From IMG/VR virus record IMGVR_UViG_3300031757_000001, positions 1 to 56,178 of that record: a stretch of DNA of 56,178 bases. The stretch is one strand, 5' to 3'. The notes below the pieces were generated by a model. The model saw nothing but the letters and a program-made list of their open reading frames with translations, had not been told where the DNA came from and did no database searches. Position numbers and translations under genes: made by a program. The DNA is from a virus. Shown piece by piece: positions 1-56,178 of this stretch. Numbering within the stretch: the stretch's first letter is position 1; every line of letters begins with the position of its first letter.

Positions 1-743
1 CGCATATTCTATCAAGCCTCAAAGGTTTGTTTGCCCAACATCCCGATACGATTCTTGACGGAGAACTTTACAATCACGAATTGAAAGAAAATTTCAATAA
101 GATTACATCTCTTGTTCGCAAACAAAAACCTGTTAAAGGAAAAAATGACACGGATGCAAGTTTTGCCAAAAAGCAAAAAGCCTTTGCCGAAAGACTTGAA
201 GAAGCAAGAACGACAATCCAATATTGGATATACGATACTCCACAAATTAACATTTTAGATAGTAGCACAAAATTTTCCTTGCGATTGGAGGAGTTGAATT
301 CTCTTTTCCCACAAAATGATTCTTTGGTTCTCGTCTCAACATCGCAAATTCATAGCGAGAAAGGTTTGGACGAAATGTACGGAGTGTACCTTGAGGATGG
401 GTATGAAGGTCAAATGATTCGTACTAATTCGCCATATGATGAAAACAAGAGAAGCAAAACCTTGTTAAAGAGAAAAGACTTTCAAGATGCAGAATACAAA
501 GTAATCGACATTGAAGAAGGTAATGGCAATAGAAGGGGTACTTGCAAGCATTTAGTTTGTTTTTGCCCAACTACCCAAAAAACATTTAATTCTAATGTAA
601 AAGGTTCTTGGGAATATCTTAAAGAGATATTGGATAATAAAGATCAATATATTGGCAAGGAAGCTACAATAAAATTCTTTCAACTTACGCCCGATGGTAT
701 ACCGAGATTTCCGTTTGCAATAGCATTCAGAGATTACGAATAA
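1..743 (+). CDS. ATP-dependent DNA ligase, 5'-truncated by window edge
   Basis: This ligase seals nicks in duplex DNA through an enzyme-AMP intermediate, probably during phage replication or repair. The reading frame is open to the first bases of the window, so the N-terminal part with the KxDG adenylation motif is missing. Visible are a motif III-like DGELYN, a motif IV-like EGQMIR and a motif V-like LLKRKDF, followed by a C-terminal OB-fold-like region. The stop is followed within 4 nt by a new promoter. The family call is from nucleotidyltransferase motifs; the exact ligase subtype is not resolved. Confidence 0.85.
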   Translation, partial: HILSSLKGLFAQHPDTILDGELYNHELKENFNKITSLVRKQKPVKGKNDTDASFAKKQKAFAERLEEARTTIQYWIYDTPQINILDSSTKFSLRLEELNSLFPQNDSLVLVSTSQIHSEKGLDEMYGVYLEDGYEGQMIRTNSPYDENKRSKTLLKRKDFQDAEYKVIDIEEGNGNRRGTCKHLVCFCPTTQKTFNSNVKGSWEYLKEILDNKDQYIGKEATIKFFQLTPDGIPRFPFAIAFRDYE

Positions 744-746
744 GGC

Positions 747-775
747 TTGACTTTACTGACAAAACAAAGTATAAT
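747..775 (+). promoter_or_regulatory. Sigma70-like promoter
   Basis: TTGACT and a perfect TATAAT are separated by 17 bp. It begins 4 bp after the ligase stop and reads toward the micro-ORF at 801 and the glycosylase at 888. Unlike many promoters in this window it leaves a normal leader with a purine-rich ribosome-binding site. Confidence 0.75.
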
Positions 776-800
776 GTCTTATAACAAGAGAGGAAAAAGA

Positions 801-869
801 ATGAATGGAATTATTGATATACTTAATATCGTTTGGAATAATGTATTGGTACTTAATGAACTTAGATAA
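801..869 (+). CDS. 22-residue micro-ORF upstream of the glycosylase
   Basis: A very short ORF starts with ATG after GAGAGGAAAAAGA, a plausible Shine-Dalgarno sequence, and encodes a hydrophobic acidic peptide. It lies in the leader of the downstream glycosylase gene, 18 bp before its ATG, so it could be a small peptide gene or a translational coupling/leader ORF. No family is recognised. Confidence 0.35.
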   Translation: MNGIIDILNIVWNNVLVLNELR

Positions 870-887
870 CTAAACAAAGGAAAAAAC

Positions 888-1472
888 ATGATAGACCCAA
901 AAAAAGTAACTAACTATAATCGAACTCAATGGCAACTACAAGAGTTTTTGCTATACTGCATATGTGTCGCAGGAAAAAAGAGTGAGATTGAAACACGCAA
1001 ACTAGACACATTTCTAGAAGGAGCAAGAGACCAAAGTCTGTACCCATTTGACTATATTAGGCATTTAAGGGCAACGGGCGATTTGGTTGATGAATTGGCA
1101 CGATGCAAGATTGCACCTTATAAGGCAAGACTTAATTCATTTGAAGATTGTGCAGATTTAATGCCCGATGACTTGATTGGAATTACGATTAAAGAATTGC
1201 AAGAGGTTCGTGGAATTAGCACCAAGACTTCGAGGTTCTTTCTTACTCACTCAAGCGAGGACTATGATGAGCCTGTTTTAGATACCCATATTTTGCGGTA
1301 CTTGCGTGATCTTGGGTACAAGAATGTACCAAAGGCAACGCCCCAAAATCCCAATATCTACGAAAAGTTTGCAACCATGTTCAAGCGTTTGGCTAATTTT
1401 GAAGGCATGAGTGTGGCAGATTTCGATCTGAAGATTTGGAAAGAGTATTCATATGGAAAGCAAATATCCTAA
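888..1472 (+). CDS. HhH-GPD superfamily DNA glycosylase (base excision repair)
   Basis: The protein of 194 residues is likely a DNA base-excision glycosylase that removes damaged or modified bases. The central helix-hairpin-helix resembles the family pattern: LQEVRGISTKTSRFFL (residues about 104-119), followed by LDTHILRYLRDLG (about 131-143), where the Lys of GISTKT and the Asp of LDTH sit where the catalytic Lys and Asp are in EndoIII/MutY/OGG relatives. No C-terminal Cys cluster for an Fe-S centre is seen. AAAGGAAAAAAC precedes the ATG. With the ligase just upstream it would make a small repair pair. Substrate unknown; it could also act on modified host bases. Confidence 0.75.
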   Translation: MIDPKKVTNYNRTQWQLQEFLLYCICVAGKKSEIETRKLDTFLEGARDQSLYPFDYIRHLRATGDLVDELARCKIAPYKARLNSFEDCADLMPDDLIGITIKELQEVRGISTKTSRFFLTHSSEDYDEPVLDTHILRYLRDLGYKNVPKATPQNPNIYEKFATMFKRLANFEGMSVADFDLKIWKEYSYGKQIS

Positions 1473-1489
1473 ATATAGGAGGATTAAAT

Positions 1490-1573
1490 ATGGCTCAAAG
1501 ATGGAAGCATAAGTTGCGTAAAAAGATTTTGTACGGAAAACCAAAACCCAAGCCCAAGAAATACGACTTTTGA
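1490..1573 (+). CDS. 27-residue Lys/Arg-rich basic peptide
   Basis: A short ORF is preceded by a strong ATAGGAGGAT ribosome-binding site and followed by an intrinsic terminator, which argues that it is translated. The product is extremely basic, with a KPKPKPKK stretch. Similar tiny basic peptides occur at 8643 and 14613. Function unknown; nucleic-acid or ribosome binding is only a guess from charge. Confidence 0.6.
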   Translation: MAQRWKHKLRKKILYGKPKPKPKKYDF

Positions 1574-1593
1574 ATTCGGTTGTCATCATGTCG

Positions 1594-1626
1594 ATCCCTC
1601 ACTCTACGGAGTGGGGGATTTTTTTT
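1594..1626 (+). terminator. Rho-independent terminator
   Basis: An 11-bp GC-containing hairpin (arm ATCCCTCACTC, loop TACG, matching right arm with one G-T pair) runs directly into a T tract. It ends the ligase/glycosylase/basic-peptide unit just before repeat element 1. Confidence 0.9.
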
Positions 1627-1641
1627 GCAGGTGATATATTA

Positions 1642-1716
1642 CATAAGTGCTTGACTATCAACGACTTGCGCGAGCGGCCGCCGCCGCTGTAAACCCTTGG
1701 TGGGCAGGAGGTTACG
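1642..1716. repeat. 75-bp double-palindrome boundary element, copy 1
   Basis: The element has two 29-bp imperfect palindromes starting at 1642 and 1688 (46-bp pitch) around a GC-rich 17-bp core containing GCGGCCGCC. It lies between the terminator at 1594-1626 and the promoter at 1745. The palindrome arms here are CATAAG...CTTGCG and TGTAAA...TTACG. Confidence 0.75.
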
Positions 1717-1744
1717 ACTATTTTTAATTTTATCAAAAAAAGAC

Positions 1745-1774
1745 TTGACTTTGCGCCGTTTTCTGTCATACTAT
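1745..1774 (+). promoter_or_regulatory. Early promoter, CTGTCA subclass (18-bp spacer)
   Basis: TTGACT and TACTAT are separated by 18 bp, with the conserved CTGTCA immediately before the -10. The predicted start (7 bp after the -10) falls at 1781, inside the ATG at 1779-1781, so the transcript would be leaderless. Confidence 0.8.
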
Positions 1775-1778
1775 ATAT

Positions 1779-2186
1779 ATGATACGAACAAAAAGGGAAG
1801 AAAGATACGAAATTGATTTTGGTCGAGAGGTTTTTGTCTACAAGAATCTCCATAAGGATTGTTGGAGCATAAAGCAGGATGGTTTAGTAAAAGCCCATAC
1901 GGACGATGTTACCCTTTACAATGTAAACATGAAGGTAAACCAAAAGGGTAGGAAAAGAGTTCTTAGGGAAAAAAGAAAAAATGTCCATGCAGGAATCAAA
2001 GGCTATCTCAGCCATAAATTTTTCTCGGATGTTTGGGATGATATTGCAGAAACTGAGCTTACAGAAATCACTTACAACCCGTACAAGTATGCGTCTTTCG
2101 TGGATAAGGCTACAGAAAAGCCTAGATGGTTTGCTTGTATCGCTAAACTGAATAAAAAATCTGTTTTTGTTGAAAAAAACGCTTGA
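1779..2186 (+). CDS. Hypothetical basic early protein (135 aa)
   Basis: A Lys/Arg-rich soluble protein with no recognised family. The N-terminal third alternates basic and acidic residues, and the middle contains a strongly basic stretch (KGRKRVLREKRKN). No membrane segment or signal peptide is seen. Translation must start at the ATG on which the promoter start point falls; no leader or Shine-Dalgarno is possible. The final Ala codon and TGA stop (GCT TGA) provide the -35 TTGACA of the next promoter. Confidence 0.7.
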   Translation: MIRTKREERYEIDFGREVFVYKNLHKDCWSIKQDGLVKAHTDDVTLYNVNMKVNQKGRKRVLREKRKNVHAGIKGYLSHKFFSDVWDDIAETELTEITYNPYKYASFVDKATEKPRWFACIAKLNKKSVFVEKNA

Positions 2187-2211
2187 CAAAACCCCGAAAA
2201 TTTGAGATAAT
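2183..2211 (+). promoter_or_regulatory. Promoter overlapping the preceding stop codon
   Basis: TTGACA, 17 bp, GATAAT. The TGA stop of the upstream gene is the TGA of the -35. The spacer (ACCCCGAAAATTTGA) is nearly identical to that of the promoter at 4843. It leaves a leader of about 27 nt with AAAAAAAGGAT before the ATG at 2245. Confidence 0.8.
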
Positions 2212-2244
2212 ATACTTATAACAATAAAAAAAGGATAATTAAAA

Positions 2245-3021
2245 ATGGTTAATATAATAGACACGACTGAGATTCAATCTCCAAAAGTAAATCTTAACAT
2301 CTGTGGTGGCAATCACACGAGGGTTGATTTGAGCGAAGTTGCTCAAGTTGGAACTCCCGAAGCTACAGAAACTTGGCGTCCAATTGGACATACCTTTCTA
2401 ATCGACAAGGTGCAGTCTCGTTTGGCAGACAGAGGTTTTGAGGTTTTGGGTGAATCCCACAATCTTGCCCGAAATGGTCAAAGGTACTTTGGTTTGTTTC
2501 AAGTATCCCACAAGGATAGAGAGAATAACGAACGAGGCACAATCGTTGGATTGCGGAATGCTCACGATAAGTGTTTTCCTGCAGGATTATGTGCAGGAGA
2601 TGCACCATTCGTTTGCGACAATCTCATTTTTCACAATGAGGTAACACTTGCCCGAAGGCACACCAAGAATATTCTGAATGACCTTGACCAAGTTATTTCT
2701 CGGACGCTTGGAAAGTTGTTCGGAATGTGGAACAAGCAAGACAATCGGATCGAGGCTTATTCTCAATTTGAGCTAGAAGATTCCCAAGTGAACGACCTTG
2801 TTGTTCGTTCTTGTAAGGCAGGAGCATTACCCAAGTCAAAGATTATGGATGTCGTTGAGCAATGGCAAGATTCTGACCACGATGAGTTTTCTCATAGGAA
2901 CATGAATTCGCTTTACAACGGATTCACCGAAATCTACAAGGGAAATCTTATGGCTCTTCCGAAGCGTTCTGAAGCATTGCACTCTGTGCTTGACGCTGAA
3001 GTTGGATTTGCAATAAACTAA
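2245..3021 (+). CDS. DUF932-family phage/plasmid protein
   Basis: A protein of 258 residues resembling the DUF932 family (also annotated as phage/plasmid-like protein TIGR03299). The recognisable core runs RYFGLFQVS, then GTIVGLRNAHDK, FVCDNLIFHNE and RRHTKNI, matching the family's 'GlrNShD', 'VCDN' and 'RRHT' landmarks. The biochemical role of the family is not established. It has its own promoter with a conventional leader and AAGGAT ribosome-binding site, unlike the leaderless neighbours. The gene at 3033 follows after 11 bp. Confidence 0.8.
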   Translation: MVNIIDTTEIQSPKVNLNICGGNHTRVDLSEVAQVGTPEATETWRPIGHTFLIDKVQSRLADRGFEVLGESHNLARNGQRYFGLFQVSHKDRENNERGTIVGLRNAHDKCFPAGLCAGDAPFVCDNLIFHNEVTLARRHTKNILNDLDQVISRTLGKLFGMWNKQDNRIEAYSQFELEDSQVNDLVVRSCKAGALPKSKIMDVVEQWQDSDHDEFSHRNMNSLYNGFTEIYKGNLMALPKRSEALHSVLDAEVGFAIN

Positions 3022-3032
3022 GGAATAAAATT

Positions 3033-3248
3033 ATGAAGTTAGAAAAAGTACTAGAAAATCACAAAGGTAGATTTGTATCTCTTCTCGTCCAAAGGGGCGA
3101 TGAGCGTAAACGCCATTCCGTTAAAGTCGGAGCAAGCAATAAGCTTATTTGCTTTAGGGATATGAACGCGGGAAACCGCCGCGTCGTTCCTGATCAAATA
3201 CTCAAGGCTAAGTGTGGCGGAGCTGTATTTGTCAGTAAGTCGGTCTAG
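3033..3248 (+). CDS. Hypothetical protein (71 aa), basic
   Basis: A small basic protein 11 bp after the DUF932 gene and in the same transcription unit, with AAGGAATAAAATT before the ATG. No family recognised; predicted beta-rich with no membrane segment. It is followed by a terminator, so it closes the unit. Confidence 0.65.
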   Translation: MKLEKVLENHKGRFVSLLVQRGDERKRHSVKVGASNKLICFRDMNAGNRRVVPDQILKAKCGGAVFVSKSV

Positions 3249-3278
3249 GTTGTAACGTCGCACATGCGGCGCAACGAA

Positions 3279-3311
3279 GGGTCCACTGAGTATTCGGTGG
3301 GCCCTTTTTTT
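3279..3311 (+). terminator. Rho-independent terminator
   Basis: An 11-bp hairpin (GGGTCCACTGA with right arm TCGGTGGGCCC, allowing G-T pairs, loop GTAT) is followed directly by seven T. It ends the DUF932 unit and abuts repeat element 2. Confidence 0.88.
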
Positions 3312-3385
3312 GTAAGCTGTTGCCAGTGAAGGGCTTGCGAACGCGGGGGCCGATGCCGCAAGTTGTTGGCTAACAAGGGGTAATG
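3311..3385. repeat. 75-bp double-palindrome boundary element, copy 2
   Basis: Palindromes start at 3311 and 3357 (46-bp pitch), with core GCGGGGGCCG. Outer arms are TGTAAG...CTTGCG and CGCAAG...GTAATG. It lies between a terminator and a CTGTCA-subclass promoter. Confidence 0.75.
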
Positions 3386-3413
3386 ACTATTTTTTTATTT
3401 TACAAAAAAAAGC

Positions 3414-3443
3414 TTGACTTCGGGGTGGTTTCTGTCATAATTA
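3414..3443 (+). promoter_or_regulatory. Early promoter, CTGTCA subclass
   Basis: TTGACT, 18 bp ending in CTGTCA, TAATTA. The predicted start at 3450 falls in the ATG at 3449, making the gene leaderless. Confidence 0.78.
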
Positions 3444-3448
3444 TAGTT

Positions 3449-3652
3449 ATGACAATTACAGAGTTAACCAAAGAAGATTTGCAGGTCATTTTCGATGTCC
3501 TCAATGTTTACGACCCGAACGACATTCAACAGGTTTATCCCGAAATGGGAGAAAAAGAATTCCTAGACGGAGTGACAACTGCGTGGAGGAAGATTCTTTC
3601 CGTTTTGGATGAGACCACAAAAAGCCGACAACAATTCAAACTAGGAGTATAA
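3449..3652 (+). CDS. Hypothetical protein (67 aa), probably leaderless
   Basis: A small acidic helical protein, no family recognised. The frame is open further upstream, but the promoter at 3414-3443 lies over that extension, so the ATG at 3449 is chosen. The following gene starts 3 bp after the stop, so the two are probably cotranscribed. Confidence 0.65.
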   Translation: MTITELTKEDLQVIFDVLNVYDPNDIQQVYPEMGEKEFLDGVTTAWRKILSVLDETTKSRQQFKLGV

Positions 3653-3655
3653 AAA

Positions 3656-4066
3656 ATGGGACTAGATCAATACGCATACGCAACGCCTCAAGAAACAGAG
3701 GAACAAGAAGAACTAGCTTACTGGCGTAAGCATAACCGACTACAAGGTTGGATGGAAGAACTTTGGGAGGATAAGGGTAGACCGAATTTTAACGATGTTG
3801 AAAATCCAATGGGAGACTTTAATTGTCAACCCCTTGAACTCACACATACAGATCTTGAGCAACTTGAGGCAGAGATAACGAACAAGACTTTACCCGAAAC
3901 AGGTGGGTTCTTTTTCGGAGACGATAGTTTCGATTGGGAAAGCGAAGATGGTAAACCTTTTGAAGAAGGGGATTACTTCTATAAGTTGACTGATTTGAAG
4001 TTTGTCCAAGATGCTCGCAAGGCAATTGAGGACGGAAAAAAGGTTTATTACAATTGTTGGTGGTAA
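3656..4066 (+). CDS. Conserved phage protein of the 'MGLDQYAY...YYNCWW' family
   Basis: The protein of 136 residues matches a phage family I recognise by its landmarks: N-terminal MGLDQYAY, YWRKHNRLQGWME, FNCQPLELT, LPETGGFFFGDDS and a C-terminal VYYNCWW. Members are often mislabelled as phosphoglycerate kinase in databases; there is no kinase motif here and the function is unknown. It is cotranscribed with the gene at 3449. A new promoter starts 13 bp after the stop. Confidence 0.75.
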   Translation: MGLDQYAYATPQETEEQEELAYWRKHNRLQGWMEELWEDKGRPNFNDVENPMGDFNCQPLELTHTDLEQLEAEITNKTLPETGGFFFGDDSFDWESEDGKPFEEGDYFYKLTDLKFVQDARKAIEDGKKVYYNCWW

Positions 4067-4078
4067 GCAATAAAAAGC

Positions 4079-4107
4079 TTGACAATTCACATAAAATTTG
4101 AGAGAAT
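4079..4107 (+). promoter_or_regulatory. Promoter of a leaderless gene
   Basis: TTGACA, 17 bp, GAGAAT. The predicted start falls exactly on the A of the ATG at 4114. Confidence 0.75.
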
Positions 4108-4113
4108 TATATA

Positions 4114-4284
4114 ATGCAAACAATAGACATTACACCAAAATGGGAGGCACTTATACCTGCGATGGTTCAAGTCCTCAGAAACCCAAAAGCCAACTTCGAG
4201 TCCATTAAAGGCATTACCGAGGAACTTACTCGTCTTGCAAAGATTGTGGATACTCAAAATGAGAAAAACAAAAATGAACGATAA
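4114..4284 (+). CDS. Hypothetical protein (56 aa), probably leaderless
   Basis: A small amphipathic helical protein, no family recognised. Its ATG lies 7 bp after the -10 GAGAAT, so no leader exists. Its last 11 bases overlap the start of the gene at 4274 in another frame, which suggests translational coupling. Confidence 0.6.
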   Translation: MQTIDITPKWEALIPAMVQVLRNPKANFESIKGITEELTRLAKIVDTQNEKNKNER

Positions 4285-4603
4285 AGTAGAGCAACCTGTT
4301 AATTCTTATACCGAGTTTGAAAAGCTCGCATGGATTTCTGATAAACAAATTCCGACAGTTGACTCAGAGGTCAATGTCAAGATCAATGGTATCGGTCGCT
4401 CCAAAGTCCTCAAGTACTTTGTTGAGCATGGTTTCATTGGATTGCTTGTTCAACCTTTGAATCCCCCAACTTGGTACATCAAGCAAAATGGTGCGAATGA
4501 ACCTTGCCATGTTTACCCTGCCGAATGTCTTGAGCTTGAGGTTCGTGACGAAGAAGGTAAGGTTGACTCTGAATTTTACGACAAATCTTTAACAACTGCT
4601 TAA
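4274..4603 (+). CDS. Conserved phage hypothetical protein (109 aa)
   Basis: A small protein with a central beta-rich region (VNVKINGIGRSKVLKYFVEH, then PPTWYIKQNG and VYPAECLELEV) that resembles a domain common in small phage early proteins, of unknown function. ATG at 4274 is chosen; an in-frame ATG at 4259 is an alternative. It overlaps the preceding gene, so translation is probably coupled. Confidence 0.65.
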   Translation: MNDKVEQPVNSYTEFEKLAWISDKQIPTVDSEVNVKINGIGRSKVLKYFVEHGFIGLLVQPLNPPTWYIKQNGANEPCHVYPAECLELEVRDEEGKVDSEFYDKSLTTA

Positions 4604-4615
4604 GAGAGTATACTT

Positions 4616-4840
4616 ATGACAAACGAAGAGATAAGAGAACAAATCCAAGAAAACATCATTGCCTACATTGATAGTAAGGCATTCCTTCACGCAGAACAAT
4701 TCAAAGATGACCTTTGCCAAATTGTAGTCGATTGTTTTGCTGAAGATAAAAAGAAGGAGAATAATGCCGACAGATATTACTATCACCCCGAAGAGGTTTT
4801 TAACCGAGAATGGTTTGAGCGAAACAATTCCAAACTTTAG
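4616..4840 (+). CDS. Hypothetical acidic protein (74 aa)
   Basis: A helical, acidic protein with a short basic patch in the middle; no family recognised. It starts 12 bp after the previous stop, after AAGAGAG, so it belongs to the same transcription unit. Its stop TAG is 2 bp before the next -35. Confidence 0.65.
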   Translation: MTNEEIREQIQENIIAYIDSKAFLHAEQFKDDLCQIVVDCFAEDKKKENNADRYYYHPEEVFNREWFERNNSKL

Positions 4841-4842
4841 GC

Positions 4843-4871
4843 TTGACAAAACCCCGAAAATTTGGGAGAAT
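4843..4871 (+). promoter_or_regulatory. Promoter of a leaderless gene
   Basis: TTGACA, 17 bp, GAGAAT; the sequence from -35 to -10 is almost the same as at 2183-2211. The predicted start coincides with the ATG at 4878. Confidence 0.8.
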
Positions 4872-4877
4872 ATACTT

Positions 4878-5096
4878 ATGAATTATTCAACAGATGAACA
4901 CGAATATACTGAATTAAAAGCTCAGTTTCACCAAGAAAGAATGCTTGAGCCAACTGAGCCACATGATGGGGGCTATCTTTTGGTTGATGACAACCAAGTG
5001 GAAGAACCCGTAGCATTTCGCTCTGTCGATGGAGCAGTTGATTGGAGTGGGTGTTACGAAAATTATACAGTTTACCAACTGAAGAAAGTTTTATGA
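4878..5096 (+). CDS. Hypothetical acidic protein (72 aa), probably leaderless
   Basis: A small acidic protein, no family recognised. The frame is open upstream but the promoter at 4843 overlaps that extension, so ATG 4878 is used. The stop overlaps the next start (ATGA), indicating translational coupling with the gene at 5093. Confidence 0.65.
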   Translation: MNYSTDEHEYTELKAQFHQERMLEPTEPHDGGYLLVDDNQVEEPVAFRSVDGAVDWSGCYENYTVYQLKKVL

Positions 5097-5293
5097 ACAA
5101 GACACAAGTATTAACAGGCGACCAAATCACGCAATACAGAGCAAGGGTATTGCAGAAGGCGTTATGGCTAGAACTCAAGGGAATGCAAAGGAGAGGACAA
5201 TCGGCTTACTCCATCATAAAGCAGGAGTTTGGGCTAAAGGGTAATAAGCAATCCGTACACGACCAACTAAAGGAGATTCTCGATGGACAGTAA
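5093..5293 (+). CDS. Hypothetical helical protein (66 aa)
   Basis: A basic, Gln-rich helical protein; the stretch from about residue 37 (AYSIIKQEFGLKGNKQSVHD) could form a helix-turn-helix, but this is weak. Start and previous stop overlap as ATGA; the downstream gene overlaps its end by 11 bp. No family recognised. Confidence 0.65.
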   Translation: MNKTQVLTGDQITQYRARVLQKALWLELKGMQRRGQSAYSIIKQEFGLKGNKQSVHDQLKEILDGQ

Positions 5294-5570
5294 AATGAGT
5301 TTTGAGGCAGGTTATGTAGATGCGGTTTGTGCGAGGGATGAATTGGGCGTTATGCCTCCTTTGGATAGACCAACATACGATGATGACGCAGAAATGTGGG
5401 AATTGTGGTTTGAATACTTTGACCCATATGAAGGCTCTAACGACTTGGTTTGCTTGCCATTTGAGACTATTGAGGAAGCTCAAAAAGTAATTCGGGATAT
5501 TCAAACCGAACGATTCGGCAATCAGAAATTACTTGACGAAAAAAAAGAGAAAGCTAAAAAGGAGAAATAG
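5283..5570 (+). CDS. Hypothetical acidic protein with basic tail (95 aa)
   Basis: The N-terminal 75 residues are acidic and Trp/Tyr-rich; the C-terminal 15 residues are a Lys/Glu-rich helix. AAAGGAG lies 8 bp upstream of the ATG, inside the preceding gene. No family recognised. Last gene of the unit starting at 4878. Confidence 0.65.
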   Translation: MDSKMSFEAGYVDAVCARDELGVMPPLDRPTYDDDAEMWELWFEYFDPYEGSNDLVCLPFETIEEAQKVIRDIQTERFGNQKLLDEKKEKAKKEK

Positions 5571-5577
5571 GGGCGAG

Positions 5578-5605
5578 CCAAATATGGGGCAAATATACCC
5601 CTTGG
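5578..5605 (+). other. Small bulged hairpin after gene 5283-5570
   Basis: CCAA...TTGG and GGGG...CCCC stack as a bulged hairpin shortly after the stop codon, with no T tract after it. It may be a weak terminator or 3'-end stabiliser. Confidence 0.3.
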
Positions 5606-5636
5606 TCCGCTCTCTACCTCAGATTCAATTAAGATA

Positions 5637-5711
5637 CCTAACGCTTTCGTAGTCAACGACTTATGGAGGCGGGGGCCGCGCCCGTAACCTATTGACAGTC
5701 AAGGTGTTGCA
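5637..5711. repeat. 75-bp double-palindrome boundary element, copy 3
   Basis: Palindromes start at 5637 and 5683 (46-bp pitch), with core GGCGGGGGCCGCGCC. It lies 29 bp before the promoter at 5740. Confidence 0.72.
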
Positions 5712-5739
5712 ACTATTTTTAATTAAACAAATTTTTTGC

Positions 5740-5769
5740 TTGACTTACAGGGGGAATCTGTCATACTAT
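5740..5769 (+). promoter_or_regulatory. Early promoter, CTGTCA subclass
   Basis: TTGACT, 18 bp ending in CTGTCA, TACTAT. The predicted start is at 5776, within the ATG at 5774-5776. Confidence 0.8.
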
Positions 5770-5773
5770 AGGT

Positions 5774-5929
5774 ATGATTAACAGTAAAGACAGAATGAAA
5801 GAATTCAATAAACTTCCTCCAAACACAATTGCTTGGGAAACCTTTAAGCGACTAGTCGGTCAATTCGGGCTTGAAGGTGGAATTGAAAAAGCAAAAAAGA
5901 TTACGAAAAAGCTTGACAAGCAAGGCTAA
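5774..5929 (+). CDS. Hypothetical basic protein (51 aa), leaderless
   Basis: A short Lys-rich helical protein that begins MIN after the sequence TATAGGT. No family recognised. Its final codons, for KKLDKQG, contain CTTGACA, the -35 of the next promoter. The same arrangement is seen at the end of the gene at 8643, whose product ends in KLDKDS. Confidence 0.65.
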   Translation: MINSKDRMKEFNKLPPNTIAWETFKRLVGQFGLEGGIEKAKKITKKLDKQG

Positions 5930-5941
5930 TTGTACTATTAT
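5913..5941 (+). promoter_or_regulatory. Promoter embedded in the end of the preceding gene
   Basis: TTGACA (inside the 3' end of the gene at 5774), 17 bp, TATTAT. The predicted start coincides with the A of the ATG at 5948. Confidence 0.75.
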
Positions 5942-5947
5942 AAAGGC

Positions 5948-6670
5948 ATGATTAAAACAACTCTACTCACGGCAGGAAATGCCAAAATTGTTAAAGGCGA
6001 AGCTTTCGGATATATGACCAAAGGCATCCATCTTGCTCCTGCAAATCTTTCGGGCTATGAAGCTTGTCAATGGCGTAGCAAAGGATGCACAATGGCTTGT
6101 TTGAATACTGCGGGTCGTGGTCAGCAAAATTCTGTCCAAGATTCACGCATTGCAAAGACAAAGTTGTTCTTTGAGCAAAAGCTTGCGTTCATGGAAAAGC
6201 TTGCAAAGGAAATTGCTTCGGGCATTAAGTCAGCAATCAAGAAAGAAATGACTGCGGTTTTTCGCCCTAACCTTACAAGTGACTTGACTTGGGAAAACAT
6301 CGAAGATGAAGATGGGCAAACTCTTATGCAAAAGTTTCCCGACACGCAATTTTATGACTACACCAAGTCGTTTATGCGTATGGCTCAATTTATCAATCGC
6401 AATCCCGATTTTCCTAGTAACTACCATTTGACCTTCTCTCGTTCAGAGAATAACCAAAAGCTCGTTGAGATGGTTTTGCAAATGGGTGGTAATGTTGCGG
6501 TCGTCTTTCGTGGTCAACTCCCCAAGACTTGGAAGGGTTACGAAGTCATAAATGGTGACGAAAATGATTTGCGTTTTTTGGACAAGCAAGGTGTGATTGT
6601 CGGTCTTATCGAAAAGGGTCTTGCGAAAAAGGATGAGACAGGATTTGTGCAGGAAGGGATAAATTCATAA
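5948..6670 (+). CDS. Gp88-family phage protein
   Basis: A protein of 240 residues recognised as the phage 'gene product 88' family (PF17338-like): LSGYEACQWRSKGCTMACLN with three Cys at about residues 39-49, NTAGRGQ, then KTKLFFE, FRPNLTSDLTWE, FYDYTKSF and LTFSRSENN. The Cys cluster suggests metal or Fe-S binding, but the family's function is unknown. The frame is open upstream of 5948, but the promoter lies there and its start point coincides with this ATG. The stop overlaps the next ATG (TAATG). Confidence 0.85.
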   Translation: MIKTTLLTAGNAKIVKGEAFGYMTKGIHLAPANLSGYEACQWRSKGCTMACLNTAGRGQQNSVQDSRIAKTKLFFEQKLAFMEKLAKEIASGIKSAIKKEMTAVFRPNLTSDLTWENIEDEDGQTLMQKFPDTQFYDYTKSFMRMAQFINRNPDFPSNYHLTFSRSENNQKLVEMVLQMGGNVAVVFRGQLPKTWKGYEVINGDENDLRFLDKQGVIVGLIEKGLAKKDETGFVQEGINS

Positions 6671-6828
6671 TGGATTACTACGAGTCAGCCGAGGGTTTGA
6701 CCATAACAAGAGATAGAGCATTGCAAGAGGTGCGTAGTCACGGAGCGTGCATTTATTGGTTTTTCCATGAAGTGGGTCGCAAAAAAGAATATTCCGCACA
6801 AGAGGTTCTTGATTGGTTAGGCTACTAA
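6670..6828 (+). CDS. Hypothetical protein (52 aa)
   Basis: A small protein translationally coupled to Gp88 through a TAATG overlap. No family recognised. Its TAA stop lies inside the first palindrome arm of repeat element 4, so the element supplies the stop codon. Confidence 0.6.
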   Translation: MDYYESAEGLTITRDRALQEVRSHGACIYWFFHEVGRKKEYSAQEVLDWLGY

Positions 6829-6898
6829 GTTATTGATAGTCAGGCACTTGCGTGCGCGGGGGCCGCGTGGCTAAACCCTTGTCGCCCAACGCTTTACA
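6824..6898. repeat. 75-bp double-palindrome boundary element, copy 4
   Basis: Palindromes start at 6824 and 6870 (46-bp pitch), with core GCGCGGGGGCCGCG. The first arm overlaps the end of the gene at 6670-6828. It is followed by the promoter of the RNA cluster. Confidence 0.72.
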
Positions 6899-6925
6899 AC
6901 TATCTTTAGTTTCATGAAAAAAAGC

Positions 6926-6955
6926 TTGACTTTGGGGTCGATTCTGTCATACTAT
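6926..6955 (+). promoter_or_regulatory. Early promoter (CTGTCA subclass) of the RNA cluster
   Basis: TTGACT, 18 bp ending in CTGTCA, TACTAT. The predicted start is near 6962. There is no ATG at the start point; the transcript leads into the tRNA-like gene at 6991. Confidence 0.8.
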
Positions 6956-6990
6956 AGGTATAGTTCTTTTGATAGTTTAAGTATTTTTGT

Positions 6991-7115
6991 GGGGTTGTAG
7001 CTCAGTTGGTTAGAGCCTTGTCCTCCTTCATCGTGAAATTCTAGATAAATTAGCGAACGGCTTAATTATCCGTGGAGCAAACAAGAGGTCGGTGGTTCGA
7101 ATCCACCCAACCCCT
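6991..7115 (+). tRNA. tRNA-like gene with about 52-nt insertion in the anticodon loop
   Basis: A canonical tRNA frame is visible: acceptor stem GGGGTTG/CAACCCC, T8-A9, D stem GCTC/GAGC with AGTTGGTTA loop, anticodon stem CTTGT/ACAAG, variable region AGGTC, T stem GGTGG/CCACC with TTCGAAT loop. Between the anticodon stem strands are 59 nt instead of 7, including an internal CTCC/GGAG pairing and an ACGG...CCGT hairpin. It may be an intron, a tRNA decoy, or a tRNA-like RNA. The anticodon cannot be assigned because the splice junctions, if any, are unknown. The nucleotide between D and anticodon stems seems to be missing. No CCA is encoded. Confidence 0.65.
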
Positions 7116-7116
7116 G

Positions 7117-7191
7117 CTCTTTCTGTAGATGCGAAAGCATTGAACAACGAGGCGTCAGCACACGCCTACAACCTTCGGGAGAGAGAAAGAG
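7117..7191 (+). ncRNA. Multi-arm structured RNA 1 (cloverleaf-like)
   Basis: Seventy-five nucleotides directly after the tRNA-like gene are closed by a perfect 8-bp stem CTCTTTCT/AGAAAGAG. Inside are an ATGC-GAAA-GCAT hairpin with a GNRA-type loop, a GGCGT/ACGCC hairpin with a 6-nt loop, and a small CC-TTC-GG arm. The shape recalls a tRNA without canonical T-loop or CCA. No known RNA family is recognised. Confidence 0.5.
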
Positions 7192-7201
7192 GTTCACAAT
7201 T

Positions 7202-7297
7202 TTGAGAGTCCAGTACGAAGCCTAGTAGGACAGGAGAATGTGTCACATCGTCAGTAAGATGGCGTAGGATTTATTGCGGTGGCTACGCAACTCTCAA
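7202..7297 (+). ncRNA. Multi-arm structured RNA 2
   Basis: Ninety-six nucleotides are closed by a perfect 8-bp stem TTGAGAGT/ACTCTCAA. Internal candidates are CCT-AGT-AGG, CATC/GATG with an 8-nt loop, and GCGTA/TACGC (7262-7266 with 7284-7288). It probably comes from the same transcript as the tRNA-like RNA. No known family is recognised; no ORF of note lies across it. Confidence 0.45.
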
Positions 7298-7323
7298 TTC
7301 ACTTTATATTTCAAAGAAAAAGC

Positions 7324-7352
7324 TTGACAACTGCCCCATAATTTCATAGAAT
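7324..7352 (+). promoter_or_regulatory. Sigma70-like promoter
   Basis: TTGACA, 17 bp, TAGAAT. It leaves a leader of about 20 nt with AAAAAAAGGAAAA before the ATG at 7380. Confidence 0.75.
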
Positions 7353-7379
7353 ATATACATAATTAAAAAAAGGAAAACT

Positions 7380-7634
7380 ATGTACAGAATTGATGACGAA
7401 AACGAACACTTGAACATTGACGATAATATAGGAGCGGAAGTTGCAATGGACGCTTGTATGGGGGCAATACATGAGTTACTGCTCGATCCAATGATAGCAA
7501 AGGACGAGCTTTCCGCAGAGGATGGAGTTCTGTTTGCTGTAATAGGACAGACCTTAAAGACTATTGCCTTGAAGGCTCAAGCCTACGAAGATGTTTACGA
7601 GAAGGGTATTTTACCCAAAAATTCTCAAAATTAA
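7380..7634 (+). CDS. Hypothetical acidic helical protein (84 aa)
   Basis: A small acidic protein, mostly helical, no family recognised. It has a conventional purine-rich ribosome-binding site. The next promoter begins 4 bp after its stop. Confidence 0.65.
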   Translation: MYRIDDENEHLNIDDNIGAEVAMDACMGAIHELLLDPMIAKDELSAEDGVLFAVIGQTLKTIALKAQAYEDVYEKGILPKNSQN

Positions 7635-7637
7635 CCC

Positions 7638-7666
7638 TTGACAAACTCTCTTAAATTTGCTATTAT
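7638..7666 (+). promoter_or_regulatory. Promoter of a leaderless gene
   Basis: TTGACA, 17 bp, TATTAT. The predicted start is at 7673, one base before the ATG at 7674. A TTG inside the -35 is in frame but cannot be the start if this promoter is used. Confidence 0.78.
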
Positions 7667-7673
7667 ATATACA

Positions 7674-7916
7674 ATGAAAAGAATAAAACTAACCGAATAC
7701 GCAAAGTCGCTAATCTCAAAACTTGGTCAATCCATCTTGTTTATTACAGATGAACCAAGGAAGCTAAACCTTCTAAAGAAGTTCAGCTTTCGCTATAAGA
7801 AAAATGGCTTTACCATTAATCGAGTCGTGAAGGCAGTTGATTATGTCAACGCAGTTTCGACAATTCGCACAGAATACCCAAAGGTGGTTGTGCAAGAGAT
7901 TAAGGAGGTTGCTTAG
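7674..7916 (+). CDS. Hypothetical basic protein (80 aa), leaderless
   Basis: A basic mixed alpha/beta protein, no family recognised. The start at ATG 7674 is fixed by the promoter immediately upstream. Its stop overlaps the GTG start of the next gene (TAGTG), and TAAGGAGG near its end serves as that gene's ribosome-binding site. Confidence 0.65.
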   Translation: MKRIKLTEYAKSLISKLGQSILFITDEPRKLNLLKKFSFRYKKNGFTINRVVKAVDYVNAVSTIRTEYPKVVVQEIKEVA

Positions 7917-8128
7917 TGGAGAATGAGTTCGACTCCCCTTTCGTCCTCACCTGCATTGATGACCTTGCGGTAATTATGCGAAAAAATCATCCTGCCTATA
8001 AAGAGAAAAAGGGAGACAGATATTTGAGTTTGGATTGCGTCCTAGCTAATGAAGGAAAATTAGCAGATATAGCAGATCAATTTCACTACGGAAACAATGA
8101 CCCGATATGGGTTTTAGAAGAAAAATAA
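7916..8128 (+). CDS. Hypothetical acidic protein (70 aa), GTG start
   Basis: A small acidic protein of unknown function. GTG at 7916 overlaps the previous stop and is preceded by a consensus AAGGAGG about 7 bp upstream, which supports this start. Confidence 0.62.
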   Translation: MENEFDSPFVLTCIDDLAVIMRKNHPAYKEKKGDRYLSLDCVLANEGKLADIADQFHYGNNDPIWVLEEK

Positions 8129-8130
8129 TT

Positions 8131-8340
8131 ATGTCAGTATCAAAAAACAGTCGATGCTCTGAAATCATGCAAAACATGACTCAAGGCAAGTATGTAAAAC
8201 AAGGAAAATTTGCAGATTACGGGTCTATTCCCGAAGATAGCATTTATTACCACACAAAGCTCGCAGAAAAAGCGGATGCGGAAAGGGCAGAGAGAATTGC
8301 ACAAAGCAAGATAAGGCTTAGGGCAAAAGGTTTGGCATGA
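8131..8340 (+). CDS. Hypothetical basic helical protein (69 aa)
   Basis: A Lys/Arg/Ala-rich helical protein; the C-terminal half is one long predicted helix. ATG at 8131 is chosen, 2 bp after the previous stop, with GAAGAAAAA as a weak ribosome-binding site. Stop and next start overlap (ATGA). Confidence 0.62.
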   Translation: MSVSKNSRCSEIMQNMTQGKYVKQGKFADYGSIPEDSIYYHTKLAEKADAERAERIAQSKIRLRAKGLA

Positions 8341-8531
8341 TTGATACGGAACATCATTACCTTGTCATGCAAATACGAGATTTGCTAGAGAAGAAGCTAG
8401 ACCTTACAGTCCGAAATCATGGACTTTGGAGAATTCAAGCCTTAATCCATGACGAACTAGAGGAGAGAGACCTGTTAGAGTCGAGTGGAGAGGTGAAGCT
8501 CCCCGACATGGGTGATCACGCAAATCCCTGA
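8337..8531 (+). CDS. Hypothetical protein (64 aa)
   Basis: A small acidic helical protein coupled to the gene before it by an ATGA overlap. No family recognised. Its last codons and TGA stop lie inside the first palindrome of repeat element 5. Confidence 0.6.
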   Translation: MIDTEHHYLVMQIRDLLEKKLDLTVRNHGLWRIQALIHDELEERDLLESSGEVKLPDMGDHANP

Positions 8532-8593
8532 TAGCCAGGCACTTACGTGCGCGGGGGGCGCGAGCCCAACTCGTTGATAGCCAACGCCTTGGG
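8519..8593. repeat. 75-bp double-palindrome boundary element, copy 5
   Basis: Palindromes start at 8519 and 8565 (46-bp pitch), with core TGCGCGGGGGGCGCG. The first palindrome contains the end of the gene at 8337-8531. The -35 at 8608 follows 14 bp later. Confidence 0.7.
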
Positions 8594-8607
8594 ACGAAAG
8601 AAAAAGC

Positions 8608-8636
8608 TTGACATATCTTCGGTAGTGGTGTATGAT
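8608..8636 (+). promoter_or_regulatory. Promoter of a leaderless gene
   Basis: TTGACA, 17 bp, TATGAT. The predicted start coincides with ATG 8643. Confidence 0.75.
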
Positions 8637-8642
8637 GTATGT

Positions 8643-8762
8643 ATGATGAAAATTAAGATAAGGAAAACAATGATCTTCACTAAGGCTCGACCTCACAAGC
8701 TGAAGAATAAACTTCTTGAGCGTAAGCAAAAGCACAAGAAAAAGCTTGACAAGGACTCTTAA
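8643..8762 (+). CDS. Lys-rich basic peptide (39 aa), leaderless
   Basis: A strongly basic short protein ending in KKKLDKDS. No family recognised. A second in-frame ATG follows at once (MM). The codons for LDKD contain the TTGACA of the next promoter, so coding and promoter sequence are superimposed. Confidence 0.6.
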   Translation: MMKIKIRKTMIFTKARPHKLKNKLLERKQKHKKKLDKDS

Positions 8763-8774
8763 TTTTGCTATATT
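8746..8774 (+). promoter_or_regulatory. Promoter embedded in the end of the preceding gene
   Basis: TTGACA, 17 bp, TATATT. The predicted start is exactly the A of ATG 8781. The segment TTTTGCTATATTATAGGT is nearly repeated at 11452-11468. Confidence 0.82.
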
Positions 8775-8780
8775 ATAGGT

Positions 8781-8945
8781 ATGATTAAAAACACAGAACC
8801 TCTCTTTAATTTTAATGTCGTGGCGATTCATCGCAAAACTGGCAAGGTTCAGTTTGTGACCATGCCCGCACCAAGCCAAAAGGACGCAGATGATTTTGTT
8901 GCTGATGTACAGCCCGATTGGATTGTGGTTCGCTCGGGGGAATAA
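8781..8945 (+). CDS. Hypothetical protein (54 aa), leaderless
   Basis: A small protein starting MIKN; beta-rich, with a Trp-containing C-terminus. No family recognised. The next gene begins 3 bp after its stop and probably shares the transcript. Confidence 0.62.
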   Translation: MIKNTEPLFNFNVVAIHRKTGKVQFVTMPAPSQKDADDFVADVQPDWIVVRSGE

Positions 8946-8948
8946 TTT

Positions 8949-9287
8949 ATGGAAAAAAAATACGAAGTATTAGAAAACGGAACTTGCTACCCTCACAACT
9001 CTTTCAAGAAGTGTCGTGAGGGCTTAGGGAAAGCTTACGAGAACGCAGAGCAAGCTTTTGAGGAAAAAGGTTGGGAGCTTTGGCAACTTGAAATCGTTTG
9101 CTCTACTTACGATGCTACGGGCAAGGTTGTTTCTTGTGAAGTGATTGAGGAGTTTGATGTACCAAATGAAGGGTATATTGACGAGAGCATGGACGGAGAT
9201 TTCGATTCTGCCATGACTTCTGCAGGCTTAGGAACTGACGAAGATTATGGTAGCTTCGGAGACGAAACCTATGGAGCGGACTTTTGA
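8949..9287 (+). CDS. Hypothetical acidic protein (112 aa)
   Basis: An acidic protein, strongly so in the last 40 residues (Asp/Glu/Gly-rich), with three Cys in the N-terminal 65 residues. No family recognised. The stop overlaps the next ATG (TGATG). Confidence 0.65.
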   Translation: MEKKYEVLENGTCYPHNSFKKCREGLGKAYENAEQAFEEKGWELWQLEIVCSTYDATGKVVSCEVIEEFDVPNEGYIDESMDGDFDSAMTSAGLGTDEDYGSFGDETYGADF

Positions 9288-9403
9288 TGTATAAGTTTAT
9301 TCACGAACACCATGCGAGGCAATTTGTCTACATGAAACAGCAAAATGGAGTTGACACCATTCTCACCAAAGGTGAAGGATGTTGGTGGGTAGAGGAATTA
9401 TAG
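9287..9403 (+). CDS. Hypothetical protein (38 aa)
   Basis: A short ORF coupled to the preceding gene through TGATG; His-rich near the N-terminus and ending in CWWVEEL. No family recognised. Repeat element 6 begins 5 bp after its stop. Confidence 0.5.
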   Translation: MYKFIHEHHARQFVYMKQQNGVDTILTKGEGCWWVEEL

Positions 9404-9407
9404 TTTT

Positions 9408-9482
9408 CCTATCCCGTTGACAGTCAGTCATTTGCGGCCGCGGGGGGCGGCCTCCTAAAGTGTTGCGACACAAGGCTTTATG
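9408..9482. repeat. 75-bp double-palindrome boundary element, copy 6
   Basis: Palindromes start at 9408 and 9454 (46-bp pitch), with core GCCGCGGGGGGCGGC. It lies between the stop at 9403 and the promoter at 9516. Confidence 0.72.
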
Positions 9483-9515
9483 GGTGAAAAAAAGTTACTT
9501 TTATGAAAAAAAAGC

Positions 9516-9545
9516 TTGACTTTCGGTCAGATTCTGTCATACTTG
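9516..9545 (+). promoter_or_regulatory. Early promoter, CTGTCA subclass
   Basis: TTGACT, 18 bp ending in CTGTCA, TACTTG. The predicted start at 9552 falls in ATG 9551. Confidence 0.75.
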
Positions 9546-9550
9546 TATAC

Positions 9551-9931
9551 ATGATTAAGAATAAAAAGGATATAACTCTCCCAAGTTTTGATGACTTGGT
9601 TTTTCAAGACCACCCGAATACTCCCGATGGAGTTCAAGCTCGCTTGAGCTTTGGGCATGATGACAGATTCAGTATTTCTGTTGTCTCAATGAAGGGTAAG
9701 GAGCAACAATTCGGTGGGCTTTATGGCTCTGTTGCAGACAATACTTACGAGGTCGCATTGTTTCATTACGACAGGATGCTTCCTTTGTCTGTTAGCGATG
9801 ATGTTCTCGGTTGGCAAACTCCTACTGACATCACTAGGTTAATGCACCAAGCAATCCTAAACGATTTCGCTTGGGTTACCTTACTTCAAGAGACGAGAGA
9901 TGAATTTAGGAAAGAATTAGACCTTGACTAA
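9551..9931 (+). CDS. Hypothetical protein (126 aa), leaderless
   Basis: A mixed alpha/beta acidic protein starting MIKNKK, no family recognised. The frame is open upstream, but the promoter lies there. Its last codons, for LDLD and stop, contain the TTGACT of the next promoter. Confidence 0.65.
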   Translation: MIKNKKDITLPSFDDLVFQDHPNTPDGVQARLSFGHDDRFSISVVSMKGKEQQFGGLYGSVADNTYEVALFHYDRMLPLSVSDDVLGWQTPTDITRLMHQAILNDFAWVTLLQETRDEFRKELDLD

Positions 9932-9952
9932 TTAGCTAAAATTTGCTATTAT
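9924..9952 (+). promoter_or_regulatory. Promoter embedded in the end of the preceding gene
   Basis: TTGACT, 17 bp, TATTAT, with the TTTGCTATTAT sequence shared with 7638-7666. The predicted start coincides with ATG 9959. Confidence 0.8.
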
Positions 9953-9958
9953 ACTATA

Positions 9959-10117
9959 ATGGATACTCAATTAAACAACTACCGAGTTCTCAAAAACGGA
10001 AAATCAATGGGGAGTTTCATTGGAACTCTCGACCAATGCGTTAAGGCGATTCGGATACTAGAAGCCTCGCTTGATCGCTATACTCAACACTCACCTTATA
10101 CCATAGGGAGAATATAA
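9959..10117 (+). CDS. Hypothetical protein (52 aa), leaderless
   Basis: A small protein of unknown function, no recognised domain. The codons for its C-terminal GRI (GGG AGA ATA) double as the ribosome-binding site of the next gene, which starts 3 bp after its stop. Confidence 0.62.
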   Translation: MDTQLNNYRVLKNGKSMGSFIGTLDQCVKAIRILEASLDRYTQHSPYTIGRI

Positions 10118-10119
10118 TT

Positions 10120-10356
10120 ATGGAAGATACAACTTACAACGGATGGAAAAATCACGCAACTTGGAATGTCGCCTTATGGATTGGTGGAGACGAAGGTCTT
10201 TATGAATTCGCCAAAGGTTGTGAAAATTATCACGACTTTGCTTCTCAGATGAGAGAATGCTTTGATTCTACCGAAACGCCCGACAGAGTAGCTTGGAATG
10301 ATTCGGGGCTAAATTACGAAGAGCTTGATGAGATGATTCAAGACTTGGGTAAATAG
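10120..10356 (+). CDS. Conserved phage protein of the 'NGWxNxxTWxxxLW' family (DUF7249-like)
   Basis: The protein of 78 residues contains NGWKNHATWNVALWIGGDE near the N-terminus, the hallmark of a small, widespread phage protein family (DUF7249-like) of unknown function. Acidic C-terminal half. It is cotranscribed with the leaderless gene at 9959 and uses a GGGAG ribosome-binding site. Confidence 0.75.
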   Translation: MEDTTYNGWKNHATWNVALWIGGDEGLYEFAKGCENYHDFASQMRECFDSTETPDRVAWNDSGLNYEELDEMIQDLGK

Positions 10357-10437
10357 TTGAAATAGGCTAAGCACAAATAGTCGAAATAGGCAACTGGCGA
10401 ATAGAAAAGTTTATCTTAGCTTAATCATAACCAATTC

Positions 10438-10512
10438 CGTAAGCTCCTGATTAGCAGGGGCTTGCGGATGCGGGGGGCGCGCCCGTAAGCCGTTGAGGGG
10501 TAGCGATTTACG
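10438..10512. repeat. 75-bp double-palindrome boundary element, copy 7
   Basis: Palindromes start at 10438 and 10484 (46-bp pitch), with arms CGTAAG...CTTGCG and CGTAAG...TTTACG and core GCGGGGGGCGCGCC. It follows the end of the gene at 10120-10356 by 81 bp. Confidence 0.75.
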
Positions 10513-10557
10513 ACTTGGATAATTTTATGTTTTTTTTCATTTATTTTCGCCCGTTTC

Positions 10558-10586
10558 CCTAAGATGCTGATAGACAGCGACATGGG
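10558..10586. repeat. Half-copy of the boundary element
   Basis: A single palindrome unit begins CCTAAG and is followed by a G run, but there is no second half at the 46-bp pitch. It is probably a decayed or alternative form of the element. Confidence 0.4.
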
Positions 10587-10610
10587 GGGCAAGAAAAATG
10601 ATGATTTAAT

Positions 10611-10639
10611 TTGACAAACCGCTTTTTCTGTGGTATATT
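10611..10639 (+). promoter_or_regulatory. Sigma70-like promoter
   Basis: TTGACA, 17 bp, TATATT. It leaves a leader of about 16 nt with TAAAGAAAA before ATG 10662. Confidence 0.75.
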
Positions 10640-10661
10640 ATAGTATAAGTTAAAGAAAATT

Positions 10662-10889
10662 ATGATTACAATACTAATACACGAATTCCACTCTTTCATC
10701 TCTGTGAAGATTTTAGAGGGTGGAGAATTTCCACGAGTCCGAACAACGGGACGCCTTGACGGATTGCACAGAATCCTCAAAAATGAGCTTGCTCACTTCA
10801 AGCGAATGGGCATTGAAGTTTCCTTTGCCCGAAAGAACTCTGGCAAGTTCGGGGGAATAAAATGGAAAGACATCGCAAGCCTAAGATAA
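10662..10889 (+). CDS. Hypothetical basic protein (75 aa)
   Basis: A small basic protein of unknown function, rich in His/Arg. Its TAA stop is 3 bp before the next -35. No family recognised. Confidence 0.6.
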   Translation: MITILIHEFHSFISVKILEGGEFPRVRTTGRLDGLHRILKNELAHFKRMGIEVSFARKNSGKFGGIKWKDIASLR

Positions 10890-10892
10890 GGC

Positions 10893-10922
10893 TTGACTTT
10901 TTCCTAAAACTCTGTCAGTATA
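10893..10922 (+). promoter_or_regulatory. Promoter of a leaderless gene, CTGTCA subclass
   Basis: TTGACT, 18 bp ending in CTCTGTCA (followed by G), AGTATA. The predicted start is within one base of ATG 10928. Confidence 0.7.
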
Positions 10923-10927
10923 CATAT

Positions 10928-11425
10928 ATGATTAAGAATAAAACAAAAGCTTTCGTTTTCGATTTCGATGATACGCTTGCCTTTACTGATGCAAAGGTTC
11001 ATGTACTGAGTCCTTCAAGGCTAGTCCGTAAGAGCTTAACCCCTCAAGAGTTTAACACTCACAAGTTGCGTGAAGGTGAATGCTTCGACTTCTCCGATTT
11101 CGACAGAGCAAGCCTCATTCTTGACGGGAAACCTTCCGAGCTAATTGACTTGGCAAAGGATGTTTTCTCTGAAGGGCATTCTGTGTTTATCTTAACTGCT
11201 CGCATGGATTGCGTTTCTTCCGCTATCGCTCAATGGCTTACTGACTTCGGAATTGTTGCAAGGGAAGTTCATTGCGTAGGAGAAAAAGGCATGGACATTG
11301 CAAAGGCGAAAAGAATGGTCTTGCTTTCAATTATTGAAAACTTCGACAAGGTTTGGTTTTTTGATGATGATGCTCGCAACATTAAGCTTGCAAGCGATTT
11401 ACCACTAAAGGCAAAGAAAGTTTGA
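10928..11425 (+). CDS. HAD-superfamily phosphohydrolase, leaderless
   Basis: A HAD-fold phosphatase of 165 residues. Motif I is FDFDDTL, with the nucleophile Asp12 and general acid Asp14; motif II is FILTAR (Thr); Lys in KAKRM and WFFDDDARN supply motifs III and IV. Members dephosphorylate nucleotides, sugars or polynucleotide 3' ends; the small size resembles phage polynucleotide 3'-phosphatase domains, but the substrate cannot be read from sequence. It starts MIKNKT at the predicted transcription start. Confidence 0.82.
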   Translation: MIKNKTKAFVFDFDDTLAFTDAKVHVLSPSRLVRKSLTPQEFNTHKLREGECFDFSDFDRASLILDGKPSELIDLAKDVFSEGHSVFILTARMDCVSSAIAQWLTDFGIVAREVHCVGEKGMDIAKAKRMVLLSIIENFDKVWFFDDDARNIKLASDLPLKAKKV

Positions 11426-11433
11426 TTTTTCGC

Positions 11434-11462
11434 TTGACATTTAAGAAAAAATTTGCTATATT
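11434..11462 (+). promoter_or_regulatory. Promoter of a leaderless gene
   Basis: TTGACA, 17 bp, TATATT, with TTTGCTATATTATAGGT as at 8746-8780. The predicted start coincides with ATG 11469. Confidence 0.82.
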
Positions 11463-11468
11463 ATAGGT

Positions 11469-11651
11469 ATGATTAAGATAGAAAAGAATGGAAACTTCAG
11501 AGGTTTTTTTAATGTTTTTGCTTTCGGCAAGCTTGTCAAGCAAGTGCAGGGTCGGGCTAGAGCGGTCTCTTTAGCGGGTGACCTTGCAAAGCTAAACAAG
11601 CAAACCCACTTCGTGAACCACTCCAACAAAATGATAGAGGTGACCAAATGA
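11469..11651 (+). CDS. Hypothetical basic protein (60 aa), leaderless
   Basis: A small basic protein starting MIKI, unknown function. The stop overlaps the next start (ATGA). Confidence 0.6.
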   Translation: MIKIEKNGNFRGFFNVFAFGKLVKQVQGRARAVSLAGDLAKLNKQTHFVNHSNKMIEVTK

Positions 11652-11737
11652 ATTGGGAGATACTTTTATTCTTGCCTTGGCTTGTTGTTTTTTGGGTCAT
11701 GTTTCGTGACCTATTTGCGACGCAAAAACCTTGGTAG
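11648..11737 (+). CDS. 29-residue single-pass membrane peptide
   Basis: A short ORF coupled by ATGA to the previous gene. Residues about 5-19 (ILLFLPWLVVFWVMF) form one hydrophobic helix. It could be a small inner-membrane effector. The stop is the base before repeat element 8. Confidence 0.5.
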   Translation: MNWEILLFLPWLVVFWVMFRDLFATQKPW

Positions 11738-11812
11738 CCTAAGTCTTTGCCTAGCAACCGCTTAGGAGAGCGGGGCGCGCGCCCCCAACTAGCTGACAGT
11801 CAAGAACTTAGG
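11738..11812. repeat. 75-bp double-palindrome boundary element, copy 8 (between convergent genes)
   Basis: Palindromes start at 11738 (CCTAAG...CTTAGG, fully complementary outer arms) and 11784, with core GAGCGGGGCGCGCGC. It separates the last + strand gene from the first - strand gene and overlaps the stop of the latter, so one element closes two convergent units. Confidence 0.78.
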
Positions 11813-12124
11813 TGGTGGAGGCAGGGCGGTCGCTGTACCCGTATGGGTTTGCACAAACCAATCATCTTCGCAAACTGGTTCGCTATCAAGACAAGCGACA
11901 AAGCCCACTTGATGAAAATTCATGCCCGTAATTCCGTTGACGCGTTCGCGTGTCGTTGGAGTGTTCCAACCTGCAAGGGTTGCAAAAACTACTCCGCTTA
12001 CATCTCTGCGGATAATTTCATTACCATGCAAGAAAACGCTCGTGCCATCTGTGCGAGTGTTTCCGACTTTTAAGGATTCGCCTTGTTCAAAGGCTTTCTT
12101 GATTTGTTCTGTTACTTTTCTCAT
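11789..12124 (-). CDS. Conserved small phage protein (111 aa)
   Basis: The product has the pattern VGNTRTDGTSVFLHGNEII, then LAGWNTPTTRERVNGI, which I recognise as a recurring small phage protein of unknown function. C-terminal residues are Pro/Thr-rich. It is read from the transcript of the gene at 12129-12392, 4 bp away. The stop lies in repeat element 8. Confidence 0.68.
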   Translation of the reverse strand: MRKVTEQIKKAFEQGESLKVGNTRTDGTSVFLHGNEIIRRDVSGVVFATLAGWNTPTTRERVNGITGMNFHQVGFVACLDSEPVCEDDWFVQTHTGTATALPPPPKFLTVS

Positions 12125-12128
12125 AAAT

Positions 12129-12392
12129 TTAAACTGTGTCCATTTTGGGGACTCTTCGATCTTTTTTCATTTGTAAGTCAAGAGCTTCTTGGGCTATCTC
12201 AACAATCTGACCCATCCAATCCTCAATGTTGGAGGCGTGGAATTTAGCAAATTCTCCGTCCTCATCTTGCTTTTTTCTTGCTTGCTCGGCAATGCGTTCA
12301 GCCTTTTCGCCCATGCTTAGGACTTTCGAGGCGAGAGTGAAACCGCCTTCTTGTAGCGGAGTGTCGAGAATTTCTTTAAATGTAGTTTTCAT
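12129..12392 (-). CDS. Hypothetical helical protein (87 aa), near-leaderless
   Basis: A charged helical protein, no family recognised. ATG at 12392 lies 4 nt after the predicted start of the promoter at 12403-12431; the frame is open upstream but only over that promoter. Confidence 0.65.
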   Translation of the reverse strand: MKTTFKEILDTPLQEGGFTLASKVLSMGEKAERIAEQARKKQDEDGEFAKFHASNIEDWMGQIVEIAQEALDLQMKKDRRVPKMDTV

Positions 12393-12402
12393 TATGTATA
12401 TA

Positions 12403-12431
12403 ATATTAGCAGAGAATTGGCGATTTGTCAA
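12403..12431 (-). promoter_or_regulatory. Promoter overlapping the preceding stop codon
   Basis: On the - strand, TTGACA, 17 bp, TAATAT. The TGA stop of the gene at 12428-12547 lies in the -35. Confidence 0.78.
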
Positions 12432-12547
12432 GGCTTTTTTTCAATTTTCTCCTTAACCATTTGAGAAATCTTTTTAAGGATATTAGTTTTTCCCTTGGCT
12501 TTCATTATCAAGGCGAGCTTCTGAAGGTTTCTTTTTCTCTTAATCAT
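12428..12547 (-). CDS. Lys-rich basic peptide (39 aa), leaderless
   Basis: A strongly basic short helical protein starting MIKRKR. No family recognised. Its first base is the predicted transcription start and its stop is inside the next promoter's -35, so it is enclosed between two promoters with no spare sequence. Confidence 0.58.
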   Translation of the reverse strand: MIKRKRNLQKLALIMKAKGKTNILKKISQMVKEKIEKKP

Positions 12548-12553
12548 ACTAAT

Positions 12554-12582
12554 ACAATACCACAAAAAAATGGATTTGTCAA
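12554..12582 (-). promoter_or_regulatory. Promoter of a leaderless gene
   Basis: On the - strand, TTGACA, 17 bp, TATTGT. The predicted start coincides with the ATG whose first base is 12547. Confidence 0.75.
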
Positions 12583-12610
12583 GATTTATTTTCGTTTTTT
12601 TTAATTTAGT

Positions 12611-12685
12611 CGTAAACTACTGGCAGTAAGGTAGTTACGAAAGCGGGGGCGGGACCCGTAAGTCCTTGTTGCTTAGCTAGTTGCG
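12611..12685. repeat. 75-bp double-palindrome boundary element, copy 9
   Basis: Palindromes start at 12611 and 12657. The first has a 9-bp perfect outer arm (CGTAAACTAC.. with ..GTAGTTACG), changed on both sides relative to other copies. Core GCGGGGGCGGGA. The second half overlaps the end of the gene at 12673. Confidence 0.75.
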
Positions 12686-12783
12686 AAACTAATCAGGCAA
12701 CCAAGATAGAAGCACCCGACCATAACCCCTGCGAATAGGGTGTATAAGACGGCACATATAATTAGGTTTCTGTATTCTCTCAT
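12673..12783 (-). CDS. Small membrane protein (36 aa)
   Basis: A short ORF with one hydrophobic helix of about 22 residues after MREYRN, containing two Cys. It has no strong ribosome-binding site. It sits at the end of the unit starting at 13369, and its stop is within repeat element 9. Confidence 0.45.
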   Translation of the reverse strand: MREYRNLIICAVLYTLFAGVMVGCFYLGCLISFATS

Positions 12784-12788
12784 GTGTT

Positions 12789-12845
12789 TTAGGATGTGGC
12801 GTAAACGAAAATTGTGGTGCAAGCCACAAGGGTAATCAGAAGCAT
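12789..12845 (-). CDS. Possible 18-residue hydrophobic peptide
   Basis: A very short ORF whose ATG overlaps the stop of the gene at 12845-13090 (TAATG). The product is hydrophobic with LVACTT, resembling a minimal lipoprotein signal. It may be only a coupling ORF. Confidence 0.25.
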   Translation of the reverse strand: MLLITLVACTTIFVYATS

Positions 12846-13090
12846 TATAAAACGGCAGGGTTTACTTCACCGAAAGCTCCACATTTCGGGCAAGGCGATT
12901 CGTCATGCCACTCGATGAAAGCTCGCTTGCCGTTTGCATTTACATCCTCAAGGATATATTTTGCTGAGTCAAGGCAAAGGAATTTGTGAGCGTAAGACCT
13001 TGAACCCCAAGAATTTCCTGTCATGGTAATCATGAGGTAAGGGTTTTCAGGGACTTTAGTTTCGCCAATTAGTTTGATATTGTAGTACAT
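12845..13090 (-). CDS. Hypothetical protein with one CxxC motif (81 aa)
   Basis: A soluble protein with a C-terminal CPKCGAFGE, a single zinc knuckle half; no second CxxC is present, so metal binding would need a partner or dimer. It follows the gene at 13097 by 6 bp in the same unit. No family recognised. Confidence 0.62.
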   Translation of the reverse strand: MYYNIKLIGETKVPENPYLMITMTGNSWGSRSYAHKFLCLDSAKYILEDVNANGKRAFIEWHDESPCPKCGAFGEVNPAVL

Positions 13091-13096
13091 AATTTT

Positions 13097-13369
13097 TTAT
13101 TCTCCGAAGATTTCACGAAGCGAACCGCTGACATTTTCCATATCAACGAGATTTTCGTCATTGTCAAAATCGTCTTTGTCTTCCTTTTCGACTGCATCGA
13201 GGGAAAGAAATTCCTCTTTCACTTCGTCATCTGAAGCGTTTTGCACTCCATGCTCAAGGACAAATTCTTCCGCCTTGAGTTCTTCAAGCAAGCCTTGAAA
13301 CTGCGGAGCAACTTCGGAAGCGTTCGCAACTGCGTTTTTAATTAGTTCTAGTCTTTTTGATTCTGTCAT
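13097..13369 (-). CDS. Acidic protein, paralogue of the gene at 15881 (90 aa), leaderless
   Basis: The N-terminal 30 residues are helical, with VAPQFQGLLEELK identical to the protein at 15881-16177. The rest is Asp/Glu-rich (DKDDFDNDE) and ends with VSGSLREIF, against VSGSFADLF in the paralogue. The acidity could suit a DNA-mimic or an interaction tail, which is inference only. Its ATG is at the predicted start of the promoter at 13376-13404. Confidence 0.65.
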   Translation of the reverse strand: MTESKRLELIKNAVANASEVAPQFQGLLEELKAEEFVLEHGVQNASDDEVKEEFLSLDAVEKEDKDDFDNDENLVDMENVSGSLREIFGE

Positions 13370-13375
13370 AAGTAT

Positions 13376-13404
13376 AATCTAAAGGATTTTCGGTTAAAAG
13401 TCAA
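13376..13404 (-). promoter_or_regulatory. Promoter of a leaderless gene
   Basis: On the - strand, TTGACT, 17 bp, TAGATT. The predicted start coincides with the first base of the ATG at 13369. Confidence 0.75.
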
Positions 13405-13423
13405 GCTTTTTTTTCAACTATTT

Positions 13424-13627
13424 TTAGCGTTCGTCCCAAACGCCTGCGTTTTGTTCCATGGACTTGAAGCCAACACGCTCCTCGAATTCGATCATTTCGA
13501 CTTCCCAAATGGCATCTTCGAGGTGCTTAATTGAAAGGTTGATCGCATCGATTGCGTCTTGATTGGTAGTCTTGGCGAGCAAGGCGTGAGCATCTTTAAG
13601 GCGGAGTTTTAGTAGGAATGAATTCAT
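13424..13627 (-). CDS. Hypothetical helical protein (67 aa)
   Basis: An alpha-helical acidic protein of unknown function. It has a purine-rich leader of about 38 nt from the promoter at 13672-13700. The stop is about 20 bp before the next promoter. Confidence 0.62.
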   Translation of the reverse strand: MNSFLLKLRLKDAHALLAKTTNQDAIDAINLSIKHLEDAIWEVEMIEFEERVGFKSMEQNAGVWDER

Positions 13628-13671
13628 ATTTTTTATTTTTAGTAGTTAATCTTTCTTAATCTTATATATAC

Positions 13672-13700
13672 AATATACCATAAGAATACCCATTTGTCAA
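13672..13700 (-). promoter_or_regulatory. Sigma70-like promoter
   Basis: On the - strand, TTGACA, 17 bp, TATATT, almost the same as at 18743-18771. It leaves a leader of about 38 nt rich in A and G. Confidence 0.78.
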
Positions 13701-13813
13701 GCGAATTGGCGTTTTTTCTTGTCGCGCAAAGTATTGCCATTCAGGGGGTTATGAATTTGATGAAAAAAAAATGAAAAAAAACGAAGAAAAAAACGAAAAG
13801 TTAAAAATGTTTT

Positions 13814-13888
13814 CGTAAGGTGCTGACTGTCAAGCACTTCTGTGCGCGGGGGCCGCCCTCGTAAGGCGTTGCCTATTAAGGCTTTACG
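13814..13888. repeat. 75-bp double-palindrome boundary element, copy 10
   Basis: Palindromes start at 13814 and 13860, with core GCGCGGGGGCCGCCC. The terminal TTACG arm supplies the TAA stop of the - strand gene at 13884-14033. Confidence 0.78.
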
Positions 13889-14033
13889 CGGGAAACAAAC
13901 CGTAACGGCGTTTACCGTTAGAGTTCGCAAGGCGAGAGCGGAGAAGCCTTTCGGCATCACGCTTACGCATAGCGATGGATTCGACTTGCCAAACAGAGCC
14001 TGCTTGGTTGAGGATGGATTTTAGTATATACAT
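13884..14033 (-). CDS. Small basic protein (49 aa), near-identical paralogue of the gene at 15561
   Basis: A basic helical protein starting MYILKSILNQAG; 44 or so of 49 residues are the same in the protein at 15561-15710. Highly conserved middle: WQVESIAMRKRDAERLLRSR. No family recognised. Stop codon within repeat element 10. It follows the gene at 14057 in the same unit. Confidence 0.65.
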   Translation of the reverse strand: MYILKSILNQAGSVWQVESIAMRKRDAERLLRSRLANSNGKRRYGLFPA

Positions 14034-14056
14034 AATTTTTTAAGTTTTATTAAGGA

Positions 14057-14227
14057 TTAAGCGAAGAAGCCATGCTTCTTGATCTCGCTAGGCTTGAACG
14101 CAAAACGCTTTTGAGAGCGGTAGAGACGGCAAAGGACGACTTTACCTAAAGAGTCGCTAGAGCCAAAGCCCATGACTTGGAAGATCCGCCCTTGGCGGTT
14201 GGTGACGATATCATTTTTCTTGAACAT
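14057..14227 (-). CDS. Hypothetical small beta-rich protein (56 aa)
   Basis: A compact basic protein, MFKKNDIVTNRQGRIFQV..., with the look of a small SH3-like or KOW-like barrel (short strands, KNDIV...G.V start). Family not certain. It has a leader with an AAGAAAGAAAA purine run upstream of the ATG. Confidence 0.6.
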   Translation of the reverse strand: MFKKNDIVTNRQGRIFQVMGFGSSDSLGKVVLCRLYRSQKRFAFKPSEIKKHGFFA

Positions 14228-14259
14228 AATTTTTTCTTTCTTAATTTAACTTATACTAT

Positions 14260-14288
14260 AATGTAACACAGTTTTGGTTGAATGTCAA
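14260..14288 (-). promoter_or_regulatory. Sigma70-like promoter
   Basis: On the - strand, TTGACA, 17 bp, TACATT, followed by TATAGTATAAG. It leaves a leader of about 26 nt with an AAGAAAGAAAAA run. Confidence 0.72.
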
Positions 14289-14361
14289 ATTTTATTTTGA
14301 CTTTTTTTCATCTTTGGAGCGATGACGAATTTGAGGAGGATTTTTTCTCTTTGTGTTAATT

Positions 14362-14550
14362 TCATTGGTTGAACCTGTGGGGGTTTTCGAGTTTAGCAAG
14401 CTCGGCTTGCATTTCGGCAAGGTCTTCGCCAAAAACCTCATTGGCAACCTTAACGGACAAAGCCGTTTCGGGAGTTGCCTCATCGTTCATCTTTTCAAGA
14501 GCGGAGGCGAATGCTCCGATCTTGGCTCTTAATTCTTTTATTTTATTCAT
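14362..14550 (-). CDS. Hypothetical helical protein (62 aa)
   Basis: An acidic, Ala/Glu-rich coiled-coil-like protein. ATG 14550 is chosen because MNKIKELRAK follows an AAAAAAGATT leader; an upstream extension is poor. No family recognised. Confidence 0.6.
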   Translation of the reverse strand: MNKIKELRAKIGAFASALEKMNDEATPETALSVKVANEVFGEDLAEMQAELAKLENPHRFNQ

Positions 14551-14612
14551 AATCTTTTTTAACTTTCTATATACAACATAACACACAAACAGGCAAAACG
14601 CAAATTATTTCT

Positions 14613-14699
14613 TCAACTATTTTCTTGCACAATCTTCTTGTGCTTCGCCTTGCGAGGCAAGACCTTATTACGCCTTTTCATCGGGCGGGACTTGGGCAT
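14613..14699 (-). CDS. 28-residue basic peptide
   Basis: A very basic short protein (MPKSRPMKRRNK...). It has a promoter and a purine-rich leader (GGTAAGAAAGAC). It resembles the tiny basic peptides at 1490 and 8643 in size and charge, though not clearly in sequence. Confidence 0.5.
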   Translation of the reverse strand: MPKSRPMKRRNKVLPRKAKHKKIVQENS

Positions 14700-14735
14700 G
14701 ATTATTGTCTTTCTTACCTTAACTTTCATATGTAT

Positions 14736-14764
14736 AACATAACACATAGGAGGGCGAAAGTCAA
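14736..14764 (-). promoter_or_regulatory. Sigma70-like promoter
   Basis: On the - strand, TTGACT, 17 bp, TATGTT, upstream of the basic peptide gene at 14613-14699. Confidence 0.68.
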
Positions 14765-14788
14765 GCTTTTTTTTCACTTATTTCATGT

Positions 14789-14863
14789 CGTAAAGCCTTG
14801 ACTATCAAGGGCTTCGGCGCGCACACCCCGCCCTCGTAAGGCGTTGGCTATTAGGTGGTTAGG
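14789..14863. repeat. 75-bp double-palindrome boundary element, copy 11
   Basis: Palindromes start at 14789 and 14835. The first has an inner stem AAGCC-TTGA with TCAA-GGGCTT. The core here is C-rich (GCGCACACCCCGCC) instead of G-rich. The second half supplies the TAA stop of the gene at 14859. Confidence 0.72.
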
Positions 14864-15113
14864 CTTTTCCTACTAGATTCCAAGCAGTATGCCCTTTTGG
14901 AGCTTGGCAAGACTGAACGCCAAAGTCACGAAAGGTAATGTCTGCGACATCCCAAACATCGGAAACTTGAGCCATCCATTGCCCTTTAGTTGGTGCGTTT
15001 TTTTGGTACGGCAAAGTCTGATAAGTGCCGAGCTTGTCGCCATTGGCGAGCGTCATCTCTATGCGAGCTTGACGAAAGAGAATAAATGGAATATTGTTTT
15101 TAATCTTAATCAT
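14859..15113 (-). CDS. Hypothetical protein (84 aa)
   Basis: A small basic beta-rich protein starting MIKIKNN; no family recognised. It lies 22 bp after the gene at 15136 and is probably cotranscribed with it. Confidence 0.62.
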   Translation of the reverse strand: MIKIKNNIPFILFRQARIEMTLANGDKLGTYQTLPYQKNAPTKGQWMAQVSDVWDVADITFRDFGVQSCQAPKGHTAWNLVGKA

Positions 15114-15135
15114 AATTGTTGAAATGGTAAATTGT

Positions 15136-15312
15136 TTAGCTTTTTAGCAATTCGGTTTGCCGATTGACGAAAGCAACGAATTGCTCTTGCGAGTCACGAT
15201 TAGGCTTTTTTGATAAGCCACCGAAGGTGTTTTGCTCGAAGCCACCTAAGAGCATGACCCAAAATCTTTGGGTGTAGTTGAAACGGATTGTGAGATCTTT
15301 TTTTGTGAACAT
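15136..15312 (-). CDS. Hypothetical protein (58 aa)
   Basis: A short protein, MFTKKDLTIRFNY..., mixed character, no family recognised. A leader with AAGAAAGAAAGAAAAA precedes the ATG, downstream of the promoter at 15348-15376. Confidence 0.6.
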   Translation of the reverse strand: MFTKKDLTIRFNYTQRFWVMLLGGFEQNTFGGLSKKPNRDSQEQFVAFVNRQTELLKS

Positions 15313-15347
15313 AATTTTTCTTTCTTTCTTAATTTAACTTATACTAT

Positions 15348-15376
15348 ACTATAAACCATAAAACGGCAAAAGTCAA
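15348..15376 (-). promoter_or_regulatory. Sigma70-like promoter
   Basis: On the - strand, TTGACT, 17 bp, TATAGT (part of TATAGTATAGTATAAG). It leaves a leader of about 30 nt. Confidence 0.72.
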
Positions 15377-15490
15377 ATTATTTGGGCACTTTTCTTGTTT
15401 CGCTTTTAGTTGTTGCTCAACCACTTAGGAAAACCGTTAAAAAAAAGTGAAAAAAAACGAAGAAAAAAAACAGAAAACTAAAGGGTCTTT

Positions 15491-15565
15491 TATAAGGTGT
15501 TGACTACCAAGGACTTACGTGGACAGGGGCCGCCTGCCTAAGTGCTTATGGCTTAGGGGTTTACG
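15491..15565. repeat. 75-bp double-palindrome boundary element, copy 12
   Basis: Palindromes start at 15491 and 15537, with core TGGACAGGGGCCGCCTG. The TTACG end supplies the TAA stop of the gene at 15561. Confidence 0.72.
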
Positions 15566-15710
15566 CCTTAAAGAGGCCGTAGCGATATTTGCCCTTGCTA
15601 TTCGCAAGGCGAGAGCGGAGAAGCCTTTCGGCGTCACGCTTACGCATGGCTATGGATTCAACTTGCCAAGCTGAGCCAGCTTGATTAAGGATTGCTTTTA
15701 GTATATACAT
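15561..15710 (-). CDS. Small basic protein (49 aa), paralogue of the gene at 13884
   Basis: Near-identical to the 49-residue protein at 13884-14033, including MYILK, LNQAGS and WQVESIAMRKRDAERLLRSR. ATG 15710 is chosen by alignment with the paralogue. It ends a three-gene unit with the genes at 15718 and 15881. Confidence 0.65.
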   Translation of the reverse strand: MYILKAILNQAGSAWQVESIAMRKRDAERLLRSRLANSKGKYRYGLFKA

Positions 15711-15717
15711 AAATTTC

Positions 15718-15876
15718 TTATTCTCCATTGAGTTCGGTTGATACATCGAGCCACCATGTTTCGGGTTCGTCCTCTTGCGTAAAGTAACCCATTGCTTGCA
15801 GTTGGTCGAAGGCTTCGCCCTTTTCGGTGTCTGTGCCAAAGTTGAGAAGGTTGAGCCAGTAGTCTATAATGTCCAT
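15718..15876 (-). CDS. Hypothetical acidic protein (52 aa)
   Basis: A Trp-rich acidic small protein (MDIIDYWLNLLNF...). It is the middle gene of the 16177-15561 unit, 4 bp after the upstream stop. No family recognised. Confidence 0.6.
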   Translation of the reverse strand: MDIIDYWLNLLNFGTDTEKGEAFDQLQAMGYFTQEDEPETWWLDVSTELNGE

Positions 15877-15880
15877 TTTC

Positions 15881-16177
15881 TTAGCTTTCGATTGTGTCGA
15901 AAAGGTCAGCGAATGAACCACTTACGCAATCCATATCGGTTTGTTCCTCATCGTTTTCGTCAATGTCATCCTTGTCGGATTCGACTGCGTCAAGGGAAAC
16001 GAACTCTTGTTCAATGTCCTCTTTCGAGGCGTGTTGAGTTCCATGCTCAAGGACTAAATCCTCAGCGAGCTTTTCGGACTTGAGTTCCTCAAGCAATCCT
16101 TGAAACTGAGGAGCGACTTTTGTTGCGTTGGCAACGGCATTGGCGATAAGGGCGAATCTTTCTTTCTCATTTAACAT
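15881..16177 (-). CDS. Acidic protein, paralogue of the gene at 13097 (98 aa), leaderless
   Basis: A paralogue of the 13097-13369 product, sharing VAPQFQGLLEELK, the DAVE/acidic middle (DKDDIDENDEE) and the VSGS end. First gene of a three-gene unit. Its ATG is next to the predicted start of a CTGTCA-subclass promoter. Confidence 0.65.
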   Translation of the reverse strand: MLNEKERFALIANAVANATKVAPQFQGLLEELKSEKLAEDLVLEHGTQHASKEDIEQEFVSLDAVESDKDDIDENDEEQTDMDCVSGSFADLFDTIES

Positions 16178-16181
16178 AACT

Positions 16182-16211
16182 ACATAATGACAGAATCTGA
16201 GAAAACCGCAA
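16182..16211 (-). promoter_or_regulatory. Early promoter, CTGTCA subclass (weak -35)
   Basis: On the - strand, TTGCGG, 18 bp ending in TTCTGTCA, TTATGT. It has the same spacer end as the + strand CTGTCA promoters. The predicted start is at 16176, inside the ATG. Confidence 0.62.
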
Positions 16212-16241
16212 GCTAATTCGTATTCAGCTAACTTTCACTTG

Positions 16242-16270
16242 CGTAAAGCCTTGACAGTCAATGGATAGAA
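16242..16270. repeat. Half-copy of the boundary element
   Basis: CGTAAAGCCTTGACAGTCAA matches the left half of full elements but lacks the complementary right arm and the second unit. The rest of the 16178-16389 gap shows no supportable gene. Confidence 0.35.
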
Positions 16271-16389
16271 GAAGAATTTATTTTTAGGTATGTGCGGAGG
16301 AAAAACGCCCGAAAACTCAATCTCGACTTTTTTTATTGCACAAGCTATTGGTGCTCATGGGTTTATGGCAGAATTTTTCGTGATATTTT

Positions 16390-16464
16390 CGCAAGCTGTT
16401 GATACACAGGGGCTTGCGAGAGCGGGGGCCGCCCTCGTAAGGCGTTGCCTATTAAGGGCTTACC
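16390..16464. repeat. 75-bp double-palindrome boundary element, copy 13
   Basis: Palindromes start at 16390 (CGCAAG...CTTGCG, a compensated arm change) and 16436 (CGTAAG...CTTACC), with core AGCGGGGGCCGCC. It supplies the TAA stop of the gene at 16460. Confidence 0.8.
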
Positions 16465-16654
16465 AGACGAAAGCTCCTGTTCCCTCTGGTCTGGCAGAGC
16501 CAGACGCTAGAGGGTGAAGCTCTAAGTCGGTGACTGGCACCGACCAAACCCTAGAGGAGAAGCCCCTAGCACGGACGACTGCGGTGTCGCCAGTTACGGA
16601 CTCAACCACGCAGGAGAATCCACCGAAGAGAACTATATCGTTAATCTTAATCAT
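16460..16654 (-). CDS. Hypothetical beta-rich protein (64 aa), leaderless
   Basis: A short protein starting MIKINDIVLFGGF, with valine-rich strands suggesting a small beta-barrel; no family certain. The frame is open upstream, but the promoter at 16661-16689 lies there and its start point is the ATG's first base. Confidence 0.62.
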   Translation of the reverse strand: MIKINDIVLFGGFSCVVESVTGDTAVVRARGFSSRVWSVPVTDLELHPLASGSARPEGTGAFVW

Positions 16655-16660
16655 ACATAC

Positions 16661-16689
16661 AATGTACCACAGAAACGGGCATTTGTCAA
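16661..16689 (-). promoter_or_regulatory. Promoter of a leaderless gene
   Basis: On the - strand, TTGACA, 17 bp, TACATT. The predicted start coincides exactly with the first base of the ATG at 16654. Confidence 0.8.
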
Positions 16690-16713
16690 GAACTTTTTTC
16701 ACTTATTTCGCTC

Positions 16714-16788
16714 CGTAAAGCCTTGGCTATCAAGGGCTTCGGCGCGCGGAGGGCGCCCTCGTAAGGCGTTGGTTATTAGGTGGTTAGG
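16714..16788. repeat. 75-bp double-palindrome boundary element, copy 14
   Basis: Palindromes start at 16714 and 16760; the first is nearly the same as in copy 11. Core GCGCGCGGAGGGCGCC. It supplies the TAA stop of the gene at 16784. Confidence 0.75.
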
Positions 16789-16993
16789 CTAGTCCCAAAT
16801 CCCGCATTTCATCGTAGGTTGCCTCGTCGCAAGCGTCACGAACACCTTCGCGGTAGTTGTCGAGCCAAACATACTCGAAGCCTGTTTCGAGCTGATCGCT
16901 GAGGCGTTTAGGAAGCTCTTCGGAATCGCGACCTTCGTAGCCTGCTTCATAGGCTTCTTGTGCGATGTAGTCAATGTCTTGTGATTTGTACAT
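16784..16993 (-). CDS. Hypothetical acidic protein (69 aa), near-leaderless
   Basis: An acidic helical protein, MYKSQDIDYIAQEAYEAGYE..., no family recognised. ATG 16993 is chosen because the promoter lies just upstream; in-frame upstream codons overlap the -10 and -35. Confidence 0.62.
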   Translation of the reverse strand: MYKSQDIDYIAQEAYEAGYEGRDSEELPKRLSDQLETGFEYVWLDNYREGVRDACDEATYDEMRDLGLA

Positions 16994-17001
16994 ACTACAG
17001 T

Positions 17002-17031
17002 ATAACATATGAAAGGGACATATAGTGTCCA
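17002..17031 (-). promoter_or_regulatory. Probable promoter
   Basis: On the - strand, TGGACA, 18 bp, TGTTAT. The predicted start is 2 nt before the ATG at 16993. The -35 is one mismatch from consensus. Confidence 0.6.
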
Positions 17032-17044
17032 CATGAAAGAAAGT

Positions 17045-17119
17045 TGTAAGTCACTGAGTATCAACGACTTACCGCCCCCGTCCCCGCCCTCGTAAGGCGT
17101 TGCCTATCAAGGGGTTAGC
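17045..17119. repeat. 75-bp double-palindrome boundary element, copy 15
   Basis: Palindromes start at 17045 (TGTAAG...CTTACC) and 17091. The core is C-rich (GCCCCCGTCCCCGCC). It supplies the TAA stop of the gene at 17115. Confidence 0.72.
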
Positions 17120-17303
17120 GTTGTGCTCGCTCAACTGCGTGCGTGATCTGTTGCTCTAGCTCGTGAATCTTTGAGTCTATGTCAATCTGTACGGATTGAA
17201 TTTGTTGAGCTTCGGATGTCTTACCCGAACGCAATGCGTTCATGCGTTGAAGCGTGAGAGCTTGAAGGGTTGAGACTAGTCTGTCAATTTGTTCTTTTAT
17301 CAT
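17115..17303 (-). CDS. Hypothetical coiled-coil protein (62 aa), leaderless
   Basis: A helical Gln/Leu-rich protein starting MIKEQIDRL with heptad-like spacing; probably a coiled coil. No family recognised. Its ATG is one base from the predicted transcription start. Confidence 0.62.
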   Translation of the reverse strand: MIKEQIDRLVSTLQALTLQRMNALRSGKTSEAQQIQSVQIDIDSKIHELEQQITHAVERAQR

Positions 17304-17310
17304 AGCTTGT

Positions 17311-17339
17311 ATTATAGGGGATTAAATGAATTTTGTCAA
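17311..17339 (-). promoter_or_regulatory. Consensus sigma70 promoter
   Basis: On the - strand, TTGACA, 17 bp, TATAAT: a full consensus match. The predicted start is at 17304, next to the ATG at 17303. Confidence 0.85.
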
Positions 17340-17341
17340 GA

Positions 17342-17536
17342 TTATTTTTGCTTTTGTTGAGCCTCTAATTTAAGAAGCTCCACGGCATGAGCGTTGCGAG
17401 TCAGTACCCTTTGAAGGGCGAGGGCATTGTTTTTGGCTTTATCCGCAAAGTTAGCCCAGAAGCTAACACGCTCCCCATGCCAATTGATTAACTCTTTAAC
17501 CCTATGGGATTCGTTTATTGTTTGATTTATTGTCAT
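17342..17536 (-). CDS. Hypothetical helical protein (64 aa)
   Basis: A basic helical protein of unknown function. It lies 26 bp after the gene at 17563 and is probably cotranscribed. The -35 of the next promoter begins 3 bp beyond its stop. Confidence 0.6.
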   Translation of the reverse strand: MTINQTINESHRVKELINWHGERVSFWANFADKAKNNALALQRVLTRNAHAVELLKLEAQQKQK

Positions 17537-17562
17537 AATGTGTTGATTGTAAAGGGTTTATC

Positions 17563-17847
17563 TCAGTCGAAAAGACCATTGTCCCAATCCTTACGGACTG
17601 AGGCGAGACTGGCAACAAAGGCGACTGCCTCTTGATGCTTTGCTTCCTCAATGGCGATTGCAAGAGCATTGCGTAACTCGACAATCTGAGCTTGAGTCGC
17701 ATTGACTTGCAACTGGCGAGAGTTACGCAAGGAAGGCTTGCGACTCTTGGCGAGCAATGTTTGCCACTCGGCAAGAATGGTAATTCTGCGAGCGATGGCG
17801 TTTTTAATTTCCTTGACGGAGGACGGAATTTCTACTGTATTTATCAT
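17563..17847 (-). CDS. Hypothetical helical protein (94 aa)
   Basis: An Ala/Glu/Gln-rich helical protein, probably coiled-coil, no family recognised. A leader of about 28 nt with AAGAAAGAAAGAAAAAA precedes ATG 17847. Confidence 0.62.
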   Translation of the reverse strand: MINTVEIPSSVKEIKNAIARRITILAEWQTLLAKSRKPSLRNSRQLQVNATQAQIVELRNALAIAIEEAKHQEAVAFVASLASVRKDWDNGLFD

Positions 17848-17881
17848 AATTTTTTCTTTCTTTCTTAACTTACTATACTAT

Positions 17882-17910
17882 ACAATAGACCAGTTTTGCC
17901 CTAAAGTCAA
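17882..17910 (-). promoter_or_regulatory. Sigma70-like promoter
   Basis: On the - strand, TTGACT, 17 bp, TATTGT, followed by a TATAGTATAGTAAG stretch and a purine-rich leader. Confidence 0.7.
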
Positions 17911-17934
17911 GCGATTTGCGAAGTTTTTTTATGT

Positions 17935-17963
17935 TGTAAAGCATTGGCTGTTAGAGAGTTGCA
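17935..17963. repeat. Half-copy of the boundary element
   Basis: A single diverged unit (TGTAAAGCATTGGCTGTTAG...) without a second half at the 46-bp pitch. It is followed by a run of seven A. Confidence 0.35.
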
Positions 17964-18014
17964 AGAACAGGCAAAAAAAAGTTTGTTTATTTTTGCGAAG
18001 TTTTACCCTTATGT

Positions 18015-18089
18015 CGTAAGACGTTGCCTACCAAGGGCTTACGGGCGCAGGGGCCGCTCGCCTAACCGATTGACTGTTAGCTACTTAGG
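18015..18089. repeat. 75-bp double-palindrome boundary element, copy 16
   Basis: Palindromes start at 18015 (CGTAAG...CTTACG) and 18061 (CCTAAC...CTTAGG), with core GGCGCAGGGGCCGCTCG. It ends one base before the stop codon of the gene at 18090. Confidence 0.78.
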
Positions 18090-18263
18090 TCAAGTCCAAC
18101 CATTTTGCTCAGCAATCAAGTTGGTGACTTGTAGAGAGTGCCAATTAGCTTGACGCAAGGCTCTCAAGTGCCATGAGGCGTTTATGCCTTCGGTGCGTTG
18201 AGCGGTAGCAGTCCACTTGGACGCTTGGCGTTTATGGTGAGCGATTTTATTTGCTATTTCCAT
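18090..18263 (-). CDS. Hypothetical basic helical protein (57 aa)
   Basis: A His/Gln/Trp-rich basic protein starting MEIANKIAHHKR. ATG 18263 is chosen because AAAGGAGCAATCC lies just upstream. It overlaps the end of the membrane protein gene at 18254, so the two are coupled. No family recognised. Confidence 0.6.
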   Translation of the reverse strand: MEIANKIAHHKRQASKWTATAQRTEGINASWHLRALRQANWHSLQVTNLIAEQNGWT

Positions 18264-18457
18264 TTTGGATTGCTCCTTTCTAGGATTGAGAGAAAGGCAC
18301 ACGCTACAGCGAGGAACGGAACGCAGAAAAGGCTAGCCCAAAGTGGGTCAGCAGTAAAGAATGGCATTACGAGAACGCACAAGCCGAAGGAAAGAAACGA
18401 GACGAGCATTATGCAACAGAACGAATCAAGGAGGGTGTTTAGTATTGTTTTAATCAT
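18254..18457 (-). CDS. Small two-helix membrane protein (67 aa), leaderless
   Basis: Two hydrophobic segments (about residues 13-33 and 40-58) joined by a short polar loop, and a basic C-terminus, so probably an inner-membrane hairpin. It could be a superinfection-exclusion or holin-like protein, but nothing specific supports this. Its ATG first base is the predicted start of the promoter at 18464. Confidence 0.62.
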   Translation of the reverse strand: MIKTILNTLLDSFCCIMLVSFLSFGLCVLVMPFFTADPLWASLFCVPFLAVACAFLSILERSNPKWK

Positions 18458-18463
18458 GTTATT

Positions 18464-18492
18464 ATATTAGTTTATTAAAGGGAAAAAGTCAA
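18464..18492 (-). promoter_or_regulatory. Promoter of a leaderless gene
   Basis: On the - strand, TTGACT, 17 bp, TAATAT. The predicted start coincides with 18457. Confidence 0.78.
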
Positions 18493-18511
18493 GCGTTAAA
18501 TGCAGAATTTT

Positions 18512-18697
18512 CTAGCAATCCCAAGAGTTGAGTTCAACGCCTTGATTCATTAGAAGCTCGTTGAGCTTGTTCTCAAGCTTTTCTTGCAAGCTCCAAAGGT
18601 CTTGCTTCTCGGCAGGAGACAGAACGCAATCCTTGAAGGTTTCCTTGATTACGGAAATTTCAATTTCAAGGCGGTCGATTTGTGATTCTTGGTTCAT
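18512..18697 (-). CDS. Hypothetical coiled-coil protein (61 aa)
   Basis: An acidic helical protein with leucine heptads, no family recognised. First gene of the leftward region; its promoter at 18743-18771 leaves a leader of about 39 nt with AAAGAAAGAAAAAA. Confidence 0.62.
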   Translation of the reverse strand: MNQESQIDRLEIEISVIKETFKDCVLSPAEKQDLWSLQEKLENKLNELLMNQGVELNSWDC

Positions 18698-18742
18698 ATT
18701 TTTTTCTTTCTTTGTATTCTTTGTTTCTTAACTTATACATAC

Positions 18743-18771
18743 AATATACCACAGAAAAACCCGTTTGTCAA
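18743..18771 (-). promoter_or_regulatory. Sigma70-like promoter
   Basis: On the - strand, TTGACA, 17 bp, TATATT. It is the rightmost promoter of the leftward early region. Confidence 0.78.
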
Positions 18772-18795
18772 GCGATTTGGAAAGTTTTTTACATT

Positions 18796-18824
18796 CGTAA
18801 GACGCTCATTGTTAACTGGTTGCG
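18796..18824. repeat. Half-copy of the boundary element (rightmost)
   Basis: One unit, CGTAAGACGCTCATTGTTAA and onward, ends TTGCG. It is the last trace of the repeat family; nothing like it was found from 18.83 kb to the window end. Confidence 0.45.
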
Positions 18825-19000
18825 GAAATGGGCGAAAAAAAGTGAAGTTTTTTCTCTAAAGACCCCCCCCTTTTTTCAAATTCATTCAAAAAAGCGATCC
18901 TGAGATTTGGGTGGGGGGTGGTGTTTTTCAGTATCCCGAATTATCTTAAACATAATAAAATGGCGTTTCGGGGCTCTGGAGTGTAATTAACAATAGCAAA
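18825..19000. other. Early/late junction with homopolymer runs
   Basis: This gene-free stretch separates the leftward early genes from the late region. It contains an eight-C run, a CTTTTTT...AAAAAAG inverted repeat (18870-18876 with 18888-18894), a GGGTGGGGGGTGG run near 18910, and GTGTAATTAA at 18981 just before the gene at 19001. No ORF is supported here. Confidence 0.4.
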
Positions 19001-19165
19001 ATGAAAGAAGTCCAAGTAAAACACATTATCACACCAGAACTTATTAAATCATTATACGAAAAATCAAGGACGCTACCACCAGCAGAAGCAAAGCGATTAA
19101 TAGATCAATGCAAGTTCTTTTCTAGTCATATGGGAGAGTATCTTGTAAAAAAAAATGACGAATAG
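19001..19165 (+). CDS. Hypothetical helical protein (54 aa)
   Basis: A small basic helical protein, no family recognised. It is preceded by GTGTAATTAACAATAG, which resembles the putative late promoter sequence upstream of virion genes. It converges with the methyltransferase gene on the other strand. Confidence 0.5.
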   Translation: MKEVQVKHIITPELIKSLYEKSRTLPPAEAKRLIDQCKFFSSHMGEYLVKKNDE

Positions 19166-19200
19166 AACGTTTAAGGCACAATGCCCCGACACCTTGAAGC

Positions 19201-19779
19201 TCAAGTGTGCAAATGCTTATAATGCTCGTATCTTTCGTTGAGGAGGGTTGTTTTAATCTCCGCCCTCGGTTTAAGTAGCGCAATTCCTGCACGATGGCGG
19301 GCTTTAGTTTCTCCAATTTTTTCACAGAAATCGCTAACCTCCCTGTAGTGTGGGCGGCGTGAGTCGTGAAGTAGGATTTTTGAATCAACTCCCAGCTTTC
19401 TGGATAAGAGTATTGTTTGTATTATACTTGCCATCCTGAACCTTCCGTCAACCAGTATTAAGTCTGGGCAGATATTGAATTCGTGAATTGACATGGGGTA
19501 CTTCTCCCATATTTCCAGATCCTTAACCATAGGAGTTCCTTTCAGCGAACATTCCCCCATGGGGATATACCTTAAGTCTACTTTGTCTTTTTTTTGTATC
19601 CGACCTAATACTACATCCCTCCATTCTTTTTTTGAATCTATTCCCGCGACCTTCTCTATATTGTCCATTTCTGCAGCGAGGACAGTGCTTCCTCCGAGGC
19701 CATACTCAAAGTAAACTTTGGCGTCTCGTAGGTTTTCCACAAAAAAACGGATTTCCGCTCTCGTCATGTTCGGCCTCAT
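19201..19779 (-). CDS. Class I SAM-dependent methyltransferase-like protein
   Basis: The protein of 192 residues has YFEYGLGGSTVLAAE (about residues 23-37) as glycine-rich motif I, an acidic motif II (VAGIDSKKEW), and CPDLILVDGRFRMASI (about 105-120) followed by ILLHDSRR. This pattern fits a small class I SAM methyltransferase-like family found in phages and in glycan clusters; the acceptor is unknown. It overlaps the PhoH gene by 4 bp (ATGA) and reads against its surroundings. Confidence 0.7.
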   Translation of the reverse strand: MRPNMTRAEIRFFVENLRDAKVYFEYGLGGSTVLAAEMDNIEKVAGIDSKKEWRDVVLGRIQKKDKVDLRYIPMGECSLKGTPMVKDLEIWEKYPMSIHEFNICPDLILVDGRFRMASIIQTILLSRKLGVDSKILLHDSRRPHYREVSDFCEKIGETKARHRAGIALLKPRAEIKTTLLNERYEHYKHLHT

Positions 19780-20495
19780 TTGTTTTCTATTTTTTTTATG
19801 ATAAATTTAAGAATCTCACTTCTAAAGATGTCATCTGTGGTAAAGTCAAATGTGTGTATTCCGTTTTTCCTGCAGTCTTCCCCCGAGAAGACCTTCACCA
19901 TGTCTTCGAATCCGCTTTTTCCGTTAATATCGCTTTGCATATAGTCCCCGCATATAAATAGCTTTGTGCCCTCCCCTATTCTTGTAACCAATGTAGTGAG
20001 CTCTTTGAATGTAAAGTTTTGCGCCTCATCCGCGATTACAACTTTATTTCTCCAGGAGGCTCCTCTTAGGTAATTTATCGGTACGGCGGAAATTCTTTGT
20101 GCTTTCATGAGCTCGTGGATTTCTGAGTGCGGGAGCATCTCCTCTAGTTTATCTAAGAGCGGGCTCATGTAGGGATTAAACTTCTCCTCTATGTCTCCTG
20201 GGAGCGCCCCCAGTCCCTTGTCGGCACTCTCAATCACTGTTCGCACATACAAGAGATCGAGGTCTTTGTTTTTGGACAGAAGGGACATCGCCGAATAAAC
20301 GGACAAGTAAGTTTTTGCGCTTCCCGCGGGCCCGCCTATGAATGTAATAGTGTTTTTTGCGGCCGTAGTCAGCTTAAACAGCTCCCTCTGCCTTGGGGAA
20401 AAGCGTTTGCCCCTTAGGCTGATTTTAGTCGACGCCGCCCAGGCTTCCTCTATTTCGTTGGCGGAGATTTCCGTGGTTTTCTTTTTTCTTGGCAT
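19776..20495 (-). CDS. phoH: PhoH-like ATPase
   Basis: The protein of 239 residues has Walker A GPAGSAKT (residues 55-62), Walker B VVIADEAQN (about 152-160) and the PhoH-typical YLRGASWRN just before it. PhoH proteins are putative RNA-associated ATPases or helicases common in marine phages, originally linked to phosphate starvation; the role in infection is not settled. First gene of a - strand pair with the methyltransferase. The intergenic region at 20496-20545 serves both directions. Confidence 0.9.
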   Translation of the reverse strand: MPRKKKTTEISANEIEEAWAASTKISLRGKRFSPRQRELFKLTTAAKNTITFIGGPAGSAKTYLSVYSAMSLLSKNKDLDLLYVRTVIESADKGLGALPGDIEEKFNPYMSPLLDKLEEMLPHSEIHELMKAQRISAVPINYLRGASWRNKVVIADEAQNFTFKELTTLVTRIGEGTKLFICGDYMQSDINGKSGFEDMVKVFSGEDCRKNGIHTFDFTTDDIFRSEILKFIIKKIENK

Positions 20496-20528
20496 TGTAC
20501 AATATAATTTACACTATAGAATTTAAAA

Positions 20529-20538
20529 GTGTAATGTA
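20529..20538 (+). promoter_or_regulatory. Putative late promoter sequence GTGTAATGTA
   Basis: GTGTAATGTA lies 8 bp upstream of the ATG at 20546 and resembles sequences before the portal, tail and tape measure genes. The assignment rests only on similarity and position. Confidence 0.35.
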
Positions 20539-20545
20539 ATTGCGT

Positions 20546-20923
20546 ATGACTTTGGAAAATTTAATTTACGCAGGCATCGCCGCAATTGTCGGCGTCGCTG
20601 CCACGGTGATTACTACCCTCATCAAGCGAGGGAGGGGCGGGGGAAAGGTAGACGAAGAAAAAATTAAATTAAACATAGAAAAAATTATTAACGAGTTGAA
20701 TATTGGTGATGTGCATTTCTATATACTAAATGAAAACAAGAATTTCTCAACAGAAAAGGAAATGAAATTTAAATTTAAATCCAAGGGGGCGAGGGTGGTT
20801 TCTAGTAATTTAAATTCAATTTATCAAATTAGCGGAAGTTCTGGGAGGATTGGAATCTTGGTCGCAAGTGAGCCTGTTTGCAATATCCGTAAGCACGCCG
20901 AAAGGATTGCTTTGTATTTTTGA
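20546..20923 (+). CDS. Membrane-anchored hypothetical protein (125 aa)
   Basis: The N-terminus has a hydrophobic helix (about residues 5-25, IYAGIAAIVGVAATVITTLI) followed by a basic, glycine-rich KRGRGGGK stop-transfer segment, so it is probably N-anchored with the rest cytoplasmic. The C-terminal part is mixed alpha/beta. No family recognised. ATG 20546 is chosen over an upstream TTG. Confidence 0.6.
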   Translation: MTLENLIYAGIAAIVGVAATVITTLIKRGRGGGKVDEEKIKLNIEKIINELNIGDVHFYILNENKNFSTEKEMKFKFKSKGARVVSSNLNSIYQISGSSGRIGILVASEPVCNIRKHAERIALYF

Positions 20924-20954
20924 TTTTTTTAACATTTTAAGTAGAATAGTTATT

Positions 20955-21296
20955 ATGGCAGTAATGTATTGTAGCGATTGCGGGGCCAAACTTCATTATG
21001 AAGTTTCTAAGCCGAAGTTTTGCTCCGAGTGCGGGGCAACTATATCTGGGAAGGAAAAGGCTTCGGAGGAGGACGCTGCCGAAGTTAATGGGGAGTCTTT
21101 CGGAAAAATCAAAGGCCTGCAATATGAAATTTCAGCGCCCCAAGAGGGGAAGACGTCTCTGGGCTCTATTATAGGAACAAACGAAGGGGCTGAAGTGGAG
21201 CGAAGAGACGCTCCGCCCAAGAATGGCGGCGACCCTCTAGCTGACGCAATTAAGGCCTGCGCCTCAAGCAAGGAAAAGGGAAAAATAAATAAATGA
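20955..21296 (+). CDS. Zinc-ribbon protein (113 aa)
   Basis: The N-terminus holds two CxxC pairs: CSDCGAKL (about residues 6-13) and CSECGATI (about 25-32), a treble-clef/zinc-ribbon pattern that binds one zinc. The rest is low-complexity and acidic. The gene overlaps the sigma factor gene (ATGA), so it could be a transcription accessory factor. The start at 20955 leaves only a short sequence after the previous gene. Confidence 0.65.
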   Translation: MAVMYCSDCGAKLHYEVSKPKFCSECGATISGKEKASEEDAAEVNGESFGKIKGLQYEISAPQEGKTSLGSIIGTNEGAEVERRDAPPKNGGDPLADAIKACASSKEKGKINK

Positions 21297-21985
21297 GCAA
21301 AAAGCTAACCTATGAAGACAAGCAAGACATAATTGATGCCCTAATAAGAAAAAGAAAACACAGATGGAATCTTGGGGCTTTAAGCTGGTTTGACTTCGAG
21401 GATGTGGAGCAAATAATCCGCGCCCACATATTTAAAAAATGGGAACAGTGGGATCAGGACAGGGCTATTGAGCCGTGGGTGAATAGGATAATTACCAATC
21501 AAATAAAAAATATTCTACGTAATAATTATTCAAACTTCCTTAAGCCGTGCTATGGCTGCCCTTTCAACCAAGACGAGCTTGGCGTGGAGAATGGGTGCTC
21601 GTTTACTAAGAGTGGCGCTCAGTCAACGGAGTGTCCGCTATATAAGAAGTGGACAAAAACAAAAAAAAATGCGTATAATATAAAAATGGCATCAAGCCTG
21701 GAGGGGTATGAGTACGCGCAAGCTTCGTCTGAGTCGGCGTTTATTAACTGGGAAAGAGCGCAGGATAATTTAAACAAGGAGCTTAAGAAGGTTTTAAACA
21801 AAAAACAGTACAAGATATACCATATGCTTTTTATCGAAAATAAAAGCGAGGAAGAAGTGGCTCGGACCATGGGATACAAAACTTCAGAGAAAGGGCGGAC
21901 TGCGGGATATAGGCAGATAAAGAATTTGAAAAAAATATATAAGAAAAAGGCGGAGGAGATATTAAAAAGCAAAGACATATTCTAA
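21293..21985 (+). CDS. Phage RNA polymerase sigma factor (probably late genes)
   Basis: The protein of 230 residues has a sigma region 2-like N-terminus (FDFEDVEQIIRAHIFKKW, then W.NRIITNQIKNILRNNY) and a C-terminal region 4-like helix-turn-helix (LFIENKSEEEVARTMGYKT, then QIKNLKKIYKKK). Between them is an insertion with Cys pairs (CYGCPF, GCSF, ECPLY) that may bind zinc. This fits a divergent phage sigma in the role of T4 gp55, directing host polymerase to late promoters; that role is inferred. It is coupled to the zinc-ribbon gene. Confidence 0.75.
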   Translation: MSKKLTYEDKQDIIDALIRKRKHRWNLGALSWFDFEDVEQIIRAHIFKKWEQWDQDRAIEPWVNRIITNQIKNILRNNYSNFLKPCYGCPFNQDELGVENGCSFTKSGAQSTECPLYKKWTKTKKNAYNIKMASSLEGYEYAQASSESAFINWERAQDNLNKELKKVLNKKQYKIYHMLFIENKSEEEVARTMGYKTSEKGRTAGYRQIKNLKKIYKKKAEEILKSKDIF

Positions 21986-22004
21986 TAACCCTTAGGGAGG
22001 TAAA

Positions 22005-23057
22005 GTGAATCTATCTGAAGAGCAGGAGCAACTTATAAGGTCAAATCACTCCACTACTCCAGATTTGATAGAGCTGACTCGAATTGTGTTCGGGAATGAG
22101 TCCTTAGATGGAAGAAGCAAAGAGGGTCGAGCGGTTAAGGACTTCCTCGTGGAGAATAATCTAGAATACAATACCACAAAAAGGGAAAAGGTTCCAGACC
22201 TGGAGCTTTCGCGCGAGCAGCAAGATTTCATAAGGCAATACTCCGCAGAGGGAATGAATTCTTTAGAAATTGCAAAGCTCATATTTCCTCCAGATGTGGA
22301 AATTAAGAAATTAGGAAAGGAGCAAAGGACAGTTATAGAGTTCCTTGAGGAGAACGCTCCAGAATTGGTGAGTGATTCGGAGGACGCACTAACCTCGTTA
22401 TGGTCTGCTCCTGTGGGGATAAATGGAATCCTGGCTAAGGTTAATAAATATTGCGTGGAGAAAATAGACCTAAAGAAGGCGGCGAAATACGAAATTGAAT
22501 GCCTAGAGAAGGTCGTAATATACCTAGCCTCTCCTAGGTTTATTTGGACGATCAATAACTACAATAGCCAGGCAGACAGAGAGCTTCTTGAGGCGGAATT
22601 CATCAGAGCGACTTGGGACAAGCCCGATCTTACGACGGATGAAATAAATTTATACCTAAACGTCTGTATTGACTATATAAATTTAAAAAACATAAGCAAG
22701 CACATCGAGAAACTAAATCAAATGTTTGACGACCTTGAAGAGGAGAACGAAATGACGGTAAGATTAGCAGAGGTTCTTAAGGCTAAGAGTACTGAATACG
22801 ATCAGTGCGAAAAAAGACAACAGCAATTGATATCAAGCCTAAACGGAGATAGAGTTAAGAGAATTGCCACCAAGATAGACAAAAACGCATCAATACTTGC
22901 GCTAGTCCAGGCCTTTCAAAATGAGGAGGAGCGGCGGTTCATGGTTCAAATGGCGGAAAAGCAAAAGCTTGATATTGAAGCAGAGGCAAACAGGATAGAG
23001 GGCATGGACTCATGGAAGGCGAGAGTATTGGGTATAGATAAGAGCGACATTATATAA
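22005..23057 (+). CDS. Hypothetical protein with N-terminal helical repeats (350 aa), GTG start
   Basis: Two similar N-terminal segments (about residues 1-50 and 70-120) each read LS.EQ..LI/FI ... IF and then ...KEGRAVKDFL or KEQRTVIEFL, suggesting a duplicated DNA-binding-like helical domain. The C-terminal half is a long acidic coiled coil. AGGGAGG precedes the GTG. No family recognised; it could be a small-terminase-like or transcription protein. The stop overlaps the next ATG (TAATG). Confidence 0.6.
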   Translation: MNLSEEQEQLIRSNHSTTPDLIELTRIVFGNESLDGRSKEGRAVKDFLVENNLEYNTTKREKVPDLELSREQQDFIRQYSAEGMNSLEIAKLIFPPDVEIKKLGKEQRTVIEFLEENAPELVSDSEDALTSLWSAPVGINGILAKVNKYCVEKIDLKKAAKYEIECLEKVVIYLASPRFIWTINNYNSQADRELLEAEFIRATWDKPDLTTDEINLYLNVCIDYINLKNISKHIEKLNQMFDDLEEENEMTVRLAEVLKAKSTEYDQCEKRQQQLISSLNGDRVKRIATKIDKNASILALVQAFQNEEERRFMVQMAEKQKLDIEAEANRIEGMDSWKARVLGIDKSDII

Positions 23058-23857
23058 TGATATCTCACGCGGAAAAGTTCCTGTTTGTGCGCATTCCCAA
23101 GACCGCAGGCACAACCCTTCAGACTGCGCTGTCAAGGGGCGAGTTTATCGATACGTCTTCCGCTGGTCTCCCCATGAGCTTCTCGAGAAAGGCGGATTCT
23201 GCCCCCACAGAAGAAAGGGCGAGGGAGATTGCTTTAACAAATAAAAGCAAATACGTGAGCCTTTTTAATTTTGCTCCTGCGAATAATTCACTCATGCATG
23301 CCCCCTATTTGAGCTGGATCAATGCTCATGCGCAGGCGAAAGATTATTTCGCGTTCTCTTTTGTTCGGAATCCCTGGGACTGGGTGGTCTCTCAATATTT
23401 TTTTTTAAAAAAAATATACGAAAGAAGGCTAAAGCGGGAGCGGGGTGGGCGACCGTCAAGGAAAATGTATTTTATTGAGAATAGGGAAGTTTTTTCAAAA
23501 AAACTTAATCTCTTCGGGGTCTCTTACGAAGAATTCAAACTCGATCAGGAGTCTTTTACTTTTGAGAAGTATGTTTCTCATTATTTCGAGGCGGATGGGC
23601 TCGACAAAACTCAATCTTCCTTCCTCAAGGACGAAAGCGGGGAAATTGCCGTAGATTTTATTGGAAAATTCGAAAACCTGCAGGGGGATTGGGAGGAATT
23701 GGCGAAAAAGATCAATCGGCCACAGATAGCGCTCGAGGAGACTAACGCCTCCAGAGGCAAGGGGGCGTATAGAAGTTACTACGAATCGAGCGAAATGAAA
23801 GAAATTGTAGAAAACGGATTAAGCGAGGATATCGAGCGTTTTGGGTATGAGTTTTGA
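23057..23857 (+). CDS. Sulfotransferase family protein
   Basis: The protein of 266 residues has the 5'-phosphosulfate-binding motif FVRIPKTAGTT (residues 10-20) and the 3'-phosphate-binding motif FSFVRNPWDWVVSQYF (about 100-115), which define PAPS-dependent sulfotransferases of the carbohydrate type. The acceptor is probably a glycan, in line with the neighbouring sugar genes, perhaps on the host surface or virion. It is coupled by TAATG to the upstream gene. Confidence 0.82.
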   Translation: MISHAEKFLFVRIPKTAGTTLQTALSRGEFIDTSSAGLPMSFSRKADSAPTEERAREIALTNKSKYVSLFNFAPANNSLMHAPYLSWINAHAQAKDYFAFSFVRNPWDWVVSQYFFLKKIYERRLKRERGGRPSRKMYFIENREVFSKKLNLFGVSYEEFKLDQESFTFEKYVSHYFEADGLDKTQSSFLKDESGEIAVDFIGKFENLQGDWEELAKKINRPQIALEETNASRGKGAYRSYYESSEMKEIVENGLSEDIERFGYEF

Positions 23858-24782
23858 GTGTAAAAAATGCAAGGTTTGTAATGCTGAATTTGAATCCCAG
23901 CGAGCACTCCACGCCCACATAAAGAGCCACTCTTTATTTTTGGCGGAGTATTATTGTAAATACTACCCTAGGTATAATTTACTTTCGGGCGAGCAGCTGC
24001 CATACAAGGATAGGGAGGAATATTTTGTTAAGGGGTTTTCCACCAGAAGGGAGCTGGATAAGTGGTCAAGGGTCGCGGACAAAGGGGAGGTATCGGAATA
24101 TATTGTGAAGCAGCTCAAGAACAGAGTTGACTCCAAGGGCCTTTCTCGTGGGCCTGGGCACCTTGAGCTAGAACTGTATGGCTTGCCCTCTATAGACTTA
24201 TATAAAAGGTTTTTGGGTACGTACTCTAAGGCGTGCGCGGAAGTTGAGGTGAAGCCTTTATTTTACAAAAATATTCCTAGCGATTTTTTTACTGATGACC
24301 CCAGCCTGTCCGAGATAGAAGTTGTGGTGGATACGAGAGAACAGAAACCCCTGGATTTTGTTAACCCCAAGGTTATGAAGTTAGATTTTGGGGATTATAC
24401 TACCACGGGGGAGAATTATACAAAAACCTTTGTGGACAGGAAGAGCGAGTCCGACTTTAAGTCTACAATGTCTACTGGATTTGAGAGGTTCAGGAAGGAG
24501 CTAGAGAGGGCTAGAGCTTTTAATTCTTATTTATATATCGCCACAGAGAGTAGCATTGATAAGATAAAAAGAAATAATAATTATGGGGCGCATAGGTCTA
24601 AGCTGGATTACATTTGGCACAACATGAGAGTGCTAACTCATGAATTCGCGGATACTTGTCAGTTTATTTTTACGAACGACAGGACTGCTTCTAAAAAAAT
24701 TATTTTAAAACTTTTAATAAATGGAGATAATCTATGGAATACGGACATCCAATATTTCATAGATAAGCAAAATGAACTCTAA
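23847..24782 (+). CDS. C2H2 zinc finger + ERCC4-type nuclease
   Basis: The N-terminus has a zinc-finger pattern C..C(12)H..H (CKVCNAEFESQRALHAHIKSH). The C-terminal half has the ERCC4 nuclease signature: VVVDTREQKPLDF, LDFGDYTTTG and FVDRKSESDFKSTM, then RFRKELERA, where the Asp, Glu, Asp and Lys form the GDX(n)ERKX3D-like active site (here VDRKSESD). Such enzymes cut branched or flapped DNA. ATG 23847 overlaps the sulfotransferase end. The function in recombination or packaging is inferred. Confidence 0.8.
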   Translation: MSFECKKCKVCNAEFESQRALHAHIKSHSLFLAEYYCKYYPRYNLLSGEQLPYKDREEYFVKGFSTRRELDKWSRVADKGEVSEYIVKQLKNRVDSKGLSRGPGHLELELYGLPSIDLYKRFLGTYSKACAEVEVKPLFYKNIPSDFFTDDPSLSEIEVVVDTREQKPLDFVNPKVMKLDFGDYTTTGENYTKTFVDRKSESDFKSTMSTGFERFRKELERARAFNSYLYIATESSIDKIKRNNNYGAHRSKLDYIWHNMRVLTHEFADTCQFIFTNDRTASKKIILKLLINGDNLWNTDIQYFIDKQNEL

Positions 24783-25263
24783 TAAAAAAGGCAAGTCCTG
24801 GGAGCTTGCCGCCGCGCGTTTATTGCAGGAGCATTTTGGGGGGAACTTCAATAGAGTGCCTCGATCTGGAGCCATGTTTGGAGGCAAAAACATTAAATAT
24901 GCAGAGGGGCAGCGAGATGACGTAAAGGAGATAATGTCTGGGGATATAATCGCTCCTGCGGATTTCCCTTTTTCCGTGGAGACTAAAAGTTATAGTTCTT
25001 TTGATTTCTCAAAATTATATAAAGGAGAGTCCAGGGTTCTGGATGAGTGGATAAGTCAGGCAGATTCCGACTCGCAACTTTCGAACAAAGAGCTTCTTAT
25101 ATTAATGAAATTCAACCGTAAGGGCGCGTACGCAGTCTTCGGGAGATACGGGCGCCTGAAGGATGCGGATAGAATAAGTCTATTTGATAATTTTACCTTA
25201 TACAAGGAGCATTACATTATTACCTCGATAGAGGAATTCCTTAAACAAATAAAAGATTTATGA
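24772..25263 (+). CDS. PD-(D/E)XK nuclease, resolvase-like
   Basis: The product of 163 residues starts with KKGKSWELAAARLLQEHFGG (helix with catalytic Glu) and has SGDIIAPADFPFSVETKSY, where Asp and ETK form the PD-(D/E)XK active site. Architecture and size fit small Holliday-junction-resolvase-like or phage endonucleases. It overlaps the ERCC4 gene by 11 bp; the two nucleases are probably made together. Confidence 0.75.
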   Translation: MNSNKKGKSWELAAARLLQEHFGGNFNRVPRSGAMFGGKNIKYAEGQRDDVKEIMSGDIIAPADFPFSVETKSYSSFDFSKLYKGESRVLDEWISQADSDSQLSNKELLILMKFNRKGAYAVFGRYGRLKDADRISLFDNFTLYKEHYIITSIEEFLKQIKDL

Positions 25264-26201
25264 AAAAATATGTAGTTACAGGTGGAGCGGGGTTCATAGG
25301 GAGCAATTTAGTGGATCATTTAATAGCTCGAGGGGACGAGGTTGTGGTTGTCGATTCCCTGGTTTGCGGAAATGAAAAAAATGTCAATCCGAAGGCCCAG
25401 TTTATTTTAGCGGATTTAAATAGCTGCAGGACCGAAGGTGGAGCTTCCTCTCTACAAGCTTTTACGGACAAGGTGTTGGGCGCAGCAGAGGGCAGTGATG
25501 GCATATTCCACATGGCTGCTCTGGCCAGAGTTCAGCCGTCCATAGAGAGCCCTACGAAATTTAACGATGCGAACGTATGTGCGACTTTGAATCTATTAAA
25601 CATCGCAAGGGAGCTAGATATAAAAAGAGTAGTTTATAGCGCCTCTTCTTCTGCATACGGCAATGTTTCAATGTACCCCACTCCAGAAGACGCTCCGCTT
25701 GATCCGCTGAGCCCATATGGATTGCAGAAGCAAATCGGCGAGCAGTACTGTAGGGTTTTTTATCATTGTTATGGATTGGAGTCTGTATCACTTAGGTATT
25801 TTAATGTCTTCGGAGAGAGGCAGTCACTGGAGGGCGCATATAGATTAGTCATGGGAATTTTCGCAAAACAGCTATTAGAGGGAAAGCCAATGACAATAAC
25901 TGGAGATGGGGAGCAGCGGAGGGATTTCACTTATGTCGGCGATGTAGCGAGGGCTAATATTTTAGCAATGGAATCGAAAAACGTAGGAAAGGGAGAAGTT
26001 ATTAATATAGGTAATGGGGAAAATCGATCAGTTAATCAGTTAGCAGATCTTATGGGTGGCCCTAGGGTTTATGTAGATCCAGTGATTGAACCAAGGGAAA
26101 CGCTTGCAGACAATACGAAGGCAAAAAAGCTTTTGGGCTGGGAGCCGAGGATGACATTGGAGGAATGGATACCAAAATATAAAAAAGATTTAGATTTATG
26201 A
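25260..26201 (+). CDS. NAD-dependent nucleotide-sugar epimerase/dehydratase
   Basis: An extended SDR protein of 313 residues with the N-terminal NAD motif TGGAGFIGSN, VVVVDSL, then SSSAYGN and SPYGLQKQIGE with the catalytic Tyr-x3-Lys (YGLQK). Closest in look to UDP-glucose 4-epimerase-like enzymes. It would supply an altered nucleotide sugar for a glycosyltransferase such as that at 29854. It overlaps both neighbours by 4 bp (ATGA). Confidence 0.85.
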   Translation: MKKYVVTGGAGFIGSNLVDHLIARGDEVVVVDSLVCGNEKNVNPKAQFILADLNSCRTEGGASSLQAFTDKVLGAAEGSDGIFHMAALARVQPSIESPTKFNDANVCATLNLLNIARELDIKRVVYSASSSAYGNVSMYPTPEDAPLDPLSPYGLQKQIGEQYCRVFYHCYGLESVSLRYFNVFGERQSLEGAYRLVMGIFAKQLLEGKPMTITGDGEQRRDFTYVGDVARANILAMESKNVGKGEVINIGNGENRSVNQLADLMGGPRVYVDPVIEPRETLADNTKAKKLLGWEPRMTLEEWIPKYKKDLDL

Positions 26202-26878
26202 GTGAAAAAAAGATATTTAAAAGCTTACCCCAACACAGGATGAACTTGGTTGGGGATGCGGAAAGTAGTGAGCTCACTTTAAGAAAACGAAATATTCAAA
26301 TTCAATTCCTCCAGGAAAAGGGTCTCACCGCAAGCGATTACTTGCTTGATTTTGGGTGTGGGGTCTTGCGTGGAGGAATTCCCTTGATAGATTTCCTTGA
26401 AAATAGTCATTATGTAGGCGTGGATATATCTGAGGAACGACTCAAGGAGGGGGAGGCGGAGCTTAGGGCGCAGGGTTTAGAGCATAAGTCCCCTATTCTT
26501 TTAGTTGATACCCCTCCTTATGTAAAAATAGTTGATCTTGAAATGAAATTTGATTTTATTTGGTCATATCAGACGCTTATCCACATGAATGATGAGATTT
26601 TAGACAGTTTGTTTAAAATAATTCCGCAATTACTTAAGCCTAGTGGTGAATTTTATGCTACAGCCAGTATTGGGAGTAAGCAACGGGACGGGACCTGGGT
26701 AGCTAGTCGCTCCCGAAGTGGTAGAAAGTGGGGGCACTGGCAAGAGTTTCCTATGTGCCATCGAACGCTGCCTTGCTACGAACAATTGGCGGAAAAATAC
26801 AAAATGAAAACTGTGCATCTAGAGGATTATCATGAGGACGGCCAGAACGTTGACTGCTTAAATTTCACAACAATCTAA
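26198..26878 (+). CDS. Class I SAM-dependent methyltransferase
   Basis: The protein of 226 residues has motif I LLDFGCGVLRGG (residues 49-60), VGVDISEERL as motif II, and FDFIWSYQTLIHM with a following LLKPSGEFYAT. These show a class I SAM methyltransferase; the substrate is unknown, possibly a sugar given the cluster. Start overlaps the epimerase stop. The terminase gene begins 11 bp after it. Confidence 0.8.
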   Translation: MSEKKIFKSLPQHRMNLVGDAESSELTLRKRNIQIQFLQEKGLTASDYLLDFGCGVLRGGIPLIDFLENSHYVGVDISEERLKEGEAELRAQGLEHKSPILLVDTPPYVKIVDLEMKFDFIWSYQTLIHMNDEILDSLFKIIPQLLKPSGEFYATASIGSKQRDGTWVASRSRSGRKWGHWQEFPMCHRTLPCYEQLAEKYKMKTVHLEDYHEDGQNVDCLNFTTI

Positions 26879-26889
26879 ATACTATTATT

Positions 26890-28761
26890 ATGACTTGGGA
26901 ACAAGGCAATCAACCATCATTCAAAAAAGATAGAGACATAAACCAACAAATCCTCAATCTTGAGGGTAATTTAGAGGAGGAAGATGCAAAATACTATCTT
27001 TATAAGTTTTTAAAAGAGAATACTACATTTGGCACTCAATTATTAACTGGGGTTGAATTATTTCCTTTTCAACATTTAGCCATCAAGGCTATGTTTGAAA
27101 CAGATTACTTCTTAGGAGTATGGGGAAGAGGAATGAGTAAATCTTTCACTACTGGCTTGTTTGCCCTAATGGATGCTATATATAATCAGGGAGTCGAGAT
27201 AGGGATTTTATCTAAATCTTTTAGGCAGGCAAAAATGATTTTTAGAAAAATGGAAGACATTGCCTCTAAACCTGATGCTAGATACCTCAATCAATGCATT
27301 ACAAAAATTACCAAAAGTAATGATGAGTGGTTGATGCAAATCGGAAGTAGCAATATTCGGGCCTTGCCATTGGGGGACGGAAGCAAGCTGAGAGGATTCA
27401 GATTTCACAGGATCATCATCGACGAATTTCTCTTGATGCCAGAAAGAATCTATAACGAGGTTATAGTCCCGTTTCTCTCTGTGGTGGAGAATCCGCAACA
27501 AAGGCAAAAAATATTTGACCTAGAAAACAGGCTAATTGAGCAGGGAAAAATGAGGGAGGCGGATAGATATATCTGGCCGAATAATAAGTTAATAATGCTA
27601 AGTTCTGCCTCGTACAAGTTCGAGTATCTCTATAAGCTATACGAAACGTTTGAAAACCTAATACTAGATGAAAGAGTTGGGCGCAGTGCTTTCGACGCGA
27701 AGAGGGCGATTATGCATTTTAGTTACGACCAGGCTCCAGAGAAGCTATATGACCAGAACCTAGTGGCCCAGGCCAAGCAGACCATGAGTCATAGTCAGTT
27801 CGCTAGAGAGTTCGAGAGTGTATTTACGGACGACAGTAGCGGTTATTTTAAGACATCAAAAATGGCGCAGTGTACAGTTCCAGATGGAGAGGCCCCTTCC
27901 GTTGAGCTTGCAGGGGAGAAGGGCGCAAAATATATTCTTTCCTTTGATCCAAGTTGGTCAGAAAGCGAAGGGAGCGACGACTTCGCAATGTTGGTGTTAA
28001 AATTAAATGAAGAGACTGGCAAGCACATTCTCGTGCATAGCTACGCAATGGCGGGGACGAGACTAAAGGATCACATAAATTATTTTCATTATTTAATTTC
28101 ATATTTCAATATAGTAATGATCGTTGGAGATTATAATGGTGGAGTTCAGTTTATTAACGCCGTAAACGAAAGTAAGATATTCAAGGATAAGAAAATAAAA
28201 ATTAAATTGCTTGATCAGTCTTTTGACAAGGCCGAGGACTATAAGAAGGACTTAACTCGAGCAAAAAGAGTTTATGACCCAGGGGATTATAGTTATTGTA
28301 TTTTAAGGAAACCTACGTCCGACTGGATAAGGAAGGCGAATGAGCTACTGCAGTCCAGCATTGACCACAAGAGGATATGGTTTGCCTCCAGGGCCGTGGA
28401 CGATTGCTATTTAGATCAAAAATCAAAAAAAATACCAATTAAGAAATTAAAATTCATTGGGGGACTGGAGCAGGAAGAGCATAATTCTGGGGCAAAGATG
28501 ATCGATCTTGTGGAGCATTTGTCGGATAACATAAACTCCACCAAGGGGCAGTGTGCGTTAATTCAGGTATATACGTCTCCGCAGGGCCACCAAACGTTTG
28601 ATCTTCCTCCAGAACTGAGGAGATCAAGTGGGCCGAATAAGGCGAGGAAGGATAGTTATTCTGCACTAGTTTTGGGCAATTGGGGCCGCAAGATATATGG
28701 GGATATGATTTCTGTAGAAAGCGAAAGGCAGAGTTCCTTCACTCCAATGTTCATAAGATAA
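26890..28761 (+). CDS. Terminase large subunit
   Basis: The packaging motor ATPase/nuclease of 623 residues. The N-terminal ATPase has a Walker A variant VWGRGMSKS (about 77-85), followed by the Walker B RIIIDE (174-179) and a coupling motif LSSAS (about 238-242). The C-terminal RNase H-like nuclease begins ILSFDPSW (Asp353), with Asp414 in IVGDYNGG as the second acidic residue. Length is slightly above typical. It is unusually placed between sugar-modification genes, with the small terminase not identified nearby. Confidence 0.9.
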   Translation: MTWEQGNQPSFKKDRDINQQILNLEGNLEEEDAKYYLYKFLKENTTFGTQLLTGVELFPFQHLAIKAMFETDYFLGVWGRGMSKSFTTGLFALMDAIYNQGVEIGILSKSFRQAKMIFRKMEDIASKPDARYLNQCITKITKSNDEWLMQIGSSNIRALPLGDGSKLRGFRFHRIIIDEFLLMPERIYNEVIVPFLSVVENPQQRQKIFDLENRLIEQGKMREADRYIWPNNKLIMLSSASYKFEYLYKLYETFENLILDERVGRSAFDAKRAIMHFSYDQAPEKLYDQNLVAQAKQTMSHSQFAREFESVFTDDSSGYFKTSKMAQCTVPDGEAPSVELAGEKGAKYILSFDPSWSESEGSDDFAMLVLKLNEETGKHILVHSYAMAGTRLKDHINYFHYLISYFNIVMIVGDYNGGVQFINAVNESKIFKDKKIKIKLLDQSFDKAEDYKKDLTRAKRVYDPGDYSYCILRKPTSDWIRKANELLQSSIDHKRIWFASRAVDDCYLDQKSKKIPIKKLKFIGGLEQEEHNSGAKMIDLVEHLSDNINSTKGQCALIQVYTSPQGHQTFDLPPELRRSSGPNKARKDSYSALVLGNWGRKIYGDMISVESERQSSFTPMFIR

Positions 28762-28796
28762 CTTGAATTTATCTCTCAACAACATAATATTAAAAA

Positions 28797-29852
28797 ATGA
28801 CTGAGGGGAAAATGAACATACTTGTTTGTGGAGCGGGGGGTTTTATTGCTGGGTATTTAGTTAAAGACCTTTTGAGCAAGGGGCATCACGTAATCGCCGC
28901 AGATATTAAACCGCGAGGTGGCTGGTACCAGGTCCATCGGGGTGCTGTAAATAAATATAGTTGCGACCTGCGCTCTAAGGAAAATTGTGAGATTTTGACC
29001 GAAGGTATGGACAGGGTCTATAATCTTGCATGCAACATGGGGGGAATGGGATTTATTCAAAACAATCACGCCTTATGTATGGAGAGCGTTCTCATACAGA
29101 CCCATATATTGATCGCTTGCAGGAGGAATAACGTTAGGGACATCCTGTACAGTTCTTCCGCTTGCATATATCCAGAAGAAATACAAAAGGAAATTAAGGA
29201 CTCTGCGGCTCAGGGGCTAAAGGAATCCGACGCATATCCAGCGAACCCAGAAGACGGGTACGGCTGGGAAAAGTTATTCAGCGAAATAATAACTGATTAT
29301 TTTCGAAAAGATTTTGGGGTAAATCCAAGAGTATGCAGGTACCATAACGTTTATGGACCACATGGAACCTGGGACGGGGGAAGAGAAAAGGCTCCTGCGG
29401 CCATATGCAGGAAAGTTATAAATGCCAAACTGTCTGGAGAGAAGGAAATAGAGATATGGGGCGACGGAGAACAAACCAGATCCTTTATGTATGTAGATGA
29501 CTGTATAACGGGAATGGATTTATTGTGGAAGAGCGACTTTACTCAACCAATAAATTTAGGGAGCGACGAAATGGTAAGCATCAACCAATTGGTGGACATT
29601 GTGGAAGAAATCGCGGGCATAAAGTTAAAAAGAAAATATTTACTAGATAAGCCTCAGGGGGTTAGGGGGAGAAATAGCGATAATGCACTAATACGTAAAG
29701 TACTGGGTTGGGCCCCCTCGGTAAAGCTTAAGGATGGAATGGAGAAAACTTACAAATGGATATTCCAGCAAATAAAAAATGGACAGGACGGCGACAAGGG
29801 GATGGACGCACACGAGGAGGAGGGCTGGACAATAAACTCCCGCAAGAGGTAA
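28797..29852 (+). CDS. GDP-mannose 3,5-epimerase-like SDR
   Basis: The SDR protein of 351 residues has GAGGFIAGYLV at the N-terminus, the distinctive NMGGMGFIQNN, SSSACIYPE, YGWEK with catalytic Tyr/Lys, RYHNVYGPHGTWDGGREKAPAA and WGDGEQTRSF. This set is diagnostic for GDP-D-mannose 3',5'-epimerase-type enzymes, which make GDP-L-galactose or L-gulose. It probably feeds a phage-encoded glycan modification. Coupled closely to the glycosyltransferase at 29854. Confidence 0.85.
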   Translation: MTEGKMNILVCGAGGFIAGYLVKDLLSKGHHVIAADIKPRGGWYQVHRGAVNKYSCDLRSKENCEILTEGMDRVYNLACNMGGMGFIQNNHALCMESVLIQTHILIACRRNNVRDILYSSSACIYPEEIQKEIKDSAAQGLKESDAYPANPEDGYGWEKLFSEIITDYFRKDFGVNPRVCRYHNVYGPHGTWDGGREKAPAAICRKVINAKLSGEKEIEIWGDGEQTRSFMYVDDCITGMDLLWKSDFTQPINLGSDEMVSINQLVDIVEEIAGIKLKRKYLLDKPQGVRGRNSDNALIRKVLGWAPSVKLKDGMEKTYKWIFQQIKNGQDGDKGMDAHEEEGWTINSRKR

Positions 29853-29853
29853 T

Positions 29854-30639
29854 ATGAGCGACATCAAAGACGACATAACCATTGTGCTTTCCACGAGCCC
29901 TATGCCCAGTCACCCTTCTACGGTATTCTTGGACGAAGTGATAGACTCTATTTATAAGTTTTTGTTCAGGAATGAAAAAACCAAGATAATCATTACTTGC
30001 GATGGAGTTAGGGGCAGGAATGAAAATTATGAAATGTTTCTTAAAGATTTAGAGGAAAAATATAAATCTCATAAAGAGATCGAAATAATCAAGAAGCCAG
30101 AGTTCGGGCACCTGACTGGAAATCTTAGATTTGCAATAGAGCACGTAGAAACTGAATTTGTTTTCTTCGTCCAGCACGATATTTCTTTTTTGAGGTTTGT
30201 CGATATCGGTAAGGTTGTCGAGGACATGCGCAACAACCCGCAATTAAAGCATGTTAGGTTTAATAAAAGAAGAAATGTTAAAAAGCGGGGGGACCGCAAC
30301 TTGGGGAAGCGGAGAGTTGACGCGAACTATAAATACATCTCCACCCCCCAGTGGTCCGACCAGAATCATATCTGTACGGTTAATTACTTCAAGAATGAAG
30401 TTTTAACTAGAGTAAGCCGAGGATTCATGGAACACACAATGAACAGGCGGGCGAGAGGGAAGCACAATGTTTTTGGAACTTATATATTCGGCGACCATAA
30501 CGACCCTACTGCAACGTGCCACCTTCAAGGCAGGGTTGAGGCGGAGTTTGTCATACCTAGCTTCTGTTGCGTGGATTCGCCAAACTTAAAGGGCATTGAA
30601 AATTTCGACGATTATTACAAAGACAAAGTCAACTTTTAA
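29854..30639 (+). CDS. Glycosyltransferase-like protein (GT-A fold)
   Basis: The protein of 261 residues begins ITIVLSTSPMPSHPSTVFLDEVIDSI, a GT2-like N-terminus, has KIIITCDGVRG, and FVFFVQHDISFL, where QHD stands where the DxD metal-binding motif is in GT-A enzymes. The acceptor is unknown, possibly a virion or cell-surface sugar. It starts directly after the epimerase stop. Confidence 0.65.
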   Translation: MSDIKDDITIVLSTSPMPSHPSTVFLDEVIDSIYKFLFRNEKTKIIITCDGVRGRNENYEMFLKDLEEKYKSHKEIEIIKKPEFGHLTGNLRFAIEHVETEFVFFVQHDISFLRFVDIGKVVEDMRNNPQLKHVRFNKRRNVKKRGDRNLGKRRVDANYKYISTPQWSDQNHICTVNYFKNEVLTRVSRGFMEHTMNRRARGKHNVFGTYIFGDHNDPTATCHLQGRVEAEFVIPSFCCVDSPNLKGIENFDDYYKDKVNF

Positions 30640-30676
30640 CTTTTTTAACTTTTGAATAGACTTTTGTCAAGCTTTT

Positions 30677-30685
30677 GTGTATAAT
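30677..30685 (+). promoter_or_regulatory. Putative late promoter GTGTATAAT before the portal gene
   Basis: GTGTATAAT contains a perfect TATAAT with a weak -35 (TAGACT, 17 bp upstream at 30657). The predicted start is one base before ATG 30693, so the portal mRNA may also be leaderless. Related GTGTA sequences precede other late units. Confidence 0.6.
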
Positions 30686-30692
30686 GTAACAA

Positions 30693-32717
30693 ATGGCAAA
30701 AAGAAAATACGTAAAGAAGTCTAAATATTGGGATAAATTTAAGGAAGCAGAGAGGCCGCTTGGGGAGATGGCGGACCATTTCTCTAAAAGCTCCGAATGG
30801 CAGCCAATGGGTTGCGGGGAGAGCTACTATGTGTCTACCAGCGATGCGGCGAGCTGTAGATATAGCTCCTCTACTACGAATCCGTCAAGCGAAAAGAGGG
30901 ATCGTTATGTAAGTAGCAGCACTAAGCCAGAAAGGTTTGCGAACATAAAGCAGGGGCTGCTTCCATTTGAGCATTCCGCGGACGGAATAAGCGTGAAGAA
31001 CTCGATAGAGCTTTGCCAGAAGGCATATGCAAATGTTGCAATATTCAGGAACTCTATAGACATTATGTCAGAGTTTGCGAATTCAGAACTGTACCTAGAG
31101 GGGGGTACAGAATCCGCAAGGAATTTTGTGAAGAAGTGGTTTGAGAAGATAAGCATGTGGAACCTTAAGGATCAGTATTTCAGGGAGTACTATAGGTCTG
31201 GAAATATATTCCTTTATAGAGTCGATGGAAAATTCAATTCAAACGACTTCAGGCAGCTTAAAACTGTTTATGGGAACGAGTCGTTGAATCCTGGGGATGT
31301 TCCTGTGAAATATATTTTACTTAACCCGTATGACATAGTGCATGAGAATAGCGCTAGTTTTGATCAAGGAAAGTACAGGAAGGTTCTTTCTGACTATGAT
31401 TTAGAGCGACTGAAAAACCCAAAGACTGAAAGAGATAGCGAGATATTCAAGGCGCTAGACCCAGAAATAAAAAATAATATAAAAGAGGGAAGGTTTTTGC
31501 CTGACGGGGTATCCGTGAAGCTTGATTCCTCTAAGCTCTGTTATTCTTTTTATAAAAAACAGGATTATGAGGCTTTTGCCGTCCCGTTTGGGTATTCTGT
31601 TTTAGAGGATATAAATTGGAAGCTGGAGCTTAAGAAGATTGATCAGGCGATAAGTAGGACCATAGAAAACGTAATCCTTCTAATTACTATGGGCGCGAAG
31701 GAAGAGGATGGAGGGGTTAATCCGCAGAACATAAACGCCATGCAACAACTTTTTGCCAACGAGAGCGTTGGTCGGGTGCTTGTCGCAGATTATACAACTA
31801 AGGCAGATTTCGTCATTCCAGATCTGAAGAAGGTAATTGGGCCCGAAAAATATGAAGTTGTAAATAGGGATATAAAGGAAGGCCTGCAAAATATTATCGT
31901 CGGAGATGAGAGGTATAGCAACACTGCAGTAAAGACAGAAATGTTCCTGGAAAGACTCAAGGAGGCGAGAAACGCATTTCTGAACGATTTCCTTCAGCCT
32001 CAGATAAAGATGGTCTGCAAGAATCTGGGGTTCAGAAAATTCCCCGTGGCAAAATTTCAAGAAATTGATATTAAGGATGAGGTCCAACTCCAAAGGGTTG
32101 CGACGAGATTGCTTGAGCTCGGCATACTCACTCCAGAGCAGGGAATTAACGCAATTAAAACTGGAGTTTATCCAAACCCAAAAGATTTGGCCCCCACGCA
32201 AGAGAACTATTCCGAAGAGAGGGAGAAGGGGTACTGGAACCCCTTGGTGGGAGGAGTGCCCTCCATTGAGGCTCCTGGGGCAGAAGAGGAGAGGGAGATG
32301 CAGGAAAAGCAACAGGTGCAGCAGAAAAATAATACGGCCCCTCAGCCTGGCAGGCCAGGCGGGACTAGCGACATTCCTCAGGAAAATAAAAGGCAGGCCG
32401 CGTCATATAGTAAGGCTGACATTAAGGAAACTGTTTATGGCTCAGAGAAGCTAAGAGCTTTTGTTACGAAAGAGCTGAAGGGAAAACAAAAGATTAAAAG
32501 ATTAAGCAAAAAACACAATGAGCTGATTGATGGCCTTTGTGAAAATGTAATTTTGTCCTGCGACAAGAAGGACTGGGAAGCTTGCGCTGCATTATGCGTC
32601 GATGATTTCGATAAAATCTCGGAGCTTTCTGTTATGCCTGCGGTTCACGACATTTCTGTTTCGCATGATTTGGGGTTGTATCCCTCTGCGATATTATACC
32701 ATAGCGAGAAAAAATAA
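30693..32717 (+). CDS. Portal protein
   Basis: A protein of 674 residues that fits a phage portal by position (after the terminase, before protease and capsid) and by character: a mixed alpha/beta wing region, long helices of the stem/clip region (about residues 310-470, including GLQNIIVGDERYSNTAVK), and a Gln/Pro-rich linker before a small helical C-terminal domain. It would form the dodecameric DNA channel at the capsid vertex. Sequence similarity to known portals is only moderate by eye. Confidence 0.78.
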   Translation: MAKRKYVKKSKYWDKFKEAERPLGEMADHFSKSSEWQPMGCGESYYVSTSDAASCRYSSSTTNPSSEKRDRYVSSSTKPERFANIKQGLLPFEHSADGISVKNSIELCQKAYANVAIFRNSIDIMSEFANSELYLEGGTESARNFVKKWFEKISMWNLKDQYFREYYRSGNIFLYRVDGKFNSNDFRQLKTVYGNESLNPGDVPVKYILLNPYDIVHENSASFDQGKYRKVLSDYDLERLKNPKTERDSEIFKALDPEIKNNIKEGRFLPDGVSVKLDSSKLCYSFYKKQDYEAFAVPFGYSVLEDINWKLELKKIDQAISRTIENVILLITMGAKEEDGGVNPQNINAMQQLFANESVGRVLVADYTTKADFVIPDLKKVIGPEKYEVVNRDIKEGLQNIIVGDERYSNTAVKTEMFLERLKEARNAFLNDFLQPQIKMVCKNLGFRKFPVAKFQEIDIKDEVQLQRVATRLLELGILTPEQGINAIKTGVYPNPKDLAPTQENYSEEREKGYWNPLVGGVPSIEAPGAEEEREMQEKQQVQQKNNTAPQPGRPGGTSDIPQENKRQAASYSKADIKETVYGSEKLRAFVTKELKGKQKIKRLSKKHNELIDGLCENVILSCDKKDWEACAALCVDDFDKISELSVMPAVHDISVSHDLGLYPSAILYHSEKK

Positions 32718-32747
32718 TTTTATTTATTCCTCCTTGCGCAGAAATGC

Positions 32748-32758
32748 GTGTAACTATA
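32748..32758 (+). promoter_or_regulatory. Putative late promoter GTGTAACTATA
   Basis: GTGTAACTATA lies in the 67-bp gap between portal and the histone-like gene, 27 bp upstream of its ATG. AACCTCCTTAAAAG follows. The assignment rests on resemblance to the other late sequences. Confidence 0.3.
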
Positions 32759-32784
32759 AGCGAACCTCCTTAAAAGTATTTATC

Positions 32785-32958
32785 ATGAACTTAAACGAAG
32801 AAATTAAAAAAGAATTTGAACAATATGAGGAAGATATTTCCTTATTTAACGAAAAGGGAAATAAGTCAGCGGGCACTAGGGCAAGAAAGGCGCTGATGAA
32901 CATCTCCAGGTTATGTAAGGAAATAAGGAAAGAGATTCAGTCCAGAAAGAACGCGTAA
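32785..32958 (+). CDS. Hc1-type histone H1-like protein (57 aa)
   Basis: The short protein has EKGNKSAGTRARKALMNISRLCKEIRKE (about residues 23-50), the hallmark 'EKGNKaAGTRARKa...L.K..RK' of Hc1/histone H1-like proteins of Bacteroidetes and Chlamydiae. It is predicted to bind DNA. Its place between portal and protease suggests a packaged or capsid-associated DNA-binding protein, or a factor against host chromatin. It overlaps the following gene by TAATG. Confidence 0.75.
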   Translation: MNLNEEIKKEFEQYEEDISLFNEKGNKSAGTRARKALMNISRLCKEIRKEIQSRKNA

Positions 32959-34592
32959 TGGATTTTAGGTACACTACGGGGTTCAGCTCCAAGATTACTG
33001 CGTCTTCGGTCGATTCGGGCGGGGACGTTTCAAGGGCCAGCCTAAGGCAGCTATCCGATTTGATCCCCACGGAAGTCGACCTCGACAGGAATGTTGATCT
33101 ATTGGGCGTTGCGTTCAATGCCGCAGTAGCTAATACCTTTAATAGGAATGGCGATGGTATAGATTCGATTACTGCCGTCGCTATAAAAGACAACTTTATT
33201 CATAAGCCCACTAATATAGAACACAATAAGGCGCGAGTTGTCGGGCACATACTTAAGGCGGCGCTCACATCAAGGGAGGACAATTCCCCAATAAGCGAAG
33301 GCGAGGCAATTGAAACCATCAATCCTATTAATATATCACTAGGCGCAGTAGTCTATAGAACCGTCGATTCTAATTTTGCAAATATGATCGAAGAGAGCGT
33401 GAACCCAGAAAGTGATTTATATAATGTAGTCTCCGCAAGCTGGGAAATTGGATTTAATGATTATTACATTGCACTTGGGAGTAAAAATTTAAAAGAGGCG
33501 GAAATCGTTTCGGACGCAAAACAAATAGAAGAATTAAGTAAATATTTAAAAGCTAATGACGGGGAAGGAGAGATGGAGGATGGCACCTTGGTCAATAGGC
33601 TTGTCGTAGGAAACATATTCCCCTTGGGGATAGGCTTTACTGCAAATCCAGCAGCAGATGTAAAAGGGATATATATAAGAGAAGATAAAAAAAAAGAAGG
33701 GGACGCTAAAGTAGCCCAGCCCCTAATCTGCGATGACCCCATAGAAGTGGATAGCACAAGGTTTTTGCAAAAAAACAAGAAAATACAAAAAAACATTTCA
33801 CAAAAGGAGGAAACCGCTGTAACTTTCAACAACGAACAAAATATCATTATGGAACAAAACCAAAATTTATTCGAAGAAATCAAGGAGCTGCTTTCGAGCA
33901 AGCTTCCAGAGAAGAGTTACTCCGAGGAGTCCGTAGCAAATATCGCCAAAGTTGTGGGTGACGCTATTAAGGAAAAAAGTGAGCAATTCGAAAAAGACAG
34001 GCTGGCTATTCTTGAAGATCAAGCAGAGGCCGCTGAAAACGAAAAAGCCAGAGAAGTGGAAGTGGAAGAGCTTAAGAGTAAGCTAAACGAAACCACGGAA
34101 AAACTTGAAGAGCTTGAGCTCGCGCAAAAGACGCAAGCCGATGAGGCCAGATTTAATTTAAGAATGGAAAACATTGATAATGAGTATGAGCTTGCCGATG
34201 AAGATCGTAAGGCTTTGGCCTCTGAGGTTTCTGATCTTGACGAGACTGACGAAACATTTCAGTCTTATAAAGAAAAGCTTTCTGTAATGTGGTCACATAA
34301 AAACAAGGAAACGATTAAGGAAACGGAAGCGGCTTTCCAGGTTAGGCTTGAAGAGGAGCTAGAAAAGAAGCTTCAAGGCCTCGAGACCGCACAAGCTTCG
34401 GATTCAGCAGAAAAAACGGAAGAGGTTCAGACGACCGAAGAGGTTAAGACCGAAGAAGAAATTCTGGAAACCGTTGAGGCTGAACAGGTCGACATTGCAA
34501 ACAATAACGGCGAAACGGCTTCTACGGAAGAAAGCCTTCGCGACCAATTCAAAAAAACTTTCTCTAAAGAAAACGTAACAATTAACTACTAA
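32958..34592 (+). CDS. Prohead protease fused to scaffold
   Basis: The 544-residue protein has two parts. Residues 1 to about 245 are compact, with EHNKARVVGHI and SASWEIGF giving His and Ser candidates for a phage prohead serine protease. Residues about 290-544 are a Glu/Lys-rich coiled coil typical of scaffolds. An in-frame ATG at 33849 could start a scaffold-only product, as in lambda C/Nu3, though the AGGAGG at 33805 is too distant to serve it. It follows the histone-like gene and precedes the decoration and capsid genes. Confidence 0.7.
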   Translation: MDFRYTTGFSSKITASSVDSGGDVSRASLRQLSDLIPTEVDLDRNVDLLGVAFNAAVANTFNRNGDGIDSITAVAIKDNFIHKPTNIEHNKARVVGHILKAALTSREDNSPISEGEAIETINPINISLGAVVYRTVDSNFANMIEESVNPESDLYNVVSASWEIGFNDYYIALGSKNLKEAEIVSDAKQIEELSKYLKANDGEGEMEDGTLVNRLVVGNIFPLGIGFTANPAADVKGIYIREDKKKEGDAKVAQPLICDDPIEVDSTRFLQKNKKIQKNISQKEETAVTFNNEQNIIMEQNQNLFEEIKELLSSKLPEKSYSEESVANIAKVVGDAIKEKSEQFEKDRLAILEDQAEAAENEKAREVEVEELKSKLNETTEKLEELELAQKTQADEARFNLRMENIDNEYELADEDRKALASEVSDLDETDETFQSYKEKLSVMWSHKNKETIKETEAAFQVRLEEELEKKLQGLETAQASDSAEKTEEVQTTEEVKTEEEILETVEAEQVDIANNNGETASTEESLRDQFKKTFSKENVTINY

Positions 34593-34597
34593 TTACC

Positions 34598-35329
34598 ATG
34601 GCTTCTACATTAAAACCTTTTAGACAATACAACGAACACGAGGTACTTAACCTTTTTTCCTTCCAGCCGACATCGGACGATGCTCATGGCTCGAACTGTG
34701 TCAACATGATCGCTGACGGCGGAGAGCATACCTGGGATGCAGGACGACTTCTCGTTTCCAACGAAGTTGCGATGAAGACAACGTTGACCGATAAGTGGGA
34801 CCCCGTTACGCAGAACGACGGCGGAATGCAGGGCGACACAGCTGAGACCGCTTGGGCCACAGCCATAAAGGGCTACCTTGGCGCCAACTACAATGCGGGA
34901 AGGTCTGGCTACGAAAACGTTAGCCCCGATGGTTCTCACGTTGGTCTCTTTGGCAATTCGAACGCTACGTTTACTGCGAAGGCAGACAGCTTGGTTGCCG
35001 CTACTGAAGCTGCAGTTGGAATCTCACTCCGCTCGACATTGGCTTACGACGAGAACAACGAGAAGCTTATGTATTACACGAACAAGCAGGACGAGCTTCA
35101 GGCCGTTCTTCCTGGCGACGCCGTTCCTTGCTTGAGGCGCGGGTTGATTGCGATGGTGGTTGATGGCATAACTGCAAACACGGACGCTGGCTCGCCAGTT
35201 CACGGTTTAGATGCCTCCACAACAAAAGGAGGGCTAGTTTCGCTTACAACCGATGAATCGGCAATCGGTGAGATCGTCGCAGTTATGGACGTTAAGGCAA
35301 AGATTGCCCTTGTCCAGATTGACGTTTAA
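34598..35329 (+). CDS. Probable capsid decoration or minor capsid protein (243 aa)
   Basis: It lies between scaffold and major capsid, the usual place of a head decoration protein. The sequence is Ala/Gly/Thr-rich, beta-predicted and ends with a well-conserved-looking strand set (GEIVAVMDVKAKIALVQID). Codons are biased to C-ending forms like the capsid gene, suggesting high expression. No specific family recognised. Confidence 0.6.
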   Translation: MASTLKPFRQYNEHEVLNLFSFQPTSDDAHGSNCVNMIADGGEHTWDAGRLLVSNEVAMKTTLTDKWDPVTQNDGGMQGDTAETAWATAIKGYLGANYNAGRSGYENVSPDGSHVGLFGNSNATFTAKADSLVAATEAAVGISLRSTLAYDENNEKLMYYTNKQDELQAVLPGDAVPCLRRGLIAMVVDGITANTDAGSPVHGLDASTTKGGLVSLTTDESAIGEIVAVMDVKAKIALVQIDV

Positions 35330-35366
35330 TTTAAACAACATTTAACATAGTAAACAAAAACGAACC

Positions 35367-36539
35367 ATGAATATTACTCTAAAAAGAACTGATGAGCAAG
35401 TAGCCTTAGTTAAGGCAATGGCTTCCAAGAATCGAGACACTGCTTACGAGGCTCAGGCCGCCGTAGCCGAATTCATGGGGCCAATCTTAGCCGAAGTCGT
35501 TAACAACGCTCCGTCTTTGTCTAGCCTGTTCACTACATTAAGCTTTGATCACGAAGACAATCCGTCGATTCCTCTGGATCTCTATTATGATGTAACCGAT
35601 GAGGATTACATTACAATCTGGAGCCAGAATGTTCCTGGCGGTCTTCCGACTAACACGGTACAGCCCACGCAAAGCGAACTTAAGTTCACGACTTACAGGC
35701 TTGATAGTGCTGTTGAGTTCGATAAGAAGTACGCTCAGCGTTCGAGGCTCGACGTAGTGTCGAAGAGTATGACTCGCTTGGCGCAAGAGATTCTCCTTAA
35801 ACAGGAGCGCACTTCGGCCAACTTGATCTTGGGCTCTCTTGCCAAGGCAAAAACCAACGGCAAGACCCACATTTTGTCGAGTTCGAGTACTGGCAAGCTT
35901 GGTCTTGCTGATTTCAATAACCTTCTCGCTCACGCTAAGCGTATTCACGCTTCGTGGTCTGGCGGAACCCCCGCTAGTCGCAGCAGGGGCATAACGGACG
36001 TTGTTTGTTCTCCCGAGGTTGTTGCTGGTCTTCGCTCTCTTGCGTTCAATCCTGTTTATGAGGGCAACACGGGCTCGCATTACCCTGCCACAGACGAAAT
36101 GCGCAAGGAGTTCTATAACTCTGCAGGCGTTCCTGACATTTACGGAATCTCCATCATGGAGCTTAATGAAATGGGTGTTGGCCAGCGTTATAACGATGTG
36201 TTCGACGCGATCCAAGGTCGGGATTCTCGATTTGACACAAGCGAGGACGAAATTGTTCTCGGCATTGACCGCACTAGGGAATCGTTGATTCGCGGGGTCG
36301 CAGTGGATGCTGATTTCGGTTCTGAGTTCCAGCTTAATGTGGATGATCAGTACAGCGTTCGCCAGTCTCGGATCGGATACTACGGCGCCGTTGAAGAGGG
36401 CCGCATGGTTCTTGATGACCGCGCTCTTACAGGATTCGTTCTCTGTGGCGGAGCAACAGGCGTCACCGAATGGGACGGAGCTTGCGCAAGTACAAAGGGC
36501 GAAGCTGGCAATGCGGTACCCACTCCGACGTATACCTGA
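35367..36539 (+). CDS. Major capsid protein
   Basis: The 390-residue protein has position, length and composition expected of an HK97-fold major capsid protein: N-terminal helix, LRSL..NPVYEG-like internal segment, VGQRYNDVFD and SRIGYYGAVEEGRM near the C-terminus. It follows protease/scaffold and decoration genes and ends at a strong terminator. Codon use is markedly C-ending compared with early genes. Function inferred mainly from context. Confidence 0.78.
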   Translation: MNITLKRTDEQVALVKAMASKNRDTAYEAQAAVAEFMGPILAEVVNNAPSLSSLFTTLSFDHEDNPSIPLDLYYDVTDEDYITIWSQNVPGGLPTNTVQPTQSELKFTTYRLDSAVEFDKKYAQRSRLDVVSKSMTRLAQEILLKQERTSANLILGSLAKAKTNGKTHILSSSSTGKLGLADFNNLLAHAKRIHASWSGGTPASRSRGITDVVCSPEVVAGLRSLAFNPVYEGNTGSHYPATDEMRKEFYNSAGVPDIYGISIMELNEMGVGQRYNDVFDAIQGRDSRFDTSEDEIVLGIDRTRESLIRGVAVDADFGSEFQLNVDDQYSVRQSRIGYYGAVEEGRMVLDDRALTGFVLCGGATGVTEWDGACASTKGEAGNAVPTPTYT

Positions 36540-36561
36540 TTTTAATTTTCAACCTTCAACC

Positions 36562-36594
36562 AAAAAAATCCACTCTTTCGAGTGGATTTTTTTT
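36562..36594 (+). terminator. Rho-independent terminator after the capsid gene
   Basis: A 14-bp stem (left arm of seven A then TCCACTC, loop TTTC, right arm GAGTGGA and T tract) is followed by continuing T residues. It may also work in the reverse direction. Confidence 0.9.
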
Positions 36595-36613
36595 GTCACA
36601 TTACTACTATATG

Positions 36614-36622
36614 GTGTATAAA
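36614..36622 (+). promoter_or_regulatory. Putative late promoter GTGTATAAA
   Basis: GTGTATAAAATACTAAC lies between the capsid terminator and ATG 36646, where a new promoter is expected. It resembles the portal and tape measure upstream sequences. Confidence 0.45.
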
Positions 36623-36645
36623 ATACTAACTTAACCCATATAATT

Positions 36646-37029
36646 ATGAGCAAACAAGACACTTCATTCAAACATGTTATAGATGGAAAGGCGGATTACG
36701 CCGACGGACTGGACAAGGACAAGCAAACTGCGAGAGACCTTGAGCAGATCCTGGGCGTTAAGGAGCTGAATCCATTCAAGACCTCAAACGCGGAGGAATT
36801 TGATAGAGACCTTTCAGACATGAGCCTTAACGATTTAAGGACTTTAGCTGTCAAGAGCGGGGTCTTCCCTTCTGGAAACAAGGCGAACCTTAAGAACAAG
36901 CTTCGGAAGGAGTTTAAAATTAGAGCTGTAGGCGGAGCGAACAGGGCTCCGTATCAGAGAGCAAGCGCTTTTGATGAAGAGACCGAAAAGAGGGTTAGGG
37001 ATTTGTCAGGGCAGAATAAGGAGAAATAA
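36646..37029 (+). CDS. SAP-like domain protein in the head completion set (127 aa)
   Basis: Residues about 56-90 (DMSLNDLRTLAVKSG..PSGNKANLKNKLRKEF) match a SAP/HeH-type helix-extension-helix DNA-binding motif. Both flanks are charged and flexible. Directly after the capsid terminator and before head completion genes, so it may bind DNA at the neck. It overlaps the next gene by one base (TAATG). Confidence 0.62.
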   Translation: MSKQDTSFKHVIDGKADYADGLDKDKQTARDLEQILGVKELNPFKTSNAEEFDRDLSDMSLNDLRTLAVKSGVFPSGNKANLKNKLRKEFKIRAVGGANRAPYQRASAFDEETEKRVRDLSGQNKEK

Positions 37030-37592
37030 TGTACCTCGGCCAAATCGCCGAATATATTTGGAACAATGAGGTGGGCGACGGGGTCGTTGCCATACCATCG
37101 GTTATTGCTGCAGAAAAACAGAAAATAGCTGATTACCTTGAGGTTAATATGGGAGTGTTGAACGCCCTACTGAATACTGAGTTTTGCGTGTCAGACAACG
37201 AATCAACGGTTGTCCCAGGTAGCGATGGGTGGAAAAATGGGGGACAAACCAAAACGGTGTCTCCAGCTTTAAATAGGGAGGAGAGCGCAATACTGATACA
37301 GATTTACCTAAGGGACTTCTACAAGAAGAAGGCGAGGACAGTTCTTAATTCCGCAACTACAGCAGACATTGATGCGAGCGTTGGGTCGGTTTCTGACTGG
37401 ACGGAACTAAGGGAGGGGGATTCCGTAATCAAGAGAGTGGCTACTGTTGCTACCCCCGCGCAAAAGACTACCGCCTCTAAATCATTCGAGAATCTTTCTT
37501 CGAGCGCAGGAAACGAAATAAATAATCTGGTCCAAAAATATAATTTATATTTGTCTAAACCTAGGCAGGTGGTCTCGAAAGACGGAGGTTAG
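37029..37592 (+). CDS. Probable head-tail connector/adaptor protein (187 aa)
   Basis: A helical protein with LNREESAILIQIYLRDFYKKKA in the middle and a Ser/Thr-rich linker, in the place of head-completion adaptor proteins (gp15/gp6-like) after the capsid gene. No exact family recognised; the role is from position. Confidence 0.55.
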   Translation: MYLGQIAEYIWNNEVGDGVVAIPSVIAAEKQKIADYLEVNMGVLNALLNTEFCVSDNESTVVPGSDGWKNGGQTKTVSPALNREESAILIQIYLRDFYKKKARTVLNSATTADIDASVGSVSDWTELREGDSVIKRVATVATPAQKTTASKSFENLSSSAGNEINNLVQKYNLYLSKPRQVVSKDGG

Positions 37593-37595
37593 TAG

Positions 37596-38066
37596 ATGGC
37601 CAATTTAATTCCAGCCGCCGACAAAACAAAATATGATGCGGTTTTCGATGATATTCACGAAACCTTCGCAAGGACCATTTTTATTTACAAGATATTCAAC
37701 TCTAGGTTCATAGGGATCAATATGAATCAGGACTATAACGGACTTTATGATCAAGCGCTCAACAAGAACGAACTAGGCACGGCCAGCGGCATTAACGAGC
37801 AGGTGAGGAAGATTGAAACGAAGGCTCGCGTATTGTACATGTCCAAGCAGGGAGACTTTGAGGACACCTCTACTGGGCAGCAAACTGCATTAAAATTTCC
37901 AATAGGATCCGTACGGCTAAAGTTGGAATCTGATGCATTTGAATTGATTAAGGATGCAAAAGAGATAGAGGTTGACGGCGAGCTTTTTAATCTAGATACG
38001 GATTCGTCAAAATCTGGGATGTTTTCCGTTAAGCATCACGTAGTTTATCTGAGGAAAATACAGTGA
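37596..38066 (+). CDS. Probable head closure (stopper) protein (156 aa)
   Basis: A beta-rich protein (FPIGSVRLKLESDAFELI, AKEIEVDGELFNLD, VKHHVVYLRKI) of the size and position of head-tail joining or stopper proteins. It starts 3 bp after the adaptor gene. Function by position only. Confidence 0.55.
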   Translation: MANLIPAADKTKYDAVFDDIHETFARTIFIYKIFNSRFIGINMNQDYNGLYDQALNKNELGTASGINEQVRKIETKARVLYMSKQGDFEDTSTGQQTALKFPIGSVRLKLESDAFELIKDAKEIEVDGELFNLDTDSSKSGMFSVKHHVVYLRKIQ

Positions 38067-38659
38067 AAATAAATAAAAAAGGTTTAAATGTGGAGCTCGG
38101 CAGGCAACTTGCTCCTATCCTAAAAAGAAAAGTCCAGACTAAATTGATTCGCGTCGCAAGGGAAGTTGAGGCGATGTTAATCAAGGAATTTGACTCTCAT
38201 CCCGTAACTAAGGAAATTAAAGGCGGGGAAGGCTCGGGCAATATAAGTGGTACGCTTGGGGGTTATGGCAACTTGTTTTCATATATAGGCTTTAGTGACT
38301 CAGATAATCCAATAGAAATTGTTAGATCCTTGTTGGTTAATTCCGTGAAGGTGCAGATGTTGCCCCCGAATAGCAAGGAGATGATTCAGAGCGCAATAAT
38401 ATCCTTACCCACAAAAGCCCAGATTGAGGCTGCAACTCCGCTACCCTGGGCGGGAGGCAGAAGCTGGGTAAAGGGCATAGAGGAAGGTATTTCTGGGCTA
38501 GGGCAGTATTTAAGAAAGGAGTCTGGGAGGCACGGAAGATCTGGTGGCGGCGTGCAGGCAGAGGAAAACGTACGAGGGGGTGGATTTAGGAGAGTGGATT
38601 ATTTATCTGGGATACTTCATAGCTTAACTCAAAACATAACCGCAGCGATAAAAAGGTGA
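38063..38659 (+). CDS. Probable neck/tail completion protein (198 aa), GTG start
   Basis: The basic N-terminal helix (RQLAPILKRKVQTKLIRVAREVE) followed by a Gly-rich region fits tail-completion or HK97 gp10-like proteins in the same place. The GTG overlaps the stop of the gene before. Function by position only. Confidence 0.5.
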   Translation: MKINKKGLNVELGRQLAPILKRKVQTKLIRVAREVEAMLIKEFDSHPVTKEIKGGEGSGNISGTLGGYGNLFSYIGFSDSDNPIEIVRSLLVNSVKVQMLPPNSKEMIQSAIISLPTKAQIEAATPLPWAGGRSWVKGIEEGISGLGQYLRKESGRHGRSGGGVQAEENVRGGGFRRVDYLSGILHSLTQNITAAIKR

Positions 38660-39972
38660 ACCAAGAACAAGAAAAGGAAATTTTACGTAGGGCGAGAGTA
38701 AGCGATAGTTTATTCGATCTTAATAACGTCCAAAGCTTTTACCCAGGAACTAAAATAAAAAATGGAGTGGACACTGGAGAGCCTTGCTTGGTTGTGGGGG
38801 TTACAAAAAAAGTAAGGAGCGAAGATTTAAGGAATGAGGATTTAATTCCTGAGTTGATTGGGGACAATCTACAGACAGACGTAGTTGAGGAAAGCGAGCT
38901 TTCCAGGTTCGGCAATTGCGGACTGAGCGAATCTTTAGGGCAGGGCGTACCGCCCTATGGGCCTTGTGATGGGCACGATTACAACTCATCGGGGGATCCT
39001 TTTGCAAATGCACTCGGGGGAATATCAATTGGCCCAAACGATCCCTTAAGGAGGTGGAGCGGAACTTTAGGATTCATAGCGAAAGACGTAACGGATTCAA
39101 AACTCGTAGGAGTTTCAAACAATCATGTTCTCGGAGATTATGTCGATACTGATTATTCTCCGCTTGGATGTTATTTGGAAAATGGGGAACTTCTTGATGA
39201 GTTTAAGTTAAATGAGGACATGAGCCCTTTGGTTCAAAATATGATACAGACCCCTAGCGTGCCCGACTCAAGCAGAAACTCCGTAATCCTGGGGGAGGTA
39301 AAAAGAGCAATTGCGACAAAATGGGGAAGCTCCGTTCTCCCAGCAAATACTGTTGATGCGGCAATAGTGGAACTCACTGAAGATATTCATCCGATGACTG
39401 ATTTGGCGCACCTGTCTGAAAGCGCGCTAAAAGTTGCCGTGGCAAAAATAGGAGAAAGAGTCAGTAAGAGTGGGAGGACAACTGGAGTAACTGGAGTTTC
39501 GAGTTCTACTAGGATAGTTAGCACGAACTACACTGTAGCCATCGGTTCTGGTTGTGAGGACGGGCTTAAAACTAAATTTACCGATTGTATTAAATTTAAC
39601 TGGAACGCCGAAAGAAGTAATAATTGGGAGTTTTTCTCTTACGCGGGAGACTCTGGATCTGCGATAATGATGGACGAGGCTACGGGGAGTAGCTTGGTTG
39701 GGCTTCTTTTCGCTGGAACATATTTTCAAAATTCCACTAGTATGCCTAATCCTCCATATGGCACTGGGGTCGCATGTAAGATACAAAACGTATTTAGCGC
39801 TCTAAACATAGAGGCGTGGAACGGCAATGTGATTTGTGGCGCAAATTCTAGATTTGTAAAAGTAAATGGAAGGTGCTACAGAAACTCGAATACTTCTAAG
39901 CCCCTGGAGCTGATCAGTCATCAAAATCATGAAAAATATGGGACCCTAGGTGAGTGCGTGGGGGATTTGTAA
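38656..39972 (+). CDS. Trypsin-like (S1-type) serine protease, GTG start
   Basis: The 438-residue protein has a complete trypsin-fold catalytic set: His157 in VSNNHVLGD, Asp234 in VDAAIVEL and Ser333 in YAGDSGSAIM, plus GRTTGVTGV, typical of bacterial S1 relatives. The first 130 residues are an extra N-terminal region, and a Cys-containing tail follows. No signal peptide, so it would act in the cytoplasm or virion. It sits in the virion operon, GTG overlapping the previous stop, just before the tail tube. A virion-maturation role is likely by context; its substrate is unknown. Confidence 0.82.
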   Translation: MNQEQEKEILRRARVSDSLFDLNNVQSFYPGTKIKNGVDTGEPCLVVGVTKKVRSEDLRNEDLIPELIGDNLQTDVVEESELSRFGNCGLSESLGQGVPPYGPCDGHDYNSSGDPFANALGGISIGPNDPLRRWSGTLGFIAKDVTDSKLVGVSNNHVLGDYVDTDYSPLGCYLENGELLDEFKLNEDMSPLVQNMIQTPSVPDSSRNSVILGEVKRAIATKWGSSVLPANTVDAAIVELTEDIHPMTDLAHLSESALKVAVAKIGERVSKSGRTTGVTGVSSSTRIVSTNYTVAIGSGCEDGLKTKFTDCIKFNWNAERSNNWEFFSYAGDSGSAIMMDEATGSSLVGLLFAGTYFQNSTSMPNPPYGTGVACKIQNVFSALNIEAWNGNVICGANSRFVKVNGRCYRNSNTSKPLELISHQNHEKYGTLGECVGDL

Positions 39973-39999
39973 AAAACATTTCACATTTGGGGGTTTATG

Positions 40000-40009
40000 C
40001 TGTAATAAC
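40000..40009 (+). promoter_or_regulatory. Putative late promoter CTGTAATAAC
   Basis: CTGTAATAAC lies 36 bp before the tail tube ATG, in the only sizeable gap of this part of the operon. It resembles other late upstream sequences with one change (C for G). Confidence 0.35.
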
Positions 40010-40044
40010 TAATAACCTCGACTATAAACTAAAATTTAAAAACC

Positions 40045-41373
40045 ATGAGTAGAAATAGAATTATATACCAATCTCAGGCCCTGTACGTAGGGACAAGTCT
40101 CACCGCGCCACAAACAGTAGGCAACAACAAGGAGCTGCATCGCGTACAGGACATCAGCTTTAACGTGGATGTCCCCCGAGTGGATATCAATGAATTCGGG
40201 CAACTCGCCGCACTTGGCAGGGAGATTACTGAGCCGCCCACGGTTTCGATGGACTTTAGCTATTACTTGCACAACGGCTTGAATGAGTCGGTGTTGGGGT
40301 TTGAGGTAAATCGGGCGAAGAAGACCGCGAGACAGGCCGCTGCTGCTCAGGACCTTAAGTCTGCGATTGTCGATATTATCGACACGTCGAAGAGTAAGGA
40401 CGAGTATAATTATTACATTTTAACCAAGAAAGAGGGGCAGGACGCGCATGGTGATAGTAATACAGACACTGATGGCCTAGTTGCTATTGGCAACGGCTTT
40501 ATTACTTCCTTAAGCATTGAGGGGGCTGTCGGGGATTACCCCACGGCGTCAGTTTCCACGGAGGCTTCGAATATTACTTTTGGTGATTATAATGCTAGCG
40601 GGAGCACTGGCTCAAGGGTGACGAATCCCGCTATTAATTCCAGCACTGGAGTAAAGGTAAATGATAACAATATCGTTCTTCCTACGTCGGACAACCGTCT
40701 TGGTGCCACCGAGGACCTGGCGGGCATTACTGCTCTTCGCGCTGGAGACGTTTCAATTCAGTTCTTCTCTCCTGATGAGCTTGTGTCAGTGGAAGGTGGA
40801 ATCGCACATGACGCAGATAAAAAGCTCAAGATGGGCGGCGCGGCACTCCCCTCGAACATAACCGATGGTGATGCCGCCGAGGATAACCCCACCTCGATGC
40901 ACATTCAGAACTTCAGCGTTGAACTTCCGATGTCAAGAACCCCTCTCAATAGGATCGGAAGCTTCTTCCCGTTTTCTCGCGAAGTCGACTTTCCGATTAC
41001 TGGGTCGTTCTCAATTAGCGCAAATGTTGCAGATTTCCAGGAAGGGGATCTTTACGACACCGTTTGCGGCGACGACAAAAAGTACGCAGTAATTACGATG
41101 AAAAACAAATGTAGTTCCTCGCTTGGTGACGGTGAAGTTGAATACCAAATCGTAATTAAGGGAGCGACTCTCGACAGTCAAAACTTTAGTCATGGAATTG
41201 GCGATCAACAAAGCGTTGATCTGACTTTCTCCGTTCCCCTGGGATCTAACGTCTCGACTGGAGACGGAATATTCCTGCTTGGAAGCACTTCAAAGACTGG
41301 CTCGGATGCCGATCAGGACGCTGTATCTTCACCAGTGGCAACGGCAACGGGAACGCGAACCATGGAATGGTAA
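40045..41373 (+). CDS. Major tail tube protein
   Basis: A beta-rich, Ser/Thr/Asp-rich 442-residue protein with Ig-like inserted regions. The start (YQSQALYVG...ELHRVQDISFNVDVPRVDINEFGQLA) matches the pattern of tube proteins, and a matching strand set near the end (ELPMSRTPLNRIGSFFP, DFPITGSFSISANVADF) suggests two related tube-like domains. It ends at a terminator, and codon bias indicates high expression. No sheath gene is seen next to it. Confidence 0.72.
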   Translation: MSRNRIIYQSQALYVGTSLTAPQTVGNNKELHRVQDISFNVDVPRVDINEFGQLAALGREITEPPTVSMDFSYYLHNGLNESVLGFEVNRAKKTARQAAAAQDLKSAIVDIIDTSKSKDEYNYYILTKKEGQDAHGDSNTDTDGLVAIGNGFITSLSIEGAVGDYPTASVSTEASNITFGDYNASGSTGSRVTNPAINSSTGVKVNDNNIVLPTSDNRLGATEDLAGITALRAGDVSIQFFSPDELVSVEGGIAHDADKKLKMGGAALPSNITDGDAAEDNPTSMHIQNFSVELPMSRTPLNRIGSFFPFSREVDFPITGSFSISANVADFQEGDLYDTVCGDDKKYAVITMKNKCSSSLGDGEVEYQIVIKGATLDSQNFSHGIGDQQSVDLTFSVPLGSNVSTGDGIFLLGSTSKTGSDADQDAVSSPVATATGTRTMEW

Positions 41374-41400
41374 ATTTTCAACCCCAAACATATCCTTTAA

Positions 41401-41431
41401 AACCCTCGATGTTTCACATCGGGGGTTTTTT
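41401..41431 (+). terminator. Rho-independent terminator after the tail tube gene
   Basis: An 11-bp stem (AACCCTCGATG with CATCGGGGGTT, one T-G pair, loop TTTCA) runs into six T. It would let tube protein be made in excess over the downstream tail genes. Confidence 0.88.
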
Positions 41432-41440
41432 GTGTATTAA
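41432..41440 (+). promoter_or_regulatory. Putative late promoter GTGTATTAA
   Basis: GTGTATTAATATTCAAGG starts directly after the terminator and 26 bp before ATG 41466, where a promoter for the tail assembly genes is expected. Confidence 0.45.
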
Positions 41441-41465
41441 TATTCAAGGTACAAGGTAAAAGTTT

Positions 41466-41771
41466 ATGTCTAAAGATTTAAATCCAAATGATTTTCTGCG
41501 CTTTCAGATGCGTAGAAATGTTACTAATTTATACAAGTCGTTTCTTGTATTAATAGAAGATCTAGAGAGAGATCAGGAGCTTCAGTTCTCCAAGCTTAAG
41601 GCGGCAATGCCAGAACACGAGAAGCTATTAAGCCAGGCGGAATTTCTTGATTCTGGGAAAAGCAACTACATTAGGAAGAAAATTCTTGATTCTGGGAATA
41701 GCGCGATAAGGGAGCTTATGACTGAATTGGAAAATTATGATGTAAATTTTTCTCAAAATGGATATAATTAA
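41466..41771 (+). CDS. Small helical protein before the tape measure gene (101 aa)
   Basis: A charged helical protein with internal DSG(K/N)S repeats (LDSGKSNYIRKKILDSGNS). Its place between tail tube and tape measure suits a tail assembly chaperone or accessory protein, but no family is recognised. Confidence 0.55.
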   Translation: MSKDLNPNDFLRFQMRRNVTNLYKSFLVLIEDLERDQELQFSKLKAAMPEHEKLLSQAEFLDSGKSNYIRKKILDSGNSAIRELMTELENYDVNFSQNGYN

Positions 41772-41789
41772 AAAATAAGGTATAAGGTT

Positions 41790-42776
41790 ATGAGCGAAAA
41801 AACAAAAAACAAAGAAACAGAAACTAAAGCGGATCCGCCGAAAAAGAATGAAGGGGAGAAGGAGAAGTTGGAGAAGAAGATGCTCTATTGCTTTGACACC
41901 TCCCTGGAAGAGACTTCCGAAAAGGAGGTCGAGGTAGAGAAAGAGGTCGAGGTAGAGAAGGATGTTGAGGTTAAGCGCAGAAGGAAAAACAAAGAGACTG
42001 GCAAGATGGAAAATGTTGCGGTAATAGAAAAGCGCAAGACAAAAGAGAAGAAGCTGGTCAAGGAAACCAGGGAGGTTAGCGAGGAAAAGCCATATAGGAT
42101 TTTAATCAAAAAACCAAATAGAACGCAACTGGAAGACGGGGATATGTTTTACAGCCTCCAGCTCAATAAGTTTATTAAGCAGGGCTTAATGACCAAGGCG
42201 ATGCTATCTAAGCAGTATAGCGACCTGGGCGGAACGTTCACAAAGGAGCAGCAAGAATATTATGGAGAGATATATTCAAAATATTACCAGAAGCTCACGC
42301 AGGTGCAAAGGTTTTCGGTAAAAACAGAAGACGAGCTGTCTGAGTCCCAGAAGTCAAGGTTGGAATCTGCCATGGGAGAACTCGCCATTTTAAGGAAACA
42401 AATTACCGAATATGAGTCTTCGCAGAGCATGCTCTTCGAGCATACCGCAGACGTAAAGTCCAGAAATAAGGCCATTATGTGGTACATAGTTAATCTCTCG
42501 CACTTCATAGAGGGAGACGAAGACGAGTTCGAGGTTGTACCTTTGTTTGACGGGGCAACTTACGAACAGAAGTACGACTCCTATAGGGCAATGGAAGAGG
42601 ACGAGGATCCTTTATACATTAAGGTCATCGATAAAATAAGTTCTATAATAACTATATGGTATATGAGCGGCGTGCAGAACGCGAAGGATATTGATGAGTA
42701 TTTAGACGAAATCGACGGAGACTCAGAGGAAGAAGAGGCCCTAGAAGACGAAGAGGAATTGCTTGAGGAGGTTTAA
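41790..42776 (+). CDS. Probable tail assembly chaperone or tail accessory protein (328 aa)
   Basis: A highly charged protein: basic/acidic low-complexity N-terminus with an EVEVEK tandem repeat (DNA repeat at 41925-41960), a helical middle, and a very acidic C-terminal tail. It is in the tail chaperone position, but the next gene is separate and I found no clear slippery heptamer for a frameshift. Function by position. Confidence 0.5.
   Translation: MSEKTKNKETETKADPPKKNEGEKEKLEKKMLYCFDTSLEETSEKEVEVEKEVEVEKDVEVKRRRKNKETGKMENVAVIEKRKTKEKKLVKETREVSEEKPYRILIKKPNRTQLEDGDMFYSLQLNKFIKQGLMTKAMLSKQYSDLGGTFTKEQQEYYGEIYSKYYQKLTQVQRFSVKTEDELSESQKSRLESAMGELAILRKQITEYESSQSMLFEHTADVKSRNKAIMWYIVNLSHFIEGDEDEFEVVPLFDGATYEQKYDSYRAMEEDEDPLYIKVIDKISSIITIWYMSGVQNAKDIDEYLDEIDGDSEEEEALEDEEELLEEV
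41925..41960 (+). repeat. Two 18-bp tandem repeats in a coding region
   Basis: The unit GAGGTCGAGGTAGAGAA(A/G) occurs twice in tandem, followed by a diverged third copy, encoding EVEVEK repeats. It lies within the charged N-terminus of the gene at 41790. Confidence 0.8.
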
Positions 42777-42784
42777 TTGATGCC

Positions 42785-43771
42785 ATGTCTGACGAGGATA
42801 GGCAAAGATCCGAAGCTTATCTGGATATAATAAAAGGGTACTCAAAGTGCTCTTATATAAATAGGGAGATATATGTTAAGCATTTTGGTATATTTGACCA
42901 ATCCTTGGTTGATGTAAATTACCAAGAGGTTTTCCAGTACGCCAAAAGCCAAGGTTTACCTACTGAGGCGGACAGGCTTGAGGTTTTAGAGAGGGAGGGG
43001 TTTTGGACCAAAGCGGACGAAAGGAAAATAGAGTTCAAGCGGGTGGAGATGAAAGAGCTAGAAACGAGACTCTCTAAGACAATAATCAAAAAACAAAAGG
43101 AGAAGATCCTTGCGAGTCTTGCCGAGCTAAGGGATGGCGTCCGCGAAGAAGAATCTAAAAGGGCGAAACTGCTACACGATACCTGCGAAAGCTTTGCTAG
43201 CGCAAAATCGGTTGACTATATGATTTGGCTGAGTTTTTACGAAGACGCTGAGTTTAATAAAAAGGCGTGGAGCAAAAGGGAGTTTGATGAATTATCAAGG
43301 GGAGACCTAAATGATTTGGTCTTAATGTATAATTCTTGCATGGACCGACTCTCCAATGAGGAGATGAAAAAAATCGCCATATCTTCTAATTTTACGAATT
43401 ATTTCTATTTGTGCGCGGATAATGTTTCTGAATTTTTTGGAAAAAAGATTTTGGATTTGACGTTTTTCCAAACAATGCTAGCCTCCTATGGCCGCCTTTT
43501 TAAGAATATACAAGAAAATAATTCAGATATTCCTGAGTCTGCGCTTAGTGACCCTGATGCTATGATGGATTTCGCCAAATCAAAAAACTCAGAGGGTGAA
43601 AGCGCCGCGTCTAAGGTTAGGGATTCTGAGGGGAGTTACAGTAGGGTTGGCGCAACCACGGAAGACATGATTGACGCTGGGGTAAGCGCCAAAGGGGCAA
43701 AAGATTTGCATGATATTGCTAAGGAGAAGGGTGGGGCGCTAGGTTGGGAAGATTTTGCGACAATGCGTTAA
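42785..43771 (+). CDS. Hypothetical tail-region protein (328 aa)
   Basis: A helical, acidic protein, with a long helix around residues 85-135 (KTIIKKQKEKILASLAELRDG) and a Ser-rich linker before a short C-terminal segment. It lies just before the tape measure gene, so it probably helps tail assembly. No family recognised. Confidence 0.5.
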   Translation: MSDEDRQRSEAYLDIIKGYSKCSYINREIYVKHFGIFDQSLVDVNYQEVFQYAKSQGLPTEADRLEVLEREGFWTKADERKIEFKRVEMKELETRLSKTIIKKQKEKILASLAELRDGVREEESKRAKLLHDTCESFASAKSVDYMIWLSFYEDAEFNKKAWSKREFDELSRGDLNDLVLMYNSCMDRLSNEEMKKIAISSNFTNYFYLCADNVSEFFGKKILDLTFFQTMLASYGRLFKNIQENNSDIPESALSDPDAMMDFAKSKNSEGESAASKVRDSEGSYSRVGATTEDMIDAGVSAKGAKDLHDIAKEKGGALGWEDFATMR

Positions 43772-43777
43772 TTTTGC

Positions 43778-43786
43778 GTGTATATA
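43778..43786 (+). promoter_or_regulatory. Putative late promoter GTGTATATA
   Basis: GTGTATATACTTTTAAGG lies directly before the tape measure ATG at 43804. It resembles the portal and tail upstream sequences; AAGGTATAAGG downstream could serve as a weak ribosome-binding site. Confidence 0.45.
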
Positions 43787-43803
43787 CTTTTAAGGTATAA
43801 GGT

Positions 43804-46800
43804 ATGTCAACAGAAAACGTACAGGTTAGAGTAGGCGCTACTGGACTTGCTGAGAGCATCAGGAGGGAGGCTAATCGCGCCCAGGCGCAATTAGCAAGCA
43901 AGCCAATTAGGCTGAATTTGGACACCAAGGGCTTTAGGCAGCCATTGGGCAGGATAACTCACGATGTAAGTGAGTTCAATAAATCCATGGACGCTTCGGT
44001 TGCTCGCGTTTTGGCATTCGGGGCAGCGATGGGGGTTATAAATGCCATCACTAATTCATTAAAGGCTATGGTTAACGGCACCGTTAAGGTCGAAAAGGCC
44101 CTCAAGGATGTTAATGTCATTTTGAATTTGAACAACAATGCTCTCGCTAAATTCGGAGACCAGTTGTTTGACGTCGCGAGAAAGACTTCTCAGTCATTTG
44201 ATACTGTGTCTGAGGCTGCGGTAGAATTTGCAAGGCAAGGCCTTGGGGCTGCGGAAACCCTTAAGAGAATTAACGACGCAATGATTCTCTCTAGGCTTTC
44301 TGGGTTAAAGGCCGCGGAGTCTGTGTCGTCCCTAACTGCCGCAGTAAACAGTTATGCGAAGGCAGGAATTTCTACAACGCAGGTAATTAATCGCATGGCG
44401 AATGTCGACGCTGCATTTGCCGTTTCGTCTGCAGATCTGGCCAATGCTATACAGAGGGCGGGGGCTTCAGCTCAGGGAGCTAAAGTTGAATTCAATGAGC
44501 TTCTAGCCGCAGTGACTTCCGTACAACAACAAACAGCAAGAGGTGGAGCGGTTATAGGTAATGCGTTCAAAAGTATATTTACAAGAATGCAAAGATCTGG
44601 AGTAAGGGAAACTCTGGAAAACTTAGGGGTTGCAACAGAAAATACAAATGGGAGTCTTAGGTCAGGTATCACGGTACTAAGGGATTATGCAAAAATATAC
44701 AAAAATTTAACTGACCAACAAAAAGCCTATACCGATCAACAAATCGCTGGACTGTTCCAGATAAACAATTTAAAGGCTTTGCTCTCTGACCTTACCTCTG
44801 AGTATTCGGTTTACGATAAAGCCTTAAGGACTGCTGACTCGAGCACAAATCAAGCCATACAAAGAAATGAAGAGCTCAATAAAACCCTCAGCTCTCTTCT
44901 ATTGAGGACTGGGGCAAGTATAGACGAACTTGCAGCGAAGCTTGGTGAGCTTGGCGCAACGGAAGGTATTTCTAAATTAGTGAATATGGTAAAGGGCGTG
45001 GCGGACTTTCTCAATGACATACTGGGTACTGGAGAGGGAGAGGGTAATACTTTTGCTAAAAATTTAGTTAAGGGAATTGGGGGTTTCCTTACGGGCCCTG
45101 GGCTTGTTATTATTGGCGCGGCGCTAGCGAAGATATTTGGCCAAGTCGCGAAATTTGGGACTAGCGCATTTAAGGAAATTTTAGGCTTAAATGTCGAAGC
45201 AAAAAGACAGGAGTCCTTACAGAAAGCCATAGGGGCCACGCTTTCACAGAATGAAAAACTATACGCACAAATAATGGGACTAGCTGGGAACACCGCGCAA
45301 CAAGAGCAGGTCTTACTAAATTATATAAGACAAGAAACAAAGGAGCGCCTAGCTCAAGAGGCGATCATGAAGAGAATCGCTTCAAGTAGTGCGTTCATTG
45401 GTGTGGGCGCTGGGGAGGCGGGGTTTGTCCCCGCGGGAAAAGGGAGGGCAAGGAAAGTAGGCAAAAAGACATTAGGAATGGCCTCTGGCTTTGTTCCAAA
45501 TTTTAGAAGAAATCCCGCTCAATCTGCAGAGTATATGGGCATGGTCTCTGGCGGCTATTCTAAAAAAGCTTTAAGAAATCCCAAAATAAAGAAAACTAAA
45601 ATTCATGATGGCAAAGGGCAGTCTTTTTGGGCGCAAACAAATGGCGCAGAAAACATTAAGACCTTTTCCAATTTATCAGGAAAGAAGGCGACCATGGTGG
45701 TTCCCGAGAAACAAAGCGATGCGTACAAGGCATTTTCAAAGAAATTAAAGAAGAAAATGGCGGCAAGTGGTTTTGTTCCTAATTTTGCAAAGATGCCTAG
45801 GAACTTCCTGGGAACAAAAGCTAGCGATATCAGGAAAGACGGGGCGAACAGGATTTCAACAAAAGAGTTTGACGCAACGAACCTTGTTTCCATGCTTGTT
45901 CCCGACAAGGGGGGCTCGCATATGGTGAAAGGCGGTGTGACTATGCCAGAGGGGCATATACAAAGGGTGAGGTTTATGAAGGTTGGTCCAAATAAAGACC
46001 CAAAGGGAAGGATTAAAAGAGGGCTAGATAAAATCACTCGAATGCAATTAAACCAAGGCTCGAAGATTTTTGCAAATCTTCTGGACAGGAATATACCAAA
46101 GGGCCCAATGACTCGATTCGGTGCCTCAGAGGTGGGAACGACTGCTGGAAGGATATTTGAAAAGGCTGCAGGATCTGTTATGAAATCTCCGTCGTTCGGC
46201 CTTGATACCGCAACGTTTGATTTCATTGGTGGAGACAGGGGCAAGGGTGGAATTTTTGATTGGAAAACCCAGCTTGCAGACGCAAAAAGTTCGAACACTC
46301 CCAGTAATCGAACCTCAATGGCAAAGAAAACAATTGAGTTTGTAATGAAGGGGGCAAAGGGGTGGAGGCAGCAATACAAAGGAGATAAAGACCAGGCGGC
46401 TGTTGAAAAAATTAAAAGAGATGTCGAGAAAGAAGTGGCCAAGACGCGGGTCGGCGGGGAGGGAGCAAAAGGAAGGAAGGTAGGGGCAATCGGCGCAAGG
46501 AGGTTTGGTTGGCGTGCGTCAGGAGGTTACGTCCCTAGCTTCTTTGATATTTTCGGCGGAACATCCAATATGGGGGTGGATCATCTTGGCCCAGCTCATG
46601 GGGTGCAAAAATTTCAGGCGCCGCCATCCCGAATGGCGGCTTCAACGGGAAATAAAATGGGTAAAAATTTCTGGATGGCCATGGATGCTCTTGGGGTTAC
46701 CAACGTATCAAGAAGCTTTAATCTCACGTCTCATAGTCGGGCCGATCTAGACACTTTTAAAAACAAAACGCTTCCAAAAAATCTTCGTAGTGGTAATATA

Positions 46801-49800
46801 GGGGATATATTTGAAGCAAAGACTGCTTACGAAAGATACGGAGATAGGGATGAAAGGGGAAAGCTAAAGTCGTTAAAATTAGAAACCTTAAAAGCTCACC
46901 TCTCTCAGGCCAGTCTGCCATTTGACTCAAGAGGTCCAGGTGGGGTTGGAGAGGCAAAGGCGTTAGATATAATGAAGGGCAAGTCTGCTGCGGGAACACA
47001 GGCTGATGTCATAACTAAAAGTTTATTCTCTGACTCTGACCGAGGCTTATTTAAGGGCATTTCTGAAAAATTAACGGTTGGGAATGGAAAGTTTGGAAAG
47101 GACTGGGCAGTCGGTGCGGATGGGGCGAAAATAAATATCCCTGGCAAGCTGGCAACAGAAATGAAGGCGGCTGGATATCACGTCTCGGGCGATCAGGCAA
47201 GCAAGGCGGAGGTAAAAAGATTTGCAAAAGCCTCTTTGTTGGGGTATAGAAAAGCTTACAACCAAAGAAAGGTTCAAAATGCAGTTCAGAAGAACTCTCC
47301 AATGTTCCAGGATAAATTAAAGCTTCCTTCGGCCGTCCCTTTCCCTGCAGGAGGAAGGAGTAGCGGAAGGTTCCAGCTCGCCGCCAGAAGAGGATTAAGG
47401 GGAATGGGAGCAAGCGGCGGTTACGTTCCTAATTTTGCATTAAGGACGTCCCCCATGAAGCCTCCTTCGTATCTCGTAAAAATGGCGGAAAAAATTCACG
47501 CCGCTGGAGGGAAGGCTCAGATTATAGGAGGTGCGCCCAGGGACCACTTGCTAGGCATGGGCAAAGGGAAGCCGAAGGATTGGGATGTAGAGGTATTTGG
47601 GTTACAGGAAAAAGCCCTTCGCTCCATGTTGGGAAAAAACGTTAGCGAAGTTGGAAAAGACTTTGGGGTATTTAAAGTAAATAATAGAGGAGCCGATTAC
47701 GACTTCTCCATGCCTCGCGCCGAAACCAGCACGGGAAGGGGCCATAGGGATTTTAAAGTCAAAAAGGATCCGTTCATGTCGGAACTAGAAGCTGCCAAGC
47801 GAAGAGACCTTACTGTAAACGCTATAAGCTATAACCCTCTAACGAAGAAATTTAGCGACGCTGGTTTAGGCGGGATGAAGGACCTTGAGGCGAAGGTAAT
47901 GAGGCCGACATCCGCAAAGTTCATGGAAGATCCCTTGAGGGTGATGAGGGCCATGCAATTTGCTGGGCGTTTCGGGTTTTCGGCAGATGCAAAGCTTATA
48001 GAATACTCAAAGGCAATATCTGGTAAATTTAACGCCCTGCCCAAGGAGAGGGTACGGGACGAATGGTATAAGTGGGCCACTAAATCCAAGGATCCGTCAA
48101 AGGGGCTGGATTTCTTGGAGAAGTCTGGCTGGATGAAGCACTTCCCTGAATTGGGTAGGCTATCTGGCATTAAGCAATCCCCAAAATGGCATCCAGAGGG
48201 GAATGTTTTTGAGCATACAAAAATGGTTGTCGACCAAATGACAAAAAGGAAAGTCTGGAAAGGTTGGTCTCCCGACGAAAGGTGGAAGGCCATGCAAACC
48301 GCATTAACTCATGATTTTGGAAAATTTGGTACCACCATTAGAACCCCGAAGGGGCTGACCTCCGCTGGCCACGCCGAAAAATCAGTAGGGGACGCAGAGG
48401 CATTTTTCCAAAGAATAATGTCCAAGGGAGAAGCCAAAAGCTTAATAAAGGAAATCGGCCCTGATATTGGGGGTCATATGTACCATACAAATTTGCCCGT
48501 AGGGAATAAGGCCATTGGGAGAATGAAGCGAAAAGGCATGAATCTAGAGAGGTCCATCGCAATGGCAAAATCGGATGTCCTTGGGCGAGGGCCACAACCT
48601 AAGGGTGCTAGAGGAATCAAAGAGGTAAGACAATTTGAAGGCCAAGTCAATAAGATGGGAGTAACAAAGGCGGCAGTAAAGCGTTTGGTTACGGGAAATG
48701 ATTTAAAAAAGGCAGGGTTAATGGAGCAGGGCCCAGGGATGAAGCCAGTACTCAACGCGCTAGAAGACGCTCAGTTAAGCGGGCAATTCTCAACCACTGC
48801 AGGAGGATTAAAATACGCAAAGAGGCATCTCGGTTTGTCTGGCGGATACGTTCCAAATTTCGGATATATGGGCAAGGGCATAAGACAAGCGATCAATAGA
48901 GAGCAATCTATGTCTGGGCAAAAAGCCGTAGTCGAAAGATCCAGGTTCCTTGATGGAGGAGTGGGGGTATACAATAAAGCTCAACAAAGAAAATATGGCA
49001 GTCTTGACAGGACGATACAAAGAGATCACCTTGGCCAAGGCCAGAGAAGGTCCACCTTAGGCGAGACTGGCTCTGGAAAAGAAAGGTATGCCGCTGGAGG
49101 TTTTGTTCCTAATTTTAGGCTGAGAAATATTTTTTCAAGAAATGACCCAGCTTTTCAAAAAAGTAGAGCCACATGGAACGAAAAAACAGACTCTTATTTA
49201 GAATACATTAATCCAAGAAAGACTCAAAAGTGGGGCACTGGACCAGTAGATAAGAAAACCAGGGAAATTGCAATGGCTGTCTCTCGTCAAAAGGGAGATA
49301 TGTTTGAAATATTCAAGTCCGCAAAAAACTCCAAGTTCATGAAAGAAGGCGGGAGGTATACGACGCAACAGCTTGGCCAGCAAATGGGGAGAAAAATAAA
49401 CCCTAAATCAACTAATTTTGAAAATTTGGTAAGCAGTTTTCCTCAATTGAAATATAGGATGCAGCGTGGACTTCATACCTCTGGTACATATAGGAACGAG
49501 TCGACGGGAGGCCTTGGCCGTAGATTTAGTGGTTTAAGTGATCTACGGTCCTACGTTAACTCCTTAAGCAAGAAAGACTTTCAGGGCTCGCTTGGCAAGG
49601 GGGCGCAAATTCGAATAAATGATTTAGAGACAAAACTAATTAAGTCTACGGCTGATGGTGGAGTTTATAGTCAAATTGGGAAGAAGTCTGGCGGGTACAT
49701 TCCAAATTTTGCGGGAGCTCGGGGAGGTTCGATGCCAAGGTCCTTTGGGTTGCAGTCGGGCAAAGCGGATCGTGGGCTCGCGGCTGATGCCCATAATGCG

Positions 49801-52800
49801 GAAGTATTTAAAGCGCTAAGGAGGCGGGGTCGCGGCACAGGGATGGGAAAGCAGGAAATTGCGGAGCAGGCGGTTGGGGCATACTTAAAAGGCGGCGTTC
49901 CCGCAAGGGTGGCGGCCGATGCCGCGACGTCCCTGATTTCGGGCCAAGCCGCTGGACTTCCCATGCCAGCGTTCCTGTTGGATATGGCCTTTATGCACAC
50001 AAAGGGCCTTGCGATGATGGGCAAGAATATTTTGACGGGGAAAAAGCTAACTACGGGGCTGGCTGCACATTATGAGCGTCAATTGACCGCCAGGAGCCCG
50101 CTTGTTGGCGGAGCCTCCACCTTCGCAGGGGGGTATGTTCCTAATTTCGCCCGCGCAGACAGGTGGACTAGCAGCTGGACAAAGTCAAGGAAATCCGCCA
50201 AGAAAAAGCGCTATGGCAGTGGTTCGGCTAAACAAAACAGACAAACTGAAGCCAATGCGTTTGTGGGTCTGGGGGACAAGGTGCAAAAATTGCAAAAAAT
50301 AGGCCAGAATCTTCATTTAGACAAAATAGACGATATATTTCAAGGGTTTTTTGCTGGAGGATATGTTCCTAATTTTGCAGGCAAGTCCGTGGGTCAGCAA
50401 ATTAAGGACGCAAGAAAAGCGTTAAAAAATTTACACCCGAACGATGTGGCAGGAAGGGAGAACCTTAACGCGAAAATTCAAGAGCTTGAAGGACGAAAGA
50501 GAGGTCATAGCAATAGAAATAAGGGGACGAAGGGGAATCCGACAGGCGCTGGAAGCGGCGATAGAAACAAAGCGCCGACGGCTAGTGCTGTAGACAAACA
50601 GTCCGTCGATCCAGACGTCAAGGCAGACAGGAAAGGCAACAGGGAGATAAAAAGAAAAAGAAGGACAGCAAGAAAAAGAAAAATAAAGATGCTGAGAATG
50701 TGGCGTGGAGCCACTAAAACCGCAGGGGGAGCGCTTGAATGGGTAAAGGGGCTGGGCCCTTTCGGAACAAAGAAGGCTACAGACTTCATTGGGGATACTC
50801 GTAAGGACAGGGGAGCCTTAAGCGGGAAGTGGCTACAGAAAGGGAAGGATTTTATTGGAAGAATTAATGCGGCGTCTGCTGGAGGCAAGGAGGGGCTGCA
50901 GAAGCATGACGATCAGCGAGGGGAAGAAAGGCGCGCCAAGAAAGCAGCTCGAGAGGCAAAACGGGCGGCGGATAGAATTGAAAAAGCTGCCGCAAAGACG
51001 GCCAGAGTGCAGGCGGCGCGAGAGCTAAAACACCAGAAAAAGCTGGATAAGGGAACCAAGTCGGAAGAAAGGAAAAAAAGAAAGGGGAGGGTATCGAGGG
51101 TGCGCTCGTACAAGCGGAAGAAATTTGTAGAAAGAATGACCAAGCCGTACAAGGATTGGAAGAGAGAAAGTGCCGAAAACAAGAAAACTAAGGCAGATAG
51201 AAACGCCGCAAGAAAGGCGCAAATTGTAGAGCAAAAGAATCGGGATTTAGAGCAAAAGAGAGCGGATGACCGTGCCAGGTTAGACAAGAAGGAGAGGAAT
51301 AAAGCGGAAAGAGCTGCTGGAAAAACAAGGAGAAAACAAAGGAAAGAAAGAGTATCGAGGGTGCGCTCGTACAAGCGGAAGAAATTTATGAAAGCCTCCC
51401 TCCGTACGGGGCTTGGAGCAGGCGGAAGGATCCTCGCGGGGGCGGCCGCGGGGCTCGCGCTACCATTAGTGGGCGGGGTTGGGGTTGGCGAAAGGGCAGT
51501 GGGTGGCGCCGCGAAGGCCGTAGGCGGACTCTCGGGTGGAATAGGGAAGGCGGCAGGGAAGGCGTACGGATGGAGCGTTCAGAAGGCCAAGAAAATAGCC
51601 TATGAGGCTAAAATTGCAAAAATCGAGAAAGACATTTTAAAGGCGAAGAAAAAAGAGTTGAAGGCCGCTGCAAAAACAGTCGTGGTTACGGATCAGAAAG
51701 TTAAAACTGTAGTCCAGCAAAATAAGGCTGCGGATAAAGTTACTAAGGCTACGGTTAAAAAAGCAGCAAGGAAAACTCCTAGCGCAGAGAAGAAAGCTTT
51801 GAATAGGGAAAACATTACCGCTAAGGCGATAAATGAAGCCAATGCGAAAGCAAAGGGTTCAAAGGGCGGTCCCCCCAAGGGCCCAAAGGGGCCATCCACC
51901 CCCACGACACCTGGAATAGATCCCGAGAAGAAGATTCGTGGAGGAATGGATAAAATGGGATCGCTCTTCATGGTTCAGATGGCTGCATCTATGGCCCTTC
52001 CTTACGCGGAGCAATGGAACGAAAAGAAAAGAGATGGGTCTGAGGGGTTTGGCAAATCTACATCTCAAGCTTCAGTCAATGCCCTGGCGACCGCGCAATA
52101 CGCGATGTTTTTAGCGTTCATACCTGGAATTGGAATTGCCGCCGCAACCGCGGCGGTTGGCATAGCTGCTCTCGTGGGCTGGATAGACGGCTTGACCGAA
52201 AGTTCCGAAGAGGCTGGCAAGAGACTGCAAGAGGAAAATGCGGAAAAGGCCAAGCGGGCAGGTCGACAGTCTGAGGCAAGAACTGGATTAATGTCGGGAA
52301 TTTCCGAACTAAGAAATAGAGAGCGCGGGGGGAACGCTGAAAAAATAAGGACCGCAAGGGATAATGTATTAAGTAGGCTCGGAGGGATTGAGGATAACAA
52401 GGAGAGGCAAAAGCTTCAGAGCATGATAAATAGCGGCGCAAGCACTTCGGATATCGCAACGGAGCTCGAGAGGAGAGAAAATATTGCAAATAGAGAAGCG
52501 CAAAAGAGAAATGCATATACCCACATAGGGGAGTCCGCCTTTGCGGATAAGGATTTTGGAACGAAGATGGGCGATGGAGATAAAATTTGGATAGACAGCG
52601 CAGGCTCTTTCTCTAGCGCAATATCAAACTTAAACAAGGATGAGCTTAAGAAGTTTAGAGATGGACTAAAAGAAACTACGGGGAAAAATGCGCTGCTAAG
52701 TGATGCTTTTGAGCAAATGCGGGCTGACCAATTGGGGAACGCATCCAGCGATCAGAGGAATCTGTCGGAAAAGAATTACAAGAACCTGTCCTTGACCTCG

Positions 52801-55800
52801 GCAGATATTGATCGCACGGAGAAAGACTTAAGTAATTTAAATATGCTCACTCCTGCGGCGCAAAATGCAATAAAGGCGGCGCGGGAAGAGCGAAACGATG
52901 CCGCGCTAAAGGCCATAATGGTCTCGATGGAGCAAGGAAACGAAAGATCTCTGGACTTTAAAGCGGGGGGAGATGCGGCCACTGCGCAAGTTGGGGTCAA
53001 CAGGGCTTTCGAGGAATTTACTAACGAGCTTAAATTTAGCGAACAAATGTTTAAACAATATAACTCTATATTGAATAAACGGGCTAAACATGAGGTGGAA
53101 ATGATGAATTTAGTTGGTAACGCAGCGATAATGTTGAGTTCTAATTTTGCCAAATCGTCAATAGATATAGCCAGGAATGCTCAGGAGTTTAATATTGACT
53201 TCGATCAAAGGATGGGCTCCTTGGGGGCATTTGAGGCGAACTCCAAAAAGTTCGAAGCAAAACGCCAGGCAATGAATGCTAATTTTGCGGTAGACCAAGC
53301 TGCTGTTTCTGCGAATAGGGGGCTATCCATAGAGTCCCTGAAACAGGGGACAAATAATCAATTAAAAAGCATGGCTAGAGAATACAATCAAGGGTCGAGG
53401 AGGACTGTGTTTGATGCCATAAGCCGAGACCCAAAGAATCTCACTAAGGCAGATAAGAAAATTCAAGACGAATTTAAGCGCCAGGTACAGAGCGGAGATG
53501 TAAATATCGATAATATTCATAAAACCGTGGGTCGAGCGGTCTCTTCCGCCAAGGTAAGAGAGGTTGAAAAGGCGGTGCAGCCCAAGGATAGCCTGTCGCT
53601 CAAGGATGCGGAAGCCAGAGTGGAGAGGGCGGAATTCGAATTGAAGAAGGCGGGCAGGGGCGAAGCGATCAAGAGACTTCAGCAGTCCATCTTCAACCAG
53701 ACAGACGAGGGGATGGGCCTGATGGGCGGTGATCCGTTTTGGATGGTGCAGGATCCAGGCTTAGGGCGTCCAGAAAGGTACTTTAGCAGCTTCCAGGGAG
53801 AGAGAGGGCAACTACCATTATCAGACCAAGAGGCCCAGGCTCGTCTCGACGAGGAGCCAAGCGCCCAGGGGGCAATCGCGGAGAAAACTAGGAAGATCGT
53901 TGATGATCGAATAGCGGCGACCAAACGCGCAGAAGAGAAATATTTTCAGGACTATGGGGAACGCGTAGACCTCATGGGGCTTGATCCGACAGCGGCATAT
54001 AAAGGACCTGACATGGGCTGGAATACTTCTGATATTAAGTGGAAGAAGCGTTCGCCGTACACCGATGATTGGGTAGATCAGGCGGCAAGGGATGGTGGTA
54101 GACCCGAGCAAGTCATATTTGATCCCGTCAGTTGGCAATCTAGTATTGAGGTGCAGCGTAATACCGCGCGTGACCTTGCGAAGACTAAGTATGAGGAGCT
54201 TGAAGCAGCCAAAAAGAACCTCAAGGATCGGAAGCGAGAGAAAAAAGCCGAAGAAGCCAGAGGCCGCAAAGATGGCGTGGAGAATTTAGGCAAATATAAA
54301 GATGACTTGGCGGGTCGGAGAGAAGTTCTTGATACGGACAAAACTGGACTAGCTCCCCGCATGGCGACCCAACTAGAAAGAGGGCAGACATCTACCGCCG
54401 CAGCAATGAAGGAAGTCGGGGAAGATTTTGCGCGAGAACAGCAGAAGATAAACGTAAACGCCGCGAAACAATCCCTACAGCTGGAGCTGCAGAGAAGGAT
54501 AATGGAGCAGCAGCTTAGGCTTGAAGAGGAACAGGCGCAAAAGAACGAGGCATTTAATAGGCTCCAGTCAAGAACCTCTGGGGGAGTAACAAAGACCACC
54601 GTACTTAATAATATTGTTGCGGATGCAAATATAGCTTCCGTCTCCGATCAGGTGGAGTTGGGTGGCGGCGCGAGCCTCGGAAATCGGGCGATTGGAGCGG
54701 AAGCGAGGCAAAGCATTGCCGCCGTAACTGGGGTGTCGGAAATTTTCACGCCAGCGGATAAGCTTGCGTTATTTGATTTTAATACCAAAGCCATGGTTGA
54801 CGCCTTGAAGGCGGGAGGAGATACCAAGTCGGCGAAGTTGGTAGAGGAAGATGCAAAAAAAGTAAGAGAGCGGATCAAGGCGGGCGAGGCCAGTCCATAC
54901 GATTCGGATGCTGAAAAATTAAATTCAGTAATAAGAGAATTAAAGGCTGTAATAGAAGGAAAATTGATCGCAGCCCTGGAAAAACCCATGGAGCCGATGT
55001 TGTTCGAGTTTCCTGCCGAGATGGATGCTGCAATGAATAGGGTTTCGGAAGAGCTGAATAAGCTTAGTTCCGAGGGATTTAAATGGTACGAAAATCTTTA
55101 CAATATTGCAACTATATTAGACCAAATAGAAAAAAACTTGAGAGAGAAGGAGGCAATAGACGCTTTCAACGAGGGGAGTGATTTAACTGGATATAACACA
55201 ACTACCGATAGGCATGGCCGAAAGCGCACTAGCGCAAGAGTAGATGGAGGGGAAATCATTTGGGGAGAAAAGGGTGAAAAAGTTGCCACGACCAAGAACG
55301 ATGACTGGCTGAATACTGTCGAGGTCACAAGGGAGGCGGATGGAGGGGTTTACTATAAGAAGCGTACAGGAAGTCACAACGCTGCCACGAATCATACCAC
55401 TTGGGAGGAGGGAGAGGAAAAGTTTATCGCTAACCCAAATAAAAAGGATCTATCTCTTCCGTCCAGAGCGGATTTAACTACCGCCGAGGGTCCGAAGTGG
55501 GACTTTTGGAGAGATAGGGTTGGGGCCTTTGAGGACAGGCGGCAGGGTATTGCGGGGAGTAGAAAACCTGCACAAGCCCCGCCCGATATAGACGCCGCCA
55601 GGAAAGCCGCTCAGGCTCGCATTGATCAATTAGACGCCATAAGTGATCAAGGCAGAGGGAGTAGCCTGTTTGATATCGTGCCGCCTAAGGACTCCAGCGA
55701 GTATAAAGACCTGAAAGGCGGCGGTAATCTTTTAAACCCGATGAGGGCTGTGGGCGATCCCTATAATGGCGGGAGGGCAATGCCTGGGCTTCGTGCCTTT

Positions 55801-56178
55801 CATGATAATTTAAACGAACGGAATTCTATCCAGAATCGCATGGCAAGCAGCCAGGGCATAAGTACGGTCGAGCATTCCCTGCCAGGCAAGCTTGACTGGA
55901 GGGGCATGCCGTCAAGTGGGAAACTCGGCCCGTCGGGAAAGAATCGAAACTGGTCGATGCCTCGGGCCAGTTCTTCTGCTAATGCAAGGTGGGAGGCTAA
56001 GCAGATGGAGGATATGGGGCCACCTCCTGCTGATGTAAGGGTTGGTACAAGCGGGCCAATGGTCCCTTTTGGTGCTCCTACCGAGCTTGCCTCACGAAGG
56101 CGATGGAAAGATACAAAGCCCGAAGAGGATAAGAAGTGGCCTCTGGCCAAGTGGATGGGCCTTGATCAAGAAAGTATC
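43804..56178 (+). CDS. Giant multidomain tape measure protein (at least 4125 aa, open at 3' end)
   Basis: One frame is open for 4125 codons to the window end. Residues 1 to about 460 match the tape measure core (PhageMin_Tail-like): RVLAFGAAMGVINAI, VEFARQGLGAAETLKRINDAM, TAAVNSYAKAG and a hydrophobic stretch around 420-450. Residues 560-2191 carry nine (A/S)GG(Y/F)VPNF motifs with enzyme-like modules between them, including a CCA-adding enzyme. Residues about 2270-2550 are very basic, then a hydrophobic hairpin at about 2760-2800 and long coiled coils follow. It starts at ATG 43804 with weak AAGG upstream. It determines tail length and probably enters the cell with DNA. The C-terminus is not seen. 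Confidence 0.9.
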   Translation, partial: MSTENVQVRVGATGLAESIRREANRAQAQLASKPIRLNLDTKGFRQPLGRITHDVSEFNKSMDASVARVLAFGAAMGVINAITNSLKAMVNGTVKVEKALKDVNVILNLNNNALAKFGDQLFDVARKTSQSFDTVSEAAVEFARQGLGAAETLKRINDAMILSRLSGLKAAESVSSLTAAVNSYAKAGISTTQVINRMANVDAAFAVSSADLANAIQRAGASAQGAKVEFNELLAAVTSVQQQTARGGAVIGNAFKSIFTRMQRSGVRETLENLGVATENTNGSLRSGITVLRDYAKIYKNLTDQQKAYTDQQIAGLFQINNLKALLSDLTSEYSVYDKALRTADSSTNQAIQRNEELNKTLSSLLLRTGASIDELAAKLGELGATEGISKLVNMVKGVADFLNDILGTGEGEGNTFAKNLVKGIGGFLTGPGLVIIGAALAKIFGQVAKFGTSAFKEILGLNVEAKRQESLQKAIGATLSQNEKLYAQIMGLAGNTAQQEQVLLNYIRQETKERLAQEAIMKRIASSSAFIGVGAGEAGFVPAGKGRARKVGKKTLGMASGFVPNFRRNPAQSAEYMGMVSGGYSKKALRNPKIKKTKIHDGKGQSFWAQTNGAENIKTFSNLSGKKATMVVPEKQSDAYKAFSKKLKKKMAASGFVPNFAKMPRNFLGTKASDIRKDGANRISTKEFDATNLVSMLVPDKGGSHMVKGGVTMPEGHIQRVRFMKVGPNKDPKGRIKRGLDKITRMQLNQGSKIFANLLDRNIPKGPMTRFGASEVGTTAGRIFEKAAGSVMKSPSFGLDTATFDFIGGDRGKGGIFDWKTQLADAKSSNTPSNRTSMAKKTIEFVMKGAKGWRQQYKGDKDQAAVEKIKRDVEKEVAKTRVGGEGAKGRKVGAIGARRFGWRASGGYVPSFFDIFGGTSNMGVDHLGPAHGVQKFQAPPSRMAASTGNKMGKNFWMAMDALGVTNVSRSFNLTSHSRADLDTFKNKTLPKNLRSGNIGDIFEAKTAYERYGDRDERGKLKSLKLETLKAHLSQASLPFDSRGPGGVGEAKALDIMKGKSAAGTQADVITKSLFSDSDRGLFKGISEKLTVGNGKFGKDWAVGADGAKINIPGKLATEMKAAGYHVSGDQASKAEVKRFAKASLLGYRKAYNQRKVQNAVQKNSPMFQDKLKLPSAVPFPAGGRSSGRFQLAARRGLRGMGASGGYVPNFALRTSPMKPPSYLVKMAEKIHAAGGKAQIIGGAPRDHLLGMGKGKPKDWDVEVFGLQEKALRSMLGKNVSEVGKDFGVFKVNNRGADYDFSMPRAETSTGRGHRDFKVKKDPFMSELEAAKRRDLTVNAISYNPLTKKFSDAGLGGMKDLEAKVMRPTSAKFMEDPLRVMRAMQFAGRFGFSADAKLIEYSKAISGKFNALPKERVRDEWYKWATKSKDPSKGLDFLEKSGWMKHFPELGRLSGIKQSPKWHPEGNVFEHTKMVVDQMTKRKVWKGWSPDERWKAMQTALTHDFGKFGTTIRTPKGLTSAGHAEKSVGDAEAFFQRIMSKGEAKSLIKEIGPDIGGHMYHTNLPVGNKAIGRMKRKGMNLERSIAMAKSDVLGRGPQPKGARGIKEVRQFEGQVNKMGVTKAAVKRLVTGNDLKKAGLMEQGPGMKPVLNALEDAQLSGQFSTTAGGLKYAKRHLGLSGGYVPNFGYMGKGIRQAINREQSMSGQKAVVERSRFLDGGVGVYNKAQQRKYGSLDRTIQRDHLGQGQRRSTLGETGSGKERYAAGGFVPNFRLRNIFSRNDPAFQKSRATWNEKTDSYLEYINPRKTQKWGTGPVDKKTREIAMAVSRQKGDMFEIFKSAKNSKFMKEGGRYTTQQLGQQMGRKINPKSTNFENLVSSFPQLKYRMQRGLHTSGTYRNESTGGLGRRFSGLSDLRSYVNSLSKKDFQGSLGKGAQIRINDLETKLIKSTADGGVYSQIGKKSGGYIPNFAGARGGSMPRSFGLQSGKADRGLAADAHNAEVFKALRRRGRGTGMGKQEIAEQAVGAYLKGGVPARVAADAATSLISGQAAGLPMPAFLLDMAFMHTKGLAMMGKNILTGKKLTTGLAAHYERQLTARSPLVGGASTFAGGYVPNFARADRWTSSWTKSRKSAKKKRYGSGSAKQNRQTEANAFVGLGDKVQKLQKIGQNLHLDKIDDIFQGFFAGGYVPNFAGKSVGQQIKDARKALKNLHPNDVAGRENLNAKIQELEGRKRGHSNRNKGTKGNPTGAGSGDRNKAPTASAVDKQSVDPDVKADRKGNREIKRKRRTARKRKIKMLRMWRGATKTAGGALEWVKGLGPFGTKKATDFIGDTRKDRGALSGKWLQKGKDFIGRINAASAGGKEGLQKHDDQRGEERRAKKAAREAKRAADRIEKAAAKTARVQAARELKHQKKLDKGTKSEERKKRKGRVSRVRSYKRKKFVERMTKPYKDWKRESAENKKTKADRNAARKAQIVEQKNRDLEQKRADDRARLDKKERNKAERAAGKTRRKQRKERVSRVRSYKRKKFMKASLRTGLGAGGRILAGAAAGLALPLVGGVGVGERAVGGAAKAVGGLSGGIGKAAGKAYGWSVQKAKKIAYEAKIAKIEKDILKAKKKELKAAAKTVVVTDQKVKTVVQQNKAADKVTKATVKKAARKTPSAEKKALNRENITAKAINEANAKAKGSKGGPPKGPKGPSTPTTPGIDPEKKIRGGMDKMGSLFMVQMAASMALPYAEQWNEKKRDGSEGFGKSTSQASVNALATAQYAMFLAFIPGIGIAAATAAVGIAALVGWIDGLTESSEEAGKRLQEENAEKAKRAGRQSEARTGLMSGISELRNRERGGNAEKIRTARDNVLSRLGGIEDNKERQKLQSMINSGASTSDIATELERRENIANREAQKRNAYTHIGESAFADKDFGTKMGDGDKIWIDSAGSFSSAISNLNKDELKKFRDGLKETTGKNALLSDAFEQMRADQLGNASSDQRNLSEKNYKNLSLTSADIDRTEKDLSNLNMLTPAAQNAIKAAREERNDAALKAIMVSMEQGNERSLDFKAGGDAATAQVGVNRAFEEFTNELKFSEQMFKQYNSILNKRAKHEVEMMNLVGNAAIMLSSNFAKSSIDIARNAQEFNIDFDQRMGSLGAFEANSKKFEAKRQAMNANFAVDQAAVSANRGLSIESLKQGTNNQLKSMAREYNQGSRRTVFDAISRDPKNLTKADKKIQDEFKRQVQSGDVNIDNIHKTVGRAVSSAKVREVEKAVQPKDSLSLKDAEARVERAEFELKKAGRGEAIKRLQQSIFNQTDEGMGLMGGDPFWMVQDPGLGRPERYFSSFQGERGQLPLSDQEAQARLDEEPSAQGAIAEKTRKIVDDRIAATKRAEEKYFQDYGERVDLMGLDPTAAYKGPDMGWNTSDIKWKKRSPYTDDWVDQAARDGGRPEQVIFDPVSWQSSIEVQRNTARDLAKTKYEELEAAKKNLKDRKREKKAEEARGRKDGVENLGKYKDDLAGRREVLDTDKTGLAPRMATQLERGQTSTAAAMKEVGEDFAREQQKINVNAAKQSLQLELQRRIMEQQLRLEEEQAQKNEAFNRLQSRTSGGVTKTTVLNNIVADANIASVSDQVELGGGASLGNRAIGAEARQSIAAVTGVSEIFTPADKLALFDFNTKAMVDALKAGGDTKSAKLVEEDAKKVRERIKAGEASPYDSDAEKLNSVIRELKAVIEGKLIAALEKPMEPMLFEFPAEMDAAMNRVSEELNKLSSEGFKWYENLYNIATILDQIEKNLREKEAIDAFNEGSDLTGYNTTTDRHGRKRTSARVDGGEIIWGEKGEKVATTKNDDWLNTVEVTREADGGVYYKKRTGSHNAATNHTTWEEGEEKFIANPNKKDLSLPSRADLTTAEGPKWDFWRDRVGAFEDRRQGIAGSRKPAQAPPDIDAARKAAQARIDQLDAISDQGRGSSLFDIVPPKDSSEYKDLKGGGNLLNPMRAVGDPYNGGRAMPGLRAFHDNLNERNSIQNRMASSQGISTVEHSLPGKLDWRGMPSSGKLGPSGKNRNWSMPRASSSANARWEAKQMEDMGPPPADVRVGTSGPMVPFGAPTELASRRRWKDTKPEEDKKWPLAKWMGLDQESI
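45481..45504 (+). repeat. VPNF motif 1 (residues 560-567)
   Basis: ASGFVPNF in the tape measure protein, first of nine. A degenerate EAGFVPAG lies about 20 residues upstream. Confidence 0.85.
45763..45786 (+). repeat. VPNF motif 2 (residues 654-661)
   Basis: ASGFVPNF, followed by AK, closes a basic module of about 85 residues. Confidence 0.85.
45787..46515 (+). other. Inter-motif module A: possible PD-(D/E)XK nuclease-like domain
   Basis: Residues about 662-904 of the tape measure protein. GRIFEKA (Glu786), FDFIGG (Asp806) and FDWKTQ (Asp819, Lys821) occur in the order and spacing of a PD-(D/E)XK active site. Fold similarity has not been tested, so this is a pattern match only. Confidence 0.4.
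46519..46542 (+). repeat. VPNF motif 3, variant (residues 906-913)
   Basis: SGGYVPSF, with Ser in place of Asn. Confidence 0.8.
46543..47412 (+). other. Inter-motif module B: possible second nuclease-like domain
   Basis: Residues about 914-1203. GDIFEAK (Glu1004), LPFDSRG (Asp1041) and VGEAKAL (Glu1050, Lys1052) could form another PD-(D/E)XK-like set. Nothing else is recognised in the module. Confidence 0.3.
47413..47436 (+). repeat. VPNF motif 4 (residues 1204-1211)
   Basis: SGGYVPNF followed by Ala, immediately before the nucleotidyltransferase module. Confidence 0.88.
47461..48750 (+). other. Embedded CCA-adding tRNA nucleotidyltransferase with HD domain
   Basis: Residues about 1220-1650 of the tape measure protein. 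The class II nucleotidyltransferase head is complete: GGAPRDHLLG (1242-1251), catalytic KDWDVEVFG (Asp1259, Asp1261), FGVFKV, DFSMPR, RRDLTVNAI (1333-1341) and EDPLRVMRAMQFAGRFGF (from 1375), the nucleotide-recognition EDxxR region. An HD phosphohydrolase-like domain follows: His1463, EHTKM (His1471) and THDFGKFG (His1503-Asp1504). Free enzymes of this type add or repair tRNA 3'-CCA. All key residues are present, so the module is likely active. It lies between VPNF motifs 4 and 5. Confidence 0.88.
48838..48861 (+). repeat. VPNF motif 5 (residues 1679-1686)
   Basis: SGGYVPNF, followed by Gly, directly after the nucleotidyltransferase/HD module. Confidence 0.88.
49093..49116 (+). repeat. VPNF motif 6 (residues 1764-1771)
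   Basis: AGGFVPNF. The segment between motifs 5 and 6 is a short basic module of about 77 residues. Confidence 0.86.
49117..49686 (+). other. Inter-motif module C, unidentified
   Basis: Residues about 1772-1961. It contains KGDMFEIFKSAK, echoing the GRIFEKA and GDIFEAK of modules A and B, and YTTQQLGQQMGRKINPKSTN, which could be a helix-turn-helix. No catalytic set was found. Confidence 0.3.
49687..49710 (+). repeat. VPNF motif 7 (residues 1962-1969)
   Basis: SGGYIPNF followed by Ala. Confidence 0.86.
50125..50148 (+). repeat. VPNF motif 8 (residues 2108-2115)
   Basis: AGGYVPNF followed by Ala. Between motifs 7 and 8 is an Ala/Gly-rich helical module with no known domain. Confidence 0.86.
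50353..50376 (+). repeat. VPNF motif 9 (residues 2184-2191)
   Basis: AGGYVPNF followed by Ala. It is the last copy; none occurs in the remaining 1934 codons of the window. Confidence 0.86.
51091..51126 (+). repeat. 36-bp direct repeat, copy 1, in the tape measure gene
   Basis: A perfect 36-bp repeat of 51352-51387, in frame, encoding VSRVRSYKRKKF within the basic coiled-coil section. Confidence 0.9.
51352..51387 (+). repeat. 36-bp direct repeat, copy 2, in the tape measure gene
   Basis: The second perfect copy, 261 bp after the first. Identity at DNA level suggests recent duplication or gene conversion. Confidence 0.9.

Follow-up and report, generated by a model that had tools for sequence, protein, structure and literature searches.

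A tRNA-shaped phage RNA with a structured domain in place of the anticodon loop and its linkage to a second RNA

Genes for tRNAs in phages are usually read as helpers of translation. A tRNA fold can also act as a processing signal, for which mascRNA-type RNAs set the precedent, and it can form one module of a larger noncoding RNA, as in tmRNA (RF00023), where another domain replaces the anticodon arm, or in the bacterial Y RNA YrlA (RF02553), which has a Ro-binding stem, not an acceptor stem, at its end. Among larger structured RNAs, GOLLD, ROOL and OLE form homo-oligomers through kissing loops, in which the palindromes change in concert (PMC12286853).

The window analysed here, the whole stretch of 56,178 nucleotides, is a virus record that contains a gene for the large subunit of terminase (26890-28758) and is therefore assigned to a tailed phage. 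It includes a tRNA-like RNA, RNA1, directly followed by a second RNA, RNA2, and both recur in a family in which many phages appear to keep the tRNA shape without codon reading.

Cloverleaf of RNA1 and its surroundings

RNA1 is a match to RF00005 (49.6 bits, gathering threshold 29, E of 1.1e-7 over the window), the sole Rfam match in the whole 56-kb window. The preliminary description of this DNA had recognised canonical acceptor, D and T arms and an anticodon stem enclosing 59 nt, and this arrangement is confirmed together with its coordinates (Table 1). Both inner pairings that had been named, CTCC/GGAG and ACGG/CCGT, exist as well; the list was incomplete, since a further one, TCGT/GCGA, had been overlooked. 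Of the features of a decoding tRNA, the three arms (acceptor, D and T) and the covariation of the stems are present; a 7-nt loop with an anticodon and U33 is absent, the 59-nt loop starting with CC. As its anticodon loop is replaced by a domain of two hairpins, RNA1 cannot decode as it stands. Position 26 is missing from RNA1 in the Rfam alignment, ARAGORN calls no tRNA at RNA1, and the fold of RNA1 alone is modestly better than that of shuffled sequences (z-score -2.06).

Table 1. Features of the RNA1–RNA2 locus in the window
Feature	Position	Strand	Details
Sigma-70-type promoter-like site of the ncRNA operon	6926-6955	+	TTGACT...; 9/12 consensus
Leader motif	6961-6974	+	TAGTTCTTTTGATA (GTTCTTTAAAATTTA / GTTCTTTAACATTT in relatives)
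RNA1, tRNA-like RNA with expanded anticodon loop	6991-7115	+	RF00005, covariation
RNA1 acceptor stem	6991-6997/7108-7114	+	U8 at 6998
RNA1 D arm	7000-7016	+	GCTC AGTTGGTTA GAGC
RNA1 anticodon stem	7017-7021/7081-7085	+	CTTGT/ACAAG; CTCGC/GCGAG in L037
RNA1 enclosed anticodon loop, structured domain	7022-7080	+	59 nt instead of the usual 7; neither introns nor ribozymes of Rfam match
CTCC pairing with GGAG	7023-7026/7074-7077	+	invariant in the window, L121, L323, L037
Hairpin A	7031-7056	+	TCGT 7031-7034/GCGA 7053-7056 (CCAC/GTGG in L037), loop motif ATNCTAGNTAA; alignment of relatives, RNAalifold
Self-complementary hexamer in hairpin A loop	7040-7045	+	TCTAGA; candidate kissing-loop dimer contact
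Hairpin B	7057-7073	+	ACGG 7057-7060/CCGT 7070-7073; loop with UAAUUA (UGAUCA in many relatives)
RNA1 variable loop	7086-7090	+	
RNA1 T arm	7091-7107	+	GGTGG TTCGAAT CCACC, loop TTCGAAT; Rfam alignment, covariation
RNA1 discriminator	7115	+	U; CCA not encoded
Linker between RNA1 acceptor and RNA2	7115-7116	+	N73-G; two bases
RNA2	7117-7191	+	P1 7117-7124/7184-7191, GUA, P2, GAACAACGA, P3 GGCGU/ACGCC, UACAA, P4, GAGA
RNA3, third probable structured RNA	7199-7300	+	outer stem TTGAGAG/CTCTCAA; recurs in relatives

The relative in L037 aligns with RNA1 over its full length with 72% identity. For 21 close relatives of the window type, RNAalifold, with no structure supplied, returns the cloverleaf together with the two insert hairpins, and 25 of the 29 pairs change on both sides. 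Paired cells amount to 94.2% (69.6% in shuffled and at most 47.8% in slid alignments) and the covariation score is 0.729, compared with 0.259 after shuffling. In the anticodon-stem helix all six aligned pairs change on both sides, and the helix of hairpin B is 95% paired, with such changes in four of five pairs. On CTCC/GGAG covariation is silent, for or against, because this pairing is unchanged in the window and in the three relatives listed for it. All four tRNA stems covary in the relatives; a lack of such covariation had been named in the preliminary description as what would speak against the tRNA fold. A covariance model built from the 21 rows (the E-values of our homemade models are rough) finds a single full copy per record, at 80–118 bits, in eight related records, gives ordinary tRNAs no more than 50 bits, and recovers the held-out members in L332 and L151 with 77.8, 72.6 and 58.1 bits. 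Judged from these alignments, the fold of RNA1 is under selection.

The best-conserved stretch of the insert is AT-N-CTAG-N-TAA in the loop of hairpin A. The hexamer of this loop is self-complementary in all 21 relatives, as TCTAGA (the window), ACTAGT, CCTAGG or ACATGT, and more distant members have GCTAGC, GATATC, GTTAAC, TGTACA and CTGCAG. Palindromic hexamers are present in the inserts of 32 of 34 sequence clusters, not fully independent of each other and with L134, L291 and L301 left out, compared with 21.6 ± 2.7 in dinucleotide shuffles, none of 200 of which reached as high. In the minimum-energy fold, the palindrome lies inside a hairpin loop in only 11 of the 34 clusters (3.1 expected). 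Because the hexamer stays self-complementary while it changes, a kissing-loop dimer is suggested; symmetric kissing loops were argued for OLE and GOLLD from switching palindromes in the same way (PMC12286853). On this pattern, there seems to be about an even chance that the loops of hairpin A join two copies of the RNA as a kissing-loop homodimer; alternatively, a tetraloop could form inside a single molecule, closed by the outer pair of the hexamer.

That RNA1 may have a promoter of its own, as had been proposed, is suggested by the promoter-like site upstream. Four promoter-like sites occur in 620 bp, with 1.0 expected by chance, and a similar TTGAC...CTGTCATAAT, recognised by eye, precedes RNA1 in several relatives. 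The leader motif presumably resembles the boxA of rRNA operons. Downstream, RNA3, presumably on the same transcript, is conserved in L029:4100-4197, L042:297-408, L161:13796-13893 and L027, and the region 7116-7310 alone has a fold z-score of only -1.02. A fourth conserved noncoding element, ending with GAGTTTTCCGTC...CTCATT(T/C)G...GGATACCA, is found in the operon of relatives (L025, L027, L033, L038, L272, L277) and is missing from the locus in the window. In L025:7037-7165 and L038:7082-7205, the same locus is occupied by a tRNA-like RNA that lacks RNA2, has a long acceptor and seems to form a pseudoknot, the pairing of which changes from CTGCAA/TTGCAG to CTGCGA/TCGCAG. GC-rich intergenic repeats lie between phage genes of the window at 6856-6900, 8529-8590, 13816-13856 and 16393-16432.

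RNA2 and the tandem family

RNA2 has no match in Rfam 15, and no description of it was found in the open-licence literature. The first MAFFT alignments of all RNA2 sequences (A1, A3) misaligned P1 because P4 varies, and a subset, A4, was used instead. RNA2 is 95.3% paired, with a strong covariation of 0.588 versus 0.146, the conserved P3 core in A4 being imposed by the search pattern.

The sequence that follows the acceptor stem is N73-G-C-U, with G74 in 52 and C75 in all of the 60 curated members, and C75 is the first base of P1 of RNA2 in the window and in most members. The N73-G-C junction followed by RNA2 is found in the window at 6991-7191. P1 starts exactly at +2 in 33 of 65 members; starts at +4 belong mostly to one group, the stem of which has a CTC/GAG base at +2 if a bulge is allowed. 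The tRNA-like RNA of L019, found solely by its long distance between the D and T arms, carries a type II RNA2 directly behind it, which provides an independent check, and type II RNA2 also follows tRNA-like RNAs in the isolate phages Psa21 and D6, the tRNA-like RNA of D6 being annotated by its depositors as tRNA-OTHER. In L113, the anticodon arm itself contains RNA2. Given the fixed junction, together with L019, Psa21 and D6, and L113, RNA1 and RNA2 are linked far beyond chance. They are nevertheless separable, since tRNA-like RNAs without RNA2 and RNA2 alone both exist. L113 has two tRNA-like RNAs with RNA2 in the anticodon arm, the second with P3 GGCGC/GCGCC, a compensatory change, and a GOLLD RNA (250 bits, L113:3961-4386, minus strand) lies near both.

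Relatives of the neighbouring protein have, in the same place, tRNA-like RNAs with different middles, mostly followed by RNA2. Scans for RNA2 (GAACAACGAGGCGT...CGCCTACAA) returned 81 viral stretches and 19 in bacterial or archaeal genome bins; these scans require the exact core, so that variation outside it is under-sampled. With a parser for acceptor, D and T arms, 66 tRNA-like RNAs were found directly upstream when 88 distinct copies of RNA2, among them those of type II, were examined. The other 22 copies comprise 13 in genomes, eight viral ones, and L338, in which a tRNA-like RNA missed by the parser is seen by eye; in L337, an ordinary tRNA lies upstream. Members of the family occur in viral contigs, bacterial bins and isolate phages, and no earlier description of the tandem was found in the open-licence literature. 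Two other RNAs met there, the E. coli sRNA Pas (a preprint) and a tmRNA described in phages, are different from this family.

The anticodon stem encloses 37–145 nt in 57 of the 60 curated members, from which L134, L291 and L301 were left out, since their anticodon stems, like that of L179, were weakly or wrongly parsed. A few members (L112, L349, L387) have a closed, extended anticodon stem instead of a big loop, and the type II partners in L349 and L385, which keep a loop of 7–9 nt, might still decode. U8 is present in 56 and the GG of the D loop in 58 of the 60, and the T loop reads TTCRANN in nearly all. In 18 of 60, the loop has T as its second base, and the pattern of U33 and anticodon is not conserved. 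Pair 3:70 of the acceptor is CG in 30, GC in 25 and G:U in one, and these members share no conserved set of synthetase identity elements in the acceptor or at N73. Inserts without RNA2 were found in the tRNA-like RNAs of L003, L013, L014 and L021. Several pairs from the scan for D-to-T distance were ordinary tandem tRNAs and were dropped, and matches of a broad scan for the CTAG motif were mostly due to chance. BLAST of the locus against isolate phages gave only fragments of tRNA arms.

RNA2 without a tRNA-like RNA is found in bacterial genomes, mostly of Patescibacteria, and several of these copies are followed by a hairpin resembling an intrinsic terminator (lone loci are L326, L327, L328, L331, L333-L336, L339, L340, L343 and L344). 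Its pattern has three matches, all in previously known carriers, among 286 sampled genomes of one Patescibacteria phylum, which makes it a rare rather than a core RNA there. In the type II forms of isolate phages, model R2 of RNA2 reaches no further than the shared core, and BLAST of plasmids with RNA2 gave matches only at the level of chance. CUS-3 has an RNA2 core, AAAACGAGGCGTCG..ACGCCTA, between Q and S (L351:1201-1223); 1112 of 5426 E. coli genomes contain a close match to this region, which is unannotated among the matches listed. The core is also found in L391 (Jgk1) and L392 (Acinetobacter NL).

Other tRNA-related RNAs were met as well. Genes of ~63–75 nt resemble tmRNA with the ends of the tRNA-like domain joined without a messenger domain (L023:8634-8706 and the same in L044, L151:5423-5486, L411, L405; minus strand in L023 and L151), and those of L023, L044 and L151 score 56–59 bits over the full RF00023 model. 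In other large phages (L373, G326:C1:189705-189828; L374; L375), tRNA genes have inserts elsewhere, for example one that separates the D stem from an intact anticodon arm of Asp type. A tRNA-Gln-like gene with a normal-looking start of the anticodon loop and ~50 extra nucleotides is present in L005:14507 and L020:3288, and these two are better candidates for a small intron than RNA1 of the window.

Reading of the composite RNA and rival explanations

RNA1 folds into a covarying cloverleaf, belongs to a family and is linked to RNA2 at a fixed junction, and we hold its structure and family with high confidence. It is probably a non-decoding, tRNA-mimicking phage RNA that serves as the 5' domain in a bipartite noncoding RNA. 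The earlier label of a tRNA-derived regulatory RNA fits as far as a non-decoding tRNA-like RNA is meant, though a regulatory role would be a further assumption. Since the conserved part is the tRNA elbow (U8, the GG of the D loop, the T loop), likely partners are factors that read the body of a tRNA.

The preliminary description had also proposed a new small intron, and a self-splicing or protein-spliced intron in the anticodon loop, the removal of which would restore a decoding tRNA, agrees with the position of the insert, which is where tRNA introns lie. Removing 52 nt would give CCUCC|AA, a Gly-like UCC with A37, A38 and U73; the loop of L092 begins with CUUCUAA and is more intron-like, and the Gln-like loops of L005 and L020 carry an insert. 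The spliced reading, however, has C and not U at position 33, the starts and ends of the loops are unconserved, as seen at the second base, and homologues, whose loops vary in both sequence and length, share no splice sites. Closed, extended arms with nothing to splice retain their RNA2 partner (L112, L387), no Rfam intron is among the matches up to an E of 5 at 6900-7330, and an insert-free version of the same gene was not found. With unrelated loops of widely varying length, closed stems and no U33 pattern, a new small intron is unsupported, and we consider it very unlikely; for a group I intron, the insert is indeed too small, as had been remarked. Decay of a phage tRNA gene that had received an insertion by chance would account for the missing position 26 and for the silence of ARAGORN, but the compensatory changes in the 21 relatives exclude it for practical purposes, and the single intact copy in each related record, the conserved motif of the insert and the linkage to RNA2 also stand against such decay.

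Two further explanations take the tRNA shape itself as the function. RNA1 could be a decoy for tRNA-targeting defence or for tRNA-binding host proteins, to which it would offer acceptor, elbow and T arm with no cleavable anticodon. The elbow and acceptor are preserved while the anticodon is removed, the acceptors are diverse with no fixed identity for an aminoacyl-tRNA synthetase, and the RNA is borne by many unrelated phages, all of which a decoy would explain; it leaves unexplained RNA2, the fixed spacing and the conserved insert loops, no linked defence or counter-defence gene was identified, and we regard it as rather unlikely. A decoy for anticodon nucleases, the form originally suggested, is unlikely because RNA1 has no anticodon, the loop itself being missing. 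Alternatively, the tRNA fold may be a processing signal only, with cuts by RNase P and RNase Z releasing RNA2 as the real product. In favour of this, the spacing between the acceptor stem and the start of RNA2 is fixed, RNA2 is better conserved than RNA1, and lone copies with a terminator-like hairpin are found in Patescibacteria, although the conserved, covarying hairpins and loop motif of the insert and the position of RNA2 within the anticodon arm of L113 do not follow from it; it appears to us unlikely.

If RNA1 is a non-decoding part of a composite, the RNA1–RNA2 pair would be transcribed from its own promoter as a stable noncoding RNA, the tRNA-shaped part of which would be recognised by host factors that handle tRNA (RNase P, RNase Z, the CCA enzyme or another binder of elbow or acceptor), and RNA1 would be processed. 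The self-complementary insert loops may join two copies by a kissing interaction, as the palindromic loop suggests. The composite RNA might then act as a scaffold or occupy a tRNA-binding host factor during infection; we put forward this function only tentatively. In a broader view, which we find plausible though slightly short of probable, RNA1–RNA2 would be an undescribed, phage-wide composite of a tRNA-shaped module, a dimerising domain in place of the codon-reading loop, and a second RNA, working as an RNA-only or RNA–protein machine during infection of many unrelated bacteria. If confirmed, some phage tRNA calls that are "undetermined" or missed would represent a separate class of RNA with its own function. 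Since Psa21 and D6 are cultured phages, the family is directly testable.

Comparison with known systems

Group I introns in the anticodon loops of bacterial tRNAs occupy the same position as the insert of RNA1, which is far too small for their core, has no Rfam match and lacks conserved splice sites; neither a known intron core nor a restored loop with conserved exon ends (C33) is recognised. GOLLD, ROOL and OLE are likewise structured RNAs, and GOLLD and ROOL are found in phages near tRNA islands, but they are much larger and unrelated to RNA1 in sequence and fold. No match to the GOLLD (RF02032) or ROOL model is present in the window, and GOLLD adjoins one family member, in L113, by happenstance. 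YrlA is, like RNA1, a noncoding RNA with a tRNA-like module, and some loci of the family have sub-threshold matches to it; in the window there is no match to RF02553, and a Ro motif is not recognised in RNA1. With tmRNA, RNA1 shares a tRNA-like acceptor and T arm within a larger noncoding RNA, whereas its D arm is complete, its extra domain is small, no frame for a tag peptide is recognised, and the window has no RF00023 match. Closest is the ordinary phage tRNA (RF00005), which has the same cloverleaf, U8, GG in the D loop, TTCRANN in the T loop, and acceptor and T stems; RNA1 differs from it in having no 7-nt loop, U33, anticodon or encoded CCA, and carries instead the 59-nt domain and, behind it, RNA2.

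Follow-up and report, generated by a model that had tools for sequence, protein, structure and literature searches.

Why would a phage build a tRNA-finishing enzyme into the protein that measures its tail? This question is raised by a virus record of 56,178 bases, analysed here in its entirety and referred to as the window, in which one reading frame combines a tape measure protein (TMP) with what looks like a complete CCA-type tRNA nucleotidyltransferase. The answer that we favor, with a probability of about one half, is that the TMP doubles as a cargo carrier that delivers enzymes into the cell with the DNA, in this case an enzyme that restores tRNA 3′ ends.

The frame begins with an ATG and is still open at the end of the contig. 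At the composition of this ORF, the probability of meeting no stop over 4125 codons is approximately 10^-117, and the stretch contains no N. Its N-terminus matches both PF10145 (E 8.9e-23) and phrog_4211 (E 5.6e-41), and a terminase and a capsid-cement-like protein are encoded upstream, in a gene order common to two relatives. With a core domain of this kind in a very long ORF 3′ of head and tail genes, the predicted product is a tape measure protein. Among the structural genes upstream of it lies a protease-like gene (38656-39972, +; phrog_20754, 2.2e-25), a candidate for processing the TMP; this gene is specific to the window, having no match in the two relatives described below (G051 and G052), and Pfam-type and phrog profile searches of the window TMP itself returned no peptidase domain. 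A nucleotide-sugar epimerase gene and a weakly glycosyltransferase-like gene (28797-30639, +) lie between the terminase and the remaining head and tail genes.

The enzyme within this frame was examined by motif, profile and predicted fold (positions in Table 1). The motifs GGxxRD, DxD, RRDxT(I/V)N and EDxLR are all present and in class II order; across 24 aligned homologues the catalytic residues are invariant or nearly so, and the HD-domain residues H1463, H1471, H1503-D1504, H1523, H1558 and D1591 are invariant. Residues 1237-1517 of the TMP match phrog_2244, “tRNA nucleotidyltransferase” (7.5e-56), and residues 1240-1367 match PF01743 (1.3e-13). The best NCBIfam model is “multifunctional CCA addition/repair protein” (1.2e-41), with the PcnB poly(A) polymerase model at 5.9e-23. 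The score against PRK10885 (142.8 bits) lies below the equivalog cut-off of 451, which reflects distance from the models and has no bearing on the fold, because a stand-alone relative from a viral contig, L149, also fails to reach it (178.8 bits). Among known structures, the module matches the CCA-adding enzyme 6ibp by sequence (4.8e-15), as well as 3aqm. An AlphaFold model (pLDDT 88.6, pTM 0.83) was compared with the PDB by Foldseek, yielding 45 chains at E<=5.9e-9, all of them CCA-adding enzymes, tRNA nucleotidyltransferases or bacterial poly(A) polymerase; the next match is FAM46 at E 3.3e-3, and nothing else lies at E<0.001. Furthermore, the module aligns colinearly over its full length with stand-alone enzymes of viral contigs such as L149 (~460 aa), and therefore appears to contain every part of the enzyme, from head, neck and body to the HD domain and the C-terminal part. 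Sequence comparison and structural modeling thus strongly support a complete class II CCA-type tRNA nucleotidyltransferase with an HD domain, in frame in a TMP and apparently active. Fold and motifs alone do not tell an enzyme that adds CCA from one that adds A; CCA addition with repair is favored by the profile scores and by the presence of an HD domain.

A preliminary description of this DNA, made from its letters without database searches, had placed a CCA/HD enzyme in the TMP frame, and the profiles, the conservation of catalytic residues and independent contigs bear this out. GG-x2-RD, D1259/D1261, RRDLTVNAI, EDPLR and the HD pair all lie where it had put them, and the structure prediction that it had proposed as a check gave the class II nucleotidyltransferase fold. 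Its extent for the module, 47461-48750, falls within the enzyme, but the end was set slightly short of the homology, which runs from 47455 to 48828.

The same description had proposed looking for the domain in the TMPs of other phages, and there it was found. Two further viral contigs, G051 and G052, which come from other metagenomes and are syntenic with the window, carry the CCA module in their TMPs. G052 (the contig also designated L086 and L150) was reached through the TMP-core profile and G051 (the contig of L148) through a profile scan with the CCA module; a single-sequence scan of viral contigs for the module gave no match. The module was found in these three contigs only, of which G051 and G052 are near relatives. 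Their TMPs are single ORFs of 10,566 aa (G051, 14090-45787) and 10,441 aa (G052, 37366-68688), and in G052 the module occupies residues 1555-2028. The window module is 49-50% identical to the other two, and the TMP core of the window is 57% identical to that of G052, a divergence similar to that of the module. Between G051 and G052, dN/dS is 0.038 for the CCA module and 0.049 for the TMP core, as compared with 0.124 across all of the TMP that entered the comparison and 0.17 in the C-terminal stretch compared; these substitution ratios show the module to be under purifying selection. In a phylogenetic tree the three TMP-borne modules form one clade (support 100/99), whose nearest relative is an enzyme from another viral contig, L158 (95/95). 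The single clade, together with the similar divergence of core and module, suggests one old capture of the module followed by residence in TMPs.

A motif, (A/S)GG(Y/F)(V/I)P(N/S)F, often followed by A and referred to here as PNF, occurs nine times in the window TMP and nowhere else in the window, and the CCA module sits between copies 4 and 5. The 496 distinct instances give the consensus (A/S)(G/S)G(F/Y)(I/V)PNFA, in which the search pattern preset the I/V-P-N-F core but left free the G two positions ahead of it (440/496) and the A following it (301/496). A scan of 2.9 million viral contigs for the motif alone returned 64 stretches, all in long TMP-type ORFs and mostly with several copies. 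In the TMPs of G051 and G052 nearly all copies lie in the first half.

Table 1. The tape measure protein of the window and its parts (positions in the window; aa, residues of the TMP)
Feature	Position	Strand	Remark
Tape measure protein ORF	43804..56178	+	at least 4125 aa; profile matches
TMP core, aa 1-561	43804..45486	+	~37-58% identity to TMPs of at least 576 viral contig stretches
PNF motif 1 (ASGFVPNF)	45487..45504	+	
Module w1	45505..45768	+	relatives in 134 of ~148 family TMP sequences
PNF motif 2 (ASGFVPNFA)	45769..45786	+	
Module w2	45787..46521	+	relatives in 80 TMPs
PNF motif 3 (SGGYVPSF)	46522..46542	+	
Module w3	46543..47415	+	relative not found in TMP family
PNF motif 4 (ASGGYVPNFA), left border of CCA module	47416..47436	+	
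Class II CCA-type tRNA nucleotidyltransferase with HD domain, aa 1218-1675	47455..48828	+	homology to complete stand-alone enzymes
GGAPRD motif, aa 1242-1247	47527..47544	+	alignment of 24 homologues
Catalytic DxD, D1259/D1261	47578..47586	+	alignment of 24 homologues
RRDLTVNAI motif, aa 1333-1341	47800..47826	+	alignment of 24 homologues
EDPLR motif, aa 1375-1379	47926..47940	+	alignment of 24 homologues
HD pair H1503-D1504	48310..48315	+	alignment of 24 homologues
PNF motif 5 (SGGYVPNFG), right border of CCA module	48841..48861	+	
Module w5	48862..49095	+	relatives in 123 TMPs
PNF motif 6 (AGGFVPNF)	49096..49116	+	
Module w6	49117..49689	+	in 9 TMP entries, window included
PNF motif 7 (SGGYIPNFA)	49690..49710	+	
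PNF motif 8 (AGGYVPNFA)	50128..50148	+	
PNF motif 9 (AGGYVPNFA)	50356..50376	+	last copy; none beyond
Motif-free charged remainder of TMP, presumed ruler part	50377..56178	+	truncated by contig end

The segments between the motifs differ greatly in their distribution over the TMP family. Modules w3 and w7 occur only in the window and the CCA module in three contigs, as set against the much wider occurrence of others (Table 1), and the order of modules also varies: w6 follows the CCA module in the window and precedes it in G051 and G052. Another family member, L076, resembles G052 minus approximately 1,370 aa that include the CCA module, and the homology between these two resumes exactly at a motif (residue 1212 of L076 corresponding to residue 2521 of G052). 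Over the family, 20.8% of 4,824 homology ends lie no more than 5 aa from a PNF motif, as compared with 8.3% for random positions; because alignments can be lengthened by the conserved motif itself, the effect is at most as large as this figure indicates. At the level of sequence, these comparisons show that the CCA fusion is one module in a motif-punctuated, shuffled region that extends across a large TMP family. The preliminary description had treated the fusion as singular; it is instead one of many exchangeable modules bordered by PNF motifs.

The window TMP combines the CCA enzyme with several conserved modules without assigned activity, and GNAT acetyltransferase-like and staphylococcal nuclease (SNase)-like domains are found in the TMP stretches of other family members. 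Module w2 has an invariant G..E...D and a nearly invariant K in 55 sequences, a nuclease-like pattern by eye; we did not adopt an assignment to the PD-(D/E)XK nucleases, for which there is this pattern and a fold search without a match. The modules before and after the CCA module in G052 and G051 (L150:8377-8925 and L150:13138-13842) resemble, again by eye, a HAD phosphatase (DFDETL...LTAR...DDA) and an ADP-ribosyltransferase (YRGQ...FSTS), respectively, the latter recurring in 9 TMP entries; both readings were set aside, as neither profiles nor PDB matches support them.

Several known systems share features with this arrangement. TMPs with peptidoglycan hydrolase domains exist and act on the cell wall during entry; they too have an enzyme embedded in the TMP, but a tRNA enzyme can act only in the cytoplasm. 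The module resembles class II CCA enzymes (PRK10885 and the stand-alone phage enzymes of phrog_2244) in sequence, motif order, predicted fold, HD domain and full length, and departs from them in lying within a structural tail protein as one of its modules and in scoring below the NCBIfam equivalog cut-offs. Another parallel in design is offered by the polyvalent proteins of phages and conjugative elements, in which many unlike enzymatic domains are strung along one long polypeptide that is thought to be injected together with the DNA (PMC5512222). Processing by metallopeptidase domains has been proposed for these, whereas here the carrier is a TMP and a fixed motif separates the modules; the text of Iyer et al. 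2017 (PMC5512222) mentions neither tape measure nor CCA. Likewise, the effectors Sle1 and Tme combine a TMP-like coiled coil with an exchangeable functional domain, the latter being ejected from a tube (PMC13277306), although these belong to bacterial injection systems, with one C-terminal domain in Sle1, as opposed to a phage TMP in which a cytosolic RNA enzyme is found and the internal modules are many. Finally, phages carry sets of tRNA-repair genes, including RNA ligases and the CCA enzymes of jumbo phages, which restore host tRNA damaged by defences (PMC7824862); those are separate genes expressed after infection has started, while the enzyme considered here would come with the virion.

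How might such a carrier work? The TMP would be laid out as a conserved core, then variable modules separated by PNF motifs, then a motif-free ruler part, and would lie in the tail lumen as a threaded or mostly unfolded chain. The lumen of the tail is where TMPs reside, and a folded enzyme of 460 residues is not expected to fit a normal one, so that unfolding and refolding must be assumed. At infection the TMP would exit the tail with or before the DNA, and the CCA module, still attached or cut free at or near a PNF motif, would refold in the cell. In the E. coli CCA enzyme, the HD domain has been proposed to remove 3′-phosphates before the CCA is rebuilt, and by analogy the HD domain of the module may do the same. 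Specifically, it would trim or dephosphorylate damaged tRNA 3′ ends, the enzyme would then add the CCA again, and translation would thereby survive host defences that damage or block the acceptor end until phage genes are expressed. The presence of an active tRNA enzyme in a TMP makes sense if this part of the TMP reaches the cytoplasm. That the module is carried in the virion, enters the cytoplasm, is released there, is catalytically active and serves against defences is what we infer. To our knowledge, these TMP phages have no known link to any tRNA-targeting defence.

Several of the steps have precedents. During DNA entry, TMPs reach the inner membrane and meet proteins located there (PMC13190303), and contractile systems eject effectors that are related to TMPs (PMC13277306). 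Among the various attacks of hosts on tRNA ends is pyrophosphorylation of the CCA end, to which PaSpo, a hydrolase encoded by phage SSU5, is an antidote (PMC11559606). More broadly, the TMPs of this uncultured group, possibly phages of Flavobacteriia, may be delivery polyproteins in which PNF motifs delimit exchangeable cargo slots and from which a set of cytosolic enzymes, tRNA 3′-end repair included, would be injected before expression; we advance this tentatively, at slightly worse than even odds.

It is necessary to ask how else the module could have come to lie in a TMP. Given that the window is a metagenome contig available without its reads, a bacterial or phage CCA gene could have been joined to a TMP gene in assembly. 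However, in two contigs of other metagenomes the module is likewise in frame and has motifs of the same kind on either side, its codon make-up fits the remaining TMP, and it forms a clade with the other TMP modules (100/99). Since G051 and G052 share it inside their TMPs, we count a chimera out, the chance left to it being negligible. Nor does it seem probable that the module is a functionless spacer that provides mere length or packing mass: TMP length can set tail length, and the TMPs of this family range from ~1,700 to >10,000 aa, but the catalytic residues are as intact in three TMPs as in stand-alone enzymes, dN/dS for the module (0.038) is below that of the TMP core, and a globular enzyme makes a poor ruler. 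We regard this explanation as very unlikely.

Two further alternatives accept a working enzyme. The TMP might be a late-acting polyprotein from which the module is cut out, or within which it is internally started, in the cell that builds the virions, where it would work late and not be injected. Processing could take place at the PNF motifs that border the modules, a protease-like gene is located upstream of the TMP, and an in-frame ATG at 47455, just before the first conserved enzyme residues, has a counterpart at the matching place in G052, as if an old start codon had been kept. Against this, the protease-like gene was not found in G051 or G052, enzymes for late use are normally separate genes and most of the phage CCA enzymes found stand alone, and a location in a tail-lumen protein brings no evident benefit unless the enzyme is delivered; hence we judge late action unlikely, though deserving of attention. 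Alternatively, the enzyme might be injected and act on a different substrate, extending another RNA or capping tRNA ends in the manner of MenT and so shutting down host translation. Class II includes poly(A) polymerases, the PcnB models and PDB 3aqm also match, and nucleotidyltransferase toxins that act on tRNA 3′ ends are known (PMC11541572); nonetheless, the CCA models outscore PcnB by far and the entire C-terminal part of the CCA enzyme is kept together with the HD domain, which makes this reading quite improbable.

Returning to the favored reading, in which the TMP delivers an enzyme that restores tRNA 3′ ends, the tRNAs served could in principle be those of the phage. Rfam identifies a tRNA at 6991-7115 (+, 49.6 bits) whose anticodon loop contains a 58-nt insert and which, as the preliminary description had said, has no encoded CCA. 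ARAGORN reports no tRNA gene in any of the three phages with a CCA-bearing TMP, missing this one as well, and Rfam finds no such intron-like tRNA in the scanned parts of G051 and G052. Because the gene is present in the window and absent from the scanned parts of its relatives, the proposal is weaker in the form in which the enzyme matures tRNAs of the phage itself. The tRNA is possibly a small intron carrier or a tRNA-like decoy.

The family to which this TMP belongs is large and uncultured. The TMP-core profile retrieves at least 576 relatives in viral contigs, and no isolate of the family was found among 50,697 phage records, in which there are only distant TMP-core matches; 50 motif-bearing records contained no match to PF01743. 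Of seven matches in genome assemblies, five come from Flavobacteriales metagenome bins, a weak hint that the host group is possibly Flavobacteriia. If the proposal is true, the ruler of the tail is also a cargo train, a route for proteins into the cytoplasm at the first moment of infection, and the PNF motif allows one to read what hundreds of uncultured phages may inject, its slots providing an unbiased list of candidate counter-defence enzymes. A tRNA 3′-end enzyme carried in the virion would suggest that tRNA damage, of which tRNA-cutting or CCA-blocking defences are examples (PMC11559606), must be countered before phage expression. The proposal also touches on the question of how a folded enzyme gets through the tube of a tail.

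CCA-type enzymes as such are common in phages (409 phage records match; see also PMC7824862). The preliminary description knew of no account of a TMP-CCA fusion, and a search of titles and the starts of abstracts, in a literature collection lying largely outside subscription journals and preprints, likewise found none; nor did that literature yield a publication on a “VPNFA” motif in phages. An apparent precedent, the “tail length tape measure protein” of Klebsiella phage vB_Kpn_K45PH128C2, was discarded, the CCA match being on the strand opposite to the annotated gene, as was the best match to the module in the phage set, a stand-alone enzyme on a bacterial-looking scaffold. Seven CCA enzymes in long viral ORFs (L152, L181, L228, L231, L220, L167 and L168) lack the PNF motif and were not accepted as TMP fusions. 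Such long motif-free ORFs (L152, L181, L231 and others), taken with L158, indicate that CCA enzymes join larger phage proteins repeatedly. In the L181 ORF (3336 aa), “SEGH” recurs between domains, perhaps a different punctuation of the same design, and in L231 and L220 the CCA enzyme is accompanied by a 2H phosphoesterase-like stretch (H.T...H.T), a possible RNA-repair pairing. In L158 (L158:7965-10007), it is fused to a C-terminal NADAR-like domain.
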